Assembly: GCA_030656575.1 (NCBI GenBank)
Contig: JAUSPO010000172.1
Span: forward strand, 1-52,185
Reading direction: 5' to 3'
Source of the DNA: Bacillota bacterium
Lineage (GTDB): Bacteria > Bacillota > Dethiobacteria > DTU022 > UBA8154
Length of the DNA stretch: 52,185 bases
Part shown: positions 1-52,185 of the stretch, piece by piece
Numbering within the stretch: position 1 is the first letter of the stretch
How the letters are laid out: each line of letters starts with the position of its first letter
Position numbers and translations under genes: made by a program
The notes under the pieces: model-generated
Database searches by the model: none
Seen by the model: the letters and a program-made list of their open reading frames with translations, nothing else
Told to the model about the DNA's origin: nothing

Positions 1-439
1 GAACATTTATATGCTGCTCAGTCTTTAAAAGAGACTGTTGGCTGTGCTGTCCGTGTAGATCTACCAAAACATTACCTATATCTTTTAATGCTGCAAGTGG
101 TATAATCCGCCCGTTAACCCGGCATGTATTGCGTCCGCTTCGGGAGATCTCCCTTCTAATCACGATTTCATCGTCAAAAGGAATCCCGTACATTTCCATA
201 GCCCTGATTAATTCTTCATAATCCGGGTTTACGTTAAAGACCGCCTCAATCAGAGCCAGTTCTGAACCTGTTCTTACCTGTTCGCTGGAAGCCCTTTCAC
301 CTAAAATAAGATTAATAGCGCCTATCAGGATAGATTTCCCTGCTCCTGTTTCGCCAGTTAATACATTCAGTCCCTCAAAAAATTCCAACGTCAGTTCATC
401 CATAAGGGCAAAAGATCGCATCTGTAAATAGGAAAGCAT
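1..439 (-). CDS. recN: DNA repair protein RecN, N-terminal part (cut by window edge)
   Basis: This is the amino-terminal part of RecN, the SMC-like ATPase that acts early in recombinational repair of double-strand breaks. The start is the ATG at 437-439, giving MLSYLQMRSFALMDEL. The Walker A motif GETGAGKS follows at about residues 29-36 and then LILGERAS, typical of RecN. The reading frame stays open to the left edge, so the coiled coil and the C-terminal ATPase half are outside the window. It lies 20 bp downstream of nadK and is probably in the same operon. A purine-rich GGGGTG sits in front of the start. argR, which often separates nadK from recN in Firmicutes, is absent here. Confidence 0.93.
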   Translation of the reverse strand, partial: MLSYLQMRSFALMDELTLEFFEGLNVLTGETGAGKSILIGAINLILGERASSEQVRTGSELALIEAVFNVNPDYEELIRAMEMYGIPFDDEIVIRREISRSGRNTCRVNGRIIPLAALKDIGNVLVDLHGQHSQQSLLKTEQHINV

Positions 440-459
440 CAAAACACCCCTTCCCCATT

Positions 460-1308
460 TTAAATCAGCTTATCATGGAGCAATTTATAAAAATTATTTT
501 CTGAATAAGTAATAACCCGCGTGACACATTCCGCTTTTTTTACTCTGATGCGGTCTTTATATTTTAAGGCGAAACCTTCCTGTCCATCAAGGGTCAAAAA
601 AATATCGGTATGATCAGTAGCTACGATAAGAGAAACCACGTCTGCTTGGTCCACAATTACGGATCTCTGGTAAAGAAGATGAGGGCAGATTGGAGTAATA
701 ACAAGAACACTCAGGGAGGGATTAACGACCGGTCCACCGGCAGATAAGGAGTAGCCTGTGGAACCTGTAGGGCTGGCAATAATCATGCCGTCTCCAGGAT
801 AGCTTTCCAAAAAATCATCATTGATAAAGGTATCAAGTTTGAGAATCCTGGAAAAAGGACCTCTTGAAATAATAGCATCATTTAATGAGATTGAGGATTT
901 AATAAGTTCATCGTTCCTTACAACCTCAGTATAAAGCATCATCCTCTCACCTAGCAGGTAACTGCCATTCACCAGTTTTTCCAGGGATTGAGAAAGTTTA
1001 TCCACCTCTATCTCTGCCAGAAAACCTTTGTATCCCAGATTAATGCCCAGGATGGGAATGTTAGTATAAGCAAGCTCACGGGCTACTCTCAAAAAAGTAC
1101 CGTCCCCACCCACTACAATTACCATGTCAATATTTTCAGACCACGCATGGATTTCCGGCATAGGTGAAGTTATATTAAAACGGGGTTCTTTCTCCGGCAT
1201 TATATAAATAGGAATTTTACATTGATTAAAAAAATATTTAATTTCTTCTAAAACTTTATGTACATTTTCTTTTTGATAGTTGGGGACAATCCCAATACCT
1301 TTAAACAA
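460..1308 (-). CDS. nadK: NAD kinase
   Basis: NAD kinase phosphorylates NAD to NADP with ATP or polyphosphate and is the only route to the NADP pool. The 282-residue length is normal for the family. The signature GGDGTFLRVAREL is at about residues 67-79, and the NAD-site motif SPTGSTGYSLSAGGP is at about 179-193. The start is a TTG at 1306-1308 with AGGGGGG eight bases upstream. An ATG just before it is out of frame and stops after three codons. It lies 39 bp downstream of tlyA, the usual tlyA-nadK-recN arrangement. NADP supply fits the two folD genes and the GltD-like flavoprotein further upstream in the same block. Confidence 0.96.
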   Translation of the reverse strand: MFKGIGIVPNYQKENVHKVLEEIKYFFNQCKIPIYIMPEKEPRFNITSPMPEIHAWSENIDMVIVVGGDGTFLRVARELAYTNIPILGINLGYKGFLAEIEVDKLSQSLEKLVNGSYLLGERMMLYTEVVRNDELIKSSISLNDAIISRGPFSRILKLDTFINDDFLESYPGDGMIIASPTGSTGYSLSAGGPVVNPSLSVLVITPICPHLLYQRSVIVDQADVVSLIVATDHTDIFLTLDGQEGFALKYKDRIRVKKAECVTRVITYSENNFYKLLHDKLI

Positions 1309-1347
1309 ACATTAACCCCCCTTATATTAGAAGGCTGAGCATCATTA

Positions 1348-2175
1348 TTATAATAAAGAATGCGCATAAGATATAACCGATAGTATTAGATCATCGGGAT
1401 CTTTTACCCCGCTATCTCCCTGGTCCCCATCCAAGCTATTTTTTACGAGATACAAAAGATATTCAATATTTCCCTGCGGTCCTTTTATAGGTGAAAAGGT
1501 AATTCCCCCCACCCTGTAAGACAGATTCGAAGCGCAGTTTACAACTTTTATTATTACTTCTTCATGGACAGCCCTGTCCCGTACCACTCCCTTTTTTCCT
1601 ACTTTAGCGGGAGAGGCCTCAAACTGGGGTTTAATCAGGCAAATAATTTCTGAAACATCCAGGGCAGCAGCAGTTGGAAGGATCTTTTCCAAAGAAATAA
1701 AAGAAACATCTATCGTAGCAAAATCAGGCAAACGATGAAGATCTTCTCTTTTTAAGTATCGTGCGTTAACTCTCTCCATGTTAATAACTCGGGAATCGTT
1801 TCTTAACTCCCAGGCCAGCTGTCCGTAACCTACATCAACAGCATAAACCATCGCTGCGCCGTGTTCCAGCATACAATGGGTAAAACCACCGGTAGAAGCC
1901 CCCATATCGAGGGCAATTTTATTATTTAAATCGACCTTAAACTCCTCCAGGGCTTTTTTAAGCTTCAATCCCCCTCTACTAACATAAGGATTACTGTCCT
2001 TCCGAACTTCAACTTCGGCATGACAGAGAATACTCTGACCAGGTTTGTCGCTTTTTTTCCCATCCACAAAAACATTTCCAGCCATAATTTCAGCTCTTGC
2101 CCTGTTTCTGGTAAGGAAAATGCCCCTCTCGACCAGGAGCAGGTCAAGCCGCGATTTTTCTTTATCAACATTCAT
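1348..2175 (-). CDS. tlyA: TlyA family rRNA 2'-O-methyltransferase
   Basis: TlyA-type proteins combine an S4 RNA-binding domain with a FtsJ/RrmJ-like methyltransferase and 2'-O-methylate cytidines in 16S and/or 23S rRNA. The S4 domain is visible at residues 8-65 (LDLLLVERGIFLTRNRARAEI). The SAM-binding glycine motif ALDMGASTGGFTHCML is at about 88-103. The catalytic-type Asp and Lys residues lie in VDVGYGQL, ATIDVSFISL and IKPQFE. The length, 275 residues, is typical. The start follows the dxs stop codon by one base, so the two are translationally coupled. In some Firmicutes this gene is annotated as hemolysin A or YqxC. Confidence 0.93.
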   Translation of the reverse strand: MNVDKEKSRLDLLLVERGIFLTRNRARAEIMAGNVFVDGKKSDKPGQSILCHAEVEVRKDSNPYVSRGGLKLKKALEEFKVDLNNKIALDMGASTGGFTHCMLEHGAAMVYAVDVGYGQLAWELRNDSRVINMERVNARYLKREDLHRLPDFATIDVSFISLEKILPTAAALDVSEIICLIKPQFEASPAKVGKKGVVRDRAVHEEVIIKVVNCASNLSYRVGGITFSPIKGPQGNIEYLLYLVKNSLDGDQGDSGVKDPDDLILSVISYAHSLL

Positions 2176-2176
2176 A

Positions 2177-4069
2177 TTAGCCTACTTTTTCACCTACCTG
2201 ACAAAGTAAAACAGCTTCCTTTGCAATCCCTTTCCCACTTAGACCGTGAAGATCAAGGATGTAGTCCCTGCTTCCCTGGCCGGTAAATGGATGGCGAAAG
2301 CCCATACGCTTCAGGCAAACTCCTTCGATACCTTCTTCTTCAAACATTTCCAGAACAGCACTGCCAAAACCACCCTGTAGAATATGATCCTCAACTGTTA
2401 AAACTCTTTTGCATTTAAAAGCCCAGTGAGATATCAACTCCCTATCCAGGGGTTTAATAAAACGGGGGTTGATAATACAGCTGTGAATACCCTTTTCAAG
2501 AAGTATTTCATAAGCTTCCAGCGCAGGCAAAACCATGGAACCTGCTGCCAGGATTAGAATATCCCCACCCTCCTTCAGAAGTTTTCCCTTACCCACCAGT
2601 ATTATTTCTTTAAGTTCAGCAGGTGAAGGTGCCTCTGTTCTGCCCCGGGGGTACCTGATTGCCACGGGGGATTTCAAGGAAAGAGCGGTTTTTAGCATAG
2701 AAGAGAGTTCAGCACCAGAGGCTGGCGACATGAGGACTAAACCCGGCATATGACGCAGGTATGAATAATCAAATAAACCATTATGGGTCTCTCCGTCCTC
2801 CCCCACAATTCCTGCCCTGTCAATACAAAGGACAACATGCTGGTTTTGCAGACAGACATCATGGAGGATCTGATCATATGCTCTTTGTAAAAAAGTGCTG
2901 TAAATAGCCACAACAGGATTAAAACCTTCAACAGCAAGTCCCGAAGCCATTGTCACTGCATTTTGTTCAGCTATTCCCACATCAAAAAACCTCTTCGGCC
3001 ATCTTTTGGAAAAACCGTCAAGGCCGGTGCCTGACGCCATAGCCGCAGTAATGGCAACAATGGAGTCATCTTCAGAAGCCAACTTTTCCAATGTAGTTCC
3101 AAAGACTTCACTGTAAGTTGGGTTTGTACTGGCATTATGCAGAGGTTTTCCTGTTTCTTTATTAAAAGGGCCCACTCCGTGAAAACGGTTAGGGTCTTTT
3201 TCAGCGGGAGTATAACCCTTCCCTTTTTTGGTAACCACATGAATTAAAACAGGCCCTTTCATGCTTTTGGCATGACGCAGCAGTTCTAGCAGTTTAACTA
3301 GACTATGTCCGTCAATGGGTCCGAGATATGTAAAACCAAGCTCCTCAAAAAGCATCCCCGGAACGAGCAGGTACTTTACACTGTCCTTTAACCTCTCTGC
3401 TGAACGAAGCATCGTCCTGCCAATGGCAGGAATTCGTTCAAGTACCTGTTCCAGATCTTCTTTTAAGCGAAAATACTTAGGATCCGTTCTTAACTTTGCT
3501 AAGTAGGAAGGAAGTCCTCCCACATTCTGATCAATAGACATTTCGTTATCATTTAAAATAACTATTAGATCTGGTTTTATTTCACCGGCATAATTCAGGG
3601 CTTCAAAGGCCATGCCCCCTGTTAAAGCACCATCTCCAATCACATCAACTACAAAAGACTTCTCGTTGCGCAGGTCTCTGGCCTGAGCAATGCCTAAAGC
3701 TGCAGATAGAGATGTACTGCTGTGGCCGACACTAAAGGCATCATATGGACTTTCATCTATTTTAGGAAAACCGCTGATTCCCTGATAACATCTAATACTT
3801 TCAAACTGTTCCCTGCGGCCTGTTAAAATCTTATGGGCATAACACTGATGTCCCACATCCCAGATAATTTTATCAGTTGGAGCATTAAAAGCATAATGCA
3901 GAGCTATGGTAAGTTCCACAACACCAAGGCTGGAAGCAAGGTGACCGCCTCTTTTAGAAATAACATCGATCATAAGATTTCTAATTTCTGCAGCGAGCTG
4001 CTCCAATTCTTTCAATTTCATCTGCTTAAGGTCTGCAGGTTCATTGATCTTTTCCAAGAAACCACTCAA
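2177..4069 (-). CDS. dxs: 1-deoxy-D-xylulose-5-phosphate synthase
   Basis: Dxs condenses pyruvate and glyceraldehyde-3-phosphate to DXP with thiamine diphosphate, the first step of the MEP isoprenoid pathway. The protein has 630 residues, the normal length. The thiamine diphosphate motif GDGALTGGMAFEALN lies at about residues 144-158. The substrate-binding HQCYAHKILTGR and the transketolase-type FHGVGPFN and DRAGIVGEDGETHNG segments are all present. The start is a TTG at 4069, 19 bp after the oapA stop. It shares an operon with ispA, which makes the C15 product downstream of the pathway. The OLE RNA and oapA lie between these two genes, the arrangement known for OLE loci. Confidence 0.97.
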   Translation of the reverse strand: MSGFLEKINEPADLKQMKLKELEQLAAEIRNLMIDVISKRGGHLASSLGVVELTIALHYAFNAPTDKIIWDVGHQCYAHKILTGRREQFESIRCYQGISGFPKIDESPYDAFSVGHSSTSLSAALGIAQARDLRNEKSFVVDVIGDGALTGGMAFEALNYAGEIKPDLIVILNDNEMSIDQNVGGLPSYLAKLRTDPKYFRLKEDLEQVLERIPAIGRTMLRSAERLKDSVKYLLVPGMLFEELGFTYLGPIDGHSLVKLLELLRHAKSMKGPVLIHVVTKKGKGYTPAEKDPNRFHGVGPFNKETGKPLHNASTNPTYSEVFGTTLEKLASEDDSIVAITAAMASGTGLDGFSKRWPKRFFDVGIAEQNAVTMASGLAVEGFNPVVAIYSTFLQRAYDQILHDVCLQNQHVVLCIDRAGIVGEDGETHNGLFDYSYLRHMPGLVLMSPASGAELSSMLKTALSLKSPVAIRYPRGRTEAPSPAELKEIILVGKGKLLKEGGDILILAAGSMVLPALEAYEILLEKGIHSCIINPRFIKPLDRELISHWAFKCKRVLTVEDHILQGGFGSAVLEMFEEEGIEGVCLKRMGFRHPFTGQGSRDYILDLHGLSGKGIAKEAVLLCQVGEKVG

Positions 4070-4088
4070 GGAATCACCACTTTCGAGT

Positions 4089-4670
4089 TTAACGTTTTTG
4101 CTTCTTCCTCCAGAAGATTAATCTGTCTATAGCTGCAAGAAACCGGGCAGAGAGAAAAACTATATTTGTGGGATTATTAATAGCAAAATATTTTCCCACT
4201 GCCTTTCCACCTACAGTTAAAGCAGATACTATACCTGCTAATAATATACTTAACCAAATTTCACTTAATTCAGGTACTCCCGCTACAAGGTTGATAATAA
4301 TTACCGCAGCCACAACACCGCTTACCACTCCACTGATATCACCGATCACATCATTACAAAAATTGGCAACTTGTTCAGCATGACGGACAAGAAAAATTCC
4401 TTTTTTAGCTCCATAAATCTTTTTAGCAGCTTTGGCATGAAAAGGTTTTTCATCTGCTGCGAGTACAGCTGTTCCTATCATATCAAAAAAAATACCAATA
4501 AATATAATAATTATTAAAAGAATAAAAGAAATAATGACCGATTGAACATTTTGAATCAGGGAACGAGTAACCCAGGTAAAAATAATTGCTAAAAAAAAAG
4601 TCCAAAAACTTACCAGAATTACCCATAAAAGCGTTTTTCTTCTTTTAATATCCCGTTTACTGATTTTCAA
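4089..4670 (-). CDS. oapA: OLE-associated membrane protein OapA
   Basis: This is a 193-residue polytopic membrane protein of the DUF21/CorB-like type that accompanies OLE RNA. Hydrophobic segments lie at about residues 14-34, 42-64, 105-127 and 137-157. A basic, Lys/Arg-rich N-terminus and C-terminus (FWRKKQKR) flank them. From published work on the family, OapA binds OLE RNA and anchors the complex in the membrane; the RNA-protein complex affects tolerance to ethanol, cold and magnesium. Here the gene starts with TTG at 4668-4670, preceded by AGAGGTG, directly downstream of the OLE RNA and upstream of dxs. Sequence similarity alone might suggest a CorB-like Mg/Co transporter, but there are no CBS domains. 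The identification rests on topology, size and locus. Confidence 0.85.
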   Translation of the reverse strand: MKISKRDIKRRKTLLWVILVSFWTFFLAIIFTWVTRSLIQNVQSVIISFILLIIIIFIGIFFDMIGTAVLAADEKPFHAKAAKKIYGAKKGIFLVRHAEQVANFCNDVIGDISGVVSGVVAAVIIINLVAGVPELSEIWLSILLAGIVSALTVGGKAVGKYFAINNPTNIVFLSARFLAAIDRLIFWRKKQKR

Positions 4671-4689
4671 AATTATTTTACACCTCTAA

Positions 4690-5278
4690 ATAAATAAAGG
4701 ACATAGGTGGCAACTCTTTGGGTAAACTTTGCGGCTTAAGGTCCAGCAGGGTTTCCCAAATGCTCACCTGCCCGTCACCAGGCCGGCAGTTTCCTTTTAA
4801 GAGCATCTCTGCCGTGTTGCCATCAACAGGGCTGGATTGCCACTCAGACCACACTTTAATCCCCAGAAAGTCTCCCACTCCAGGAGGAACAGCCTAGGAG
4901 TTTTCCTCAATGTCGCATTTTACGTTCCCTATCCTCTTTTGCAGCACTGGTTTCTAAGGATTTCTCCTTTCTCCCCCAGGGCCACTCAAGGTAGGCTACA
5001 CTGTGCACAGTTTTTCCCGCACACAGGTTCTATCCTAAGCCGTAACCTTTTACCTGTCGATAATGCGCCACTAACTTAGGTCTCCGCGAAGGCAGGGTCA
5101 ACGCCTACATGCCTTTGTAGATCGCCCCATCCTCCTTAACTCCCAGCACCAACCCCCAACTGGGCTTCGGCAGCCAGCACCAGGAACTTCATCGATATGC
5201 CCTTAGACGGATTTTCACGTTTTCGAGAACGTTTGCGACAACTAGGATACTGCACCACCCACGTCCCTAGATAAATTA
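4690..5278 (-). ncRNA. ole: OLE RNA (ornate, large, extremophilic RNA)
   Basis: A stretch of about 590 bases between ispA and oapA has no credible gene and carries strong secondary structure on the minus strand. Its position (ispA, RNA, oapA, dxs), its size and the adjacent DUF21-type partner match the OLE RNA class exactly. The 5' end is near 5278, with CTAGG and CCTAG able to pair within the first 35 bases. Later segments include paired CAGTTGGGGG/CTGG-rich arms and a GGGAAACCC near the 3' end. The 3' end must lie before the oapA ribosome binding site at about 4680. End points are approximate. The class is known in extremophilic and anaerobic Firmicutes, and its biochemical activity is not settled. 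Confidence 0.85.
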
Positions 5279-5319
5279 TAACATATTCCTCTGTTTTCCT
5301 CAATAATCTTCAGCTTTTC

Positions 5320-6210
5320 TTAATGATTTCGATAGAGCATATATTGGGTGATATCTTTTAAAACTCCTGCCTTTTCTCCAAAATATTCCAGCTCCTTCAA
5401 AGCCTGTAAATAAAGCTGATCCCTTTTCTCTTTTGCCCGTTCAATGCCGTAATAAGAGATAAAATTAGCTTTTTCTTTCCTTGCATCCGCGCCCGTGGCC
5501 TTTCCCATTTTCTTCTCATCGCCCTCAACATCGAGCAAATCATCTACAATCTGAAAAGCATTTCCCAATAACCGGGAATAATCAGTAAGCTTATCCAAAT
5601 CCTCTGTCTTTGCCTCAGATAATATCGCGCCAAGGCGAATGGCTGCCGAAAACAGAGCACCAGTTTTATGAGTATCTATATATTCAAGGGTTTCAGCCCC
5701 GACATTTTTCCCTTCTGATTCCAGGTCTACTACCTGGCCGCCAATCATCCCTTTTATACCGGATGCCCCGGCAATTTCCGAAATTATTTTGAGCCTGATT
5801 TCAGGCTTTACATCGTCCCAGTATGAGCTATCTGACAAAATTTCAAATGCCATAGTCAGGAGGGCGTCTCCAGTCAAAATAGCAATACCTTCACCAAAAA
5901 CTTTGTGCGAGGTTAATTGTCCTCTTCGGTAATCATCATCATCCATTGCCGGCAGATCATCATGAATAAGAGAATAGGTATGAATTAGTTCCAGAGCACA
6001 TGCAGCAGGAATAGCTTTTTTAAAGTCTGCCATAAAAAGTTCGGCCGTGAGTAAAACTAAAATAGGCCTAATGCGCTTTCCACCGGCAAAAACACTATAA
6101 CGCACAGCCCTATGAACACTCTGGGGATATTCTTTCTCATCGGGCAAAAAGTAATCAAGAGCCCGGTCAATTACAGCTTTCTTATCTGCAAGTATTTCAA
6201 TAATACTCAT
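5320..6210 (-). CDS. ispA: (2E,6E)-farnesyl diphosphate synthase
   Basis: This trans-prenyltransferase makes farnesyl diphosphate from DMAPP/GPP and IPP. The first Asp-rich motif is DDLPAMDDDDYRRG at about residues 88-101 and the second is DDLLD in QIVDDLLDVEGD at about 217-228. The small residues before the first motif (IHTYSLIHDD) are compatible with a C15 product. The length, 296 residues, is normal. The start is an ATG 41 bp after xseB. The gene is the last protein-coding gene before the OLE RNA and belongs to the xseA-xseB-ispA-ole-oapA-dxs block. Confidence 0.95.
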   Translation of the reverse strand: MSIIEILADKKAVIDRALDYFLPDEKEYPQSVHRAVRYSVFAGGKRIRPILVLLTAELFMADFKKAIPAACALELIHTYSLIHDDLPAMDDDDYRRGQLTSHKVFGEGIAILTGDALLTMAFEILSDSSYWDDVKPEIRLKIISEIAGASGIKGMIGGQVVDLESEGKNVGAETLEYIDTHKTGALFSAAIRLGAILSEAKTEDLDKLTDYSRLLGNAFQIVDDLLDVEGDEKKMGKATGADARKEKANFISYYGIERAKEKRDQLYLQALKELEYFGEKAGVLKDITQYMLYRNH

Positions 6211-6251
6211 TATAAATCTCCTTGACGCATATACTTGTTCTTTTTGACGGT

Positions 6252-6488
6252 TCAGGCTTCTCCGGCTTCTTGAAAGTCTACCAGTTCACCACTTTGGAGC
6301 AGAATTTCCACTTTGTATTCTGCATCTGTTAACAGCTTCCTGCAGTGTCGTGTTAGCTCCATTCCTTCCTCGAAATTGCGTAACGAATCTTCCAGAGAAA
6401 GCTCTTCACTCTCCATTTTTTCAATAATAATCTCCAGTTTTTTTAAGGCATCTTCAAAAGACATCTTTACGTTTTTTTTGGCAGTCAC
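6252..6488 (-). CDS. xseB: Exodeoxyribonuclease VII small subunit
   Basis: XseB is the small subunit that, in several copies, completes exonuclease VII with XseA; the enzyme degrades single-stranded DNA. The 78-residue protein shows the family pattern: the motif SFEDALKKLEIIIEKMESEELSLEDSL split over residues 10-36, followed by the amphipathic helix FEEGMELTRHCRKLL. The start is a GTG at 6486-6488 with AGAGGT upstream. It lies 14 bp downstream of xseA. Confidence 0.94.
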   Translation of the reverse strand: MTAKKNVKMSFEDALKKLEIIIEKMESEELSLEDSLRNFEEGMELTRHCRKLLTDAEYKVEILLQSGELVDFQEAGEA

Positions 6489-6502
6489 AGTAAAACCTCT
6501 TT

Positions 6503-7729
6503 TCAGTGATCAAACAATTCCTTTTTTTGTATTCTTTTTACTTCACAATCAGCTTCACCGTCATGAAAAACCACTTTGACTATTTCTTTTTCCTTTAAAG
6601 TGCCAACACTGCCCACAAGCAAGTCTTTGTTATTCAATACAAAAGTATAGCCCCTGCCCATGATCTTCAAAGGACTAAGGGCCTGTAATTTTTCTCCAAG
6701 ATTATTCAGTCCTGATCCCTTCAGCTTCAGGCTGTAAAACAGATTCCTCACAAGGCGCTGCCAAATTTCATCAGTACGTTGATTGCCGTAATTAATTTTT
6801 TCACGGGTATAGTATAAAGCAGCTGCCCGGGAAAGATTCTCCAGGTTCATATTTTTCTCTTTCAACTGACTTTTTAACCTGTTTTTCAAACGATATTCCT
6901 GCATCCCCAGATGTTTTAAAAGATCTTTTTTCTCAGGGACAATAATTTCAGCCGCTGCAGTTGGAGTAGATGCCCGTTTATCAGCAACAAAATCTGCAAT
7001 AGTGAAATCTATTTCATGTCCCACAGCGCTGACAACAGGAGTTTCCATTTTAAAGATTGTCCTGGCAAGCTCCTCATCATTAAATGACCAGAGTTCTTCC
7101 AATGACCCTCCACCTCTGGTAAGAACAATTATATCAATATCTTCTATTTTATCAAGTTTTTTTAAAGCTTCAATAATCTGGGGAGGGGCTTCCCTGCCTT
7201 GAACAGCAGTTGAACAAATAATAACACGGAGACAGGGAAACCTTCTCCGTAAAGTCGTCAAAAAATCTTTTACTGCTGCCCCTGATGAGGATGTAACCAA
7301 GCCAACACATCTTGGAATTACTGGAAGGGGCTTTTTGTTTTCTTCAGCAAAAAGACCCTCCTTTTGGAGCTTTTCTTTCAACTGTTCATAAGCAAGAAAA
7401 AGTGTTCCAATACCTTCCGGCCTTAGCTCTTCAATGTAGAGCTGGTAATAACCACTGCGCTCATAAAGGGACAAATTTCCCCTGGCAATAACTTTCATTC
7501 CTTCAAAAGGGGCAAACTTCAGATCCTTGTTCCCTCTGCGAAAAAACACGCATCGTATGAGACTCTCATTATCCTTTAGAGTAAAATACATATGCCCCGA
7601 TGGTTTATGCAGCTTAAAATTGGATATTTCCCCGATTACGTATAAATCCTTGAGCAGCGTATCGTTCAGTAATAGACTTTTTAAATAAAGGCTTACCTGG
7701 GAAACGGTATAAATACCTGCTTCATTCAT
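6503..7729 (-). CDS. xseA: Exodeoxyribonuclease VII large subunit
   Basis: XseA is the catalytic subunit of exonuclease VII. An N-terminal OB fold (YTVSQVSLYLKSLL and GEISNFKLHKPSGHMYFTLKD, residues 7-53) is followed by the nuclease core with VGLVTSSSGAAVKDF, VLTRGGGSLEELW and SAVGHEIDFTIADFVADKRASTPTAAAE at about 140-260. A coiled-coil region follows, then a C-terminal segment with GRGYTFV. The length of 408 residues is normal. The ATG overlaps the folD stop by four bases, so the genes are translationally coupled. Confidence 0.96.
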   Translation of the reverse strand: MNEAGIYTVSQVSLYLKSLLLNDTLLKDLYVIGEISNFKLHKPSGHMYFTLKDNESLIRCVFFRRGNKDLKFAPFEGMKVIARGNLSLYERSGYYQLYIEELRPEGIGTLFLAYEQLKEKLQKEGLFAEENKKPLPVIPRCVGLVTSSSGAAVKDFLTTLRRRFPCLRVIICSTAVQGREAPPQIIEALKKLDKIEDIDIIVLTRGGGSLEELWSFNDEELARTIFKMETPVVSAVGHEIDFTIADFVADKRASTPTAAAEIIVPEKKDLLKHLGMQEYRLKNRLKSQLKEKNMNLENLSRAAALYYTREKINYGNQRTDEIWQRLVRNLFYSLKLKGSGLNNLGEKLQALSPLKIMGRGYTFVLNNKDLLVGSVGTLKEKEIVKVVFHDGEADCEVKRIQKKELFDH

Positions 7730-8568
7730 TGAGATTTTGCAGCCCTAACCAGATTATCCAGCAACATGGCAATAGTTACAGGTCCAACTCCCCCGGGAAC
7801 AGGAGTGACCCATTTGGCAACTTTTTCAACTTCTTCATGATCCACATCCCCAATTAAGCGGGTTCCAACCTGGTTCACGCCAACATCGATCACAATGGCC
7901 CCTTCTTTCACCATATTTTTCCTGATAGTATGGGGATGTCCTGCTGCGACAACGAGGAGATCTGCTTTCTTAGTAAAAACTTCCAGGTTAGGAGTCTGTG
8001 AATGACAAATTGAAACCGTGGCATTTTTCTTAATGAGTAAAAACGACACCGGCTTGCCCACAAGTTGACTGCGGCCCACAATGACAGCCTTTTTATCTTC
8101 CAGATCTTCTCCGGTGGATTCGATTAATTTCATAATTCCCCTTGCCACAAAATTCACCATATGGTGCTCTCCCATCAGGAAATTTCCCATATTTAAGAAA
8201 TGAAGGCCCTCCACATCCTTGCGGTAGTCGACGACCTGGGAGATTAAGGTATGATCAAGATGCGGCGTAAGAGGATGTATATTAATGCCATGCACATCTT
8301 TTGACCGGTTCAACCGCTCTATAAGATGAATAATCTCCTCATCTGTGGTAGTCTCCGGCAGATAAAATATCTGACACTTAATACCAAGCTGATGGCAAGT
8401 TCTTTCTTTTAAGCGGGCAACATGGACCCGGGCAAAAGGACTCCTTATAACAATAATTGCCAAGCCGGGAGTAATACTCTGTTCTTTTTTGAGCAGTGCC
8501 ACTTCTTTTTTTATACTTTCACGAACTTCCCTGGCAACCTGTTCTCCGTTAATAAGATTCGCGACCAA
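7726..8568 (-). CDS. FolD-like protein 1 (divergent paralogue)
   Basis: This is a FolD-family protein (methylenetetrahydrofolate dehydrogenase/cyclohydrolase) of 280 residues. It retains the NADP-binding GRSQLVGKPVS at about residues 165-175 and the C-terminal folate-site PVPGGVGPVTIAMLLDN. The catalytic region is altered. The Tyr of the YVxxK motif is His49, the Lys is displaced by one residue (VARLK), the Gln of the QLPLP motif is His98 (INIHPLTP), and the PCTP folate motif reads NFVA. The catalytic Asp region (RKDVEG, Asp118) is kept. The start is TTG at 8566-8568 with GGGAGG seven bases upstream. It lies 117 bp downstream of a second folD. It may have changed specificity or lost the cyclohydrolase activity. 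The family assignment is certain; the activity is not. Confidence 0.88.
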   Translation of the reverse strand: MVANLINGEQVAREVRESIKKEVALLKKEQSITPGLAIIVIRSPFARVHVARLKERTCHQLGIKCQIFYLPETTTDEEIIHLIERLNRSKDVHGINIHPLTPHLDHTLISQVVDYRKDVEGLHFLNMGNFLMGEHHMVNFVARGIMKLIESTGEDLEDKKAVIVGRSQLVGKPVSFLLIKKNATVSICHSQTPNLEVFTKKADLLVVAAGHPHTIRKNMVKEGAIVIDVGVNQVGTRLIGDVDHEEVEKVAKWVTPVPGGVGPVTIAMLLDNLVRAAKSQ

Positions 8569-8685
8569 TCTATGTCCCTCCCATAACCGTATGAAAAATT
8601 TACTGTAAGGAAGCAGGAATCGCTTACTACCTTAAAACTCCAACCGTCAGGTTTTACGGCAGAAAAGCAATCCATGCTCCTTTCA

Positions 8686-9540
8686 CTATATTTCTAACTT
8701 TTTCTTAAAAGCTTCTAATGTATTCTTCATAAGCGTGGTGATGGTTATGGGACCTACCCCTCCAGGCACAGGAGAGATCCAGCCCGCTATTTCTTTTGCT
8801 TCTTCGAAAACCACATCGCCTACCAGCTTATCACCGACTTGGGTCATACCTACATCGATCACCATAGCCCCTGGCTTAACCCAATCACCTTTTACCAATT
8901 CAGGTTTTCCTGCCGCCGTTACCAGTATGTCAGCTTCACGGCAAATATCTGCTAAATCTTTGGTCTGAGAATGACAGACAGTTACAGAAGCGTTTCTTCT
9001 TAATAACAGTAGAGAAAGAGGTTTCCCAACGATATTACTTCGGCTGATCAACACTGCAGATTTCCCGAAAACCGGTTGTCTTGGAAATTCGATCATCTGC
9101 ATAATACTGTAAGCGGTACAGGGAAGGAAGCCTTTTTCGTCACTAAAAAGTTTTCCCATGTTGATAGGATGGACGCCTTCCACATCTTTATCCGGATCGA
9201 TGGCATCAAGAATAGCCTTTTCATTGATCTTTTCAGGCAAAGGCAGCTGCACCATGATACCGTGAATGTTGTCGTCCCCATTCAACTGCTGGATAACTGT
9301 AAGAATATCCTCATGAGAAGCCTCTGCCGAAAGGCGATGAATTTCAGAATAGAAACCTAGTTTCTTGCTTTGTTTTTCCTTATTAATAACAAAAGAAAGG
9401 GATGCAGGATGCTCACCTACAATTACTACTGCCAAACCAGGAACTCGATCTGTTTTTTCATAAAGATCCTTGAGCTCAGCTGATATTTCAGAACGTACTT
9501 TGTTTGCAACTTCATCCCCTTTGATAAGCAGAGCAGGCAT
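8686..9540 (-). CDS. folD: Bifunctional methylenetetrahydrofolate dehydrogenase/cyclohydrolase FolD
   Basis: FolD interconverts methylene-, methenyl- and formyl-tetrahydrofolate with NADP(H), both in one-carbon metabolism and in the Wood-Ljungdahl methyl branch. This 284-residue copy is the more canonical of the two. The active-site Lys54 is in FVINKEKQ, QLPLP is at 98-102 and DKDVEGVHPINMGK follows, with SRSNIVGKPLS for nucleotide binding and PVPGGVGPITI at the C-terminus. The Tyr normally four residues before the Lys is Phe50, and the folate motif reads PCTA rather than PCTP. It starts 22 bp after the NuoG/GltD-like gene and is likely co-transcribed with it, which suggests a link between folate oxidation and that NAD(P)H-handling complex. 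Confidence 0.92.
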   Translation of the reverse strand: MPALLIKGDEVANKVRSEISAELKDLYEKTDRVPGLAVVIVGEHPASLSFVINKEKQSKKLGFYSEIHRLSAEASHEDILTVIQQLNGDDNIHGIMVQLPLPEKINEKAILDAIDPDKDVEGVHPINMGKLFSDEKGFLPCTAYSIMQMIEFPRQPVFGKSAVLISRSNIVGKPLSLLLLRRNASVTVCHSQTKDLADICREADILVTAAGKPELVKGDWVKPGAMVIDVGMTQVGDKLVGDVVFEEAKEIAGWISPVPGGVGPITITTLMKNTLEAFKKKLEI

Positions 9541-9562
9541 AAATTAACCCCCTAGAGGTCTA

Positions 9563-12500
9563 TTATTTCTTACCAAGACCTACTTCCTCAAGATAACCGG
9601 TAAACCATTTTTCCACACTGTCACAGCTTTCTCCCCACTTAAAGGATGCTTCACCTGCTGCAGGAAGACTGAATCTAATCTTACCGTTTGCTGAGACAAT
9701 TCGTTCCACATCACAGACAGGTGTTCCTGGCCAGTAAGGAGCTTCTTCCAGACTGCTGAAACCAATACCTTCAAAAATGGGAGCTAAGAAGCTAATTTCA
9801 TCCCATATCTCTTCAGGAGTAGTTGCATTCTGGTTATATCCCATCAACTCCATTAATTCCTGAAGCACCTGCAGGTTATCTTTGCCAGTTAAGGGTTTTA
9901 AGGCAGAGTTTAGCTTCTGCACACGCCGTTCGCTGTTAGTAAAGCTTCCGGATATCTCTGCAAAGCTTACAGCAGGCAGGACAACGTCGGCTTCTTTGGC
10001 AGTATCAGTGAGAAAGAGATCCTGCACAACAAGAAGCTCTGATTTTTTCAGCTTCTCTAATGTTTCAGGATCGGGATCCTCCCCGAAAATGAATACTCCC
10101 TTGATATCTTTATTTTCCAAGCCTTGTAAGATTTTCTCTTTATCTTTCCCAACAGCAGCCGGGATTGATGCTTTCCATTTGCGGGCAAATTTTGCCCTTA
10201 CACTTTCATCTTCTAATTTTTGATAACCGGTGACAAAAGCAGGTGCAATACCCATATCTGCCATACCCTGGCTGTTGCAGCGCCCTCTGAGATTTATTAT
10301 ACCCCGGCGCGGCAGCCCTGCTTTTCCAAGAGCTACAGCAAAACCTGCCAGCATCCGAACAGCACCGGGAGTAAGGATTTTGCTTCCCAGGATTAGAAGC
10401 GGTTTTTTTGCCCCTGCAAATCCTTCAACCAGAGAGGCAACATCATTTTCCGTCAAGCCGCTCCCAGCGATAAGCTCATCCATTTTCAACCCGGACAAAG
10501 ACTGGGTCAGCTCGTCAAAATTGACGGTATACTTTTCTACAAATGCCTTGTTCACCAGGCCTTTTTCCACTGCATAAGAAAGCAGCGCAGCAAACAGGCC
10601 CGTATCAGAATCATTGTTCATAGTAAAGCACTTCCTGGCATATTTCCCAAGTTTAGGCTCATTAGCATCTACAAGCCAGAGCTGTGTCCCTTTTTCCACT
10701 GCCTGTTTAATTTTCAGCCCTGCAATGGGATAATCAGGATAATCCACACCTACAGCCAGAATAAAATCAGCAGCATCAATTTCTGCAAATGAGTTTGTGG
10801 AGGCATCCCAACCCAGAACGTCTCCAAGGGGATTAGCCGGCTCAGTAAAGCTGGTAATGTTATTTGTCCCCAGGACCGCGCGAGCAAACTTTTGAATCAT
10901 ATAGCTTTCTTCGTTGCTGTAGCGTGGGCTGGAAAAAACAGCCAGGCTTTCGCCGCCAAAGCGTGCTTTTAGAGACTTGGCCTTCTTGGCAGCATATAGA
11001 AGCGCATCTCTCCAGGTTGTTTCCTTTAAAACTCCGTTTTCCCTGATTAAAGGAGCCGTTAATCTCTCCTCATTATTTATATAACCGAACCCGAAACGCC
11101 CGTTTTTACAGAGCACACCGGAATTTACAGGACCTGAGAAAGGAACAACCCTGGCAATCTTATCGCCGATGGTTTCGATCTGCACGCTGCAGCCAACACC
11201 GCAGTAACCGCAGACAGTCGTTGTCTTCTTCAAATCCCATGGTGCAGGTTTGACAAAAGGCATATTTTCGACTAGGGCGCCTGTGGGACAGACCGCAACG
11301 CACTGGCCGCAGGATACACATGCTGTCTCCTCCAGAGGAAGGTCCAGTGAAGGGCTGACATAAACATCAAAGCCTCGATTTACAAGCCCGAGAGCTTCCG
11401 CACCTATAATCTCACTGCAGGTACGCACGCAGAGGCCGCAGAGTATGCACTTGTTCTGATCCCTGACGATAAAGGGATGGACAACTTTTTCGTAATCATG
11501 CTTCTCACCCATTATTCTTTCAGGGTGGGCATCATATTTGGTAGCATAATCGCGCAGCTTGCATTCAAAAACATCAAAACATCCGCACTCCAGGCAGCGG
11601 TTGGCATCCTTTAAAGCCGATTCAGGAGTAAGACCCTGTTCGATCTCGCGGAAATTAGTGACACGGATTTCTTCCGGGACCACTTCCATTTTTACCTTGG
11701 GTTTCTTCTCTTCTCCGGCAAAGTCTTCCTCGGTAAGCCCTTCCTTTTTGATATCAAAGTAAGTCTTATAGGGAGCTGCTTTGCCGCCCAGGTAACTGCA
11801 GATAACTTCTGAGACGCGCTTTCCGGCTGCAACCGCTTCAATAGCAATAGACGGTCCTGTAACAGCATCGCCGCCGGCAAATACACCGGGAACGTTGGTA
11901 TTAAATGTCCCCTCTTCTATTTCAATGGTACGATACTTGTTAACCTCTACTTCATCCTTAATATCATCTACCCCTACATACTGTCCGATAGCAGCAATGA
12001 TTGTATCTACTTCCAGATCAAAATATGCATCAGGAATAGGCTCAGGTCTGCGGCGTCCCGATGCATCAGGCTCACCAAGCTGCATTTTCTGGCAGACCAT
12101 CTTCTCGACCTTACCATTACCTTCTATTTTCACCGGTGCAGCCAGCAGGAAAAACTCCACACCTTCTTCTTCCGCTTCGATTACTTCAATTGCCTGCGCA
12201 GGCATCTGTTCCCTCTGTCTCCTGTAGACAACCATGACCTGCTCAGCGCCAAGCCTCTTCGCTGTTCTGGCAGCATCCATGGCAGTATTTCCGCCACCGA
12301 TAACAGCAACCTTGTTCCCCAGGCTAACATCCTCGTTAAGCATTACGGCCCGGAGAAATTCTGTTCCACCCAGTACTCCCGTAATATCTTCACCCGGAAC
12401 ACCCATCCTGCTGCTGTTCTGAGCTCCAATAGCAAGGTAAACCGCATCAAAGCCGGACTTGAAGAGATAATCAATACTAAAGTCTTCACCCAGCTGTACG

Positions 12501-13288
12501 TTTGCCTGGGCTTTGACCCCTAAATTCAGGATCTGTTGTATCTCTGCATCTAAAATATCTTTTGGTAAACGATATTCAGGAATACCGTAGCGCAGCATAC
12601 CACCAAACTCAGGCAGTGATTCAAGAACGGTCACATCATGCCCCTGGCGCCTCAGGAAATATGCTGCTGTCATTCCGGCAGGTCCCGAACCCACAACAGC
12701 CACTTTTTTACCTGTATCAGGTTTTACCTCCGGCACATAGGGATCGTCGCTTGCCATATCCAGATCGGCTATCATCCGTTTAAAATAACGGATGGAGACA
12801 GCGCCTTCCACCAAATTGCGGCGGCAGTTTACCTCGCAGGGAGCAGGACAGACGCGCCCGATGGAAGCTGGGAACGGCATAAATTCCTTCACTAATATCA
12901 ATGCATCTCTATACTGGCCATTGGCCACAAGAGCAGCATAACCCTGAGCATCACAGTTAGCCGGACAGGCCATCACACATGGTGCGCGGCAGTCTCCGGC
13001 GTGATCTGAAAGAATCAACTCCAGTGCCAGTTTCCTGGCCTTACTAATTTTTTCGTTATCAGTTGTGACTACCATCCCATCGCTGACCTTCGTGGCACAT
13101 GCCCTCAGTAAGCGGGGCATCCCCTCCACTTCAACCAGGCAAAGCCCACATGAAGCATATATTTCCAGATCGCCGCTAAAACAAAGCGTAGGAATATAAA
13201 TGTCATTTTCCCTGGCTATATCCAGAACAGTTTGATCTACATGGCCGGACAATTCCTGACCATTTATATTAATGCGTACTCGACTCAT
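9563..13288 (-). CDS. NuoG-GltD-molybdopterin-like fusion subunit
   Basis: This 1241-residue soluble oxidoreductase subunit is built in five parts. A [2Fe-2S] domain has Cys36, 47, 50 and 64. A Cys-rich segment (Cys100-112 and 147-155) resembles the GltD N-terminus. A GltD-like flavoprotein covers about 190-500, with GSGPAGMTAA for FAD and GGGNTAMDAARTAKRLG plus YRRQREQMPA for NADPH. Two [4Fe-4S] motifs lie at 614-624 and 657-667. A molybdopterin-oxidoreductase-type domain follows, with Cys693, 696, 700 and 727. In that last domain the position of the catalytic Cys/Sec of formate dehydrogenases (about 812-822, TSFTEPANPLGDV) has neither residue, and the C-terminal guanosine-nucleotide-binding domain is missing. 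It is therefore more NuoG-like than FDH. With NuoF and NuoE it probably moves electrons between NADH, NADPH and another carrier. Confidence 0.85.
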   Translation of the reverse strand: MSRVRININGQELSGHVDQTVLDIARENDIYIPTLCFSGDLEIYASCGLCLVEVEGMPRLLRACATKVSDGMVVTTDNEKISKARKLALELILSDHAGDCRAPCVMACPANCDAQGYAALVANGQYRDALILVKEFMPFPASIGRVCPAPCEVNCRRNLVEGAVSIRYFKRMIADLDMASDDPYVPEVKPDTGKKVAVVGSGPAGMTAAYFLRRQGHDVTVLESLPEFGGMLRYGIPEYRLPKDILDAEIQQILNLGVKAQANVQLGEDFSIDYLFKSGFDAVYLAIGAQNSSRMGVPGEDITGVLGGTEFLRAVMLNEDVSLGNKVAVIGGGNTAMDAARTAKRLGAEQVMVVYRRQREQMPAQAIEVIEAEEEGVEFFLLAAPVKIEGNGKVEKMVCQKMQLGEPDASGRRRPEPIPDAYFDLEVDTIIAAIGQYVGVDDIKDEVEVNKYRTIEIEEGTFNTNVPGVFAGGDAVTGPSIAIEAVAAGKRVSEVICSYLGGKAAPYKTYFDIKKEGLTEEDFAGEEKKPKVKMEVVPEEIRVTNFREIEQGLTPESALKDANRCLECGCFDVFECKLRDYATKYDAHPERIMGEKHDYEKVVHPFIVRDQNKCILCGLCVRTCSEIIGAEALGLVNRGFDVYVSPSLDLPLEETACVSCGQCVAVCPTGALVENMPFVKPAPWDLKKTTTVCGYCGVGCSVQIETIGDKIARVVPFSGPVNSGVLCKNGRFGFGYINNEERLTAPLIRENGVLKETTWRDALLYAAKKAKSLKARFGGESLAVFSSPRYSNEESYMIQKFARAVLGTNNITSFTEPANPLGDVLGWDASTNSFAEIDAADFILAVGVDYPDYPIAGLKIKQAVEKGTQLWLVDANEPKLGKYARKCFTMNNDSDTGLFAALLSYAVEKGLVNKAFVEKYTVNFDELTQSLSGLKMDELIAGSGLTENDVASLVEGFAGAKKPLLILGSKILTPGAVRMLAGFAVALGKAGLPRRGIINLRGRCNSQGMADMGIAPAFVTGYQKLEDESVRAKFARKWKASIPAAVGKDKEKILQGLENKDIKGVFIFGEDPDPETLEKLKKSELLVVQDLFLTDTAKEADVVLPAVSFAEISGSFTNSERRVQKLNSALKPLTGKDNLQVLQELMELMGYNQNATTPEEIWDEISFLAPIFEGIGFSSLEEAPYWPGTPVCDVERIVSANGKIRFSLPAAGEASFKWGESCDSVEKWFTGYLEEVGLGKK

Positions 13289-13342
13289 GCGCTTTACTCA
13301 ACCCCTTTACTTTAAAAATTAACTGGCCTTTAAGCAGTATCT

Positions 13343-15112
13343 TTACTCCACCAATACCGCCTCAAACCTGCAGCTGTCAAAGCAATTGCCGCATTTAATA
13401 CATTTTTCCTGGTCAATAACATGAGGCTCCTTCTTTTCTCCTGTAATCGCCTCCGTCGGACAGCGCTTGGCACAGCGCCGGCAGCCGTTGCAAACCTCAG
13501 GGTCAATTGTATAGGTAAGAAGCTCAACACAGGCTTTAGCGGGACACCTGCGATCCTCAATATGAGCCAGATATTCATCCCGGAAATATTTAAGAGTAGT
13601 CAGTACAGGGTTGGGAGCAGTCTGCCCCAAGCCGCATAAGGCCCCTTCTTTAACGTTATAAGCTATCTCTTCCAGTAATTCCAGCTCCTCGTGCTCGGCC
13701 TTACCCTCTGTAATACGGTTTAAGATCTCCAGCATTCTCTTTGTCCCCAACCTGCAGTGAACACACTTTCCGCAGGACTCGTTCTGGACAAAGTTAGAGA
13801 AGAAACGAGCCATGTCCACCATACACGTGGTCTCGTCCATGACGATCATTCCACCGGATCCCATGATGGCGCCGGTCCTTGCTACAGAATCATAGTCTAC
13901 CGGAGTGTCAAGAAGGCTTTCAGGGATACACCCTCCCGAAGGGCCGCCCAGCTGTACGCCTTTAAACTTTTTATCGTCGCGGATACCTCCGCCGACTCCG
14001 AAAATAATCTCTTTCAGGCTAATGCCCATAGGAACCTCAATAAGGCCGCCCCGCTTCATTTTACCGGCAAGAGCAAAAACCTTGGTTCCTTTGCTTTTTT
14101 CTGTCCCGTAGGCAGCATATTTCTCCGCCCCGTTGAAAAGAATCCAGGGTACATTAGATAAGGTTTCTACGTTGTTGATACAGGTGGGTTTTTTCCAGAG
14201 CCCTGCTTCAGCCGGGAAAGGAGGCTTCAGTCTGGGCATGCCCCTTTCTCCCTCCAGGGAAGCTATAAGGGCAGTTTCCTCACCGCAGACAAACGCTCCG
14301 GCTCCTTTTTTAATTTTCAGCTTAAAGTTAAATCCACTGCCGAGGATATTCTCACCCATCAGTCCTGCCTCTTTAGCATCATGAATAGCCTTTTCAAGAC
14401 GGACAATGGCCAACGGGTATTCCGCCCGTACATAAACATACCCTTCCGAGGCCCCAATGGCATAAGCGGCAAGCATCATCCCCTCCACAACAGCATGGGG
14501 ATCTCCTTCGATAATACTGCGATCCATGAAAGCTCCTGGGTCACCTTCATCAGCATTGCAGACGATATATTTCTGGTCATTTTGGTACTGCCGGGTAAAA
14601 CGCCACTTCATCCCTGTGGGGAATCCAGCTCCGCCTCTGCCCCGGAGTCCCGAACGAAGAACCTCATCGATGACCTGCTCGGGAGTCATCGCCAGAATAG
14701 CTTTTTCAAAAGCCTTATAGCCTCCACTCTCCCTGTAATCACTGAGAGATTCGGGATCGATGATACCACAGTTCCGTAAAGATATCCTAACCTGCTGTCC
14801 TACAACTTCTTCTCTCTCTTTGTTGATCAACATATCCTCGGGCGGCTTCCCCTGCTTGATATGCTCCTCGATAATTCTCAGCGCGCCCTCTTCAGTTACC
14901 ATGCCATAGGAAAACAGCTCCCCTGCCGGAGTAATTACATCAACGATGGGCTCAACATAACACATGCCGATACAACCTGTTTTCTGCAGCACTACCTGTA
15001 AATTGTCTTTCGAAATTTCTTTTGTAAGCGTCTCCAAAACTTTGCTACCGCCGGCGGCTATACCACAGGTGCTATAGCCTACTTTAATAACTGTTTTTCC
15101 CTGTTCGTGCAA
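13343..15112 (-). CDS. nuoF: NuoF-like NADH-oxidising FMN/Fe-S subunit
   Basis: This NuoF/HydB-type subunit would bind NADH and FMN. An N-terminal thioredoxin-like [2Fe-2S] domain has TCGIAAGG and GCIGMC. The Nuo51 core follows with GRGGAGFPTGMKW, NADEGDPGAFMDR and GAGAFVCGEETALIASLEG. Next are an SLBB segment, the [4Fe-4S] motif ESCGKCVHCRLG, and two C-terminal ferredoxin motifs (CNGCRRCAKRCP and CIKCGNCFDSCR). I prefer the TTG at 15110-15112 as start because GGAGG lies eight bases upstream; the GTG nine bases earlier leaves no spacing. It follows nuoE and precedes the NuoG/GltD fusion. This subunit layout is the one used in NADH-dependent or bifurcating hydrogenases and formate dehydrogenases. 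Confidence 0.93.
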   Translation of the reverse strand: MHEQGKTVIKVGYSTCGIAAGGSKVLETLTKEISKDNLQVVLQKTGCIGMCYVEPIVDVITPAGELFSYGMVTEEGALRIIEEHIKQGKPPEDMLINKEREEVVGQQVRISLRNCGIIDPESLSDYRESGGYKAFEKAILAMTPEQVIDEVLRSGLRGRGGAGFPTGMKWRFTRQYQNDQKYIVCNADEGDPGAFMDRSIIEGDPHAVVEGMMLAAYAIGASEGYVYVRAEYPLAIVRLEKAIHDAKEAGLMGENILGSGFNFKLKIKKGAGAFVCGEETALIASLEGERGMPRLKPPFPAEAGLWKKPTCINNVETLSNVPWILFNGAEKYAAYGTEKSKGTKVFALAGKMKRGGLIEVPMGISLKEIIFGVGGGIRDDKKFKGVQLGGPSGGCIPESLLDTPVDYDSVARTGAIMGSGGMIVMDETTCMVDMARFFSNFVQNESCGKCVHCRLGTKRMLEILNRITEGKAEHEELELLEEIAYNVKEGALCGLGQTAPNPVLTTLKYFRDEYLAHIEDRRCPAKACVELLTYTIDPEVCNGCRRCAKRCPTEAITGEKKEPHVIDQEKCIKCGNCFDSCRFEAVLVE

Positions 15113-15138
15113 TACAGGCACCTCCTCGTCCCCTTACC

Positions 15139-15648
15139 TTAATTTTGAGCAGCTGCTTCACGTTTCTGGTATTCCTTTACAATTTTACGAGTACTGTCAG
15201 GTGTCAACTTCGCATAAGTTTCCTCATTAATAACCATTACCGGAGAAAGACTGCAGCAGCCTATGCAGGCCACCTTTTCCAGGCTAAAAAGACCATCTTC
15301 TGTTGTCTCTCCACCTTTAACCCCAAGTTCGTCTGAAATGGCATTGCCTATCAATTTAGCCCCGTTAACATGACACGCAGTACCTTCACAAAGCATAATG
15401 ATGTATTTACCCAGCGGCTCCAGCCTGAATTGGGCATAAAAAGTTACAATACCATAAATTTTTGCCGGAGAAACATTCAGCTTTTCCGCAAGATATGAGA
15501 TGCTATCTTTGGGAACATACTGCAAATGATCCTGAATGTCCTGGAGAATAGCAATTATTGCTGTGGGATCCCCATTATACTTGTTAATAGACTTATCAAA
15601 TTCATCATAAGGGAGAGCACCCACCTCCAGAGTTTTGCTTTTTGCCAT
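15139..15648 (-). CDS. nuoE: NuoE-like [2Fe-2S] thioredoxin-fold subunit
   Basis: NuoE-type subunit of about 169 residues carrying one [2Fe-2S] cluster. The four ligands are in CEGTACHVNGA and ACIGCCSLSPVM, in the family spacing. The N-terminal helical part (DPTAIIAILQDIQDHLQYVP) and SPAKIYGIVTFYAQF are typical. The ATG at 15646-15648 is chosen because AAGGAG precedes it at good distance; the open frame extends 23 codons further upstream without support. It is the first gene of the nuoEF-nuoG/gltD cluster. A TTGTG-N8-CACAA palindrome lies about 50 bp upstream. Confidence 0.93.
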   Translation of the reverse strand: MAKSKTLEVGALPYDEFDKSINKYNGDPTAIIAILQDIQDHLQYVPKDSISYLAEKLNVSPAKIYGIVTFYAQFRLEPLGKYIIMLCEGTACHVNGAKLIGNAISDELGVKGGETTEDGLFSLEKVACIGCCSLSPVMVINEETYAKLTPDSTRKIVKEYQKREAAAQN

Positions 15649-15698
15649 AAAACAACAACTCCTTTTAAAAAATTCAGATAATACGGGCTCCAAATCAC

Positions 15699-15718
15699 CT
15701 TGTGATATTCGCCACAAG
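15699..15718. promoter_or_regulatory. Candidate Rex operator upstream of nuoE
   Basis: The 20-base inverted repeat CTTGTGATATTCGCCACAAG has the TTGTG-N8-CACAA form of Rex binding sites. Rex is the Firmicute repressor that senses the NADH/NAD ratio. On the minus strand a TTGAAC box followed by 17 bases and TACTTG places the palindrome over a possible -10 region. The genes downstream handle NADH, which makes Rex control reasonable. It is a motif match only. Confidence 0.5.
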
Positions 15719-15888
15719 TAGATGAGAACCCTTTTTAGTTCAACAGATTATTACCTCTTTTTTCGCTGTACTAAAAAAAAAGGTAAAATAAAATGTTCAC
15801 TAATTCTATTCTACAAATATTCGTCGTATAGGCTTAAATTTCCTTTAGGCATCGCATATTCGCAATATTCTTAAATAAGAGCGCATTT

Positions 15889-16836
15889 TTATTTTCTGTT
15901 ATAAGCTGAAAGGAGGGCGGGACCGATAGCACTGTCCCCGGCAAAACTAGGCGCAGGGAAAAAGAAATTCAGGGAAGGTAATCCTTCCACAAGCCTCCTT
16001 CTCACGAAAGCATTCGCTGCAATACCTCCCACTACCAGAACATCCACTATTTCAGTATCTCGGGCAAGATTGCGCAGTACTTCAAGAAAACTATGGGCAA
16101 GACAGATCTCCACTCCCCTTGCAACCTCTTCTCCCGGGACAGACTTATCAATAGCCCTTTCAACAAAAGTGGCAGGACCGGAAAAACTCACATCGTAACG
16201 GTTTACCGATACCGGCACCTTTATGCCTCCTTCCTTACTGCGGGCAGCCAGTGCTTCCAGCTCTTTTCCAGCAGGAAAGGAAAAACCAAGTTTCACACCT
16301 GCCCGGTCCACAAACTGCCCTGCATTTAAATCAGTAGTACCTCCCAGCAGCTTAATCTCCAAATTTCCTGCTGCTCTATTTTTAATCAACATAGCCTCAG
16401 TAGTACCTCCTGAAAGATGCAAAGCCAGGAAATGCTCTGCCCCACAACCTGAAGACCACAACCCCGTTAAGAGATGGCCTTCCTGGTGGCTGTAAGCATA
16501 ATAAGGAACCTTAAGCATAAAAGCCGCACTTTCGGCAAAACTTGTCCCTGCCTGAAACACAGGCATATAGGAACCTTCTGCCGGGCGCGGCCTTGTGGAT
16601 GCGGCAATACCATACAGTTTTCCCTCAGGCAGGTGGCGAGCTGCTTCTTCCCATAAAAGGGGCATATTCCTTACATGTTGGAAGACCGCCTCTGCCTGCC
16701 GTAAACCCTTTCCTCCTTTGATCACCTCAAGAATGATCCTTTTCTCCCAGTGCAGACGATAGATACCCTCCGGCTCAGCCCGTACAATCGCCATTGAAGT
16801 TACATAGTTCGAAGTATCTATTCCGAGGAAATACAT
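15889..16836 (-). CDS. TsaD/Kae1-like protein (M22 peptidase-family paralogue)
   Basis: This is an ASKHA-fold protein of the TsaD/O-sialoglycoprotein endopeptidase family, about 315 residues. It starts MYFLGIDTSNYVTSMAIV, like the nucleotide-binding first strand of TsaD. It keeps the metal-ligand pattern HxxxH in SHQEGHL, the LSGGTTEAML phosphate loop and a late Asp in FAGDSAIGPALLSAY. It is more divergent than a housekeeping TsaD, and a separate canonical tsaD is probably elsewhere in the genome. The start is the ATG at 16834-16836 with AAAGGTGA upstream, coupled to the nusB stop. Clostridia often carry such a paralogue next to nusB. Its substrate is unknown. Confidence 0.8.
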   Translation of the reverse strand: MYFLGIDTSNYVTSMAIVRAEPEGIYRLHWEKRIILEVIKGGKGLRQAEAVFQHVRNMPLLWEEAARHLPEGKLYGIAASTRPRPAEGSYMPVFQAGTSFAESAAFMLKVPYYAYSHQEGHLLTGLWSSGCGAEHFLALHLSGGTTEAMLIKNRAAGNLEIKLLGGTTDLNAGQFVDRAGVKLGFSFPAGKELEALAARSKEGGIKVPVSVNRYDVSFSGPATFVERAIDKSVPGEEVARGVEICLAHSFLEVLRNLARDTEIVDVLVVGGIAANAFVRRRLVEGLPSLNFFFPAPSFAGDSAIGPALLSAYNRK

Positions 16837-16841
16837 AAACC

Positions 16842-17246
16842 TCACCTTTCGATCTCTTGTCTGACCTTATCCAGAATACCATTTACGAAACGGGATGATT
16901 CCTCATCCTGGTAGAGTTTTGTTATCTCTATCGCTTCATTTATGGAAACAACCTCAGGTACATCGCTTCTATATAACATTTCATAGAGAGCAAGGCGTAA
17001 AATACTGCGTACTGCTGCCGCCAACCGATCAAACTTCCATTTAACCAGGTAAACTGACAGCTTCCGGTCAAGTTCATCCTTATTTTCCAGGACACCATTG
17101 ACCAGTTCCCGGCAAAAAGACAGTTCATCCTCAGAAACGTCTTCATCTTCCAGGACATAATTCAGTGCTCCTTCGAGGCCATTGTCTCCCATGTCTACCA
17201 TAAAAAGTATCTTAAAGGCGCACTCCCTTGCCAGTCTGCGTTTCAA
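16842..17246 (-). CDS. nusB: Transcription antitermination factor NusB
   Basis: NusB binds the boxA antiterminator of rRNA transcripts with NusE/S10. The 134-residue, all-helical protein has the family start MKRRLARECAFKILFMVD and the conserved C-terminal VPEVVSINEAIEITKLYQDEES and FVNGILDKVRQE. It overlaps or abuts the TsaD-like gene downstream. A likely terminator separates it from the envelope-protein gene upstream. Confidence 0.95.
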   Translation of the reverse strand: MKRRLARECAFKILFMVDMGDNGLEGALNYVLEDEDVSEDELSFCRELVNGVLENKDELDRKLSVYLVKWKFDRLAAAVRSILRLALYEMLYRSDVPEVVSINEAIEITKLYQDEESSRFVNGILDKVRQEIER

Positions 17247-17267
17247 ATCATCTGCCTTCCTTTCACT

Positions 17268-17308
17268 TTAAAAAAAAATAAAAAAACCTCCCTTTATCCA
17301 GGGCGGCC
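17268..17308 (-). terminator. Probable Rho-independent terminator after the DUF2273 gene
   Basis: On the minus strand CCGCCCT and AGGGAGG form a stem with one mismatch around a short loop, followed by TTTTTTTATTTT. It sits eight bases past the stop of the 74-residue membrane protein and before nusB, so it would end the asp23-amaP-DUF2273 transcript or attenuate read-through into nusB. Confidence 0.6.
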
Positions 17309-17315
17309 TGGACAT

Positions 17316-17540
17316 TTAAAATCGTTCACGCAAAAAGGGAAACCTATCCAAAAAATTTCTAAAACCTTCATTATTTTCTGCTTTACCGCCAAGATAAATT
17401 CCCGCCAAAATAGACAGGATGATGAAAAGGCCCTTCCAAAAACCGAAAATAACAAACAGCACAGCCAATATTAAACCTACCAGTCCACCTATTATCTTAC
17501 CCGGGTGTTCCTGGACAAATCTTATTATGTTATTTTCCAA
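17316..17540 (-). CDS. DUF2273 family small membrane protein
   Basis: A 74-residue protein with two hydrophobic helices (about 15-34 and 34-53, ending IYLGGKAE) and a basic C-terminus RFPFLRERF. It matches the DUF2273 pattern of small proteins that sit next to Asp23 and AmaP in Gram-positive bacteria. It follows amaP by 15 bp and is probably part of the same membrane complex. The exact role is unknown. Confidence 0.82.
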   Translation of the reverse strand: MENNIIRFVQEHPGKIIGGLVGLILAVLFVIFGFWKGLFIILSILAGIYLGGKAENNEGFRNFLDRFPFLRERF

Positions 17541-17555
17541 TTGATTTCACACCTT

Positions 17556-18104
17556 TTAACGAAGATTCTTTTGAATCTTTTCCTGCGCAATATTTTCTAC
17601 CAGAACCTTTACCTCTGCCACGTTTGATCCGCTGATTTCCTGGACATAATCCCGGACAACTGACTGGAGCTCACCAACCAGTGCAGGAATCGGCAGATCC
17701 GGAATCGTTTTTATACGCATATAGATAAGAAGCCCCTGCTCTGTAGAATCAATTCGCGTATTTACATCCCGGATGCCTTTTACCTTTCGGGAAGCCGCCA
17801 GAACCATGTTTTCAATTGCCTTGAAAGAAATCCGTATTTCCCCGATTTCAGTAAAACTCACAATGTTGCCGCCCTCTTTCCGTGTCCCTCTAGGCACAGA
17901 GAGGACAAGTAAAAGTACTCCCACAAATAAGATCACAAAACCAAGGGCAGTATACGGCAGATCACCTACAAATGGCTCCAGATTATACGCGAAAAAAAGA
18001 GCAGTTCCGTTGAGAACTCCTAATGTCAGCAATATTAAAAAAAACCCGGATAAGATACCGAATATCCCGAAAAGAACCAAAAGTATTCGTGTTCCCGTTC
18101 TCAT
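17556..18104 (-). CDS. amaP: Alkaline shock response membrane anchor AmaP
   Basis: AmaP anchors Asp23 to the membrane. The 182-residue protein has two N-terminal transmembrane helices (about 7-30 and 52-71) and then an Asp23-like domain beginning GEIRISFKAIENMVLAASRKVKGIRDV. In this family the cytoplasmic domain interacts with Asp23. It lies between asp23 and the DUF2273 gene. A 12-bp inverted repeat is in the gap before it (18134-18175). Confidence 0.85.
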   Translation of the reverse strand: MRTGTRILLVLFGIFGILSGFFLILLTLGVLNGTALFFAYNLEPFVGDLPYTALGFVILFVGVLLLVLSVPRGTRKEGGNIVSFTEIGEIRISFKAIENMVLAASRKVKGIRDVNTRIDSTEQGLLIYMRIKTIPDLPIPALVGELQSVVRDYVQEISGSNVAEVKVLVENIAQEKIQKNLR

Positions 18105-18133
18105 TAGAAACTAGTCTCCTTTCAGATAAGGGA

Positions 18134-18175
18134 AGGCTAATCTCCCGGAGATCGATGCCTCCAGGAGATTAGCCT
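18134..18175. repeat. Inverted repeat between asp23 and amaP
   Basis: The perfect 12-bp arms AGGCTAATCTCC (18134-18145) and GGAGATTAGCCT (18164-18175) would form a strong hairpin in the asp23-amaP transcript. There is no T-tract on the minus strand, so it looks like a stabilising or processing hairpin rather than a full terminator. It could keep asp23 mRNA more abundant than amaP mRNA. Confidence 0.6.
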
Positions 18176-18180
18176 TTAAA

Positions 18181-18564
18181 TTACTTACTTTCTTCTTCTT
18201 TTTTTTCCTGTGGAAAACTTACTCCCTGCACATGAACATTTATTTTCACTACTTTTAAACCGGTCATATTTTCAATTGCCTGTTTTACATTTTCCTGAAC
18301 TCCCCAGGCAACATCGGGAATACGTGAGCCATAGAGAACTATTAAGAAAAGATCCACAGAGGTTTCTTCTTCCCCAACTTCCACTTTTACGCCTTTGGAT
18401 AGGTTTTTACGCCCCAGGGCCTCCGCAATCCCGCCTGCAATCCCGCCGCTCATACTTGCCACACCTTCTACTTCTGTAGCAGCCAGTCCGGCTATTATTG
18501 AAACAACCTCATCGGCAATACGAATCGCACCTAATTCTGATGGAAGATTACGTCCTTCACCCAT
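18181..18564 (-). CDS. Asp23/Gls24 family envelope stress protein
   Basis: A 127-residue Asp23/Gls24 (DUF322) protein. The fold signature is clear: ELGAIRIADEVVSIIAGLAATEVEGVASMSGG split over residues 11-42, then VKVEVGEEETSVDLFLIVLYGSRIPDVAWGVQENVKQAIENMTG. Members are abundant cytoplasmic proteins that polymerise at the membrane through AmaP and help with envelope stress. It is the first gene of the cluster and has a near-consensus sigma-A promoter. A ribosome binding site AAAGGAGG precedes the ATG. Confidence 0.93.
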   Translation of the reverse strand: MGEGRNLPSELGAIRIADEVVSIIAGLAATEVEGVASMSGGIAGGIAEALGRKNLSKGVKVEVGEEETSVDLFLIVLYGSRIPDVAWGVQENVKQAIENMTGLKVVKINVHVQGVSFPQEKKEEESK

Positions 18565-18607
18565 TATTCATTTCCTCCTTTAAAGTATTATTTTACCATT
18601 ACATTTC

Positions 18608-18636
18608 ATTATATCATTACTTCCTTATTATTTCAA
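18608..18636 (-). promoter_or_regulatory. Sigma-A promoter of asp23
   Basis: On the minus strand TTGAAA (18631-18636) and TATAAT (18608-18613) are separated by exactly 17 bases. It lies about 45 bases before the asp23 start and AAAGGAGG, so it fits as the vegetative promoter of the envelope cluster. Confidence 0.75.
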
Positions 18637-18665
18637 ATATATTCAAATATATTATTCAGGAACCC

Positions 18666-19196
18666 TTAAGTTTGCTGGATTATCTGGACCTGTTCCCTGG
18701 CAACACCTGTAATGGCAGATACCATTTCAGACACCCTTAGAAAATCATCCTCTCCAAGCTGCTCTGCATGTATCATCACAGTTGATGCTCCTTTCCTCAC
18801 AAAAAGGATTGCATCAGAATACCCCTGGGCCTTTAAAAGATTTTCCACAATCAGTTCTTTCTCCATCATATCAACCAAATTTAATAGCTGCATCTCAGCT
18901 TCGCGGCGGGCTTCCGTCCCTACCTGCGAGTTATTGATCATATCATTGAGCATCTCCATCTCCTGACCCCTGACCCTGTCTCTCTCCAGGCGATACTCCA
19001 CAAAGAAGGCATGCGTATCATCAAATTTCCACTGGGAAGGATCTTCATTGAATTCCCCGGAAAGTATCGGTTTAAGCAGCTCCTCGTCAGGAAACATCTC
19101 TATTTTGCTCATTTCTTTTTCCACTCCGGCCACAAACAAAATTGTAACCAAAGCAACCAAAAAAATACTAAACGCCCAGACCTTTTTACTGTTCAT
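18666..19196 (-). CDS. spoIIIAH: Stage III sporulation protein AH
   Basis: SpoIIIAH is the mother-cell component whose extracellular ring-forming domain binds SpoIIQ from the forespore. The 176-residue protein has one N-terminal transmembrane helix (residues 7-25, VWAFSIFLVALVTILFVAG) and a C-terminal YscJ/FliF-like domain (ADAILFVRKG-type strand, VMIHAEQLGEDDFLRVSEMVSAITGV). GGGGGTGAT precedes the ATG. It is the last gene of the spoIIIA operon. Confidence 0.92.
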   Translation of the reverse strand: MNSKKVWAFSIFLVALVTILFVAGVEKEMSKIEMFPDEELLKPILSGEFNEDPSQWKFDDTHAFFVEYRLERDRVRGQEMEMLNDMINNSQVGTEARREAEMQLLNLVDMMEKELIVENLLKAQGYSDAILFVRKGASTVMIHAEQLGEDDFLRVSEMVSAITGVAREQVQIIQQT

Positions 19197-19227
19197 TATC
19201 TTAGATCACCCCCTTTCGCAGTATAAG

Positions 19228-19842
19228 TTAATTGTTACCGAGGGGCAGGACGGCTATTCTGTGAACGGGTAAATTAAGCAGGCTCTGGATAGCGCGCACT
19301 ACCTTCAATTGTAGGGAGCTGATTTCCGCTCCTTTTGCCACCACAAGAATGCCGCTGACACGGGGCATATTTTCACTTAGTAAAAGGGGTTTTTCCCCTC
19401 CTCCCGCTTCTCGTAGTAAAACGTAATCCTGCTTGCGGCTGCTCTCATGTATTTCCCGCACGCCCCCTTCCCGATCGTTCTCTGTAGTTTCACGAAGAGT
19501 CTCTTCGTGAGTCTGAGCATAGAAGGATTCTTCGCTCTTCTCAAAATTTATAAAGACATGGACATTGCTTATTCCGTCTATCTGCTCAAGAACGTACTGC
19601 AGTGACCTCATTAAGTCTTTTTCATAAGTATCAGGTAAGGAGGCCTCCCTGGTTTTTTCCGGCAGATCATCAACATAAGAAGGAGCTTCTTTTGTACCAA
19701 AAAATGAACTGCTAAACATAAGTATTATCCCAAATATTAGTAATAATAGTAAAAAATAATTCTTTTTCCTGACCGCTTCGTGACCTCTTTTCCAGATATC
19801 TTTTAGAAAAGTAATCAAAAAATTTTCTTTGTCCCCGGACAT
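19228..19842 (-). CDS. spoIIIAG: Stage III sporulation protein AG
   Basis: SpoIIIAG forms a large ring in the mother cell-forespore channel. The protein has a transmembrane helix at about residues 27-45 (FLLLLLIFGIILMFSSSFF), an acidic/polar linker and a ring-building motif domain (MRSLQYVLEQIDGISNVHVFINFE, then RVSGILVVAKGAEISSLQLKVVRAIQSLLNLPVHRIAVLPL). I take the ATG at 19840-19842, which has AGGGGTGA five bases upstream; a GTG three codons earlier overlaps that site. Confidence 0.93.
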   Translation of the reverse strand: MSGDKENFLITFLKDIWKRGHEAVRKKNYFLLLLLIFGIILMFSSSFFGTKEAPSYVDDLPEKTREASLPDTYEKDLMRSLQYVLEQIDGISNVHVFINFEKSEESFYAQTHEETLRETTENDREGGVREIHESSRKQDYVLLREAGGGEKPLLLSENMPRVSGILVVAKGAEISSLQLKVVRAIQSLLNLPVHRIAVLPLGNN

Positions 19843-19856
19843 CTTTCTCACCCCTT

Positions 19857-20483
19857 TTAAGGAAGCATTTTTACTGATACTTTATCGGAAGGAAGCTGGA
19901 AATATGCAGCCAGATATCTTCGAATTTCCGCCGAATTATCCTGTTGGATTTCCTCAGAAGTGATTTCCGCCTCTTCTTTTACCCCTACTGAAATCCTGAT
20001 TTCTTCCACTCTTCCGCCGCTTTTAGTTTGCTGAACGGGATTATCCAAGTCCCTGGTTACAGCAAAAATGCTCTCCAGAGCACCAAATCCACTGCTGTCG
20101 GGATTCTCTTCCACGGCCATCTCCAACTCTACCAGCTTTAAGGAAAATTCCCGGGCAAGTTCGCTTTCCAGCATTTTAAAAATTCTGGAGTGATAATCAT
20201 CCATTGCGCTTTTCATATTTTTCCTGTATAAATCGTCCCCCCTCTGGAGAATGAGGCCCAACTCTTCTGTACTTTGTATTTCCGTAATCACGGGCACTTC
20301 CCAGTATGGCGCAATACGCATAATTGACTGCAGAGGAGTAAGAAGGGTAAATATGAGTAAAATACCCACAAACATGCGTAAAAAACGCCGAAAAACCCCC
20401 TGGGGCAAAAGCATCTCCAGAAGAGTGGCAAGAAAAATAAGGATAACAATATAGCGGACCAGACTCCCTATGGCTTCTATCAT
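19857..20483 (-). CDS. spoIIIAF: Stage III sporulation protein AF
   Basis: The 208-residue SpoIIIAF has two N-terminal transmembrane helices (about 7-24 and 33-50) and then a soluble ring-building motif domain. The C-terminal pattern (VGVKEEAEIT, EIRRYLAAYFQLPSDKVSVKML) is typical. AAAGGTGA stands six bases before the ATG. It lies 22 bp after spoIIIAE and 14 bp before spoIIIAG in the same operon. Confidence 0.92.
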   Translation of the reverse strand: MIEAIGSLVRYIVILIFLATLLEMLLPQGVFRRFLRMFVGILLIFTLLTPLQSIMRIAPYWEVPVITEIQSTEELGLILQRGDDLYRKNMKSAMDDYHSRIFKMLESELAREFSLKLVELEMAVEENPDSSGFGALESIFAVTRDLDNPVQQTKSGGRVEEIRISVGVKEEAEITSEEIQQDNSAEIRRYLAAYFQLPSDKVSVKMLP

Positions 20484-20505
20484 CTAACTCACCTTTTAAT
20501 AATAT

Positions 20506-21723
20506 TTAGCGAAGCATAACGACTGCATTGCTGACCCCCAGGATAATGGCGATACCGATAAAGAATGCCAGCGCTACAGTGGCAACAGCTGCAAAGACCA
20601 GTGAAAGGCAGTTTGCCATTGTAGTGAGAGCATCACCCAGCGTAGTCTCCCCCAGGGGCTGAATCAAGGCCCCACACACTTTATAAATTAAAATCAGGGA
20701 CAAAAGTTTAAGCAGGGGAAATACAATAATCAGAGCTAACATAATCAAACCGGTAATCGTAACGGTGTTTTTTAAAAGAAGCGAATATCCTAAGACAGTG
20801 TCCACCGCATCGGCCAGCATTTTTCCCACAACTGGGATAAATGAACCTGTCATGAATTTTGCTGTCCTCAAGGCAAGGGCATCCCCCATACCACCGGCAA
20901 CTCCCTGTATGGCCGTTAATCCTAAGAACAGTGTCAGCATCAGTCCCAGAGCCCAGATACTGATATCTTTAAAGAGATCCGCAAGACGGTTAATCTTAAA
21001 GTGAGGAGAGAAATGATTTACCAGGTAAAGTATCGTCGCAAAAAATATAAGGGGGAATACAACGTTGCGTACCAGAGAAGCCATAAAATTAACAGAGAAA
21101 ATAATCAGTGGGTGAAAAAGAGTGGCCGAGGTGATATGCCCCAGAGAGGCCATCAATGTGAGAAGGACAGGTATGAGAGCAAGCATAAAATTTACCATGT
21201 TATCTACCGCCCCGCGGCCTATATCTACTGCAAGGGTAAAACTTTTGAGGGCCAGTCCCAGCAGCACAAAAAAAGCTACGGCTTCTGTTAGCCTGGCAAC
21301 TTCTTCGCTTCCAAATGACCCCTGCAGGCTTTTTAGAAGAGATGCAGCCACCGCCAGAAGAATTAGCTGCCCCATCAGGTGCAGATTAGTGACAACTTCA
21401 GCCAAAAGATACCGCATAAGCCCGGCGAAAAGATCCCTCAAACCCGGAACAAACCCTTCTCCATCCCTTTTCCAGATATCACTAAATTTCCAGGCAGGAA
21501 GAAATTCCCCCATTTCTCTTTCCAGTTCATGCCAGTATTCCTCTACCTGATCCCAACCTTCAAGGGTAGAAATGCCTTCATTTTCAACGCTTCCCGGCAT
21601 TAACTCCTCAGGCCGGATTTCTCTTTGTCCCGCAGCAAAAGAAAAAGGCATCATCATAACAAGAACAAATGCTAACAGAACTGTTCCTGCAATTCGTGTG
21701 GCAAAACCCCTTCCTCTTACCAC
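20506..21723 (-). CDS. spoIIIAE: Stage III sporulation protein AE
   Basis: SpoIIIAE is the polytopic, permease-like core of the feeding-tube channel. About 405 residues with a signal-like N-terminus (IAGTVLLAFVLVMMMPFSFAA) and seven or eight predicted membrane helices, ending FIGIAIILGVSNAVVMLR. Conserved stretches include GMGDALALRTAKFMTGSFIPVVGKMLADAVDTV. I place the start at the GTG at 21721-21723, eight bases after AGGTGG; two further GTG codons lie just upstream and are alternatives. Confidence 0.93.
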   Translation of the reverse strand: MVRGRGFATRIAGTVLLAFVLVMMMPFSFAAGQREIRPEELMPGSVENEGISTLEGWDQVEEYWHELEREMGEFLPAWKFSDIWKRDGEGFVPGLRDLFAGLMRYLLAEVVTNLHLMGQLILLAVAASLLKSLQGSFGSEEVARLTEAVAFFVLLGLALKSFTLAVDIGRGAVDNMVNFMLALIPVLLTLMASLGHITSATLFHPLIIFSVNFMASLVRNVVFPLIFFATILYLVNHFSPHFKINRLADLFKDISIWALGLMLTLFLGLTAIQGVAGGMGDALALRTAKFMTGSFIPVVGKMLADAVDTVLGYSLLLKNTVTITGLIMLALIIVFPLLKLLSLILIYKVCGALIQPLGETTLGDALTTMANCLSLVFAAVATVALAFFIGIAIILGVSNAVVMLR

Positions 21724-21755
21724 TATACCCACCACCTCTCAAAGATCCAGCTCAG

Positions 21756-22142
21756 CTAAGGCACGAAACTGATAATGCTCTCCAGCACTGCCAAAAGAAC
21801 AGGTATGGCCATCACAAGAATGATCAGCTTGCCGGCAAATTCTATTTTTCCAGCGATGCTGCCCTCCCCGGCATCACGGCAGACCTGTGCCCCGAATTCC
21901 GCCAAATAGGCCACCCCTATCACACGTAAAAGGGTCCTCAAAAAAATTGTATTGATCTCTGCTTCTAAAGCAAGATCAGTAATAACATCCACAATCATTT
22001 TAAGATATCCCAGGACATAGACTACGATGATTACCCCAACACCTATGGAAAGCAACTGGGCAATATCCGGCCGGTTTTGACGAATAAAGATAATAAAAAC
22101 CGTGGCAATAACCCCAAAACCCACCACCTGGGCTACTTCCAT
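21756..22142 (-). CDS. spoIIIAD: Stage III sporulation protein AD
   Basis: The 128-residue SpoIIIAD has four hydrophobic helices, with the conserved core LLRVIGVAYLAEFGAQVCRDAGEGSIAGKIE at about 70-100. It is related to SpoIIIAC and is part of the membrane base of the SpoIIIA complex. It lies 45 bp after spoIIIAC and 32 bp before the chosen spoIIIAE start. Confidence 0.93.
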   Translation of the reverse strand: MEVAQVVGFGVIATVFIIFIRQNRPDIAQLLSIGVGVIIVVYVLGYLKMIVDVITDLALEAEINTIFLRTLLRVIGVAYLAEFGAQVCRDAGEGSIAGKIEFAGKLIILVMAIPVLLAVLESIISFVP

Positions 22143-22187
22143 AATAACACCTGCTTTTTCCAGTAATACTGCGAATAGAACATGAAC

Positions 22188-22394
22188 TTAGAATAAGTTA
22201 AAAATAACTCTTATACTCTCAAAGAGATCTCCCACTAACTGTAAAACCAATAACAGAACAATTACCACCCCAACCAGGGTAAGCATCTGAGCCTGTTCCT
22301 CTTTGCCCGCCTGCTTTAGAACAATATTAAGAACGGATATAAAAATACCTATCCCGGCAATCTGAAAAAGGACATCGACTCTCAACACATTCAT
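22188..22394 (-). CDS. spoIIIAC: Stage III sporulation protein AC
   Basis: A 68-residue protein with two membrane helices (LFQIAGIGIFISVLNIVLKQ and LVGVVIVLLLVLQLVG), typical SpoIIIAC. GGAAAGGAG stands at good distance before the ATG. Unlike the other spoIIIA junctions, which are 10-45 bp, the upstream gap to spoIIIAB is 359 bp and GC-rich. Confidence 0.92.
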   Translation of the reverse strand: MNVLRVDVLFQIAGIGIFISVLNIVLKQAGKEEQAQMLTLVGVVIVLLLVLQLVGDLFESIRVIFNLF

Positions 22395-22753
22395 TTAACT
22401 AACTCCTTTCCCCAAATAAACGATGAGACCACCAATACTCTACGTGATACGCCAATGTATGAAATTGGTTCTCCGCTTTTTCCCCGCCAGGGCGGGGAAT
22501 GCTGTTGACGGAATAACGTTGTTTCCTGCGGATAAAAGCTCTTGGTGAGACGTAAGGCCGGAGGTGACCCTGCTGACAGGACGTCGGCAGGCCCGGCGGC
22601 GACCTGGACGGGAGTTCCGCCGGGGAAGTCATTTTTCAAGGTCTGGGGACACACCTCTTGCAGAGGAATGTCCCCTATGGCCTGGAGTTGAGCCTTAGAG
22701 CTTTCCGCGGGAAACCGTTAACTCCGTCTCAGCATTCACCAACCCATTCACCA
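22395..22753 (-). other. Structured, GC-rich intergenic region inside the spoIIIA operon (candidate structured RNA)
   Basis: No convincing gene lies in this 359-bp gap between spoIIIAB and spoIIIAC. It can form a chain of hairpins. The arms are GGAGTT/AACTCC (22684-22725) enclosing TTTCC/GGAAA; GGGGACA/TGTCCCC (22645-22675) enclosing CCTCT/AGAGG; CCCGGCGG/CCGCCGGG (22592-22624); CCTGCTGAC/GTCGGCAGG (22569-22591); TTCCCCGC/GCGGGGAA (22480-22499); and CCAAT/ATTGG (22452-22468). The last hairpin ends some 60 bases before the spoIIIAC start. It could be a regulatory RNA, a self-folding insertion or a decayed mobile repeat. The structure is visible in the sequence; a function is not. Confidence 0.55.
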
Positions 22754-23275
22754 CTAAAGAAGAAAAATTACCAGGGTCATTCCACCCAGCAGCCCAAGAT
22801 ATTTCCAGATCTTATCATTCGTTTGTTGGGCTTTTCGCGCTTCTTTGAGGGCCTGTCTTAATAATTCCTGAATAAAAGAAACCTGTCTGATCTGTCCGCT
22901 TTTGTCGCTTTTCCCCCAAATATATCCCAGCCTTTTCACCAATTCCAGGTCATCACTTATCAGATCAAGAGCCGGAGTATTCTTACCCACAGCGCTTTCC
23001 CAACAACCAGATGCGCTTAATCCCTTGTTTTGCAGCATCAACCGGGCGGCATCAATAAAGAGGCAGCCCGTTGGCACTTTAATTCTTTTACCTATATTTA
23101 TAAATGCCTGTGGTAAAGGCGTAAGGCCATAATTGATCTCCGTTAGATACATCTCCAGCGCCATTAAAATTTCTTCCAACTGGCGAACCCTGCTGCGGTA
23201 GGCTGAAGACAGATTAAAGCCAAAAAGATATGCTGTGAGGATAATTAATACAGCCCCCGATAATTTGAGATACAT
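22754..23275 (-). CDS. spoIIIAB: Stage III sporulation protein AB
   Basis: SpoIIIAB resembles GspF/T2SS inner-membrane parts. The 173-residue protein has an N-terminal helix (LSGAVLIILTAYLFGFNL), the family stretch SRVRQLEEILMALEMYLTEINYGLTPLPQAF, and a C-terminal helix (YLGLLGGMTLVIFLL). It lies nine bases after spoIIIAA. Confidence 0.92.
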   Translation of the reverse strand: MYLKLSGAVLIILTAYLFGFNLSSAYRSRVRQLEEILMALEMYLTEINYGLTPLPQAFINIGKRIKVPTGCLFIDAARLMLQNKGLSASGCWESAVGKNTPALDLISDDLELVKRLGYIWGKSDKSGQIRQVSFIQELLRQALKEARKAQQTNDKIWKYLGLLGGMTLVIFLL

Positions 23276-23284
23276 TTAATTCTC

Positions 23285-24280
23285 CTATTCCCCCCCGCTG
23301 CGAGCCGAATACAGGGGTAAGCCTCTTTCTCCTTCCACGATCATTTCAAGAGTCCCGGGGCCCCTGCTGTTGCTGAGAAAAACAAGCCTTTCAAAATAAT
23401 TATTTTCCAGCAGCATTCCCAGAACAGGCCTTTGGCAAATTTCATCCATGGATGAACCGTGTGCTGATGCGATTACTGAAACACCGGCATGAACAGCATC
23501 CTCGATAGCCCTCGCATCATCATCTCTCCCTATTTCATCAGTAATGATCACCTGGGGAGAAAGAGACCTCAGCATCAGCATCATTCCCTCAGCCTTGGGG
23601 CATGCGTCCAAAACATCAGTCCGCAGACCCACATCCAACTGGGGAACACCCTGGAAACAGCCTGCAATTTCTGAACGCTCATCAACGATTCCCACCTTTT
23701 GCCCTCCCTTGCCCAAAATTCCCACACCTTCGCTGATGAGCCGGGCAAGATCCCTTAATAATGTTGTTTTCCCCCCCTGTGGAGGAGATATAATGAGAGT
23801 ATGATATATACGACCCACACGACGGTCGTACAAAAAGGGGAGTACTTTTTCTCCGGCGCCCTTAATCTGCCGGGCAACACGAAAATTAAACGAAGTAATA
23901 TCCCTTAAAATCTTAATTTTGCCGTTTTCTACAACAGCCCTTCCGGCAAGACCTACGCGATGCCCTCCCGGAATCGTCAGATAACCCTGCCTGATCTCTT
24001 CTTCGTAAGCATATAACGAGTAACTGCTGATCAACTCCAGAGTGTTTTCCATATCTTCGCCTGTAACAATATATGCCTCTTTTGCCATTGAGACAGGGCC
24101 GGTAACTCCTAGATACGACTCCCCGCCCGCCCAGTAAAGGATAAGAGGCCTGGAATGTCTCAGGCGTATCTCTTCCGTTTTTGTAATGAGATCGTATGGG
24201 AGTTTTTGAATGATCATACGCACCCTGGGAGCTAAATATTGACAGATTTGTTTTTTTATTATGTATCCGGGGTTGTGCAT
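23285..24280 (-). CDS. spoIIIAA: Stage III sporulation protein AA (ATPase)
   Basis: SpoIIIAA is the secretion-type ATPase of the SpoIIIA channel. Walker A is PPQGGKTTLLRD at about residue 170-181 and the Walker B region is PQVIITDEIGRDDDARAIEDAVHAGVSVIASAHG. The N-terminal domain (EEIRLRHSRPLILYW) and the KGAGEKVLPFLY region match the family. The start is the ATG at 24278-24280, seven bases after GGTGG; the open frame continues six codons upstream to a TTG. It is the first gene of the operon. Confidence 0.94.
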   Translation of the reverse strand: MHNPGYIIKKQICQYLAPRVRMIIQKLPYDLITKTEEIRLRHSRPLILYWAGGESYLGVTGPVSMAKEAYIVTGEDMENTLELISSYSLYAYEEEIRQGYLTIPGGHRVGLAGRAVVENGKIKILRDITSFNFRVARQIKGAGEKVLPFLYDRRVGRIYHTLIISPPQGGKTTLLRDLARLISEGVGILGKGGQKVGIVDERSEIAGCFQGVPQLDVGLRTDVLDACPKAEGMMLMLRSLSPQVIITDEIGRDDDARAIEDAVHAGVSVIASAHGSSMDEICQRPVLGMLLENNYFERLVFLSNSRGPGTLEMIVEGERGLPLYSARSGGE

Positions 24281-24325
24281 GAACGTTCCACCTTTCAAGC
24301 AAAGTGACGAGGCATACTCCTTAGG

Positions 24326-24356
24326 AATAAGTATTTCAAAAAGAATACTTTTATGC
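24326..24356 (-). promoter_or_regulatory. Candidate sigma-E promoter of the spoIIIA operon
   Basis: On the minus strand GCATAAA and AATACTTA are separated by 14 bases, the spacing and form of sigma-E promoters (-35 like GCATATT, -10 like CATACAAT). It is about 50 bases upstream of spoIIIAA and just downstream of a terminator, which is where the mother-cell promoter should be. Confidence 0.55.
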
Positions 24357-24375
24357 AGGAAGGGCAGCCTTTTTA

Positions 24376-24407
24376 CAAAAAAAACTCCCGGCTAAAAGCC
24401 GGGAGCC
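24376..24407 (-). terminator. Rho-independent terminator before spoIIIAA
   Basis: The minus strand reads GCTCCCGGCTTTTAGCCGGG and then AG followed by eight T. The stem CTCCCGGC/GCCGGGAG with a TTTTA loop is perfect. It ends the transcript of the acidic zinc-ribbon gene and separates it from spoIIIAA. Confidence 0.9.
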
Positions 24408-24466
24408 TGATTACATATCATAATATATTTAGGAATTTAGGTAACCACTCATACGAAAAAAGTTAC

Positions 24467-24937
24467 TTACTTATCCTCTTCACCACTCTCTTCAAGTTCC
24501 TCTTCCCATTCCTCATCATTTATAAAAACCACACGCCCACAATTGGGGCAGAGCACCTCAAGGGATTCTTCATCTTCTAAAATATCTTCATCAATAGCGA
24601 CTTCCTGACGGCATTCCGGACATTCTACTGTAAAACTCACATCATAATCATCGTCATCTTCGTCATCTTCATCGTCTTCGTCATCATCATCTTCATCTTC
24701 GTCTTCATCTTCGTCTTCAAAGAAGCCGTTCTCCAGATCAGTTAAATCCTCATCAATAGCCTCAACATAAGAAAAGAGCTCATCATAATCTTCTTGCATG
24801 GATTGAACGGATTCCACAATATCATCTAGAAAAGAAATCAACTGACGAATAATTTTGCCTTCCTTAGTATCATCGTTAATCCCCAATCCTTCTGACAAAC
24901 CACGTAAATACCCCATTCTAGAATTAAGATCTTCCAT
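24467..24937 (-). CDS. Acidic zinc-ribbon protein (CD1247 N-terminal-domain type)
   Basis: A 156-residue protein with three parts: a helical N-terminal domain of the CD1247 type (MEDLNSRMGYLRGLSEGLGI to about residue 66), an almost pure Asp/Glu stretch at about 72-98, and a C-terminal zinc ribbon with CPEC and CPNC (CPECRQEVAIDED and LCPNCGRVVFIND). Such proteins are common in Clostridia and their role is unknown. The acidic region suggests binding of a basic partner or DNA mimicry, which is inference. It is a single gene between efp and a strong terminator. Confidence 0.82.
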   Translation of the reverse strand: MEDLNSRMGYLRGLSEGLGINDDTKEGKIIRQLISFLDDIVESVQSMQEDYDELFSYVEAIDEDLTDLENGFFEDEDEDEDEDDDDEDDEDDEDDDDYDVSFTVECPECRQEVAIDEDILEDEESLEVLCPNCGRVVFINDEEWEEELEESGEEDK

Positions 24938-25045
24938 TCTTAAAACCCCCTTTAAGTTTTTATGAAAACATACTATTTTCGCAACTACTCAGGCCGCCTT
25001 ACTCAGAATACAGTTTACTGCGAGCCGATAAATCGTTACCTCATT

Positions 25046-25073
25046 CTGACTCCTGACTCCTGACTCCTGACTT
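25046..25073. repeat. Tandem heptamer repeat (TGACTCC)
   Basis: Four near-perfect copies of the seven-base unit TGACTCC (the last copy reads TGACTTC). A matching repeat in opposite orientation lies at 26887-26917, and a single unit near 27086. The pair of inverted arrays encloses efp and the proline peptidase gene. Confidence 0.85.
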
Positions 25074-25096
25074 CTTAGTATTACTTTTATTCTTAA

Positions 25097-25654
25097 CTAA
25101 ACCCTTTCAATATAAGCACCCGTACGGGTATCAATTCTAAGAATATCACCTACATTGATGAAAAAGGGAACCTGTACAACCAGCCCAGTTTGTAACGCAG
25201 CCGGTTTGCTTCCGCCAGCAGCAGTATCTCCCTTATATCCCGGATCAGTCTCCACAACTTCAAGCTCTACAGAATGCGGCAGGTCAAGGCCTATAATTTC
25301 CTCTTTAAAAAACATTACGCTCAGGCGCATGTTTTCTTTTAGGTATTTTAAACTATCGCCTAATTGCTGCATACTGAGGGACATCTGTTCATAGCTTTCC
25401 GTATCCATAAAAATATATTCTTCCCCACCACTGTAGAGATATTCCATTTCTTTTCTTTCCAAAATTGCCCGTGGAACCTTTTCCCCTGCTCTGAAAGTTT
25501 TTTCTTTCACAGCACCGCTGCGTATATTTTTTAACTTTGAACGCACGAATGCAGCGCCTTTTCCAGGTTTGACATGCTGAAATTCTACAATTGTGAATAT
25601 ATCTCCGTCTATCTCAATTGTTAAACCCGTATGAAAATCATTGGTGGAAATCAT
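25097..25654 (-). CDS. efp: Translation elongation factor P
   Basis: EF-P relieves ribosome stalling at polyproline stretches. The 185-residue protein has the three OB-like domains, the loop [14 protein letters not shown] with the Lys at the tip (about residue 32), and the C-terminal signature in [17 protein letters not shown]. No yeaA/epmA-type modification gene is in the window. It starts 24 bp after the proline peptidase gene, a common Firmicute pair. Confidence 0.97.
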
Positions 25655-25678
25655 CCATTAAATCACTCCCCAGATTAT

Positions 25679-26749
25679 TTAACCCAATACAAATTCTTTT
25701 CCCGATTCAGTAAGAATCTGCAGCCCTTCAGGTCTTAAAACGACAAGATCTTCTATTCTTATCCCTCCCCAACCGCCAATATAAATACCGGGCTCAATCG
25801 TAAAAATCATCATTTCCTCTAAGAGCTCCTGCCCTTTTGGAGACAAGGTGGGAAGCTCGTGGACCTCAAGCCCTACCCCGTGGCCCAGGCCGTGCCCAAA
25901 GCATGCTCCATAACCTTCTTTCTCAAAAAACTGCCTCACGAGCCCATCAACGCTATCACACCTTTGACCCGCTCTGACTGTACGAGTGGCCATCTCCACC
26001 CCCTGAAGCACCAGGTCGTATATCTCCTGCTGTTTTTGGTGAGGAGCGCCTAAAACAAAGGTTCTGGTCATATCAGAGCAGTAACCGCTATAAACAGCTC
26101 CGAAATCAATCGTCACCAGTTCTCCGGCATTAATAATTCTTTTTCCTGCCACACCATGCGGAAGGGCTGAACGTTCCCCTGATGCCACGATGATTTCGAA
26201 CGGCAGTTTCTCCGAACCACCCTTACGCAACTGGTACTCCAGTTCATATGAAACCTCAAGTTCGCTGATACCGGGTTTTAAGAGGGGAAGAACGTTTTGA
26301 AGTGCCTGGTCGGCGATTCGGGCCGCCGCTGCAATAAAACCCACCTCTTTTTCTTCCTTGATCACCCTAATCTCCTCAACAAAATTATAAAGAGATACGA
26401 TTTTGATGCGGGGATGAGAACCTTTGAGCTGGTTATATTCCCTTAAAGAAAAATGAGCCTCCTCCAGCGCCAGGGTATTCAAACCTTTCTTTGAAATAAA
26501 CTGGGCTGCCGCAGAGTAATTGGCCGAACTCTCCACTCTCATTACTTCAAAAGCAGGTGCCTGTTCGCCCGCTTGTTCAAGATAACGAAAATCAGTAAAA
26601 AGCAGCGCATCCATGGAAGTGACCAGCAAAAATCCGCTTGTACCTGTAAATCCACTTAAATAAATGATGTTGGAACGGTGAGTTATCAAAAAAGCTTCCA
26701 CATTATTATCAATCATTTTCCGGCGGATAGTATTCAGCCTTTGGTCCAT
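25679..26749 (-). CDS. Xaa-Pro aminopeptidase/dipeptidase family protein (M24)
   Basis: A 356-residue M24B metallopeptidase. The creatinase-like N-terminal domain precedes the pita-bread catalytic domain. All five metal ligands are seen: the Asp of IDFGAVYSGYCSDMTRT (two), the His of GHGLGHGVGLEVHE, the Glu of FTIEPGIYI and the Glu of IRIEDLVV. It would cleave the bond before or after proline in short peptides. It lies next to efp. It could be annotated pepP, pepQ or ypdF; the exact substrate cannot be told from the sequence. Confidence 0.92.
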   Translation of the reverse strand: MDQRLNTIRRKMIDNNVEAFLITHRSNIIYLSGFTGTSGFLLVTSMDALLFTDFRYLEQAGEQAPAFEVMRVESSANYSAAAQFISKKGLNTLALEEAHFSLREYNQLKGSHPRIKIVSLYNFVEEIRVIKEEKEVGFIAAAARIADQALQNVLPLLKPGISELEVSYELEYQLRKGGSEKLPFEIIVASGERSALPHGVAGKRIINAGELVTIDFGAVYSGYCSDMTRTFVLGAPHQKQQEIYDLVLQGVEMATRTVRAGQRCDSVDGLVRQFFEKEGYGACFGHGLGHGVGLEVHELPTLSPKGQELLEEMMIFTIEPGIYIGGWGGIRIEDLVVLRPEGLQILTESGKEFVLG

Positions 26750-27107
26750 GATACCACCTTTAGTCCCATTTCTCTTCCCATTTCTTTACTATTCCCATAG
26801 CTTATATGTAAATTCAACTTTTGAAGGGAAAATCCTGCTAAAGAATAAAAAGATCGGTAAAATAAGAAAAAAAGGGGAAATAAAGAAGAAGTCAGAAGTC
26901 AGAAGTCAGAAGTCAGAATAAAAGGAAAGGGCGATTAGATTAAACGGTATGCGCAACATTATTTTAAATAATACAACCTATACTACCTCATTCTTACGAA
27001 GGATCTTAGAGACAGTGATATTTCCTAATCAAAATACTTCTCTTGCTTGAGTATAGTGAATTACAGATAGTATTTTTCTTGGGGAATTCTGACTCCTGTT
27101 TTCTTCA
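26750..27107. other. 358-bp gap between the proline peptidase and the pilin genes
   Basis: There is no gene here. It holds the tandem heptamer array at 26887-26917, the AT-rich near-palindrome ATTATTTTAAATAAT at 26959-26973, and a single TCTGACTCCTG unit at about 27086. The promoter of the peptidase-efp pair is probably inside, but I see no clear -35/-10 pair. Genes for PilM, PilN and PilO, which often follow the pseudopilins, are not here. Confidence 0.5.
26887..26917. repeat. Tandem heptamer repeat (AGAAGTC)
   Basis: Four copies of the seven-base unit AGAAGTC in a row. On the complementary strand this reads GACTTCT, close to the TGACTCC unit at 25046-25073, so the two arrays are inverted with respect to each other. 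Confidence 0.85.
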
Positions 27108-27569
27108 TTACCAATGGTCGGGGGGATCTTTGGAGATTCTGACTCTTCCTGTAACGGGTGTAACGATTACATAACTTTTTTCGCCGTCGCCGGTCTTGAG
27201 AATAACAGTGCCGCCACCGCTGGGACGGCCAAACATATTAAAGTGAACATAGGGAGGAACACCCCCGAAAGTTGTGGAACCCTCAAAATATACCCCTTCG
27301 GGTAAGCGGACCATACTATTTTCTCCCACCGTCCGAATCTGGTAGCTGTTAGTATACACAAAAAAAACGATTCTGCAGACCTTACCACTGGTAATTGCTT
27401 CCTGTCGTACCATGCGCAGGTCACCGGCCAATGACCTGGATGCTGTCTCAAGCTTCCAACGAGAAATGGCTCCTGTTGACGGAAGCGCTGCCGCCGTCAG
27501 AATTGCTATGAGGGCAAGAACCGCCACCAATTCAATTAATGTAAAACCGCCGCAAACCCCCTTCTTCAC
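27108..27569 (-). CDS. GspH/FimT-like pseudopilin
   Basis: A prepilin of about 153 residues. The class III signal is MKKGVCGGFTLIELVAVL with cleavage between Gly and Phe and the conserved Glu at +5. A hydrophobic helix follows (VAVLALIAILTAAALP) and then a GspH-type globular domain (RSLAGDLRMVRQEAITSGKVCRIVF). The start is the GTG at 27567-27569, six bases after GGGGGAG; the open frame goes 26 codons further without support. It is the last gene of the pilus operon and probably a minor pilin of the tip. Confidence 0.85.
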   Translation of the reverse strand: MKKGVCGGFTLIELVAVLALIAILTAAALPSTGAISRWKLETASRSLAGDLRMVRQEAITSGKVCRIVFFVYTNSYQIRTVGENSMVRLPEGVYFEGSTTFGGVPPYVHFNMFGRPSGGGTVILKTGDGEKSYVIVTPVTGRVRISKDPPDHW

Positions 27570-27669
27570 GTATAACTCCCCCGATTTTCTTTTTTGGAAA
27601 GTCCAATTTCCCCCGGAAAAATTGACCCGCATCAACTGCCTCACCAACGGATAAACCCATTTTTTATCT

Positions 27670-28332
27670 CTACCTGCCGCTCCAACGTATGAACTTGATT
27701 TTTATATTTTCTCCATTACTTTCTCTGGATTCATCATCTTCGTGCTCTTCGTTTCCGTGTTCTTCCTCTTCAAATTCTTCGTCTTCTTCAAGGAAAGAAA
27801 TATCCAGGAAAACATTTACTACGGCTTGTCCTCCTGCGTTGTTCCCTGTGTTTCGATAATATCCCCGCGATTGCAGAGTATAATAAACGGCGTTTCCCCC
27901 GGGGGAACCTGGTTGAAGCCATTCCAGGATAAAATATTCTTCTTCGTCTCCCGAGCTTAGATAAACAGGGGTACTTACGGCGTTCTCCAAAAAAAAGGCG
28001 GGCTGTTCACTGATTAGTCCCAAAGCAGCATCCACCCCTGCTTCAGCGATATAATGTGCCCTGATTTTATATTCATAATTCCTGGCAATCGCTCTTTCAG
28101 AAAGAGAATTTTTCAAGAAGGCTGTCCCTAAGATCATCAGCACGGAGGTAATGAAAAGTACCAAAAATAGAATCGTGCCCTTCTCCTCCAGAAGGAGAGT
28201 GGTTTTAAGCTTATGCTTTTTTATAGATCCGCCGCGAAGCTTGGGGACGGTTCCATCGTCTTCCCTTCGGCCCTCCGCTGCGCTACGGGGACACTCGAAC
28301 CGTCCCCAAGCTTCACTCTTTTGCTCTTTCAT
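27670..28332 (-). CDS. PilX-like pilus assembly protein
   Basis: A membrane-anchored minor-pilin-like protein. The helix EKGTILFLVLFITSVLMILG is followed by LSERAIARNYEYKIRAHYIAEAGVDAALGL, the PilX N-terminal pattern, and an acidic C-terminal tail. The ATG at 28330-28332 has AAGGAG five bases upstream. The first 40 or so residues (to about GGSIKK) are coded by a 79-bp palindromic repeat and look unlike a pilin. The ancestral start was probably close to the helix, and the repeat then extended the reading frame at its 5' end. Without that part the protein is about 180 residues. Confidence 0.75.
   Translation of the reverse strand: MKEQKSEAWGRFECPRSAAEGRREDDGTVPKLRGGSIKKHKLKTTLLLEEKGTILFLVLFITSVLMILGTAFLKNSLSERAIARNYEYKIRAHYIAEAGVDAALGLISEQPAFFLENAVSTPVYLSSGDEEEYFILEWLQPGSPGGNAVYYTLQSRGYYRNTGNNAGGQAVVNVFLDISFLEEDEEFEEEEHGNEEHEDDESRESNGENIKIKFIRWSGR
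28236..28314. repeat. 79-bp palindromic element in frame in the PilX-like gene
   Basis: Perfect 18-bp inverted repeats GAAGCTTGGGGACGGTTC (28236-28253) and GAACCGTCCCCAAGCTTC (28297-28314) flank a 43-bp core. It has no stop in the reading frame of the PilX-like gene. The tip GGGGACGGTT is shared with repeats at 28347-28450 and 36615-36723. Confidence 0.9.
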
Positions 28333-28346
28333 ACATTCTCCTTTTT

Positions 28347-28450
28347 GAAGCACGGGGACGGTTCTCTTGCTTCCTTCCGTTACCTGCTAAGATTTTGGGG
28401 GAAGCACGGGGACGGTTCTCTTGCTTCCTTCCGTTACCTGCTGAGATTTT
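28347..28450. repeat. Tandem duplication of a 54-bp unit with GGGGACGGTTCT core
   Basis: Two direct copies begin GAAGCACGGGGACGGTTCTC, at 28347 and 28401, and differ at only a few bases. The second copy overlaps the last codons and stop of the PilW-like gene. The first carries a second copy of those final codons (AATCTTAGCAGG then TAA), so the 3' end of the gene was duplicated together with the repeat. Confidence 0.88.
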
Positions 28451-29033
28451 GTAGTCGTACAGTGTTTTGCAAAACAAATGGGCTTCCTGCTGCACTTTCC
28501 CCTTTTTGTTCCCGAATCTGAAGAATAACAAGGATCATTTGGGAGATGCTCTCAGGATACTCCCCTGGAGTTATCCCAGGAGGGACATACCTGAAGAAAT
28601 CCAATCCTGCAGCATGATAAGCAATCTCGTTACCGGAGCCGGATCCTATTTTAAGGGTAATAACCCTCTTTGTTTCATTATAGATCAGTTTACATTTCTG
28701 TCCGTCTGCGGATGTAAACGAAAGACTGCCCGCACCCTGCTGCTGTGCCACACCAGGGTGATAGAGAGGCAGGATATTGTTATCTTCAAGGCCTTCCACT
28801 GCAGCAGCATAGCGTAGCTCATTTATGATCTCAAACATGGCAATCCGGGCATTTTGCTGGATATCAATTGTAGCCGAACCCCTGGCCCAGCTCTGAAGAC
28901 CACCGCTGTAAAAGGTCAGGAGTGCGGCCATAATAAGGCTGAAAACAGTAACAGCAAGCATCACTTCAAGCAGAGTTACTCCCCGGGAATGACCCCATAT
29001 CCATTTAATAATCCGTAAGGTTTTCTTCTCCAC
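28434..29033 (-). CDS. PilW/PulJ-like minor pseudopilin
   Basis: A 199-residue prepilin-type protein. The cleavage region is SRGVTLLEVMLAVTVFSLIM with Gly before Val and Glu at +5. The helix then runs into a globular domain containing GGLQSWARGSATIDIQQNARIAMFEIINELRYA, typical of PilW/GspJ-type minor pilins. It is probably a membrane or pilus-tip component of the type IV pilus. It follows the PilV-like gene by six bases. The stop codon lies within the repeat at 28401-28450. Confidence 0.85.
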   Translation of the reverse strand: MEKKTLRIIKWIWGHSRGVTLLEVMLAVTVFSLIMAALLTFYSGGLQSWARGSATIDIQQNARIAMFEIINELRYAAAVEGLEDNNILPLYHPGVAQQQGAGSLSFTSADGQKCKLIYNETKRVITLKIGSGSGNEIAYHAAGLDFFRYVPPGITPGEYPESISQMILVILQIREQKGESAAGSPFVLQNTVRLQNLSR

Positions 29034-29039
29034 AGTCTT

Positions 29040-29468
29040 TTACCCTCTTTGCCCCAGGTAGGACCTCAGGCAGACAGAACGCCCCGAGTCATCTCCCCAT
29101 GAAACGGTAACTTCTAAGAGGATGACTTCGCCTTCCCCACCCGGGAAAATATCACCAAGCCCCACAGTCGTTATGAAGGCCTCCCGTTGAAAGATGTCCA
29201 CGCTATCTACTAAACAAATTTCCCCTTCCCCATTGATATGATCCATGAGCTGGCCATAGCCCATTCCCTTCAGCTCTTCCATCCTTTGCTGTGCCAACGT
29301 AACAGCCTGAGTCTCCTGCCCTCCCAAAAGAGCTGAAAAAGAAGCTCCTGTAAACATGGAAAAGACAGGGAGCATTAAAATGCCCAAAACAGCAGCAACA
29401 GCAAGGACTTCAATTAAGCTGAAACCTTCTTCATTTCTGAACGGCAACGGCTCACTGCTCCTTTTCAA
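29040..29468 (-). CDS. PilV/GspI-like minor pseudopilin
   Basis: A 142-residue prepilin-like protein with the signal RNEEGFSLIEVLAVAAVLGI (cleavage Gly-Phe, Glu at +5), followed by QAVTLAQQRMEELKGMGYG, the PilV/GspI-type pattern. It overlaps the upstream pilin gene by four bases and precedes the PilW-like gene. Confidence 0.85.
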   Translation of the reverse strand: MKRSSEPLPFRNEEGFSLIEVLAVAAVLGILMLPVFSMFTGASFSALLGGQETQAVTLAQQRMEELKGMGYGQLMDHINGEGEICLVDSVDIFQREAFITTVGLGDIFPGGEGEVILLEVTVSWGDDSGRSVCLRSYLGQRG

Positions 29469-29935
29469 TCTTTCGAGAGAAGAATATATAGATATGAGGA
29501 ATCTTCTTTAACGTTACCACTGCCCAGGGATTCCACCAGTTTTTTCACAGCTCCGCCTGGGACGCCACTTAAACGCAGACACCTGACTGTCCCCCCGAAT
29601 AACTGGCTCACTCCATGATAATAGGTAAACGTCCCACCCCAGGGATTCTGAGCAGGCCAGTGTTCCAGGTAAGGGCCGTTCCATCCGGAGACTTCAGGAT
29701 CCATACAAAAACCGGGATCGCCGCCTGCTATATTGCCTGTGGGCCACTGCCCCGTATCGTAGTAATACGACTGAACTGCACTTTTTACAACCCTGGAATC
29801 TGCAACAGCAGCTGAAATCCTGCTTTTGTCAATAGAGCGAATCACGTTTGGAGCAATAAACGCTCCCAAAATAGCAATTATAGCAACAACTCCCAAAAGC
29901 TCCACCAGTGTAAAACCTTTCTCTCCACCCCGTAT
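29465..29935 (-). CDS. GspG/PilA-like major pseudopilin with unusual start
   Basis: A pilin of about 156 residues. The prepilin motif EKGFTLVELLGVVAIIAILG is complete in the DNA, but no ATG, GTG or TTG lies upstream of it in this frame before a TGA at about 29954. The first standard start (GTG, 29905) falls inside the motif, after the cleavage site, and would give a protein that cannot be processed. Possible starts are ATA at 29933-29935, some 12 bases after GGGGGAG, or ATC. A sequence error is also possible. The rest of the protein, with SYYYDTGQWPTG and WGGTFTYYHG, is GspG-like. The position after pilC fits the major pilin. Confidence 0.75.
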   Translation of the reverse strand: MRGGEKGFTLVELLGVVAIIAILGAFIAPNVIRSIDKSRISAAVADSRVVKSAVQSYYYDTGQWPTGNIAGGDPGFCMDPEVSGWNGPYLEHWPAQNPWGGTFTYYHGVSQLFGGTVRCLRLSGVPGGAVKKLVESLGSGNVKEDSSYLYILLSKD

Positions 29936-29962
29936 GCGCGAGATATTCTCCCCCTTTTTTAA

Positions 29963-31105
29963 TCAGATAAGATCGTATACTTCAAACATTGGCAATAGCA
30001 CAGACAACGCAATCAAAGCGATAATACCTGTCATAAAAAGAATCAGCGCGGGTTCAAGAAGAGAACCGAGGCGTTCTACGGTATAGGAGACATCTGCTTC
30101 AAAGAAATCAGCAGATTTTGAAAACATGCTGTCAAGCTTGCCCGTTTCTTCTCCCACACTGGCCATTTCCACAACCATGGCCGGGAAAATCCCACCAGGG
30201 GACAGCGCATCCGCCACAGACTCACCCCGCGAAATATTAAAGCTTGCCCTCTCGATCGCACCTGCAACAATGCGGTTTTCAGAGGTCTTTTTGAGGAGTT
30301 CCAGAGATAAAATCAGGCTAACACCGCTGCCCAGCAAAGTGCCCAGTGTTCGGCAAAAACGAGCCATAATAATTTTTCTGTATAAAGACCCCAACAAGGG
30401 TGCATCGAGGCGCAGCCTGTCATAAAAAAAAGACCCCGTTTCAGTTTTCAAAGCCACTTTGAGCGAAAGAAAAAACACAATGCCAAGGAGAATAATAAGG
30501 TACCAGTATGATAGTAGAACCCCCCCAGATGCGATGAGCATTCTTGTTAATGCTGGCATGACCACACCCATGTTTTCAAAGACACTCTCAAAACGGGGAA
30601 GAACAAAGACAATCATAAAAATTATGACGAGAAAAACAACACCTATGATAAATTTTGGGTAAAGGGTCGCCGATTTGATTTTTTGCTCCAGGTCGTACTG
30701 CCTTTCAAAGTGTGCGGCAACCCTTTCCATTGCAGTATTAAAAATACCCCCAGCCTCGCCTGTCTCCACCATATTGATCAGAATGGAAGGAAAAACATCA
30801 GCGTGTGCCCGAAAGGAATCGGCAAGAGAATGGCCTTTTCTAACCAAAAGAGCCACATCCCTGATCCTCTCCCTTAAGACGGAATGTTCCACCTGTTTTC
30901 CAAGGATCTCCAGACTGCTAAGCACAGCTATCCCAGCCCCAATCATGGCAGAAAACTGGCGGGAAAAAATCATAAAATCCCTCGTTTTAGGGCGAGATTT
31001 AATAAAAGGAAGCCTCACAGGCTTTTTCAGGAATGTGACAAGCCGTCTCCCAAGGGATTTTGCCTCTCCTTCCCCATTGAACCGTTTCCTGCCAGGGTGT
31101 TCCAT
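29963..31105 (-). CDS. pilC: Type IV pilus inner-membrane platform protein PilC
   Basis: A GspF/PilC-family protein of 380 residues with two copies of the T2SSF domain (about 43-165 and 247-368): FSRQFSAMIGAGIAVLSSLEIL and ARFCRTLGTLLGSGVSLILSLELL. Three membrane segments are visible (about 150-172, 195-220, 352-374). It is the platform on which PilB acts. It starts 19 bp after pilB and ends about 28 bp before the likely pilin start. Confidence 0.93.
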   Translation of the reverse strand: MEHPGRKRFNGEGEAKSLGRRLVTFLKKPVRLPFIKSRPKTRDFMIFSRQFSAMIGAGIAVLSSLEILGKQVEHSVLRERIRDVALLVRKGHSLADSFRAHADVFPSILINMVETGEAGGIFNTAMERVAAHFERQYDLEQKIKSATLYPKFIIGVVFLVIIFMIVFVLPRFESVFENMGVVMPALTRMLIASGGVLLSYWYLIILLGIVFFLSLKVALKTETGSFFYDRLRLDAPLLGSLYRKIIMARFCRTLGTLLGSGVSLILSLELLKKTSENRIVAGAIERASFNISRGESVADALSPGGIFPAMVVEMASVGEETGKLDSMFSKSADFFEADVSYTVERLGSLLEPALILFMTGIIALIALSVLLPMFEVYDLI

Positions 31106-31124
31106 GATCTGCTTCCTCCCTAAT

Positions 31125-32432
31125 CTATAAGACTGTGTACGCCACCTGCATTACTTCCTTTACGGTCGTTATCCCTTCAGAAGCCCTCTGCAGGCCGTCC
31201 TGTAGAAGAGACTTCATACCTTGCGATATGGCATATCGCCTGATTTCCTCCGAGTCGCAGGACTCCATAATAATCCTGCGCATCTCTCCATCCACGGGCA
31301 TGACTTCATGGATAGCAGTGCGGCCCCTGAACCCACTAAAGCTGCACTTTTCACAACCTCTACCCCTGGTAAATGCAGGATTTTCGTTATTCCCGCCTGC
31401 CTCGAGGTAGAATGCCAGTTCTTCTTTTTCAGGAAGATACGGCTCGCTGCATTCGCTGCAGTTGAGTCGGATTAGACGCTGAGCCACCACCCCAACCAAA
31501 GATGATGTAAGCAAAAATTTCTCCACACCCATGTCCAGAAGACGGCTAACAGCCCTTGGAGCATCGTTGGTATGCAGGGTTGAAAAGACAAGGTGACCGG
31601 TCAGTGCTGCCCTTGTGGCGATTTCGGCAGTTTCGCCGTCTCGGATCTCACCAACCATAACCACATTGGGATCCTGTCGTAGTATTGTCCTTAAAGCCCT
31701 TGCAAAGTTTAAATTAATCTTAGGGTTTATCTGTACCTGGTTTACCCTGTCAAGCCTGTATTCTACCGGATCTTCAACGGTAATAATATTCTGCTCCGGG
31801 TTATTGACATGATTAAGAGTTGAGTAAAGAGTCGTTGTTTTACCACACCCAGTTGGCCCCGTAACGAGAATCATACCATATGAATTATCCAGGAATTTAA
31901 GATAGCGCTTCCTGTTCTCCTCGCTAAATCCCAAATTGTCAATGGGCATAATGATCTTATCAGGGTTGAGAAGGCGCAGGACCATTTTCTCTCCGTAAAT
32001 TGTGGACAAAGTCGAAAGGCGAATATTAAGCGGTCGGCAATGAACATCAATACGGATATTCCCATCCTGGGGGAGCCTTCGCTCCGCGATATCCATCCCC
32101 GCCATGATCTTCAGGCGGGAAATAATTAAAGGCATCACTTCAGAAGAATAGGGTGAAAAATCGCTCAGAGCCCCGTCCACGCGCAGACGCACCCTTAAGC
32201 CGTTTTCGGTCGGCTCAAGATGAATATCGCTGGCATCCCTGCTCACTGCCTGCTGCAACAAAAGATTCACCATCTGCACGATAGGAGCATCCTCTAAGGC
32301 TTCCTGGGATGCACCGTTTCGTTCCTCAACATCGGAAGATAAGACGGTCTTCCTCATCTGGAGTGTATTGCTTCTCCCATTGTCCGAAAAGTTAAGATGG
32401 TTTTCGGGCTTTTGTTTCCAGAACCTGAACAA
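31125..32432 (-). CDS. pilB: Type IV pilus extension ATPase PilB (short form)
   Basis: A GspE/PilB-type secretion ATPase. Walker A is TGPTGCGKTTTLYS, the Asp and His boxes lie in ITVEDPVEYRL and LVFSTLHTNDAPRAVSRLLDMG, and Walker B is VVMVGEIRDGETAEIA. A zinc-finger pair is NCSECSEPYLP and CEKCSFSG. The MshEN N-terminal domain usual in PilB is missing; the protein starts shortly before QMVNLLLQQAVSRDASDIHLEP. I choose the TTG at 32430-32432, nine bases after GAGGGGG; a GTG 12 codons upstream would overlap pilD. Confidence 0.9.
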   Translation of the reverse strand: MFRFWKQKPENHLNFSDNGRSNTLQMRKTVLSSDVEERNGASQEALEDAPIVQMVNLLLQQAVSRDASDIHLEPTENGLRVRLRVDGALSDFSPYSSEVMPLIISRLKIMAGMDIAERRLPQDGNIRIDVHCRPLNIRLSTLSTIYGEKMVLRLLNPDKIIMPIDNLGFSEENRKRYLKFLDNSYGMILVTGPTGCGKTTTLYSTLNHVNNPEQNIITVEDPVEYRLDRVNQVQINPKINLNFARALRTILRQDPNVVMVGEIRDGETAEIATRAALTGHLVFSTLHTNDAPRAVSRLLDMGVEKFLLTSSLVGVVAQRLIRLNCSECSEPYLPEKEELAFYLEAGGNNENPAFTRGRGCEKCSFSGFRGRTAIHEVMPVDGEMRRIIMESCDSEEIRRYAISQGMKSLLQDGLQRASEGITTVKEVMQVAYTVL

Positions 32433-32446
32433 AAAAGACTTCCCCC

Positions 32447-33091
32447 TCAAAGAAATGAAATGTACCACTGCCAGATCTTAAGGCCCCAGAAAGTGGCAAA
32501 CCACAAAGCAAGCGATAGATAAGGAGCAAAGGCAAGAGGATCCTTGCGTGTCTTCTTCCCAAAAACAAGTAGTCCCAGTCCTGCGACTGCTCCCATCACA
32601 AAAGAAAGCAGGAAAACAAGGAGCATATAAGGCCAACCTGCAGCAAGGCCCAATACCGCCATAAGCTTCACATCACCGCCGCCCATGCCTCCCCTGCTTA
32701 ATAGGGCAATGAGATAAAAGAGGCCGCCCCCTGCTAAAAAGCCCAGTGCAGCCGATTCCGGCGAAAGATAAGGATAGAAAAGCTGCCAAAAAAATATCCA
32801 TAGAAAAAGAAAAAGAGTGATGCGGTTGGGAATCAGTCCCGTTTTCAGATCAATGCAGGAAATAAGTAGAAGCAGTGAAAATATAAAAATAAATTTAAAA
32901 AATAGCGGCGAAAAACCGAAAAAATAAAAACAATTTAAAAAGATACCTGCAGAAATAATTTCCACAATAGGGAAAGAAAAAGATCCTCTCTTTCCTCCCC
33001 TGCCGGGAACTAACAGCACATTTATAAACCTTCCAGCCGCAAGCCCTGCAAAGAACACCAAAAGAAAAAAGAACAATTCTGCTGAGTCCAC
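32447..33091 (-). CDS. pilD: Prepilin peptidase (A24), short form without the methylase cysteines
   Basis: A 214-residue prepilin peptidase with the two catalytic Asp in ISCIDLKTGLIPNRI and GGMGGGDVKLMAVLG and six or more membrane helices. In standard PilD a cytoplasmic loop with two CxxC pairs follows the first helix and is needed for N-methylation. Here that loop is replaced by LVPGRGGKRGSFSFPIVE with no Cys. Cleavage should work; methylation may not. It is the first gene of the pilus operon. Confidence 0.9.
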   Translation of the reverse strand: MDSAELFFFLLVFFAGLAAGRFINVLLVPGRGGKRGSFSFPIVEIISAGIFLNCFYFFGFSPLFFKFIFIFSLLLLISCIDLKTGLIPNRITLFLFLWIFFWQLFYPYLSPESAALGFLAGGGLFYLIALLSRGGMGGGDVKLMAVLGLAAGWPYMLLVFLLSFVMGAVAGLGLLVFGKKTRKDPLAFAPYLSLALWFATFWGLKIWQWYISFL

Positions 33092-33147
33092 TTCATAACC
33101 TAACCTTTCCTATTTTTCCCATAGGAAATTACAGAACAAATTAGCTA

Positions 33148-33342
33148 TTACTTCCACATAAAAAGACAATTACCTTTCGAATTAATAAAAATATAGCAAT
33201 AATATCCTTTTTTATTATCTCTAATTAAATGTGAAGCACGGACTGTTTCATCATCTTCACACTGGCTATTTATGAGTTCAATTATTTCTTGACCTTTTTC
33301 CTTTTCTTTACTATAATTAAATAAACGAACATATATACGCAT
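33148..33342 (-). CDS. Small hypothetical protein
   Basis: An open frame of 64 residues (MRIYVRLFNYSKEKEKGQEI and onward), rich in Lys, Glu and aromatic residues, ending CYIFINSKGNCLFMWK. There is no good ribosome binding site in front of the ATG. No known domain is recognised. The composition is compatible with a real small protein in an AT-rich region, but it could be chance. Confidence 0.3.
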   Translation of the reverse strand: MRIYVRLFNYSKEKEKGQEIIELINSQCEDDETVRASHLIRDNKKGYYCYIFINSKGNCLFMWK

Positions 33343-33464
33343 ATAGAATTTTGAGTAGAATTATACAATGCAGCTCGGACAGGTCATGCTTTTTTGAAGG
33401 ATAACTGTACATAATATAGGATGAAGCATATTCTGAAGTACTAGTAAAAATGGGGAGATGCGGC

Positions 33465-33683
33465 ATGCAAACTGCTAATCAGATTGCGGTGGTAAAAGTT
33501 TTGGAATTTTGTATTCAAGGTGAGATTGACGGCAATGTCCCTTCTTTGCTCCAGTCTGTTCGGAAAGCATTGGACGACATAAAAAAGGAAGACCCATCCC
33601 TTTCAGGAATGGGCATATCAGAAATGTCTTTCTTTAGCGATACGCAAGGCGTCATCAATCTGAAAGTAATCTTCGAAAATTAA
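33465..33683 (+). CDS. Small conserved-looking hypothetical protein
   Basis: A plus-strand gene of 72 residues starting at the ATG preceded by GGGGAG at seven bases. The sequence MQTANQIAVVKVLEFCIQGE, then SLLQSVRKALDDIKKEDPSL, looks like a compact alpha/beta protein with well-formed amphipathic helices. I recognise no family. It converges on yqeG with only 10 bp between the stops. Confidence 0.55.
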   Translation: MQTANQIAVVKVLEFCIQGEIDGNVPSLLQSVRKALDDIKKEDPSLSGMGISEMSFFSDTQGVINLKVIFEN

Positions 33684-33693
33684 ATTTTATCTT

Positions 33694-34200
33694 TTATTTT
33701 AGTAATCCTTTGCGCCTTAAGCCGTAGAGAATTACCTTTTCAACTTTGCGTACAAACAAAGTCCCCACAAACTCCCGTTTGTTTAAAGGACGAACCAGAA
33801 TCGTATAAAGTCCGAGGCGGTTCCCCCCCAGTATATCCGTAAAAACCTGGTCACCAACAACGGCTACCTGTGAAGGTTTAAGGTTCATCATCTTCAGGGC
33901 CTTACGAAATGCCCTCCTTCTGGGTTTAACAGCTTTCCAGAAACCCGGGAGATCAAAGCTCTTCGATAAAACCTCTCCCCTCCTGGAATTATTATTTGAC
34001 ACTATGCAGGCGTTAAAACCTGCCTCTTTGATCTGGTCAATCCAATCTGCCACTTCAGGAATCACTGTATTATCATTCCAGGACACCAGGGTATTATCCA
34101 AATCCATTATTATCCCCTTAATACCTTTTTCCTTTAGTTTCACTATATCTATCTGATGAATATTCTTCGCGTACTGTTTCGGGCATAAGTACTTCCACAT
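33694..34200 (-). CDS. yqeG: YqeG family HAD phosphatase
   Basis: A 168-residue HAD-superfamily (IIIA) protein. Motif I is IIMDLDNTLVSWND with the nucleophile Asp, motif II is CIVSNNN, and motif III/IV is KPRRRAFRKALKMM and VVGDQVFTDILGG. YqeG-type proteins are probably phosphatidylglycerophosphate phosphatases or related enzymes. In Bacillus the gene starts the yqeG-yqeH-aroE cluster, but here it stands alone. GAGGAGGT is upstream of the ATG. Confidence 0.92.
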   Translation of the reverse strand: MWKYLCPKQYAKNIHQIDIVKLKEKGIKGIIMDLDNTLVSWNDNTVIPEVADWIDQIKEAGFNACIVSNNNSRRGEVLSKSFDLPGFWKAVKPRRRAFRKALKMMNLKPSQVAVVGDQVFTDILGGNRLGLYTILVRPLNKREFVGTLFVRKVEKVILYGLRRKGLLK

Positions 34201-34623
34201 ATTTATTAACCTCCTCTAAGGGTCCAAACCGACAGCCGTTGGATTTGGCTATTATTCACAATTTTGCAGGCTGAAAATCTTTCTATTTTATTTTAGTTTG
34301 CACAAAAAGAATTATTATAATATTTTTTTCGGAACAGGTGTAAGATGTCTCCAAAAAAAAGAAGGGAATTTTCAAACCCGCTTATGCAAAATATATTTCT
34401 CATTACAAGTATACAGATAAATACAGCTTTAGACAAGGCATGAAATTGCCACATGACTTGTACATTAATATTCCACTTATGCTAAATGATTATTTTCCAG
34501 GCAATAGTGCATGTTCGACAGAAACAATGAAATTTTATAATGTATAGAAATAGATCCTCTGGAAAAGCTATTTTTGGACAAATAAAACAATTATATGACT
34601 ATTAACTAACGGAGGCGTTGTGT
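34201..34623. other. Divergent intergenic region between yqeG and the selenoprotein gene
   Basis: This gap of 423 bp is AT-rich and has no gene. On the minus strand TTACAC (34338-34343), 18 bases and TATAAT (34314-34319) form a possible yqeG promoter. On the plus strand TCGACA (34515-34520), 15 bases and TATAAT (34536-34541) form a possible promoter for the oxidoreductase. I see no riboswitch. Confidence 0.45.
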
Positions 34624-35775
34624 TTGGCTGCGGTAATAATCCTAGGTGGCGGAATCGGTGGCGTTGTGGCTGCAAATGTGCTCAGTAAGACACTTGATAA
34701 AAAACACAGGATTGTCCTGGTAGACCGCAAAGACAGCCATGTCTACCAGAGCTCTTATCCTTTGACGATCGTTAACAAACGAAACCCAAAAAATATAACC
34801 CGCAGACTGGATATACTTCAGAAAAAAGGCATCGAATTTATTCAAGCGGAAGTAAAAAGCATTAATCCGGAACAATGCAATGTGCAGACGGATAAAGGAA
34901 TAATTGATTATGATTTTTTGATTGTCTCCCCGGGAGTGGAGCATCACCCCGAAACCGTTCCCGGTTTTAAGGATGGGGCCTATAATGTCTATAACTTTGA
35001 TGATGTATCCCGTCTGCAAAATACTTTGAAGGAGTTCAAAAAGGGTAAAATCGTCTTTTTTATCTCCAGTGTTCCCTATACCTACCCTCCTGCCCCTTAC
35101 GAAATCACCTTTCTCCTTGACGCATATTTTCGCGAACGGGGTATCAGGGAAAATGTAGAACTTTCCGTAATCACACCGGAGCCTTCACCGGAAGCATTGG
35201 GCAGGCCTGCCGTTCAAAAAAGATTACGTGACTTGCTCAAGCAGCGTCAGATCGGCTTAACTACAGAAGCCAAGGTACTCTCCCTGGATACTTCCACAAA
35301 TACATTGCACCTAGACCAGGGTATTACAGCAGAGGCAGATCTTTTTCTGGGTGTTCCGTCCCATTGGGGGCCTGGTGTAATGGAAAACACAGGCCTTGTC
35401 ACGGAAGGAAACTGGATCGAAGTAGACCCTCATACTATGCAAACAAAAAATGAACAGATCTATGCCATCGGTGACGCGACAGCTCTTCGTCTGCCAGTTA
35501 TGAGAGTTTGGGCACCGAAAGCAGGAATATTTGCTCACTACCAGTCAGAAGTGGTTGCCAGAAATATTGCATCAAAGATTATGGGAAAGAAGCCAAGTTT
35601 CCGCTTCACTGCAAAGGGAGCTTGAATAATGCTAACCGGGTTCGGTCGAGCCTGTTATTCTTCAGTTCACTACTATGGAAGGCCCAGGCCCTTTATAACG
35701 CTGCATCGTCCAAGCAGGCCGGCCTATTTGGGAAAGATGGCCTTTGAAAAATATTGGTTAAGAAACTGGTTCTAA
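34624..35775 (+). CDS. Selenocysteine-containing SQR-like FAD/NAD-dependent oxidoreductase
   Basis: A flavoprotein of the sulfide:quinone oxidoreductase/NDH-2 type. FAD binding is seen in IILGGGIGGVVAANVLS, and the second dinucleotide and C-terminal motifs in FLIVSPGVEHH and EQIYAIGDATALRLP. The frame meets TGA at 35623-35625 (residue 334). It then continues in the same frame for 49 codons (IMLTGFGRACYSSVHYYGRP and so on, ending GKMAFEKYWLRNWF), which is the family C-terminus. The TGA is in FTAKGA-U, where relatives have F-x-G-K-G-x-C, so it replaces the conserved redox Cys. A SECIS-like hairpin follows directly. The partner Cys of SQR (CPPAPYE) is Tyr here (YPPAPYE). The start is the TTG at 34624 with GGAGG eight bases upstream; TTG 34618 is too close. 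The total is about 383 residues. Confidence 0.88.
35633..35657 (+). promoter_or_regulatory. Bacterial SECIS-like hairpin after the in-frame UGA
   Basis: Right after TGA (35623-35625) the RNA can fold with TAA/TTA (33-35 and 55-57), a bulged C36, and CGGGTTC (37-43) pairing with GAGCCTG (48-54) around the loop GGTC. The first loop G is 19 bases after the TGA, inside the 16-37 base window of bacterial SECIS. Eleven bases separate TGA and the upper stem, the same as in the E. coli fdhF element. The GGU in the loop is the SelB recognition feature. Confidence 0.8.
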
Positions 35776-35815
35776 AAAGCTTCCGACAAAACTTATTAAG
35801 CATAGGTGGAGTTTT

Positions 35816-36529
35816 TCACTGCCGGTAACCTTCCAGTTCAAACTCTTCGGCAATCTTGAAAAGTATTTTTTTCTCTATCCTGGAAACATAAGACCGGGAG
35901 ATGCCGAGTTCGCCGGCCACGTCCTTCTGAGTATAACGTTTTTTTCCTTCAAGCCCATAGCGCATAATTAACACCTTGCGTTCCCGGGCTTGTAATTTTT
36001 TTATGACTCTCTTCAGCTTTTCATTCAGCAGGATCAATTCGACCTCGTCGAGCACTCCCTCTGGGCTGCTGCCCAAAATATCCTCCAGACAGATCTCGTT
36101 TCCATCCTTATCAACCCCAATTGGTTCATGAATGGATACTTCTTGCCTGTTCTTTTTTCTGGCCCTGATGTGCATCAGTATTTCATTTTCCACGCATTTG
36201 GCTGCATATGTTGCCAGCCGCGCGCCTTTGGTGCTGTCAAAAGTGTTGATCGCCTTAATTAATCCGATTGTCCCGATCGAGATAAGATCCTCTTTATCCT
36301 CTGGCAAACTTTCAAATTTCTTTACTACATGAGCAACCAGGCGTAAATTACGTTCAATGAGGACCTGCCTGGCATCCTCATCGCCATTGCTCAACAGTTT
36401 CAGATATTTCTTTTCCTCTTTTGTCGTCAGGGGCTGAGGAAAAGAATCATTGGTAATATATGAAACCAGTAGCAAGATACCTTTGAGCACAAGGGCCACA
36501 GTCGCCAGTACAGTAAACATCCCTTTCAC
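35816..36529 (-). CDS. sigK: Sporulation sigma factor SigK
   Basis: This is the late mother-cell sigma factor, 237 residues. A pro-sequence of about 20 hydrophobic residues (MFTVLATVALVLKGILLLVSYITN) precedes the sigma-70 region 2 (DEDARQVLIERNLRLVAHVVKKF, DLISIGTIGLIKAI, LATYAAKCVENEILMHIRA) and region 4 (ARERKVLIMRYGL, TQKDVAGELGISRSYVSRIEKKI). It is intact, with no skin element. On the minus strand upstream there is CACTAAA with a spacer and CATATACT, weakly like a sigma-E promoter. It converges on the selenoprotein gene. No pro-SigK peptidase gene is in the window. Confidence 0.94.
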   Translation of the reverse strand: MKGMFTVLATVALVLKGILLLVSYITNDSFPQPLTTKEEKKYLKLLSNGDEDARQVLIERNLRLVAHVVKKFESLPEDKEDLISIGTIGLIKAINTFDSTKGARLATYAAKCVENEILMHIRARKKNRQEVSIHEPIGVDKDGNEICLEDILGSSPEGVLDEVELILLNEKLKRVIKKLQARERKVLIMRYGLEGKKRYTQKDVAGELGISRSYVSRIEKKILFKIAEEFELEGYRQ

Positions 36530-36614
36530 CCCACCTTATAGAGTCACTGTATAAGTATATGGGAATGAAAGGGATTTAGTGCGTGTCTACATTCGAAAAT
36601 ATATAAAAAATACC

Positions 36615-36723
36615 CAGACACGGGGAGGGTTCTTCTGTCTTTTGAAAAAGACATGGGGACGGTTCTTCTGTCTTTTCGAACAGACATGATGCTAGGCAGA
36701 CAAAAGAACCGTCCCCGTGTCTG
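36615..36723. repeat. Palindromic repeat with GGGGACGGTTCT core
   Basis: The arms CAGACACGGGGA-GGGTTCTT (36615 onward) and AAGAACCGTCCCCGTGTCTG (36704-36723) match at about 24 of 26 positions when extended. A further copy (GACATGGGGACGGTTCTTCT) lies in between. It sits between sigK and the radical SAM gene, belongs to the same family as the repeats in the pilin operon, and could also act as a terminator of either gene. Confidence 0.85.
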
Positions 36724-36735
36724 TTCTCTTTTCAG

Positions 36736-37611
36736 TTAGAGTCCCCGCAGATATTCCGGGCGCAGGTTGCTCTTATCTCCGCTTTTGTGCACTGTGCTTA
36801 GGGTTTTCAGCAGTTTCTCCTTATCCCGGGGAAGAGTTCCCTTCAGGGGGAGATAATTAGATGCATGGTTGCAGCGAAAAACACAGTTGGTCAGCTCCAG
36901 GGGCTTGATCATCATCTCAATTTCGTGAAGTATCTCCAGGGGGTCAGGAACCTGGAACAAGCCTTTGTCAACCTGTCTGGCCAACGGCGTGCCCTGGCAG
37001 ACCATCATCGTAAGCAGGCCAATATAGTCAGGGTCAATCTCATTTAAGAGCGTGGCCGTATCGTAAGCGTGTTCTGCCATCTTCTCCCTTCCGCCAAGAC
37101 CATTGATTACGGTAACAGAAAGAGTAATCTCGGCCTCTTTGCACTTCTTGCCCGCCTCAATCACCTCTGCGCGTGTAGCGCCCTTTTTAATCCATTTCAG
37201 GATCTCCTCGTTCCCCGACTCCACTCCCAGGTAAACGATACTGAGACCCGCCTCTTTCAGTTTGGCCAGGTCTTCAGCGGACTTTTCTAACATATCCTGA
37301 GGAGTGGCATAGACACCTACGCGCTCAAGCATTGGAAAAGCTTCATAAAGTTCTGATAGTATTTCCAGCAATTTGGAAGTATCCATAACCATGGCATTTC
37401 CATCAGCCAGAAAAACTCGGGTTACTCCTCTTATCTGTGTAGACGCTTCCGCAATATCCGCAATTATATCATTCATTTCCCGTTCACGGAATTTTTTATC
37501 CATAAAGGAAACACAAAAGATACACTGGTTGTGAGAACAACCTATAGTAGTTTGTAAAATCAGGCTGCCGGCCTCGCTGGGAGGACGATAAACAGCGCCT
37601 TCATAACGCAT
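36736..37611 (-). CDS. Radical SAM protein
   Basis: A 291-residue radical SAM protein. The [4Fe-4S]/SAM motif is GCSHNQCIFCVSF, with the CX4CX2C spacing of the family that includes elongator-like/B12-free proteins. The rest is the TIM-barrel core with GVYATPQDMLEKSAEDLAKLKEAGLSIVYLGVESGNEEILKWIKKG split over residues 98-143 and VTVINGLGGREKMAEHAYDT. It could be involved in tRNA or cofactor modification, but the substrate is unknown. It is a single gene next to a repeat and upstream of sigK. Confidence 0.88.
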   Translation of the reverse strand: MRYEGAVYRPPSEAGSLILQTTIGCSHNQCIFCVSFMDKKFREREMNDIIADIAEASTQIRGVTRVFLADGNAMVMDTSKLLEILSELYEAFPMLERVGVYATPQDMLEKSAEDLAKLKEAGLSIVYLGVESGNEEILKWIKKGATRAEVIEAGKKCKEAEITLSVTVINGLGGREKMAEHAYDTATLLNEIDPDYIGLLTMMVCQGTPLARQVDKGLFQVPDPLEILHEIEMMIKPLELTNCVFRCNHASNYLPLKGTLPRDKEKLLKTLSTVHKSGDKSNLRPEYLRGL

Positions 37612-37761
37612 GGAAAAATTCCCCCCTTAAAACTATGTAGTATTCATTATTATATCATATTTTTCCGTATGTTGTGATCCATAACCCATTAAAAATAATC
37701 GCAAAGTAAGGGACACAACCCTGCTAAGACATCGGTGAGATTCCCAATTACACCTCCAAAA

Positions 37762-40700
37762 TCAGTTTTTAACCTCCAGCAGCTGCCGGTTGTGAAAGAA
37801 ATAGAGGTACTTTTCCTTTACCTTTTCCTTCAGAATCATTTCAACAGCCCGGGAATAAAGCTCTATCTGCAGGCGGTAACGTTCGACCAGTTCTTCAGCC
37901 TCTATCCCTGCTGTCCGGTCTGTCTTGTAATCAATGATCACAAACCCATCCTCTTCCCGTACCAGGCAGTCGATCACTCCCTGGACGAGGACAAGCTCTT
38001 CCATTTGTTTCCCGAAGTAGACTTCCGACGCGGGAAGGACCATGCTGAAGGGAACCTCACGCCTTACATCCTCTGCCCTCAGCATCCTCAGCCCCATCGG
38101 CGTCTCAAAAAAGGCAGCTGTGGCTTCCGGGTCCACTGCTTCTTTCTCCTGCTTCGTGAGCTGTCCCCTTATAACCATTTCTTCCATCTGCCGCAGGACA
38201 TTTTCGAAGTTAATGGGACCTTCCTTTTCCAGGTTCAGGTGCTGCATCACTGCATGGTAGGCCGATCCCCTCTCTGCGGCGCTGAGGCTTTTTTCCCCCA
38301 GAAACTGCGGACGCGGGCCCACCGAAGGAAGAAATGAAAACCAGGGGGCTTCTCTGGAATCATCACCGGAGAGTCCAGCCGCGTGAAGCTTCTTCAACTC
38401 CGAAACGGAAAGCTTGGCAAAATGTGTTTCCGCCGGCTCGTGGGAATAGCGCCAGGAAAGGCGTCGCTCCACCTCTTCGATAAATGCTCCACTCGTGGGC
38501 ACCGGTGCCAAAGCAGATACCTGCTCCCAGAGGCTTCCCACTTCTGTCTCCTGCGCCGCTGATGTTTCCAAGCCAGCATTAATGACATCGCGGGATGAGA
38601 TAACACTCAAGCTCCAGGAAGAAGGCTCCTCTTCCGCCAGGCATGATACACTGCCTGGTTCTTCGAGCATTTCCCGTAAGCTGCGGCACTGAAAATGGCG
38701 CAGCAGGGCAGGCCCAATCCAGTCCAGGTAACTCAAGGCCCCAAAACGGTGCCCAGGTGCAAGAAACTGTTCCTGCCCCCGGACGGCCTTTTGCCATTTC
38801 TGTACTTCTGCGGCAATATTTTTTACCGTCCCTACCAGGATAAGCTTTTCTTCTGCCCTGGTGAGGGCGACATAGAGTATGCGCATCTCCTCTGCCAATA
38901 GTTCACGCCTGATCCGCTTCTTAAGGGCCATCCAGGGAAGTGTTGGATAGGTAATGCGTAACTTGGTATCTACATACTTGGGACCGAAACCAAGCTCTTT
39001 ATGCAGCAGGAAACCCTGCCGCAGATCCTGCATATTAAACTGCTTGGAGAGCCCAGCCGCAATAACGACGGGAAACTCCAGCCCCTTGCTCTTATGCACT
39101 GTCATGATGCGCACTACATCTTCCTGTTCCCCCAGAGCCCGTGCCGCCCCCAGATCCCCTCCCCGATCCTTAAGTTTCTCAATGAAACGTAAAAAGCGGA
39201 ACAAACCCCGGAAAGACGTGGACTCATACTGCCTGGCCCTGTCGTATAGAGCCCTTAGATTAGCCTGGCGCTGGCTTCCTCCAGGCATGCTTCCTACTAA
39301 ATCGAAATACCCGCTGTCGCTGTAAATCCGCCAGATCAGATCCGCCAGGGAGCCCTGCCGCGCCTCGTCCTGCCAAGCCGTGAGCTGATCAAGAAACAAC
39401 TTCAGCCTCTCACGGAGGGAAGACCCCTTCTCCCCGGAAGAAAACTCTTCATCCTCAGGCAGACGGCAGTACTCCTGCAAGGCATCATAATAGTTTTTTC
39501 CCGGTGCTGCCGTGCGGATATGAGCCATTTCTACGGCATCCAAACTCACCAATGGAGAGCGCAGCACCCCTGCCAGCGGTATATCCTGGTAGGGGTTGTC
39601 CACAATCTTCAGAAGTGAAAGCATCACTTCCACTTCCACTGCTTCAAAATATCCCGTTCCCAGTTCTGCATACGCTGGAATACCGGCCTGGCGCAGCTCT
39701 TCCATGATCGGGCTTACCCAGTTCTGTGCGGTGCGCAGCAGAATGACAATATCTCTGTAAGTGACCGGCCGCTCCTTCTTTGCTTTCTTATCATAGAGGG
39801 AAAAGGGCTGTCCGCCTTCTTTACCCATCAGTTCTCTTATCTTTCGGGCAATGAGACGCCCCTCAAGGCCTGCCTTTTCCCAATCTTCCTCTGCCTCAGC
39901 CTGCCTCGATTCTTCCTCTTCCCCTTCACCGTGCGGGATATCTTCAGCCTCCCCTAACGCATCTTCATCATCCCCGTTATTGGCACTGCTGCCCGAACGG
40001 TCAATGAGCAGGACATCAACAGCAAAAGGATTTTCTCCCCCTTCAGAGAACATGGTGGGATAGGACGCCCCGTAAAGGAGCCGTGCATCCCCGTCATATT
40101 CTATTTCACCAACAGGTTCGTCCATAATCTGGCAGAAAAGAAAATTCACACCCGCCAGGACTTCCCGCCTGCTGCGAAAGTTATTGGTTAAGGCGATACA
40201 TTCACCAGGGATGAGGCCTGAGTTGTAACCCCTGTATTTCTGCAGAAACAGCTCCGGCTCAGCCAGACGGAAACGGTAGATGCTCTGCTTCACATCCCCC
40301 ACCATAAAGAGGTTTCCCCCCGGCTCCGGTGAAGAAACCAGCTTAATAATTGCTTCCTGTACTAAATTAATATCCTGGTACTCGTCCACGAACACCTCCG
40401 CGAACTTTTCCCGATACTCCAGAGCCGCAACAGATGGAAGGACTGTCTCTCCAGTTGATTCAGGGCTGCTCAATATCTGCAGGGCATAATGTTCAAGGTC
40501 GGAAAAATCTGCTGCCCCCTTCTCCTCTTTGGCCTGGCGATAGCGCTCCTCAAAAGCCTGGAGAATTTGCGTCAGCGTGAGCAGCAGGGGGGCAAGTTTT
40601 TTCAGCTCTTCCCCCTGCTCCCGAAGAGGCCTCTGGAATAGAGCCTCTTTAAGCCCTTTAAAGTCTTTCTTACAGCCATCCCGTATCTGGACGGCCCTAT

Positions 40701-41595
40701 CTTTTAGATCCTGATCATACCTGTCACCCCTGCACGCCTTTAAACGGCTGAAGGCAGGACTCTGCATGGCATCAAAGAGTTCTCCCCAGGAGTTTTCAGA
40801 AGCATCCCGCGCAGCTGTGAGAGTATTAATATCTTCCTCAAGGTTTTGGATGTAAGGTTCTGGTCCATCAGGGCCGGATGCAATCTCCAGCGCATCATAC
40901 AGGCGCTCCAGCATCCCTTCCAGTTCCATGCGGCAGTCCTGCAGGAGACTTATTGCCCAGGGAGTGCAGGCCAGCTCATTCTCACCGTCTATGATAAATG
41001 CAGCGGCTTTTTCACCCAGCCATGCTTCCGGCTGCAGGTTGCTCCGGGAAAAATCATAAAGCCGCTGCACCAGCTCCTGCAGGGCATTATCACCCTGGTC
41101 GCTGCTGTAAATATCAACAAGGCGGTAAAAGGGGCTCTCCACTTCCTCTTTTTCATAATACTCTTCCAGTATCTCTTCCAATATTTCCTGCCGCATGAGA
41201 TCTGCCTCTGTCTCGTCAAGAATGCGAAATGAAGGGTCCAGGTCACGCAGATAATAGTAGCGCCGGATCACGTCCATGCAGAATGAATGCACAGTGCTGA
41301 TCGCAGCCCTGTTTAAAAGCAGGAGCTGACGTCTCAGGTGAGTATGCCGGGGATTTTCTTTCAAAGCGTTCTCCAGGGCTGCGCCGATTCTCTGCTTCAT
41401 CTCTGAAGCAGCAGCATTTGTAAAAGTAACGACCAGGAGTTTATCAATTTCCACCGGGTTATCCTTTTCTGTAATGCGCTGCAGAACACGCTCCACCAGC
41501 ACACGGGTCTTACCGGAACCTGCGCCGGCTGTTATGAGGGTGTTTTTTCCCCGGCAGCTGATCGCCCGCCATTGTTCATCCGTCCAAGTGTTCAT
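37762..41595 (-). CDS. addA: ATP-dependent helicase/nuclease subunit A (AddA)
   Basis: AddA, the UvrD-type helicase/nuclease of the AddAB complex that processes double-strand ends for RecA. The length is 1277 residues. Walker A is ITAGAGSGKTRVLVERV at about residues 17-33, later helicase motifs include DEYQDIN, VGDVKQSIYRFRLAEP and VHKSKGLEFPVV, and the C-terminal nuclease motif is VIIDYKTDR. The ATG overlaps the addB stop by four bases. No hotspot-recognition change is visible. Confidence 0.96.
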   Translation of the reverse strand: MNTWTDEQWRAISCRGKNTLITAGAGSGKTRVLVERVLQRITEKDNPVEIDKLLVVTFTNAAASEMKQRIGAALENALKENPRHTHLRRQLLLLNRAAISTVHSFCMDVIRRYYYLRDLDPSFRILDETEADLMRQEILEEILEEYYEKEEVESPFYRLVDIYSSDQGDNALQELVQRLYDFSRSNLQPEAWLGEKAAAFIIDGENELACTPWAISLLQDCRMELEGMLERLYDALEIASGPDGPEPYIQNLEEDINTLTAARDASENSWGELFDAMQSPAFSRLKACRGDRYDQDLKDRAVQIRDGCKKDFKGLKEALFQRPLREQGEELKKLAPLLLTLTQILQAFEERYRQAKEEKGAADFSDLEHYALQILSSPESTGETVLPSVAALEYREKFAEVFVDEYQDINLVQEAIIKLVSSPEPGGNLFMVGDVKQSIYRFRLAEPELFLQKYRGYNSGLIPGECIALTNNFRSRREVLAGVNFLFCQIMDEPVGEIEYDGDARLLYGASYPTMFSEGGENPFAVDVLLIDRSGSSANNGDDEDALGEAEDIPHGEGEEEESRQAEAEEDWEKAGLEGRLIARKIRELMGKEGGQPFSLYDKKAKKERPVTYRDIVILLRTAQNWVSPIMEELRQAGIPAYAELGTGYFEAVEVEVMLSLLKIVDNPYQDIPLAGVLRSPLVSLDAVEMAHIRTAAPGKNYYDALQEYCRLPEDEEFSSGEKGSSLRERLKLFLDQLTAWQDEARQGSLADLIWRIYSDSGYFDLVGSMPGGSQRQANLRALYDRARQYESTSFRGLFRFLRFIEKLKDRGGDLGAARALGEQEDVVRIMTVHKSKGLEFPVVIAAGLSKQFNMQDLRQGFLLHKELGFGPKYVDTKLRITYPTLPWMALKKRIRRELLAEEMRILYVALTRAEEKLILVGTVKNIAAEVQKWQKAVRGQEQFLAPGHRFGALSYLDWIGPALLRHFQCRSLREMLEEPGSVSCLAEEEPSSWSLSVISSRDVINAGLETSAAQETEVGSLWEQVSALAPVPTSGAFIEEVERRLSWRYSHEPAETHFAKLSVSELKKLHAAGLSGDDSREAPWFSFLPSVGPRPQFLGEKSLSAAERGSAYHAVMQHLNLEKEGPINFENVLRQMEEMVIRGQLTKQEKEAVDPEATAAFFETPMGLRMLRAEDVRREVPFSMVLPASEVYFGKQMEELVLVQGVIDCLVREEDGFVIIDYKTDRTAGIEAEELVERYRLQIELYSRAVEMILKEKVKEKYLYFFHNRQLLEVKN

Positions 41596-44500
41596 TTTTC
41601 ATTCCCCCCATCCGGGCCTTTCTCCAGGTTCTGCCAGATAAGCTCTTTCTCCTCGTTCCTCAAAATCCGGAAATTATTCCCCTCCAGTGCCGTGTCAAAC
41701 TGACAGACCCCTTTATAGGGGCAGTATGTACAGGCTTTCTTTTTCCCCAGGCGGTAGGGCAGAATATCTACCTGCCCGCTGGCCATATTCTGAGTCGTGG
41801 CTTTAATGAGGTGGTGTATGTGCCTGCGTAGAAGATTAAAGCGCTCCTCCGTCAACGTGGAAGAGTTCTTGTAGAATATTTTATCCTTGGAGAGACCAAC
41901 GGGAATAATTTCTGAATATCCCGACTCCAGAAGATTATCCATCAGCTGGACCACTTCGGGGTCTTCAAGGACCAGACCGTTCATCTTGTAGCATTTGCGG
42001 ATCTCCTGCTCTATTTTATCAGGGGGTAAAGGCCCGCTTGTATTGATCATTGGAGTGTGCACACGAAAGTAGAGCACCCCGGCAGGAAGAGCCTCCTCCC
42101 CCAGCCACTGCAGGGCATGGGTAAGGACAATATCCAGGTATGTGAGCATCTGCAGAGAGAGTCCGTAAAATATTTCCGGCAGCTTCAGCTGATTGCGACC
42201 TGACTTGTAATCTATAACACGCAGGAAAGCCCTGCCTTGATCATCGTATGCCAGATCCACCCGGTCGATGCGCCCGGCAAGCTCCACCCTGACGTCGTTT
42301 TCCAGTTCAAAACTCTGCTCCGGCAGGGTACCGCCCCGTCCAAAGGAAATCTCCAACCCCACCGGTCTAAAACTGCTGCGGGACGCATGTTCACCCAGGA
42401 CAACCACAGCACGGCCCACCGTATCGCTAAGCTTTTCTGCAAGATAGCGATACCGTCCGGAACTGAGCAGGATCTCCTTCTGCAGCCTTGGTACAAGCCG
42501 TTCCACCTCTTCTGCCGCCAGCTTCAGGCATTCATCCCGACTGAGCCCCCCCCACTCCAGTCCTTTTCCCTGCAGGGAGACAGCAAAGTTTCGCAGAGCA
42601 GCATGGAAGAACCTCCCGATATCGGGCGACTCCAGTTTGTATGTCTGCCGCTCTTTAAGCCGCAGGCCGTGTGAAATAAAATGTGAAAATGGGCATGCCC
42701 GAAACCTTTCCAGCCGGGAGACACTTGCCCTCAGATGTTTGCCGTAGACCTTCATGCTCGTTTCCACACTAAGGGGGTTCTCCCTGTTCTCGTAAAAGAT
42801 CCCGCCCAAGAGACGCCCAGCCTGTTCCCGCCAGGACGCCTCTCTGGAATACCAATTATATACTTCCCACCAGAGGGTGTGAATCTCCGCCCCTTTCTTC
42901 CAGCGGCTGAGCTGCACCGCAAGATGTGAGAGTGTCCGGCGCGGATGGGCCAGGTATGAGAGCAGCCCGGCATCGGCACCATCCCCCGCGGCATTCTCCC
43001 CGACATTCCCTTTGACATTCTCCCCCGCGGCATCTCCTACTTCATTGACAGTATTATTACTACCATCATGGTTCTCATTGTCGCCATCCTTACAGCTCTC
43101 ACTCAAACCATGCTCATGACAAGAGGATGTTTTGTATGTCACATCGGTGCCGCTGAAATCACTTCCAAATTCACTGTCGCAAATAAGGTTCGGGTTTTCA
43201 GGTTCAGCCGATACAAAGTCCTCCCGCAGTGAAGGAAAGATTTCTTTTAGATGCGCAAGAAGAAGTGACGGCACCAACGACCTCCCCTCCTCGTCAGCCA
43301 GCGGGTAGCTTATCCGCAGGCCTTCAGATGCGCGCGTCAGTGCCATATAGATAAGATATTGCTCGTCAAAAAGCCTGCGCCTGCTCCCCGGGGCCAGCTC
43401 CAGCCCCCAACCGCTCATAGCTTCCCGCTCTTCTTCGGAAAGGATCCCGTCCTCTCGCGGACGTGATGGCAGCACGCCGTCGTTTACCCCCAGGAGATAA
43501 ACCAGCTTCACATGTCCCGACCGACTCCGCTCCATATTACCAATAAGAACCTGGTCCAGAGAGGGTGGAACAAGGCTCAGCCTCAGCGCCTCCAATCCGG
43601 ACTCAACAATACGGGCAAATAATGCCGAAGAAATCTTCTCCTCACCCATGATCTCCACCACCTGATCCATAAGCTCAATAATTCCCTTATAGACCTGCAG
43701 GTGTTCCCGGGCCTTTTCAGGGTTACCCAGATCCATGGCCTTTTTGCTCCAGTATTCCAGACGCTCCCAGGCATTCACATCTTCCATCAGCCCATAGAGC
43801 GCCGAAGTTTTCTCCCTCACAGTAACAGCCTTCCTGAACTGTTCCTGGAAACGGACAAGAGGCCCGCTCAACTCCCACCGCGTTTCATTGATCATCTTCA
43901 GATAAGTATCTTCACCCTCAGAAATACGCTCACCGGTTTCTCCATCATCCTCCAGGCTATCTCTTTCCCGGTATTCCCAGGGCTTATCCCAGAGCCAGGG
44001 GGTACCCTGTATGCCGAAGGCCAGGACATAATTTTCCAACCTGTCTGCCCTCTCCCGCCACTTTTTTACATCTTCCCCGTCTTTGAAACGGGGCAAAGGA
44101 AACTCTGTCTTGATACAGCGGAAAACAGCATCATACCGCCAGTTGCGATTTACCACTTTCATGGCCGAGCGGATAAATTCCACCAGGGGATGGTGCATAA
44201 CAGTTCGCTTCTGGTCCAGAAAAATTGGTATATTATAATCGGCGAAAACAGTGGATACAGTATCCCCGTAATCACCCAGGTCGTTCACAATAACAGCCAT
44301 ATCCCGCCAGCGAAAACCCTCATCCCGCACCCGACGGATCATTTCCCTGGCCATGGATTCCACCTCGCAGCGCCGGTTGGGTGCCGCCGCAAGGCTCAGC
44401 GACCTCATCTCCCCCCCGTAAGGTTTCACAGGATATCTCTGCAAATTCCTCTCCAAATACACCAAATCCTGGGACAGGGGGACAGGTTCCTTGTCCCAAC

Positions 44501-45401
44501 TTGCCTGTTCCCCTCCCGCTTGGGACAAAGGACCTGTCCCTCCGTCCCAGGTCTGTTCACCTTCCATGGTAACCTTCTCCACCGGGAGAAGGCATGCTTC
44601 TGCTCTATGTTGCACTTTACGGCAGGTGACTGCCACCGGGTAAAAGGGATCCAACTCATCCAGTTTTTCCTCAGGAGGCCTGTCCCTATCCAGACAAGCA
44701 GTTACGGTAACTCGGGGGCAGCGCCTGAGAAGCCCCTCCAGCACATTGTATTCCTGGTTTGTAAAACCGTAAAAACCATCCACCCAGACTTCGGCTCCCT
44801 TTAAAAAAGAAGACCCCGGCATTTGCAGGGTTAGCAGATCCAGGTAATCTTCCGCATCCAGGTAGTTCTCACCCAGTTCTCCTATGATTCCTTCCAGGAT
44901 AAGGATGAGGTCATTCATTTTTTCCTTAAATAAAGAGGGCAGGTTTTCCCCTGCGTTCAGGCGTTTGTGAAAGGTCTCCCTGAACTGGGAAACCGGGATA
45001 CAGGATCTTTTCAGCTCGTTGAAGATCTCTATCAGGTTCTCCAGCACCCCGGCCTGTTCCCCGGCGTGCCTGAATACTTTAAGATCCCCCTTGCGCTTTT
45101 CCAACACCTTGCGCAGAACCATGCCTTTTCCTGTATCATCAATAAAGAGGCGCTTTCCTCCCCCCGACTCCTGCATCACTTTCCAGGCCAGGCGACGAAA
45201 ACTCAGCACCTGGGCACGGATCGTCCCCTGTAAACCGTATGAAGTATTCAGGGCATACTCTGCCTGAAATGTTGCCTGCTCGGGCACTATATAGATAAGG
45301 GGAGAACCATCAGGCCTTTCTTTAAGATTCTCAGCGATCTCCCGCAGACAGAGTTCGCTCTTGCCCGTACCAGCTCTCCCAATGATTAGGCGCAAACCCA
45401 T
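41592..45401 (-). CDS. addB: ATP-dependent helicase/nuclease subunit B (AddB)
   Basis: AddB carries the second nuclease and an iron-sulfur cluster. Walker A is IIGRAGTGKSELCL at residues 5-18. The nuclease motif ends in LRVIDYKSG. The Fe-S cysteines lie in FRACPFSHF and CTYCPYKGVC near the C-terminus. It has 1269 residues, about 100 longer than usual. Two insertions are seen: residues about 285-311, coded by an inverted copy of the 29-bp repeat (44470-44549), and a Gly/Asn/Glu-rich linker at about 780-815 (GDAAGENVKGNVGEN). Both are in frame and probably tolerated as surface loops. Confidence 0.95.
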   Translation of the reverse strand: MGLRLIIGRAGTGKSELCLREIAENLKERPDGSPLIYIVPEQATFQAEYALNTSYGLQGTIRAQVLSFRRLAWKVMQESGGGKRLFIDDTGKGMVLRKVLEKRKGDLKVFRHAGEQAGVLENLIEIFNELKRSCIPVSQFRETFHKRLNAGENLPSLFKEKMNDLILILEGIIGELGENYLDAEDYLDLLTLQMPGSSFLKGAEVWVDGFYGFTNQEYNVLEGLLRRCPRVTVTACLDRDRPPEEKLDELDPFYPVAVTCRKVQHRAEACLLPVEKVTMEGEQTWDGGTGPLSQAGGEQASWDKEPVPLSQDLVYLERNLQRYPVKPYGGEMRSLSLAAAPNRRCEVESMAREMIRRVRDEGFRWRDMAVIVNDLGDYGDTVSTVFADYNIPIFLDQKRTVMHHPLVEFIRSAMKVVNRNWRYDAVFRCIKTEFPLPRFKDGEDVKKWRERADRLENYVLAFGIQGTPWLWDKPWEYRERDSLEDDGETGERISEGEDTYLKMINETRWELSGPLVRFQEQFRKAVTVREKTSALYGLMEDVNAWERLEYWSKKAMDLGNPEKAREHLQVYKGIIELMDQVVEIMGEEKISSALFARIVESGLEALRLSLVPPSLDQVLIGNMERSRSGHVKLVYLLGVNDGVLPSRPREDGILSEEEREAMSGWGLELAPGSRRRLFDEQYLIYMALTRASEGLRISYPLADEEGRSLVPSLLLAHLKEIFPSLREDFVSAEPENPNLICDSEFGSDFSGTDVTYKTSSCHEHGLSESCKDGDNENHDGSNNTVNEVGDAAGENVKGNVGENAAGDGADAGLLSYLAHPRRTLSHLAVQLSRWKKGAEIHTLWWEVYNWYSREASWREQAGRLLGGIFYENRENPLSVETSMKVYGKHLRASVSRLERFRACPFSHFISHGLRLKERQTYKLESPDIGRFFHAALRNFAVSLQGKGLEWGGLSRDECLKLAAEEVERLVPRLQKEILLSSGRYRYLAEKLSDTVGRAVVVLGEHASRSSFRPVGLEISFGRGGTLPEQSFELENDVRVELAGRIDRVDLAYDDQGRAFLRVIDYKSGRNQLKLPEIFYGLSLQMLTYLDIVLTHALQWLGEEALPAGVLYFRVHTPMINTSGPLPPDKIEQEIRKCYKMNGLVLEDPEVVQLMDNLLESGYSEIIPVGLSKDKIFYKNSSTLTEERFNLLRRHIHHLIKATTQNMASGQVDILPYRLGKKKACTYCPYKGVCQFDTALEGNNFRILRNEEKELIWQNLEKGPDGGNEK
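44470..44549. repeat. Inverted 29-bp repeat pair in frame in addB
   Basis: The left copy (44470-44498) begins TGGGACAGGGGGACAGGTTC and the right copy (44521-44549) begins TGGGACAAAGGACCTGTCCC; they match as inverted repeats at about 25 of 29 bases. The same unit is found at 51210-51238. It adds about 27 residues to AddB without breaking the frame. Confidence 0.88.
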
Positions 45402-45414
45402 AAAAACCTCTCCC

Positions 45415-46626
45415 TTATTGACCGAGGAAATAGTCCATTAATTCGTGACCTTTTTCTATGTAAATGCCTTTGGCGGCAAAGCTCTCGCTGTACTGTCCCT
45501 GCGGGTTTTTCAAAGGGGCTCCTTTTTTATAGATACAGAAAGGCACAGGCTCCGCCGTGTGGGTACGCAGACTCAGCGGAGTAGGATGATCCGATAAAAC
45601 CATGAGCCTGTATTCAGGGAAATCTTCCAGGCCGCGGAGAATTTCCCCCACTACTTTCTCGTCAATCTCCTCGATAGCCTTTATTTTAGTTTCAATATCC
45701 CCCTGATGCCCCGCCTCATCTGGAGCTTCCACGTGAACAAAGATGAAATCGTTGCCATTGTGCAGTTCTTTTAAAGCTCTCTGCGCTTTTCCCCTGAAGT
45801 CGGTCGTTATGGTTCCCGTGGCACCTGGAAGATCTACAGCTTCCAGCCCTGATAGAATCCCAAGACCTTTGATAAGATCCACAGCAGAGATAACCACCCC
45901 CTCCAGTCCATATTTTTCCCTGAAGCTGTTCAGACGGGGTTTCCTGCCTTCACCCCACAGCCAGATGCTATTGGCCGGCTTCAGACCCCGGGCCAGCCGC
46001 TCCCTGTTGACCGTGTGCTCCGGCAGAAAGGCATTGCTCTTTTCCATGAACTCCAGCAGCAAACCGCTGTTTTCCCCCCGCGGCAGATATTCAGTAATTA
46101 CTTTACCAGAAATATCATGGGGCGGTGTCATCTTAAAGCCTTCAGGTACAGGCCCGCTCCTCCATACCAAAAGATGCCTGTAGCTTACACCGGGATAAAA
46201 ATTATGTATTTCGCTGCCCAGCTTTTTACCTACTGCATTCATAATCTCCTGTGCTTCAGTAGTGCTTATTTCACCGGAGCTGTAATCAAGCATGCTTTTG
46301 CTTTTATAAGCTTCCTCATCAGAAAGGGTCACCAGGTTGCAGCGAAAGGCCAGATCATCATCCGCCATCTCCACCCCCATAGCCACAGCTTCGATCGGCG
46401 AGCGTCCCGTATAATATATCGCCGGGTCGTAGCCCATCACCGAGAGGTTGGCCACATCGCTTCCAGCAGGCATCCCCTGCGGCACACTCTTCACTGTGCC
46501 CATTTCCCCGCATTTGGCCAGTCTATCCATATTGGGAGTACGCGCATACTCAAGCGGCGTTTTCCCCCCAAGCTTCTCCAGAGGATAATCAGGCATCCCA
46601 TCCCCTAATATAACAACATATTTCAA
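45415..46626 (-). CDS. apgM: Cofactor-independent phosphoglycerate mutase (archaeal-type, ApgM)
   Basis: A 403-residue metalloenzyme of the alkaline-phosphatase superfamily that interconverts 2- and 3-phosphoglycerate. Diagnostic parts are MKYVVILGDGMPDYPLEKLGGKTPLEYA, GMPAGSDVANLSVMGYDP with the phospho-acceptor Ser, and a late LSDHPTPLSLRTHTAEPVPF. It is more like the archaeal/ThrH-adjacent form (aPGAM) than GpmI. In some Clostridia this gene lies with homoserine/threonine genes and is annotated homoserine kinase-like; here it has no such neighbours. It lies directly upstream of addB. Confidence 0.92.
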   Translation of the reverse strand: MKYVVILGDGMPDYPLEKLGGKTPLEYARTPNMDRLAKCGEMGTVKSVPQGMPAGSDVANLSVMGYDPAIYYTGRSPIEAVAMGVEMADDDLAFRCNLVTLSDEEAYKSKSMLDYSSGEISTTEAQEIMNAVGKKLGSEIHNFYPGVSYRHLLVWRSGPVPEGFKMTPPHDISGKVITEYLPRGENSGLLLEFMEKSNAFLPEHTVNRERLARGLKPANSIWLWGEGRKPRLNSFREKYGLEGVVISAVDLIKGLGILSGLEAVDLPGATGTITTDFRGKAQRALKELHNGNDFIFVHVEAPDEAGHQGDIETKIKAIEEIDEKVVGEILRGLEDFPEYRLMVLSDHPTPLSLRTHTAEPVPFCIYKKGAPLKNPQGQYSESFAAKGIYIEKGHELMDYFLGQ

Positions 46627-46753
46627 AACATTCTCCCTCCAATTCCCGGCAGTACTGAATTAACATAAATCCCTGTTTTATGAAATTATACCATTTACCC
46701 CAAAAGAAAAAAAGCCTTCCTCATTCTTTCCTGGAAAAAGGAACCTGTCCCCT

Positions 46754-47512
46754 TCACTCAGACACAGGCCTACGAAATATCCTATCCAAATCCAAGTCCA
46801 ACCCCGGAAATTCGGGATGAGTTAATTCATCGCCAGGGCCACCCGCGGCCACAAGGGTATAACTTCCATCCCTGAGTATAAAAGCTTCTAAGGTGTTTTC
46901 CTCAGGATCTACAAGCCAGTAGTGAGGAATCCCTGCCTTTCGATATATCTCCATCTTACGCAGGCGATCTTTACGTCGATTTGTTGGCGACATAATCTCC
47001 ACCACCAAATCACACACACCGTCAATACGTTCCCTGCGCAAAATTTCCTTTTTGGTTCCGTACACAAACAATATATCAGGCTGCAGCACATTGCTGTTTG
47101 TTAAAGTAACATCCAAAGGAGCAAAAAAGAGTTCGCCTTCAGAATCAAAACCATCAAAGAAAGTCATCAACTGACGACCCAGCTCTCGGGATACTCGTTG
47201 GTGATGCACCGTAGGAGTCGGTTCTTTTACCAGATATCCTTTCAATATCTCAAACCGATAGCCCGGTTCTTCCGGAATCTTCAAGTAATCCTCGTAGGTA
47301 TATCCGTCCTGCTTAGAGTATTCGGAGCGCTCTTCTTTAACAGATAGGTCTCCCATTGCCAGAGCAGCTAACACTGCCTCTTTTTCATATCGGTATTGCT
47401 TTTCTCCCAGTTCCACTACGGGAATCTTTTTTTGTCGTGTATACCTCCAGATAGTATCCACCGATAAACTCAGAATCTCTGCTAATTCCTGGGCTGTCAA
47501 CAATTTTTCCAC
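46754..47512 (-). CDS. HTH (excisionase-type) plus Uma2-family nuclease-like fusion
   Basis: A protein of about 252 residues in two parts. The N-terminus is a MerR/excisionase-type helix-turn-helix (MEKLLTAQELAEILSLSVDTIWRYTRQKKIPVVELG). The C-terminus is a Uma2/DUF820 domain of the PD-(D/E)XK type (GYRFEILKGYLVKEPTPTVHH, LQPDILFVYG, DLVVEIMSPTNRRKDRLRKMEIYRKAGIPHYWLVDPE). The active-site residues Glu, Asp and Glu-x-Lys-like positions are present. The start is the GTG at 47510-47512 with AGGAGGTGAT upstream. Uma2 proteins are widespread with unknown biological role. It is a single gene near short repeats. Confidence 0.85.
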   Translation of the reverse strand: MEKLLTAQELAEILSLSVDTIWRYTRQKKIPVVELGEKQYRYEKEAVLAALAMGDLSVKEERSEYSKQDGYTYEDYLKIPEEPGYRFEILKGYLVKEPTPTVHHQRVSRELGRQLMTFFDGFDSEGELFFAPLDVTLTNSNVLQPDILFVYGTKKEILRRERIDGVCDLVVEIMSPTNRRKDRLRKMEIYRKAGIPHYWLVDPEENTLEAFILRDGSYTLVAAGGPGDELTHPEFPGLDLDLDRIFRRPVSE

Positions 47513-47631
47513 AAGATCACCTCCTCTGCCATCATACAACCAAACACAGCAGTAGTCAATCAAACACAGGAATAATAAGTGAAGAAAGGTGCCGGTGCCT
47601 GACCCCCAACTTATTTACTTAATTACTCATT

Positions 47632-48429
47632 CTACTTTATAAGGCGGCGGCGCATTAAGATTAACGGCGGGAAAAACAGGATAGCGGCAAACAGAATTAG
47701 AACCAGGAGATTGGCCCAGAGAAGAGGATCAAACTGACCGGTAATCAACCCACGGCAGATCTGCACCGAATGAAATAACGGGGTAAACCAGGCCAGGCGC
47801 TGGACAAAAATGGGCATGTTTTCAATAGGGAAAAAGATACCCGAAAAAAGGAACATGGGTGTAATAAATAAGGTAAAGTAATAGGAAAATAGCTCCATAT
47901 TAGGGGCAACGCTCGTCCAGATCATGGAGAGCTGGGCAAAAACCACCCCGGAGAGAATCAGAACAACTGGCACCAGCAGAGCCAGGGGAGAAGATATATA
48001 CCCGAGAAAAAAAAGGACAACAAGAAAGATACTGCCGTAAAACATGCTTTTAAAAGCGCCAAAAGCAATATCACCCATCACGATTTCATCCAGACTTACA
48101 GGAGTGGACACAATGGCATGGTAGGTCTTCTGCACCTGCAGGCGGATGAAGCTGTTGTATGTGCATTCAAAAGAGGTAGCCCACATGGCAGATGAGGCCA
48201 GAATCCCCGGAGAAATAAATTCCAGGTAGCTCAAGCCCTCAATCTCGGGAATATACAATCCCAGCCCTATCCCCAAGGCTAAGAGGTAAAGCAGCGGCTC
48301 CAAAAAATTGAACATAATATTAGAAAACCAATACTTATTGAATACGATCATATTCCGCCTGAAAACTTCCCAAAAAAGCATGGAGAGCTCCGGCCTATAC
48401 TTATAAAGAAAGCTTGTTTTCCCAATCAT
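47632..48429 (-). CDS. ABC-2 type transporter permease
   Basis: A 265-residue permease with six membrane helices, ABC2_membrane type, similar to NodJ/DrrB-type exporters. Recognisable are EFISPGILASSAMWATSFECTYNSFIRLQVQKTYHAIVSTPVS split over residues 70-112 and SGIFFPIENMPIFVQRLAWFTPLFHSVQICRGL. It starts four bases inside the ATPase stop. The substrate could be a lipid, polysaccharide or drug and cannot be told. Confidence 0.92.
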   Translation of the reverse strand: MIGKTSFLYKYRPELSMLFWEVFRRNMIVFNKYWFSNIMFNFLEPLLYLLALGIGLGLYIPEIEGLSYLEFISPGILASSAMWATSFECTYNSFIRLQVQKTYHAIVSTPVSLDEIVMGDIAFGAFKSMFYGSIFLVVLFFLGYISSPLALLVPVVLILSGVVFAQLSMIWTSVAPNMELFSYYFTLFITPMFLFSGIFFPIENMPIFVQRLAWFTPLFHSVQICRGLITGQFDPLLWANLLVLILFAAILFFPPLILMRRRLIK

Positions 48430-49382
48430 GATTCTGTCTCCAACTTCTTTCCGGTTAGCTTTAAAAAGACATCTTCCAGGTTCGACGGGCGCAATAGATG
48501 ATAACTGACAGGCGTGGCGAGGCTGTTAATTTCATTCAGCAGGACCTTTCCATCCCCATTGAGATAAAAATATAGGGAATCTCCCAGCAGCAGGCTACCT
48601 TTTTGCATATCCCCAAAGCGTGCTGAAATTTCATTCTGCCAGAATTCTGGCTTCTCCCTCAGCCCCAATTCCAACACCTCTTCCCCTGCGTGCTTCTTCA
48701 CCAGGAAACGGGGGTTCCCTTCATCCAGGATAATGCCATCATCCATGATCACAAGCCTGTCGCAGAGGATAGAGGCTTCTTCCAGGTAGTGCGTTGTGAG
48801 GAGCATGGTAATCTGCTTTTCCTTGATGCTTCGCAGCATCTGCCAGACCAGGCGCCGGGCATGGGGATCCAGGCCTGTGGTTGGCTCATCCAGAATCAGA
48901 AGATCCGGGTTGTTGATCAGGCTTCGGGCAATGGAAAGGCGTCTTCTCATACCGCCGGAAAGCTCATGGATTTTCGACCTGTAACGATCAGAAAGGCCCA
49001 TTAGCTCCAGCAGCTGCTTCACATACGGCCGGGACTCCGCCGGGCGCATGCCATAATATCGGGCAAAGACCTCCAGGTTCTCTCCAACGTTAAGATCAGA
49101 GTCCAGATGATCTTCCTGGCTTACTACGCCCAAATGCTTCTTTATTTCCCGCTGGTTTCCATTAACATTCATTCCTAATACAAGAAGCGTTCCGGAAGTA
49201 GGGGGTGATAGCCCGAATATCATTTTCACAATAGTCGTCTTACCCGCACCATTGGGGCCTAAAATGCCAAAGCATTCTCCCTTGGAAACAGAGAGGTTAA
49301 TCCCCCTCACGACTTCCTTATCACCATATTTTTTTCTCAGTCCACGCGCGCAAATAACTTCACGGTTAAACATTTTCCCTGC
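48426..49382 (-). CDS. ABC transporter ATP-binding protein
   Basis: An ATPase of the NodI/DrrA type of about 318 residues. Walker A is GPNGAGKTTIVKM, the Q-loop lies in VVSQEDHLDSDL, the signature LSGGMRRRLSIARSL and Walker B LLILDEPTTGLD. The start is taken as the TTG at 49380-49382, five bases after AGGAGGG; the open frame continues 26 codons upstream through a short repeat (49413-49437) that would add an unlikely N-terminus. It pairs with the permease downstream. Confidence 0.93.
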   Translation of the reverse strand, partial: AGKMFNREVICARGLRKKYGDKEVVRGINLSVSKGECFGILGPNGAGKTTIVKMIFGLSPPTSGTLLVLGMNVNGNQREIKKHLGVVSQEDHLDSDLNVGENLEVFARYYGMRPAESRPYVKQLLELMGLSDRYRSKIHELSGGMRRRLSIARSLINNPDLLILDEPTTGLDPHARRLVWQMLRSIKEKQITMLLTTHYLEEASILCDRLVIMDDGIILDEGNPRFLVKKHAGEEVLELGLREKPEFWQNEISARFGDMQKGSLLLGDSLYFYLNGDGKVLLNEINSLATPVSYHLLRPSNLEDVFLKLTGKKLETES

Positions 49383-49512
49383 CAAAATAACCCTCCTGAA
49401 AAAAGAATACTTTGGGACAACCTGTCCCCCTATCCCATGACCCAGCCTATCACCTGTCACTGAAGTGTTGTCAAGTACCCCCTCCCCCTGTCACCCCTTC
49501 CTCAACTATTCT

Positions 49513-50640
49513 TTACTTTATGGGCATGAAATGATAACCCTGCCACTGTAAAAAACGAATAATGTCCGGCAGGGCGTCTACTATGGTTTGGGAGCCAAGA
49601 TCGTGAAAAAGAATTATAACCTCATTTTTTCCGGGAACCTGCTTCATGACTTCATCCAGAATCTGCTCTGCAGAAACGTTTTTACGGGATGCGTCAAAAC
49701 TATTTACATTCCAGCTTATGTGGCGGAAGCCGTTTCTTTCAAGCATACCCTTATAAGCAGGCCATTGAGGAAAACTGGTCCCATAAGGCATACGAAATAT
49801 TTTCGGACGTTCACCGATTACACCAAAGATAGTCTCCTCGGCGTTACGGATTTCCTCCATGAATGGACCCACACCGCTAAAGAGAACAGCAGGCTGATGA
49901 GAATATGTATGATTGCCAATGGCGTGTCCCTCTTCGTAAATACGCAGCAGTATTTCCTGGTAACGCTGAACACGTTCCCCTACTACAAAGAAGGTGGCCT
50001 TAATATTTTCATCCCTGAGAATATCAAGGATCTGGGGAGTCACCTTTTCGCCCGGTCCGTCGTCAAAAGTCAGATACGCAATCCGCTTCGGTGGCGGCCA
50101 TAACTGCCTTGAATAAGAATTTTCCACCTTAAAACGCATGGATAATGGCTTTCCTTTTGATTGATTTGCGGTCAGCAATACATTCTTCTGCTCAGGCAGC
50201 CAGGTTATTTTCCAGTTAAAAAATTGAGCCATATGGCGAAGAGGAAGGAAAATACGGTCGTTATCCAAGCGGTATGGCCATGTTTCCGGTTCCGTTATTA
50301 CTCCATTGGAAGTATGATAATTGGGCTCGGGGATAAACACACCAAAGCCTGGCTTATCAGGCAGCGTCTTAAAGCCGAACGAAGCCTGTCCGTCATCAAG
50401 GATCAACAGATTATTTTCTGAATCCCATCTAAGCGTAATGCCAAGATGTCCAGCCAGTTCCCGCACTGGGACAAAAGTAAGGCCATCCAGGGTAAAAGGC
50501 GCCTGTTGAAATACCGTCAGCCCATCTGCATCCGAAGATCCTGCCGCCGCATGTTGTGCAGCATCCCCCTTTAGTGAAATAACTATTACCACAAATATGA
50601 TAAGAAAAAATGCCAACCCCTGCACAGCTCTTTGCTTCAT
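49513..50640 (-). CDS. Secreted polysaccharide deacetylase with stalk domain
   Basis: A 375-residue secreted protein. A signal peptide (LAFFLIIFVVIVISLKGDA) is followed by a copper-amine-oxidase-N-terminal/stalk domain (residues 42-155) and a NodB deacetylase domain (about 185-375). The metal-binding motifs are TFDDGPGEKVTPQILDIL and IGNHTYSHQPAV, then FRMPYG and IILFHDLGSQ. It probably removes acetyl groups from cell-wall or spore peptidoglycan, similar to PdaA/PgdA. Confidence 0.92.
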   Translation of the reverse strand: MKQRAVQGLAFFLIIFVVIVISLKGDAAQHAAAGSSDADGLTVFQQAPFTLDGLTFVPVRELAGHLGITLRWDSENNLLILDDGQASFGFKTLPDKPGFGVFIPEPNYHTSNGVITEPETWPYRLDNDRIFLPLRHMAQFFNWKITWLPEQKNVLLTANQSKGKPLSMRFKVENSYSRQLWPPPKRIAYLTFDDGPGEKVTPQILDILRDENIKATFFVVGERVQRYQEILLRIYEEGHAIGNHTYSHQPAVLFSGVGPFMEEIRNAEETIFGVIGERPKIFRMPYGTSFPQWPAYKGMLERNGFRHISWNVNSFDASRKNVSAEQILDEVMKQVPGKNEVIILFHDLGSQTIVDALPDIIRFLQWQGYHFMPIK

Positions 50641-50854
50641 TAAAACTTCCTCTCCCCTTTTCTCGACAAATATTTCTATATAATTTCTATGGCTCCTGCC
50701 CTTTATCCTGCAGCAAGAAGTAACCAGTACACTATTAGTATTTATTCCCGGTCATTAATTCTTATACTTCATAAATCCCACAGTCTCTTGCATAAAATGG
50801 CTTTTACAATTACAAGTAAAATAAAGATAAAAGTCTGAAAGGTGGAATATCTGA

Positions 50855-51151
50855 ATGTCTGAGTCAAAACCCGTCCGACGTCGAGTAAACCCATCCGCAG
50901 CCAAGAAAGTGCGAGTTTGGGGTAAAGGACAATTTACCATTCCAGCTTACATGAGGGAACGACTGGGAATTAAAGAAAATTCAATTCTTGAAGTGTTTCA
51001 GGCAGGCAGGGCAATTATCGCCACTCCGGAAAAAATGCTGGTTAAAGAACTCGCTTCTTCCGTTTATGAAGAAATACAAAAAGAGGATATTAACATAAAG
51101 GAGCTTTTAGAGGAACTAAGAGAAGGAAACCATGAATATGAAACAGATTAA
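50855..51151 (+). CDS. AbrB/MazE-type antitoxin
   Basis: A 98-residue protein with a SpoVT-AbrB DNA-binding domain: VRVWGKGQFTIPAYMRERLGIKENSILEVF split over residues 24-53. The C-terminal tail is acidic (EEIQKEDINIKELLEELREGNHEYETD) and would block the toxin. GGTGG is upstream of the ATG. It is followed by the start of a PIN-domain toxin, which is cut short. Confidence 0.9.
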   Translation: MSESKPVRRRVNPSAAKKVRVWGKGQFTIPAYMRERLGIKENSILEVFQAGRAIIATPEKMLVKELASSVYEEIQKEDINIKELLEELREGNHEYETD

Positions 51152-51218
51152 GGTATTCCTGGACAGCAGCGTGATTATTTCCGGCTTAGCATCCAGGAGT
51201 GGTGGTTCATGGGATTAA
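51132..51218 (+). pseudogene. PIN-domain toxin, truncated (N-terminal remnant)
   Basis: Overlaps the antitoxin stop. The 28 residues MNMKQIKVFLDSSVIISGLASRSGGSWD contain the PIN start (VFLDSSVIISGL) with the first catalytic Asp, then stop inside a 29-bp palindrome at 51210-51238. A full PIN toxin would need about 110-130 residues. The remainder is not found downstream, so the gene is broken and the antitoxin is orphaned. Confidence 0.75.
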
Positions 51219-51238
51219 GGGACAGGTTCCTTATCCCA
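51210..51238. repeat. 29-bp palindromic repeat truncating the PIN gene
   Basis: The sequence begins TGGGATTAAGGGACAGGTTC and ends CCTTATCCCA, with TGGGATAAGG-like ends in inverted orientation. It matches the addB copies at 44470-44498 in about 24 of 29 bases. A partial copy (GGGGACAGGTTCC on the minus strand) is at about 46738-46754 and related TGGGA-tipped stretches at 49413-49437 and 51833-51874. Confidence 0.85.
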
Positions 51239-51261
51239 CAATCGGATGAGCAGGACGGATG

Positions 51262-51471
51262 TCAGTTTTCTTCCCATTCTTCTTCTAAAATCCCTGCCTG
51301 TCTTAAAATTTCTTTGATAAGGCTAACTCCAATATCGTTTCCATGCGGGTTAGGAATACGAAGCTTTAAGGAAGCTTTTTCCATAAATGAGTGCTTGCCA
51401 CCAGAAAATGGGCCTTTAAAACCAAACTCCCGTAGCCTTTTAATAAGATCGCGCCTTGAAATGGATTTCAT
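51262..51471 (-). CDS. hicA: HicA-type mRNA interferase toxin
   Basis: A 69-residue HicA (YcfA-type) toxin. The dsRNA-binding-like fold shows ISRRDLIKRLREFGFKGPFSGGKHSFMEK, with the catalytic His in GGKHSFM, and then IPNPHGNDIGVSLIKEILRQAGI. It overlaps the hicB stop by four bases. Related HicA proteins cleave mRNA. Confidence 0.9.
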   Translation of the reverse strand: MKSISRRDLIKRLREFGFKGPFSGGKHSFMEKASLKLRIPNPHGNDIGVSLIKEILRQAGILEEEWEEN

Positions 51472-51716
51472 GTTTCTTTCACTATTACGTTTAAATCAAT
51501 ACTTCTAATTAATGGCAGGGAATCTCCATCCCTTATCTTCATTAATAACCATTCTTCTAATACTTCCTGCAATACTGCTCGACACGTTTCTAGAGTAGAC
51601 TCGTTTGACCAGACACCCGGGCAATTTTCAATTTCTCCAAAGAATGTTCCATCTTCAAGAATTTTATATTTTGCTTCTTCCATTGCTGCATTAATAAATT
51701 CAGTTAACATAGCCAT
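51468..51716 (-). CDS. hicB: HicB family antitoxin
   Basis: An 82-residue HicB-like antitoxin: YKILEDGTFFGEIENCPGVWSNESTLETCRAVLQEVLEEWLL is the typical partially degraded RNase H-like core. There is no clear DNA-binding extension at the C-terminus (ending IDLNVIVKET), so autoregulation may be weak or act in another way. The ATG has GGAGG seven bases upstream. hicB-first order is known in some Firmicutes. Confidence 0.9.
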   Translation of the reverse strand: MAMLTEFINAAMEEAKYKILEDGTFFGEIENCPGVWSNESTLETCRAVLQEVLEEWLLMKIRDGDSLPLIRSIDLNVIVKET

Positions 51717-51753
51717 ACGCTTACCTCCACTACAAATGAATCTCTATGCAAAT

Positions 51754-51782
51754 ATTATAATATACGAATAAAAACCTGTCAA
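51754..51782 (-). promoter_or_regulatory. Consensus sigma-A promoter of hicBA
   Basis: On the minus strand TTGACA (51777-51782), exactly 17 bases and TATAAT (51754-51759). It lies about 40 bases before the hicB start and is a perfect match to the consensus. Confidence 0.85.
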
Positions 51783-52185
51783 AGCTAACACATATTATCT
51801 TCAAAGTCAGATCTGTTCCGGTCAAACAACCCGATCCCCTGTCCCAGTTGGTTTGGACAGGCCCTATATCCCAACTTTCTGTCATTTTCTTCTATTTTTG
51901 CTTACTTACGGTTCTTCACTTCAGAAGTATTCATTTTAAGAAGAAGCTTCTTGTCTTTTGCAGTTTTAAACTTGCTTAACAAACGTGTTAAGCCATCAAT
52001 TAAGAGTCATAACATATTTGATTACAGAAACGTAGCCGAAAGCCCACGGTTTCAATCGTGGGATGAAGGGGATGAAGGCACGGCGAATTCATGAACCCAT
52101 ATATTTCCATAGCGTTTTAGAGAAGATTTACATAAAAATGAATATAAGGAAGCTGAAGTAAATTTACTGTTGTCTTTTTACACTT
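51783..52185. other. Right-end region without a gene
   Basis: No open frame is convincing in these last 400 bases. They hold a degenerate TGGGA-type repeat (51833-51874) and a hairpin CCCACG-GTTTCAAT-CGTGGG (52043-52062) followed by GATGAAGGGGATGAAGG. The hairpin is like the end structure of some IS200/IS605-type elements, but no transposase or TnpB remnant is visible on either strand. Confidence 0.4.

Follow-up and report, generated by a model that had tools for sequence, protein, structure and literature searches.

In human SQOR, a sulfide:quinone reductase (SQR), Cys201 and Cys379 are the residues of the catalytic trisulfide (PMC12589024). A selenoprotein subtype of the type III SQR, with one selenocysteine (Sec) in an HxxU motif, is listed as NCBIfam NF049943 in a 2026 review (PMC13188914).

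The locus described here lies in a window of 52,185 nt, by which the whole stretch of DNA analysed is meant, and was annotated initially from its sequence alone as a probable new selenoprotein, an SQR-like flavoprotein with Sec at the conserved redox Cys. According to our main reading, to which we assign a probability of about 0.72 on sequence comparison and a predicted structure, the gene would encode a Sec-decoded flavoprotein of SQR fold, with Sec334 at the position of the sulfide-receiving Cys and a function in sulfur chemistry.

Gene structure and reading frame

The coding sequence (34624..35775, + strand; 383 aa) starts with TTG, contains one in-frame TGA, ends with TAA and matches Pfam Pyr_redox_2. 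A Shine-Dalgarno sequence, GGAGG, is located at 34611..34615 (+), 8 bases upstream of the TTG at 34624; an alternative in-frame TTG at 34618 is possible, though it is just 2 bases from the Shine-Dalgarno sequence. The FAD-binding Rossmann motif LGGGIGG (residues 7-13; 34642..34662, +) was identified by its conserved glycines in the alignments. An aromatic C-terminal helix of residues 365-381 (35716..35766, +) was assigned with DSSP on the AlphaFold2 model and is probably a membrane-surface anchor as in SQR.

The UGA codon attributed to Sec, residue 334, is at 35623..35625 (+), and past it the frame remains open for 49 more codons to the TAA at 35773-35775. Given the base composition here, 49 open codons are expected by chance with P about 0.07, which is weak evidence alone; beyond chance, these codons align with the conserved C-terminus of the family, as had been proposed initially, and the TGA recurs at the same codon in relatives. 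A small ORF of 77 aa (window 33450-33683, +), for which Pfam gave no match, has a conserved counterpart close to the Cys-form gene of L100.

Recurrence of the TGA codon among relatives

The search covered 60 relatives plus wider samples. The window gene and 11 relatives made up the 12 TGA members first compared, and a later set contained 15 TGA sequences. TGA was found at the same codon in the 11 other relatives with the motif KGx-TGA, as well as in the partial L027 and in further Dehalobacter copies. Carriers in the order of the window genome were G012, G022, G040, G041, G027 and G018, with partial G017 and G001; beyond this order they were G360, G260, G236, G104, G525 and G526, and among these G360, G260 and G236 (the last taken as Dehalobacter restrictus PER-K23) are single-contig genomes. 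Other orthologs have Cys (TGC/TGT) at this codon; TAA or TAG was found in none, with TGA in many relatives.

Sec and Cys forms were intermixed in the tree, where well-supported branches require no fewer than four switches in the Sec label, and one near-identical Dehalobacter-type protein (L069) carries Cys. The codons after the TGA are under purifying selection (dN 0.19, dS 1.71 against L015). TGG (Trp) occupies the Sec codon in L109 (G454), the same gene as L087; the partner Cys is retained there, the hairpin described below is decayed with a changed loop base (GGC), and the Sec appears to have been lost by a single substitution. The initial annotation had held that relatives lacking a Cys, or carrying another sense codon, would argue against Sec. 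Such relatives do exist, and are harmless to the reading: the Trp of L087/L109 goes with a decayed hairpin, and the paralogs without the Cys (L039, L040 and L011) are also without the partner Cys.

SECIS element and selenocysteine machinery

A bacterial SECIS hairpin of 7 bp with the apical loop GGUC (35644-35647) was identified by folding and comparison at 35637..35654 (+). It begins 11 bases past the TGA, with the stem CGGGUUC/GAGCCUG and the GGUC loop 18 nt from the UGA, and satisfies the published bSECIS rules. The 42 nt following the UGA fold at -9.2 kcal/mol, with the reservation that a different structure is energetically more favourable for the 43-nt stretch including the UGA. A single copy of the 16-base SECIS core is present in the window, against an expectation of 0.01 even with 2 mismatches. 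No Rfam model matched the window SECIS.

The post-TGA codons GGG TTC GGT CGR GCC were wobble-frozen in 12/12 TGA members, bar a purine exchange in the Arg codon that retains a U-A/U-G pair; exceptions are TCC for TTC in L021 and AGA for CGR in L023. Synonymous identity was 0.91 inside the SECIS (+4..+9) versus 0.39 outside, and 0/85 other invariant degenerate columns were codon-invariant. Every TGA member has the 7-bp hairpin except the partial, damaged L027 (6/7 pairs). In L021 a pair is compensated by changes on both sides (UCC/CGG, U-R to C-G), while the stem is broken in its Cys sister L022. In the window gene itself, Cys344 (TGT; 35653..35655, +) stands where other TGA forms have Arg and some Cys forms, e.g. 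L122, have Cys; the hairpin is preserved despite this change via a G-U pair. The wobbles GGG, GGT and GCC were all retained in 14/15 TGA versus 3/11 Cys forms (Fisher P 0.0008, kinship ignored). The SECIS is lost in many Cys forms, and the Cys forms L069 and L072, in which the hairpin is retained, are probably recent Sec-to-Cys changes.

All four genes of the Sec pathway named for checking (selA, selB, selC and selD) are present in the host genome. The tRNA-Sec scored 72.7 bits, SelB 391 bits and SelD 375 bits, the SelD gene carrying its own in-frame TGA plus hairpin. SelA is split, its N-terminal part lying at a contig end (C169) with tRNA-Sec and the remainder at another (C146) beside SelB; tRNA-Sec, selA and selB apparently form one cluster with an assembly gap inside selA. 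SelB presence was rejected as a discriminator of Sec and Cys carriers, as the Cys carriers G309 and G062 have SelB.

With the recurrent TGA, the conserved SECIS and the Sec machinery, UGA 334 is almost certainly decoded as selenocysteine. The selenoprotein claim of the initial annotation is upheld in this respect, as are its frame, TGA and hairpin coordinates, its 11-base spacing and its bacterial SECIS with GGUC loop, the spacing and loop fitting the rules and the wobbles being conserved among TGA forms.

Fold and active site

The best solved relatives were human SQOR and bacterial SQRs. The AlphaFold2 model, built with 33 own and related sequences, reached a pLDDT of 94.9 and matched the SQR of Acidithiobacillus ferrooxidans (AfSQR) with Z 46.9 over 375 residues; Z was 44.4 for human SQOR, and the flavocytochrome c sulfide dehydrogenase flavoprotein (FCSD) and NDH-2 ranked lower. 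The predicted model has the SQR fold with an FAD domain and a C-terminal membrane helix; the fold match and the closest sequences both support the earlier assignment as an SQR-like flavoprotein.

Sec334 aligns with Cys379 of human SQOR and Cys356 of AfSQR, and its partner position with Cys201 and Cys160, respectively. The placement of Sec at the conserved redox Cys is borne out by this alignment and by the Cys of the orthologs; the replacement of the second redox residue was missed in the initial annotation. In the window copy the flavin-side redox Cys position is occupied by Tyr154 (TAC; 35083..35085, +), where every full-length Sec/Cys relative examined has Cys. Both redox residues are present in the other full-length Sec/Cys relatives, and C154Y is confined to the window copy among these forms.

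In seven relatives (L015, L017, L019, L020, L026, L068 and L070) the whole protein contains, apart from the Sec, a single Cys and no further Sec. Because Sec/Cys and partner are lost together in the paralogs L039, L040, L011 and L041, the alignments indicate that the two redox positions work as a pair.

In G041 (L096:1100-3456) the Sec form is followed directly by a paralog without both redox residues (GKAAG, with Gly at the partner site), possibly an inactive partner subunit; a remnant of the same arrangement adjoins L018 in G040. A protein of a Desulfurococcales archaeon (L012; 31-32% identity) carries Cys at each of the two redox sites, and its C-terminal FEKYW helix is similar.

Proposed reaction and alternative explanations

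As proposed, SelB would read UGA 334 as Sec, guided by the downstream SECIS hairpin, to give a single full-length flavoprotein of 383 aa, in which Sec334 would replace the SQR Cys that takes sulfide and bears the sulfane sulfur (Cys379 of human SQOR). In most relatives the Sec would face the conserved flavin-side Cys, and a Sec-S(n)-Cys bridge would be the likely active form. This bridge may accept sulfide or a thiol, with two electrons passing via FAD to a membrane acceptor and a persulfide or polysulfide released; or the enzyme may run in the reverse direction, as a polysulfide- or selenide-handling reductase. The bridge cannot form in the window copy because its flavin-side Cys is Tyr, and there the Sec would have to act alone or the reaction to have changed. 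Sulfur chemistry is likely. The label 'SQR' is used here for the predicted fold and the aligned active-site position.

The strongest alternative accepts the Sec and places the protein outside the sulfide:quinone reductases, either working in reverse or with another substrate (polysulfide, selenide or low-molecular-weight disulfides) and another electron partner. We regard this as a serious possibility, though clearly less probable than the main reading. The carrier lineages are strict anaerobes. In the host genome (99% complete) MqnA/D was not found (no PF02621 match), and MenD fell short of its cut-off (47 versus 244 bits); most other Dethiobacteria carriers tested were likewise without markers of both menaquinone pathways. 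The absence of the partner Cys from the window copy also counts in its favour. Against it, the fold and the Cys/Sec positions are nearest to SQR, and the second Rossmann domain shows, in the alignment, no GxGxxG motif that would bind NAD(P)H. The Dehalobacter carriers also speak against it: G236 and G260 have MenD (459 bits), and menaquinone is produced by Dehalobacter (PMC4751268), where a quinone is a plausible acceptor. Three UbiA-family prenyltransferase-type enzymes are present in the host genome, so a quinone is possible there too; G027 and G032 gave no UbiA-family match at all. The gene neighbourhood is mostly unconserved beyond close relatives, and no partner gene in it points to a substrate.

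We consider it rather unlikely that the clade is a seleno-flavoenzyme subfamily in its own right, confined to strict anaerobes of which many have no recognisable menaquinone pathway. Such enzymes would use the SQR scaffold and Sec in a sulfur or selenium reaction that involves no quinone, with Sec as the sole active-site chalcogen in the window species.

Tyr154 may reflect the use of Sec without a thiol on the FAD side, functional drift, or an assembly error at TAC. Cys344 was considered as a substitute for the lost partner Cys and is a weak candidate, as L121, L122, L124 and L126 have Cys there plus the normal partner Cys. That the window copy is losing SQR function, its gene on the way out while Sec is still decoded, would explain why the change from Cys to Tyr is seen in this copy alone among full-length Sec/Cys forms; we hold it to be improbable, since its SECIS is fully retained, its dN/dS is low, its terminal branch length resembles that of other members and a good Shine-Dalgarno site lies upstream. 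A reading of the TGA as a normal stop or a nonsense mutation, with a decaying tail of homology behind it, could draw on the roughly 7% chance of the open codons and on the mutability of the site seen in L087, but is very hard to reconcile with a codon that is never TAA or TAG, frozen SECIS wobbles, purifying selection downstream and a complete Sec machinery.

Significance

Standard gene calling would truncate the KGxU proteins at the TGA and so remove their redox residue, and the NCBI model now available, with its cut-off, misses the subfamily. Its members form a natural Sec, Cys, Trp and Gly series of one enzyme, and the near-identical Dehalobacter proteins with Sec versus Cys make the contribution of selenium to SQR-type chemistry directly testable. 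They also raise the question of the role that SQR-like enzymes have in anaerobes whose genomes show no recognisable pathway to menaquinone.

Comparison with known systems

By sequence comparison, the window clade is a separate new subfamily, or variant, of a known and little-studied Sec-type SQR. The suggestion of an undescribed or little-known Sec family made in the initial annotation therefore holds for the subfamily, which falls below the NF049943 cut-off, but not for Sec-type SQR as such, which has already been named (NF049943; PMC13188914). The KGxU subfamily was found in complete genomes, including that of Dehalobacter restrictus; Dehalobacter is in culture, which makes the subfamily accessible to experiment.

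NF049943 shares with it the SQR-fold flavoprotein and a Sec at the aligned position; in the Cys members of NF049943 that score over the cut-off (L044-L048), GHANC aligns exactly to the KGAU of the window protein. However, the window protein scores 254.7 bits and its clade 230-255 bits against a cut-off of 525, the motif is KGAU in the window protein and KGxU in the clade instead of HxxU, and the clade is separate and well supported, with a shorter C-terminus. A second Sec SQR-like clade (L024-L026, with L091 alike) also lies below this cut-off; it has the motif SGF[AT][AG]U or CGFAGU followed by I[MIV]E[TS]GRG, and the partner Cys, and L024-L026 show a G-rich hairpin after the TGA and ~30-32% identity to the window protein.

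Human SQOR and the SQRs of A. ferrooxidans and Aquifex share with the window protein a fold that matches from end to end (Z 44-47), FAD and the positions of the Sec (Cys379/Cys356) and of the relatives' partner Cys (Cys201/Cys160), but are 21-25% identical to it, carry Cys in place of Sec and have the partner Cys that the window copy lacks. The FCSD flavoprotein is similar in fold (Z 43.9 to 3vrd), and its central domain PF21706 is weakly matched (26.9 versus 27.0 bits); no cytochrome gene was recognised beside the window gene, however, and the window sequence is nearer to SQR. The CoA-disulfide reductase selenoprotein, an FAD-dependent oxidoreductase, likewise combines Sec with a flavin and falls within the broad disulfide-oxidoreductase superfamily, but belongs to family TIGR03385 and carries the motif UGxP in contrast to KGxU (PMC13188914).
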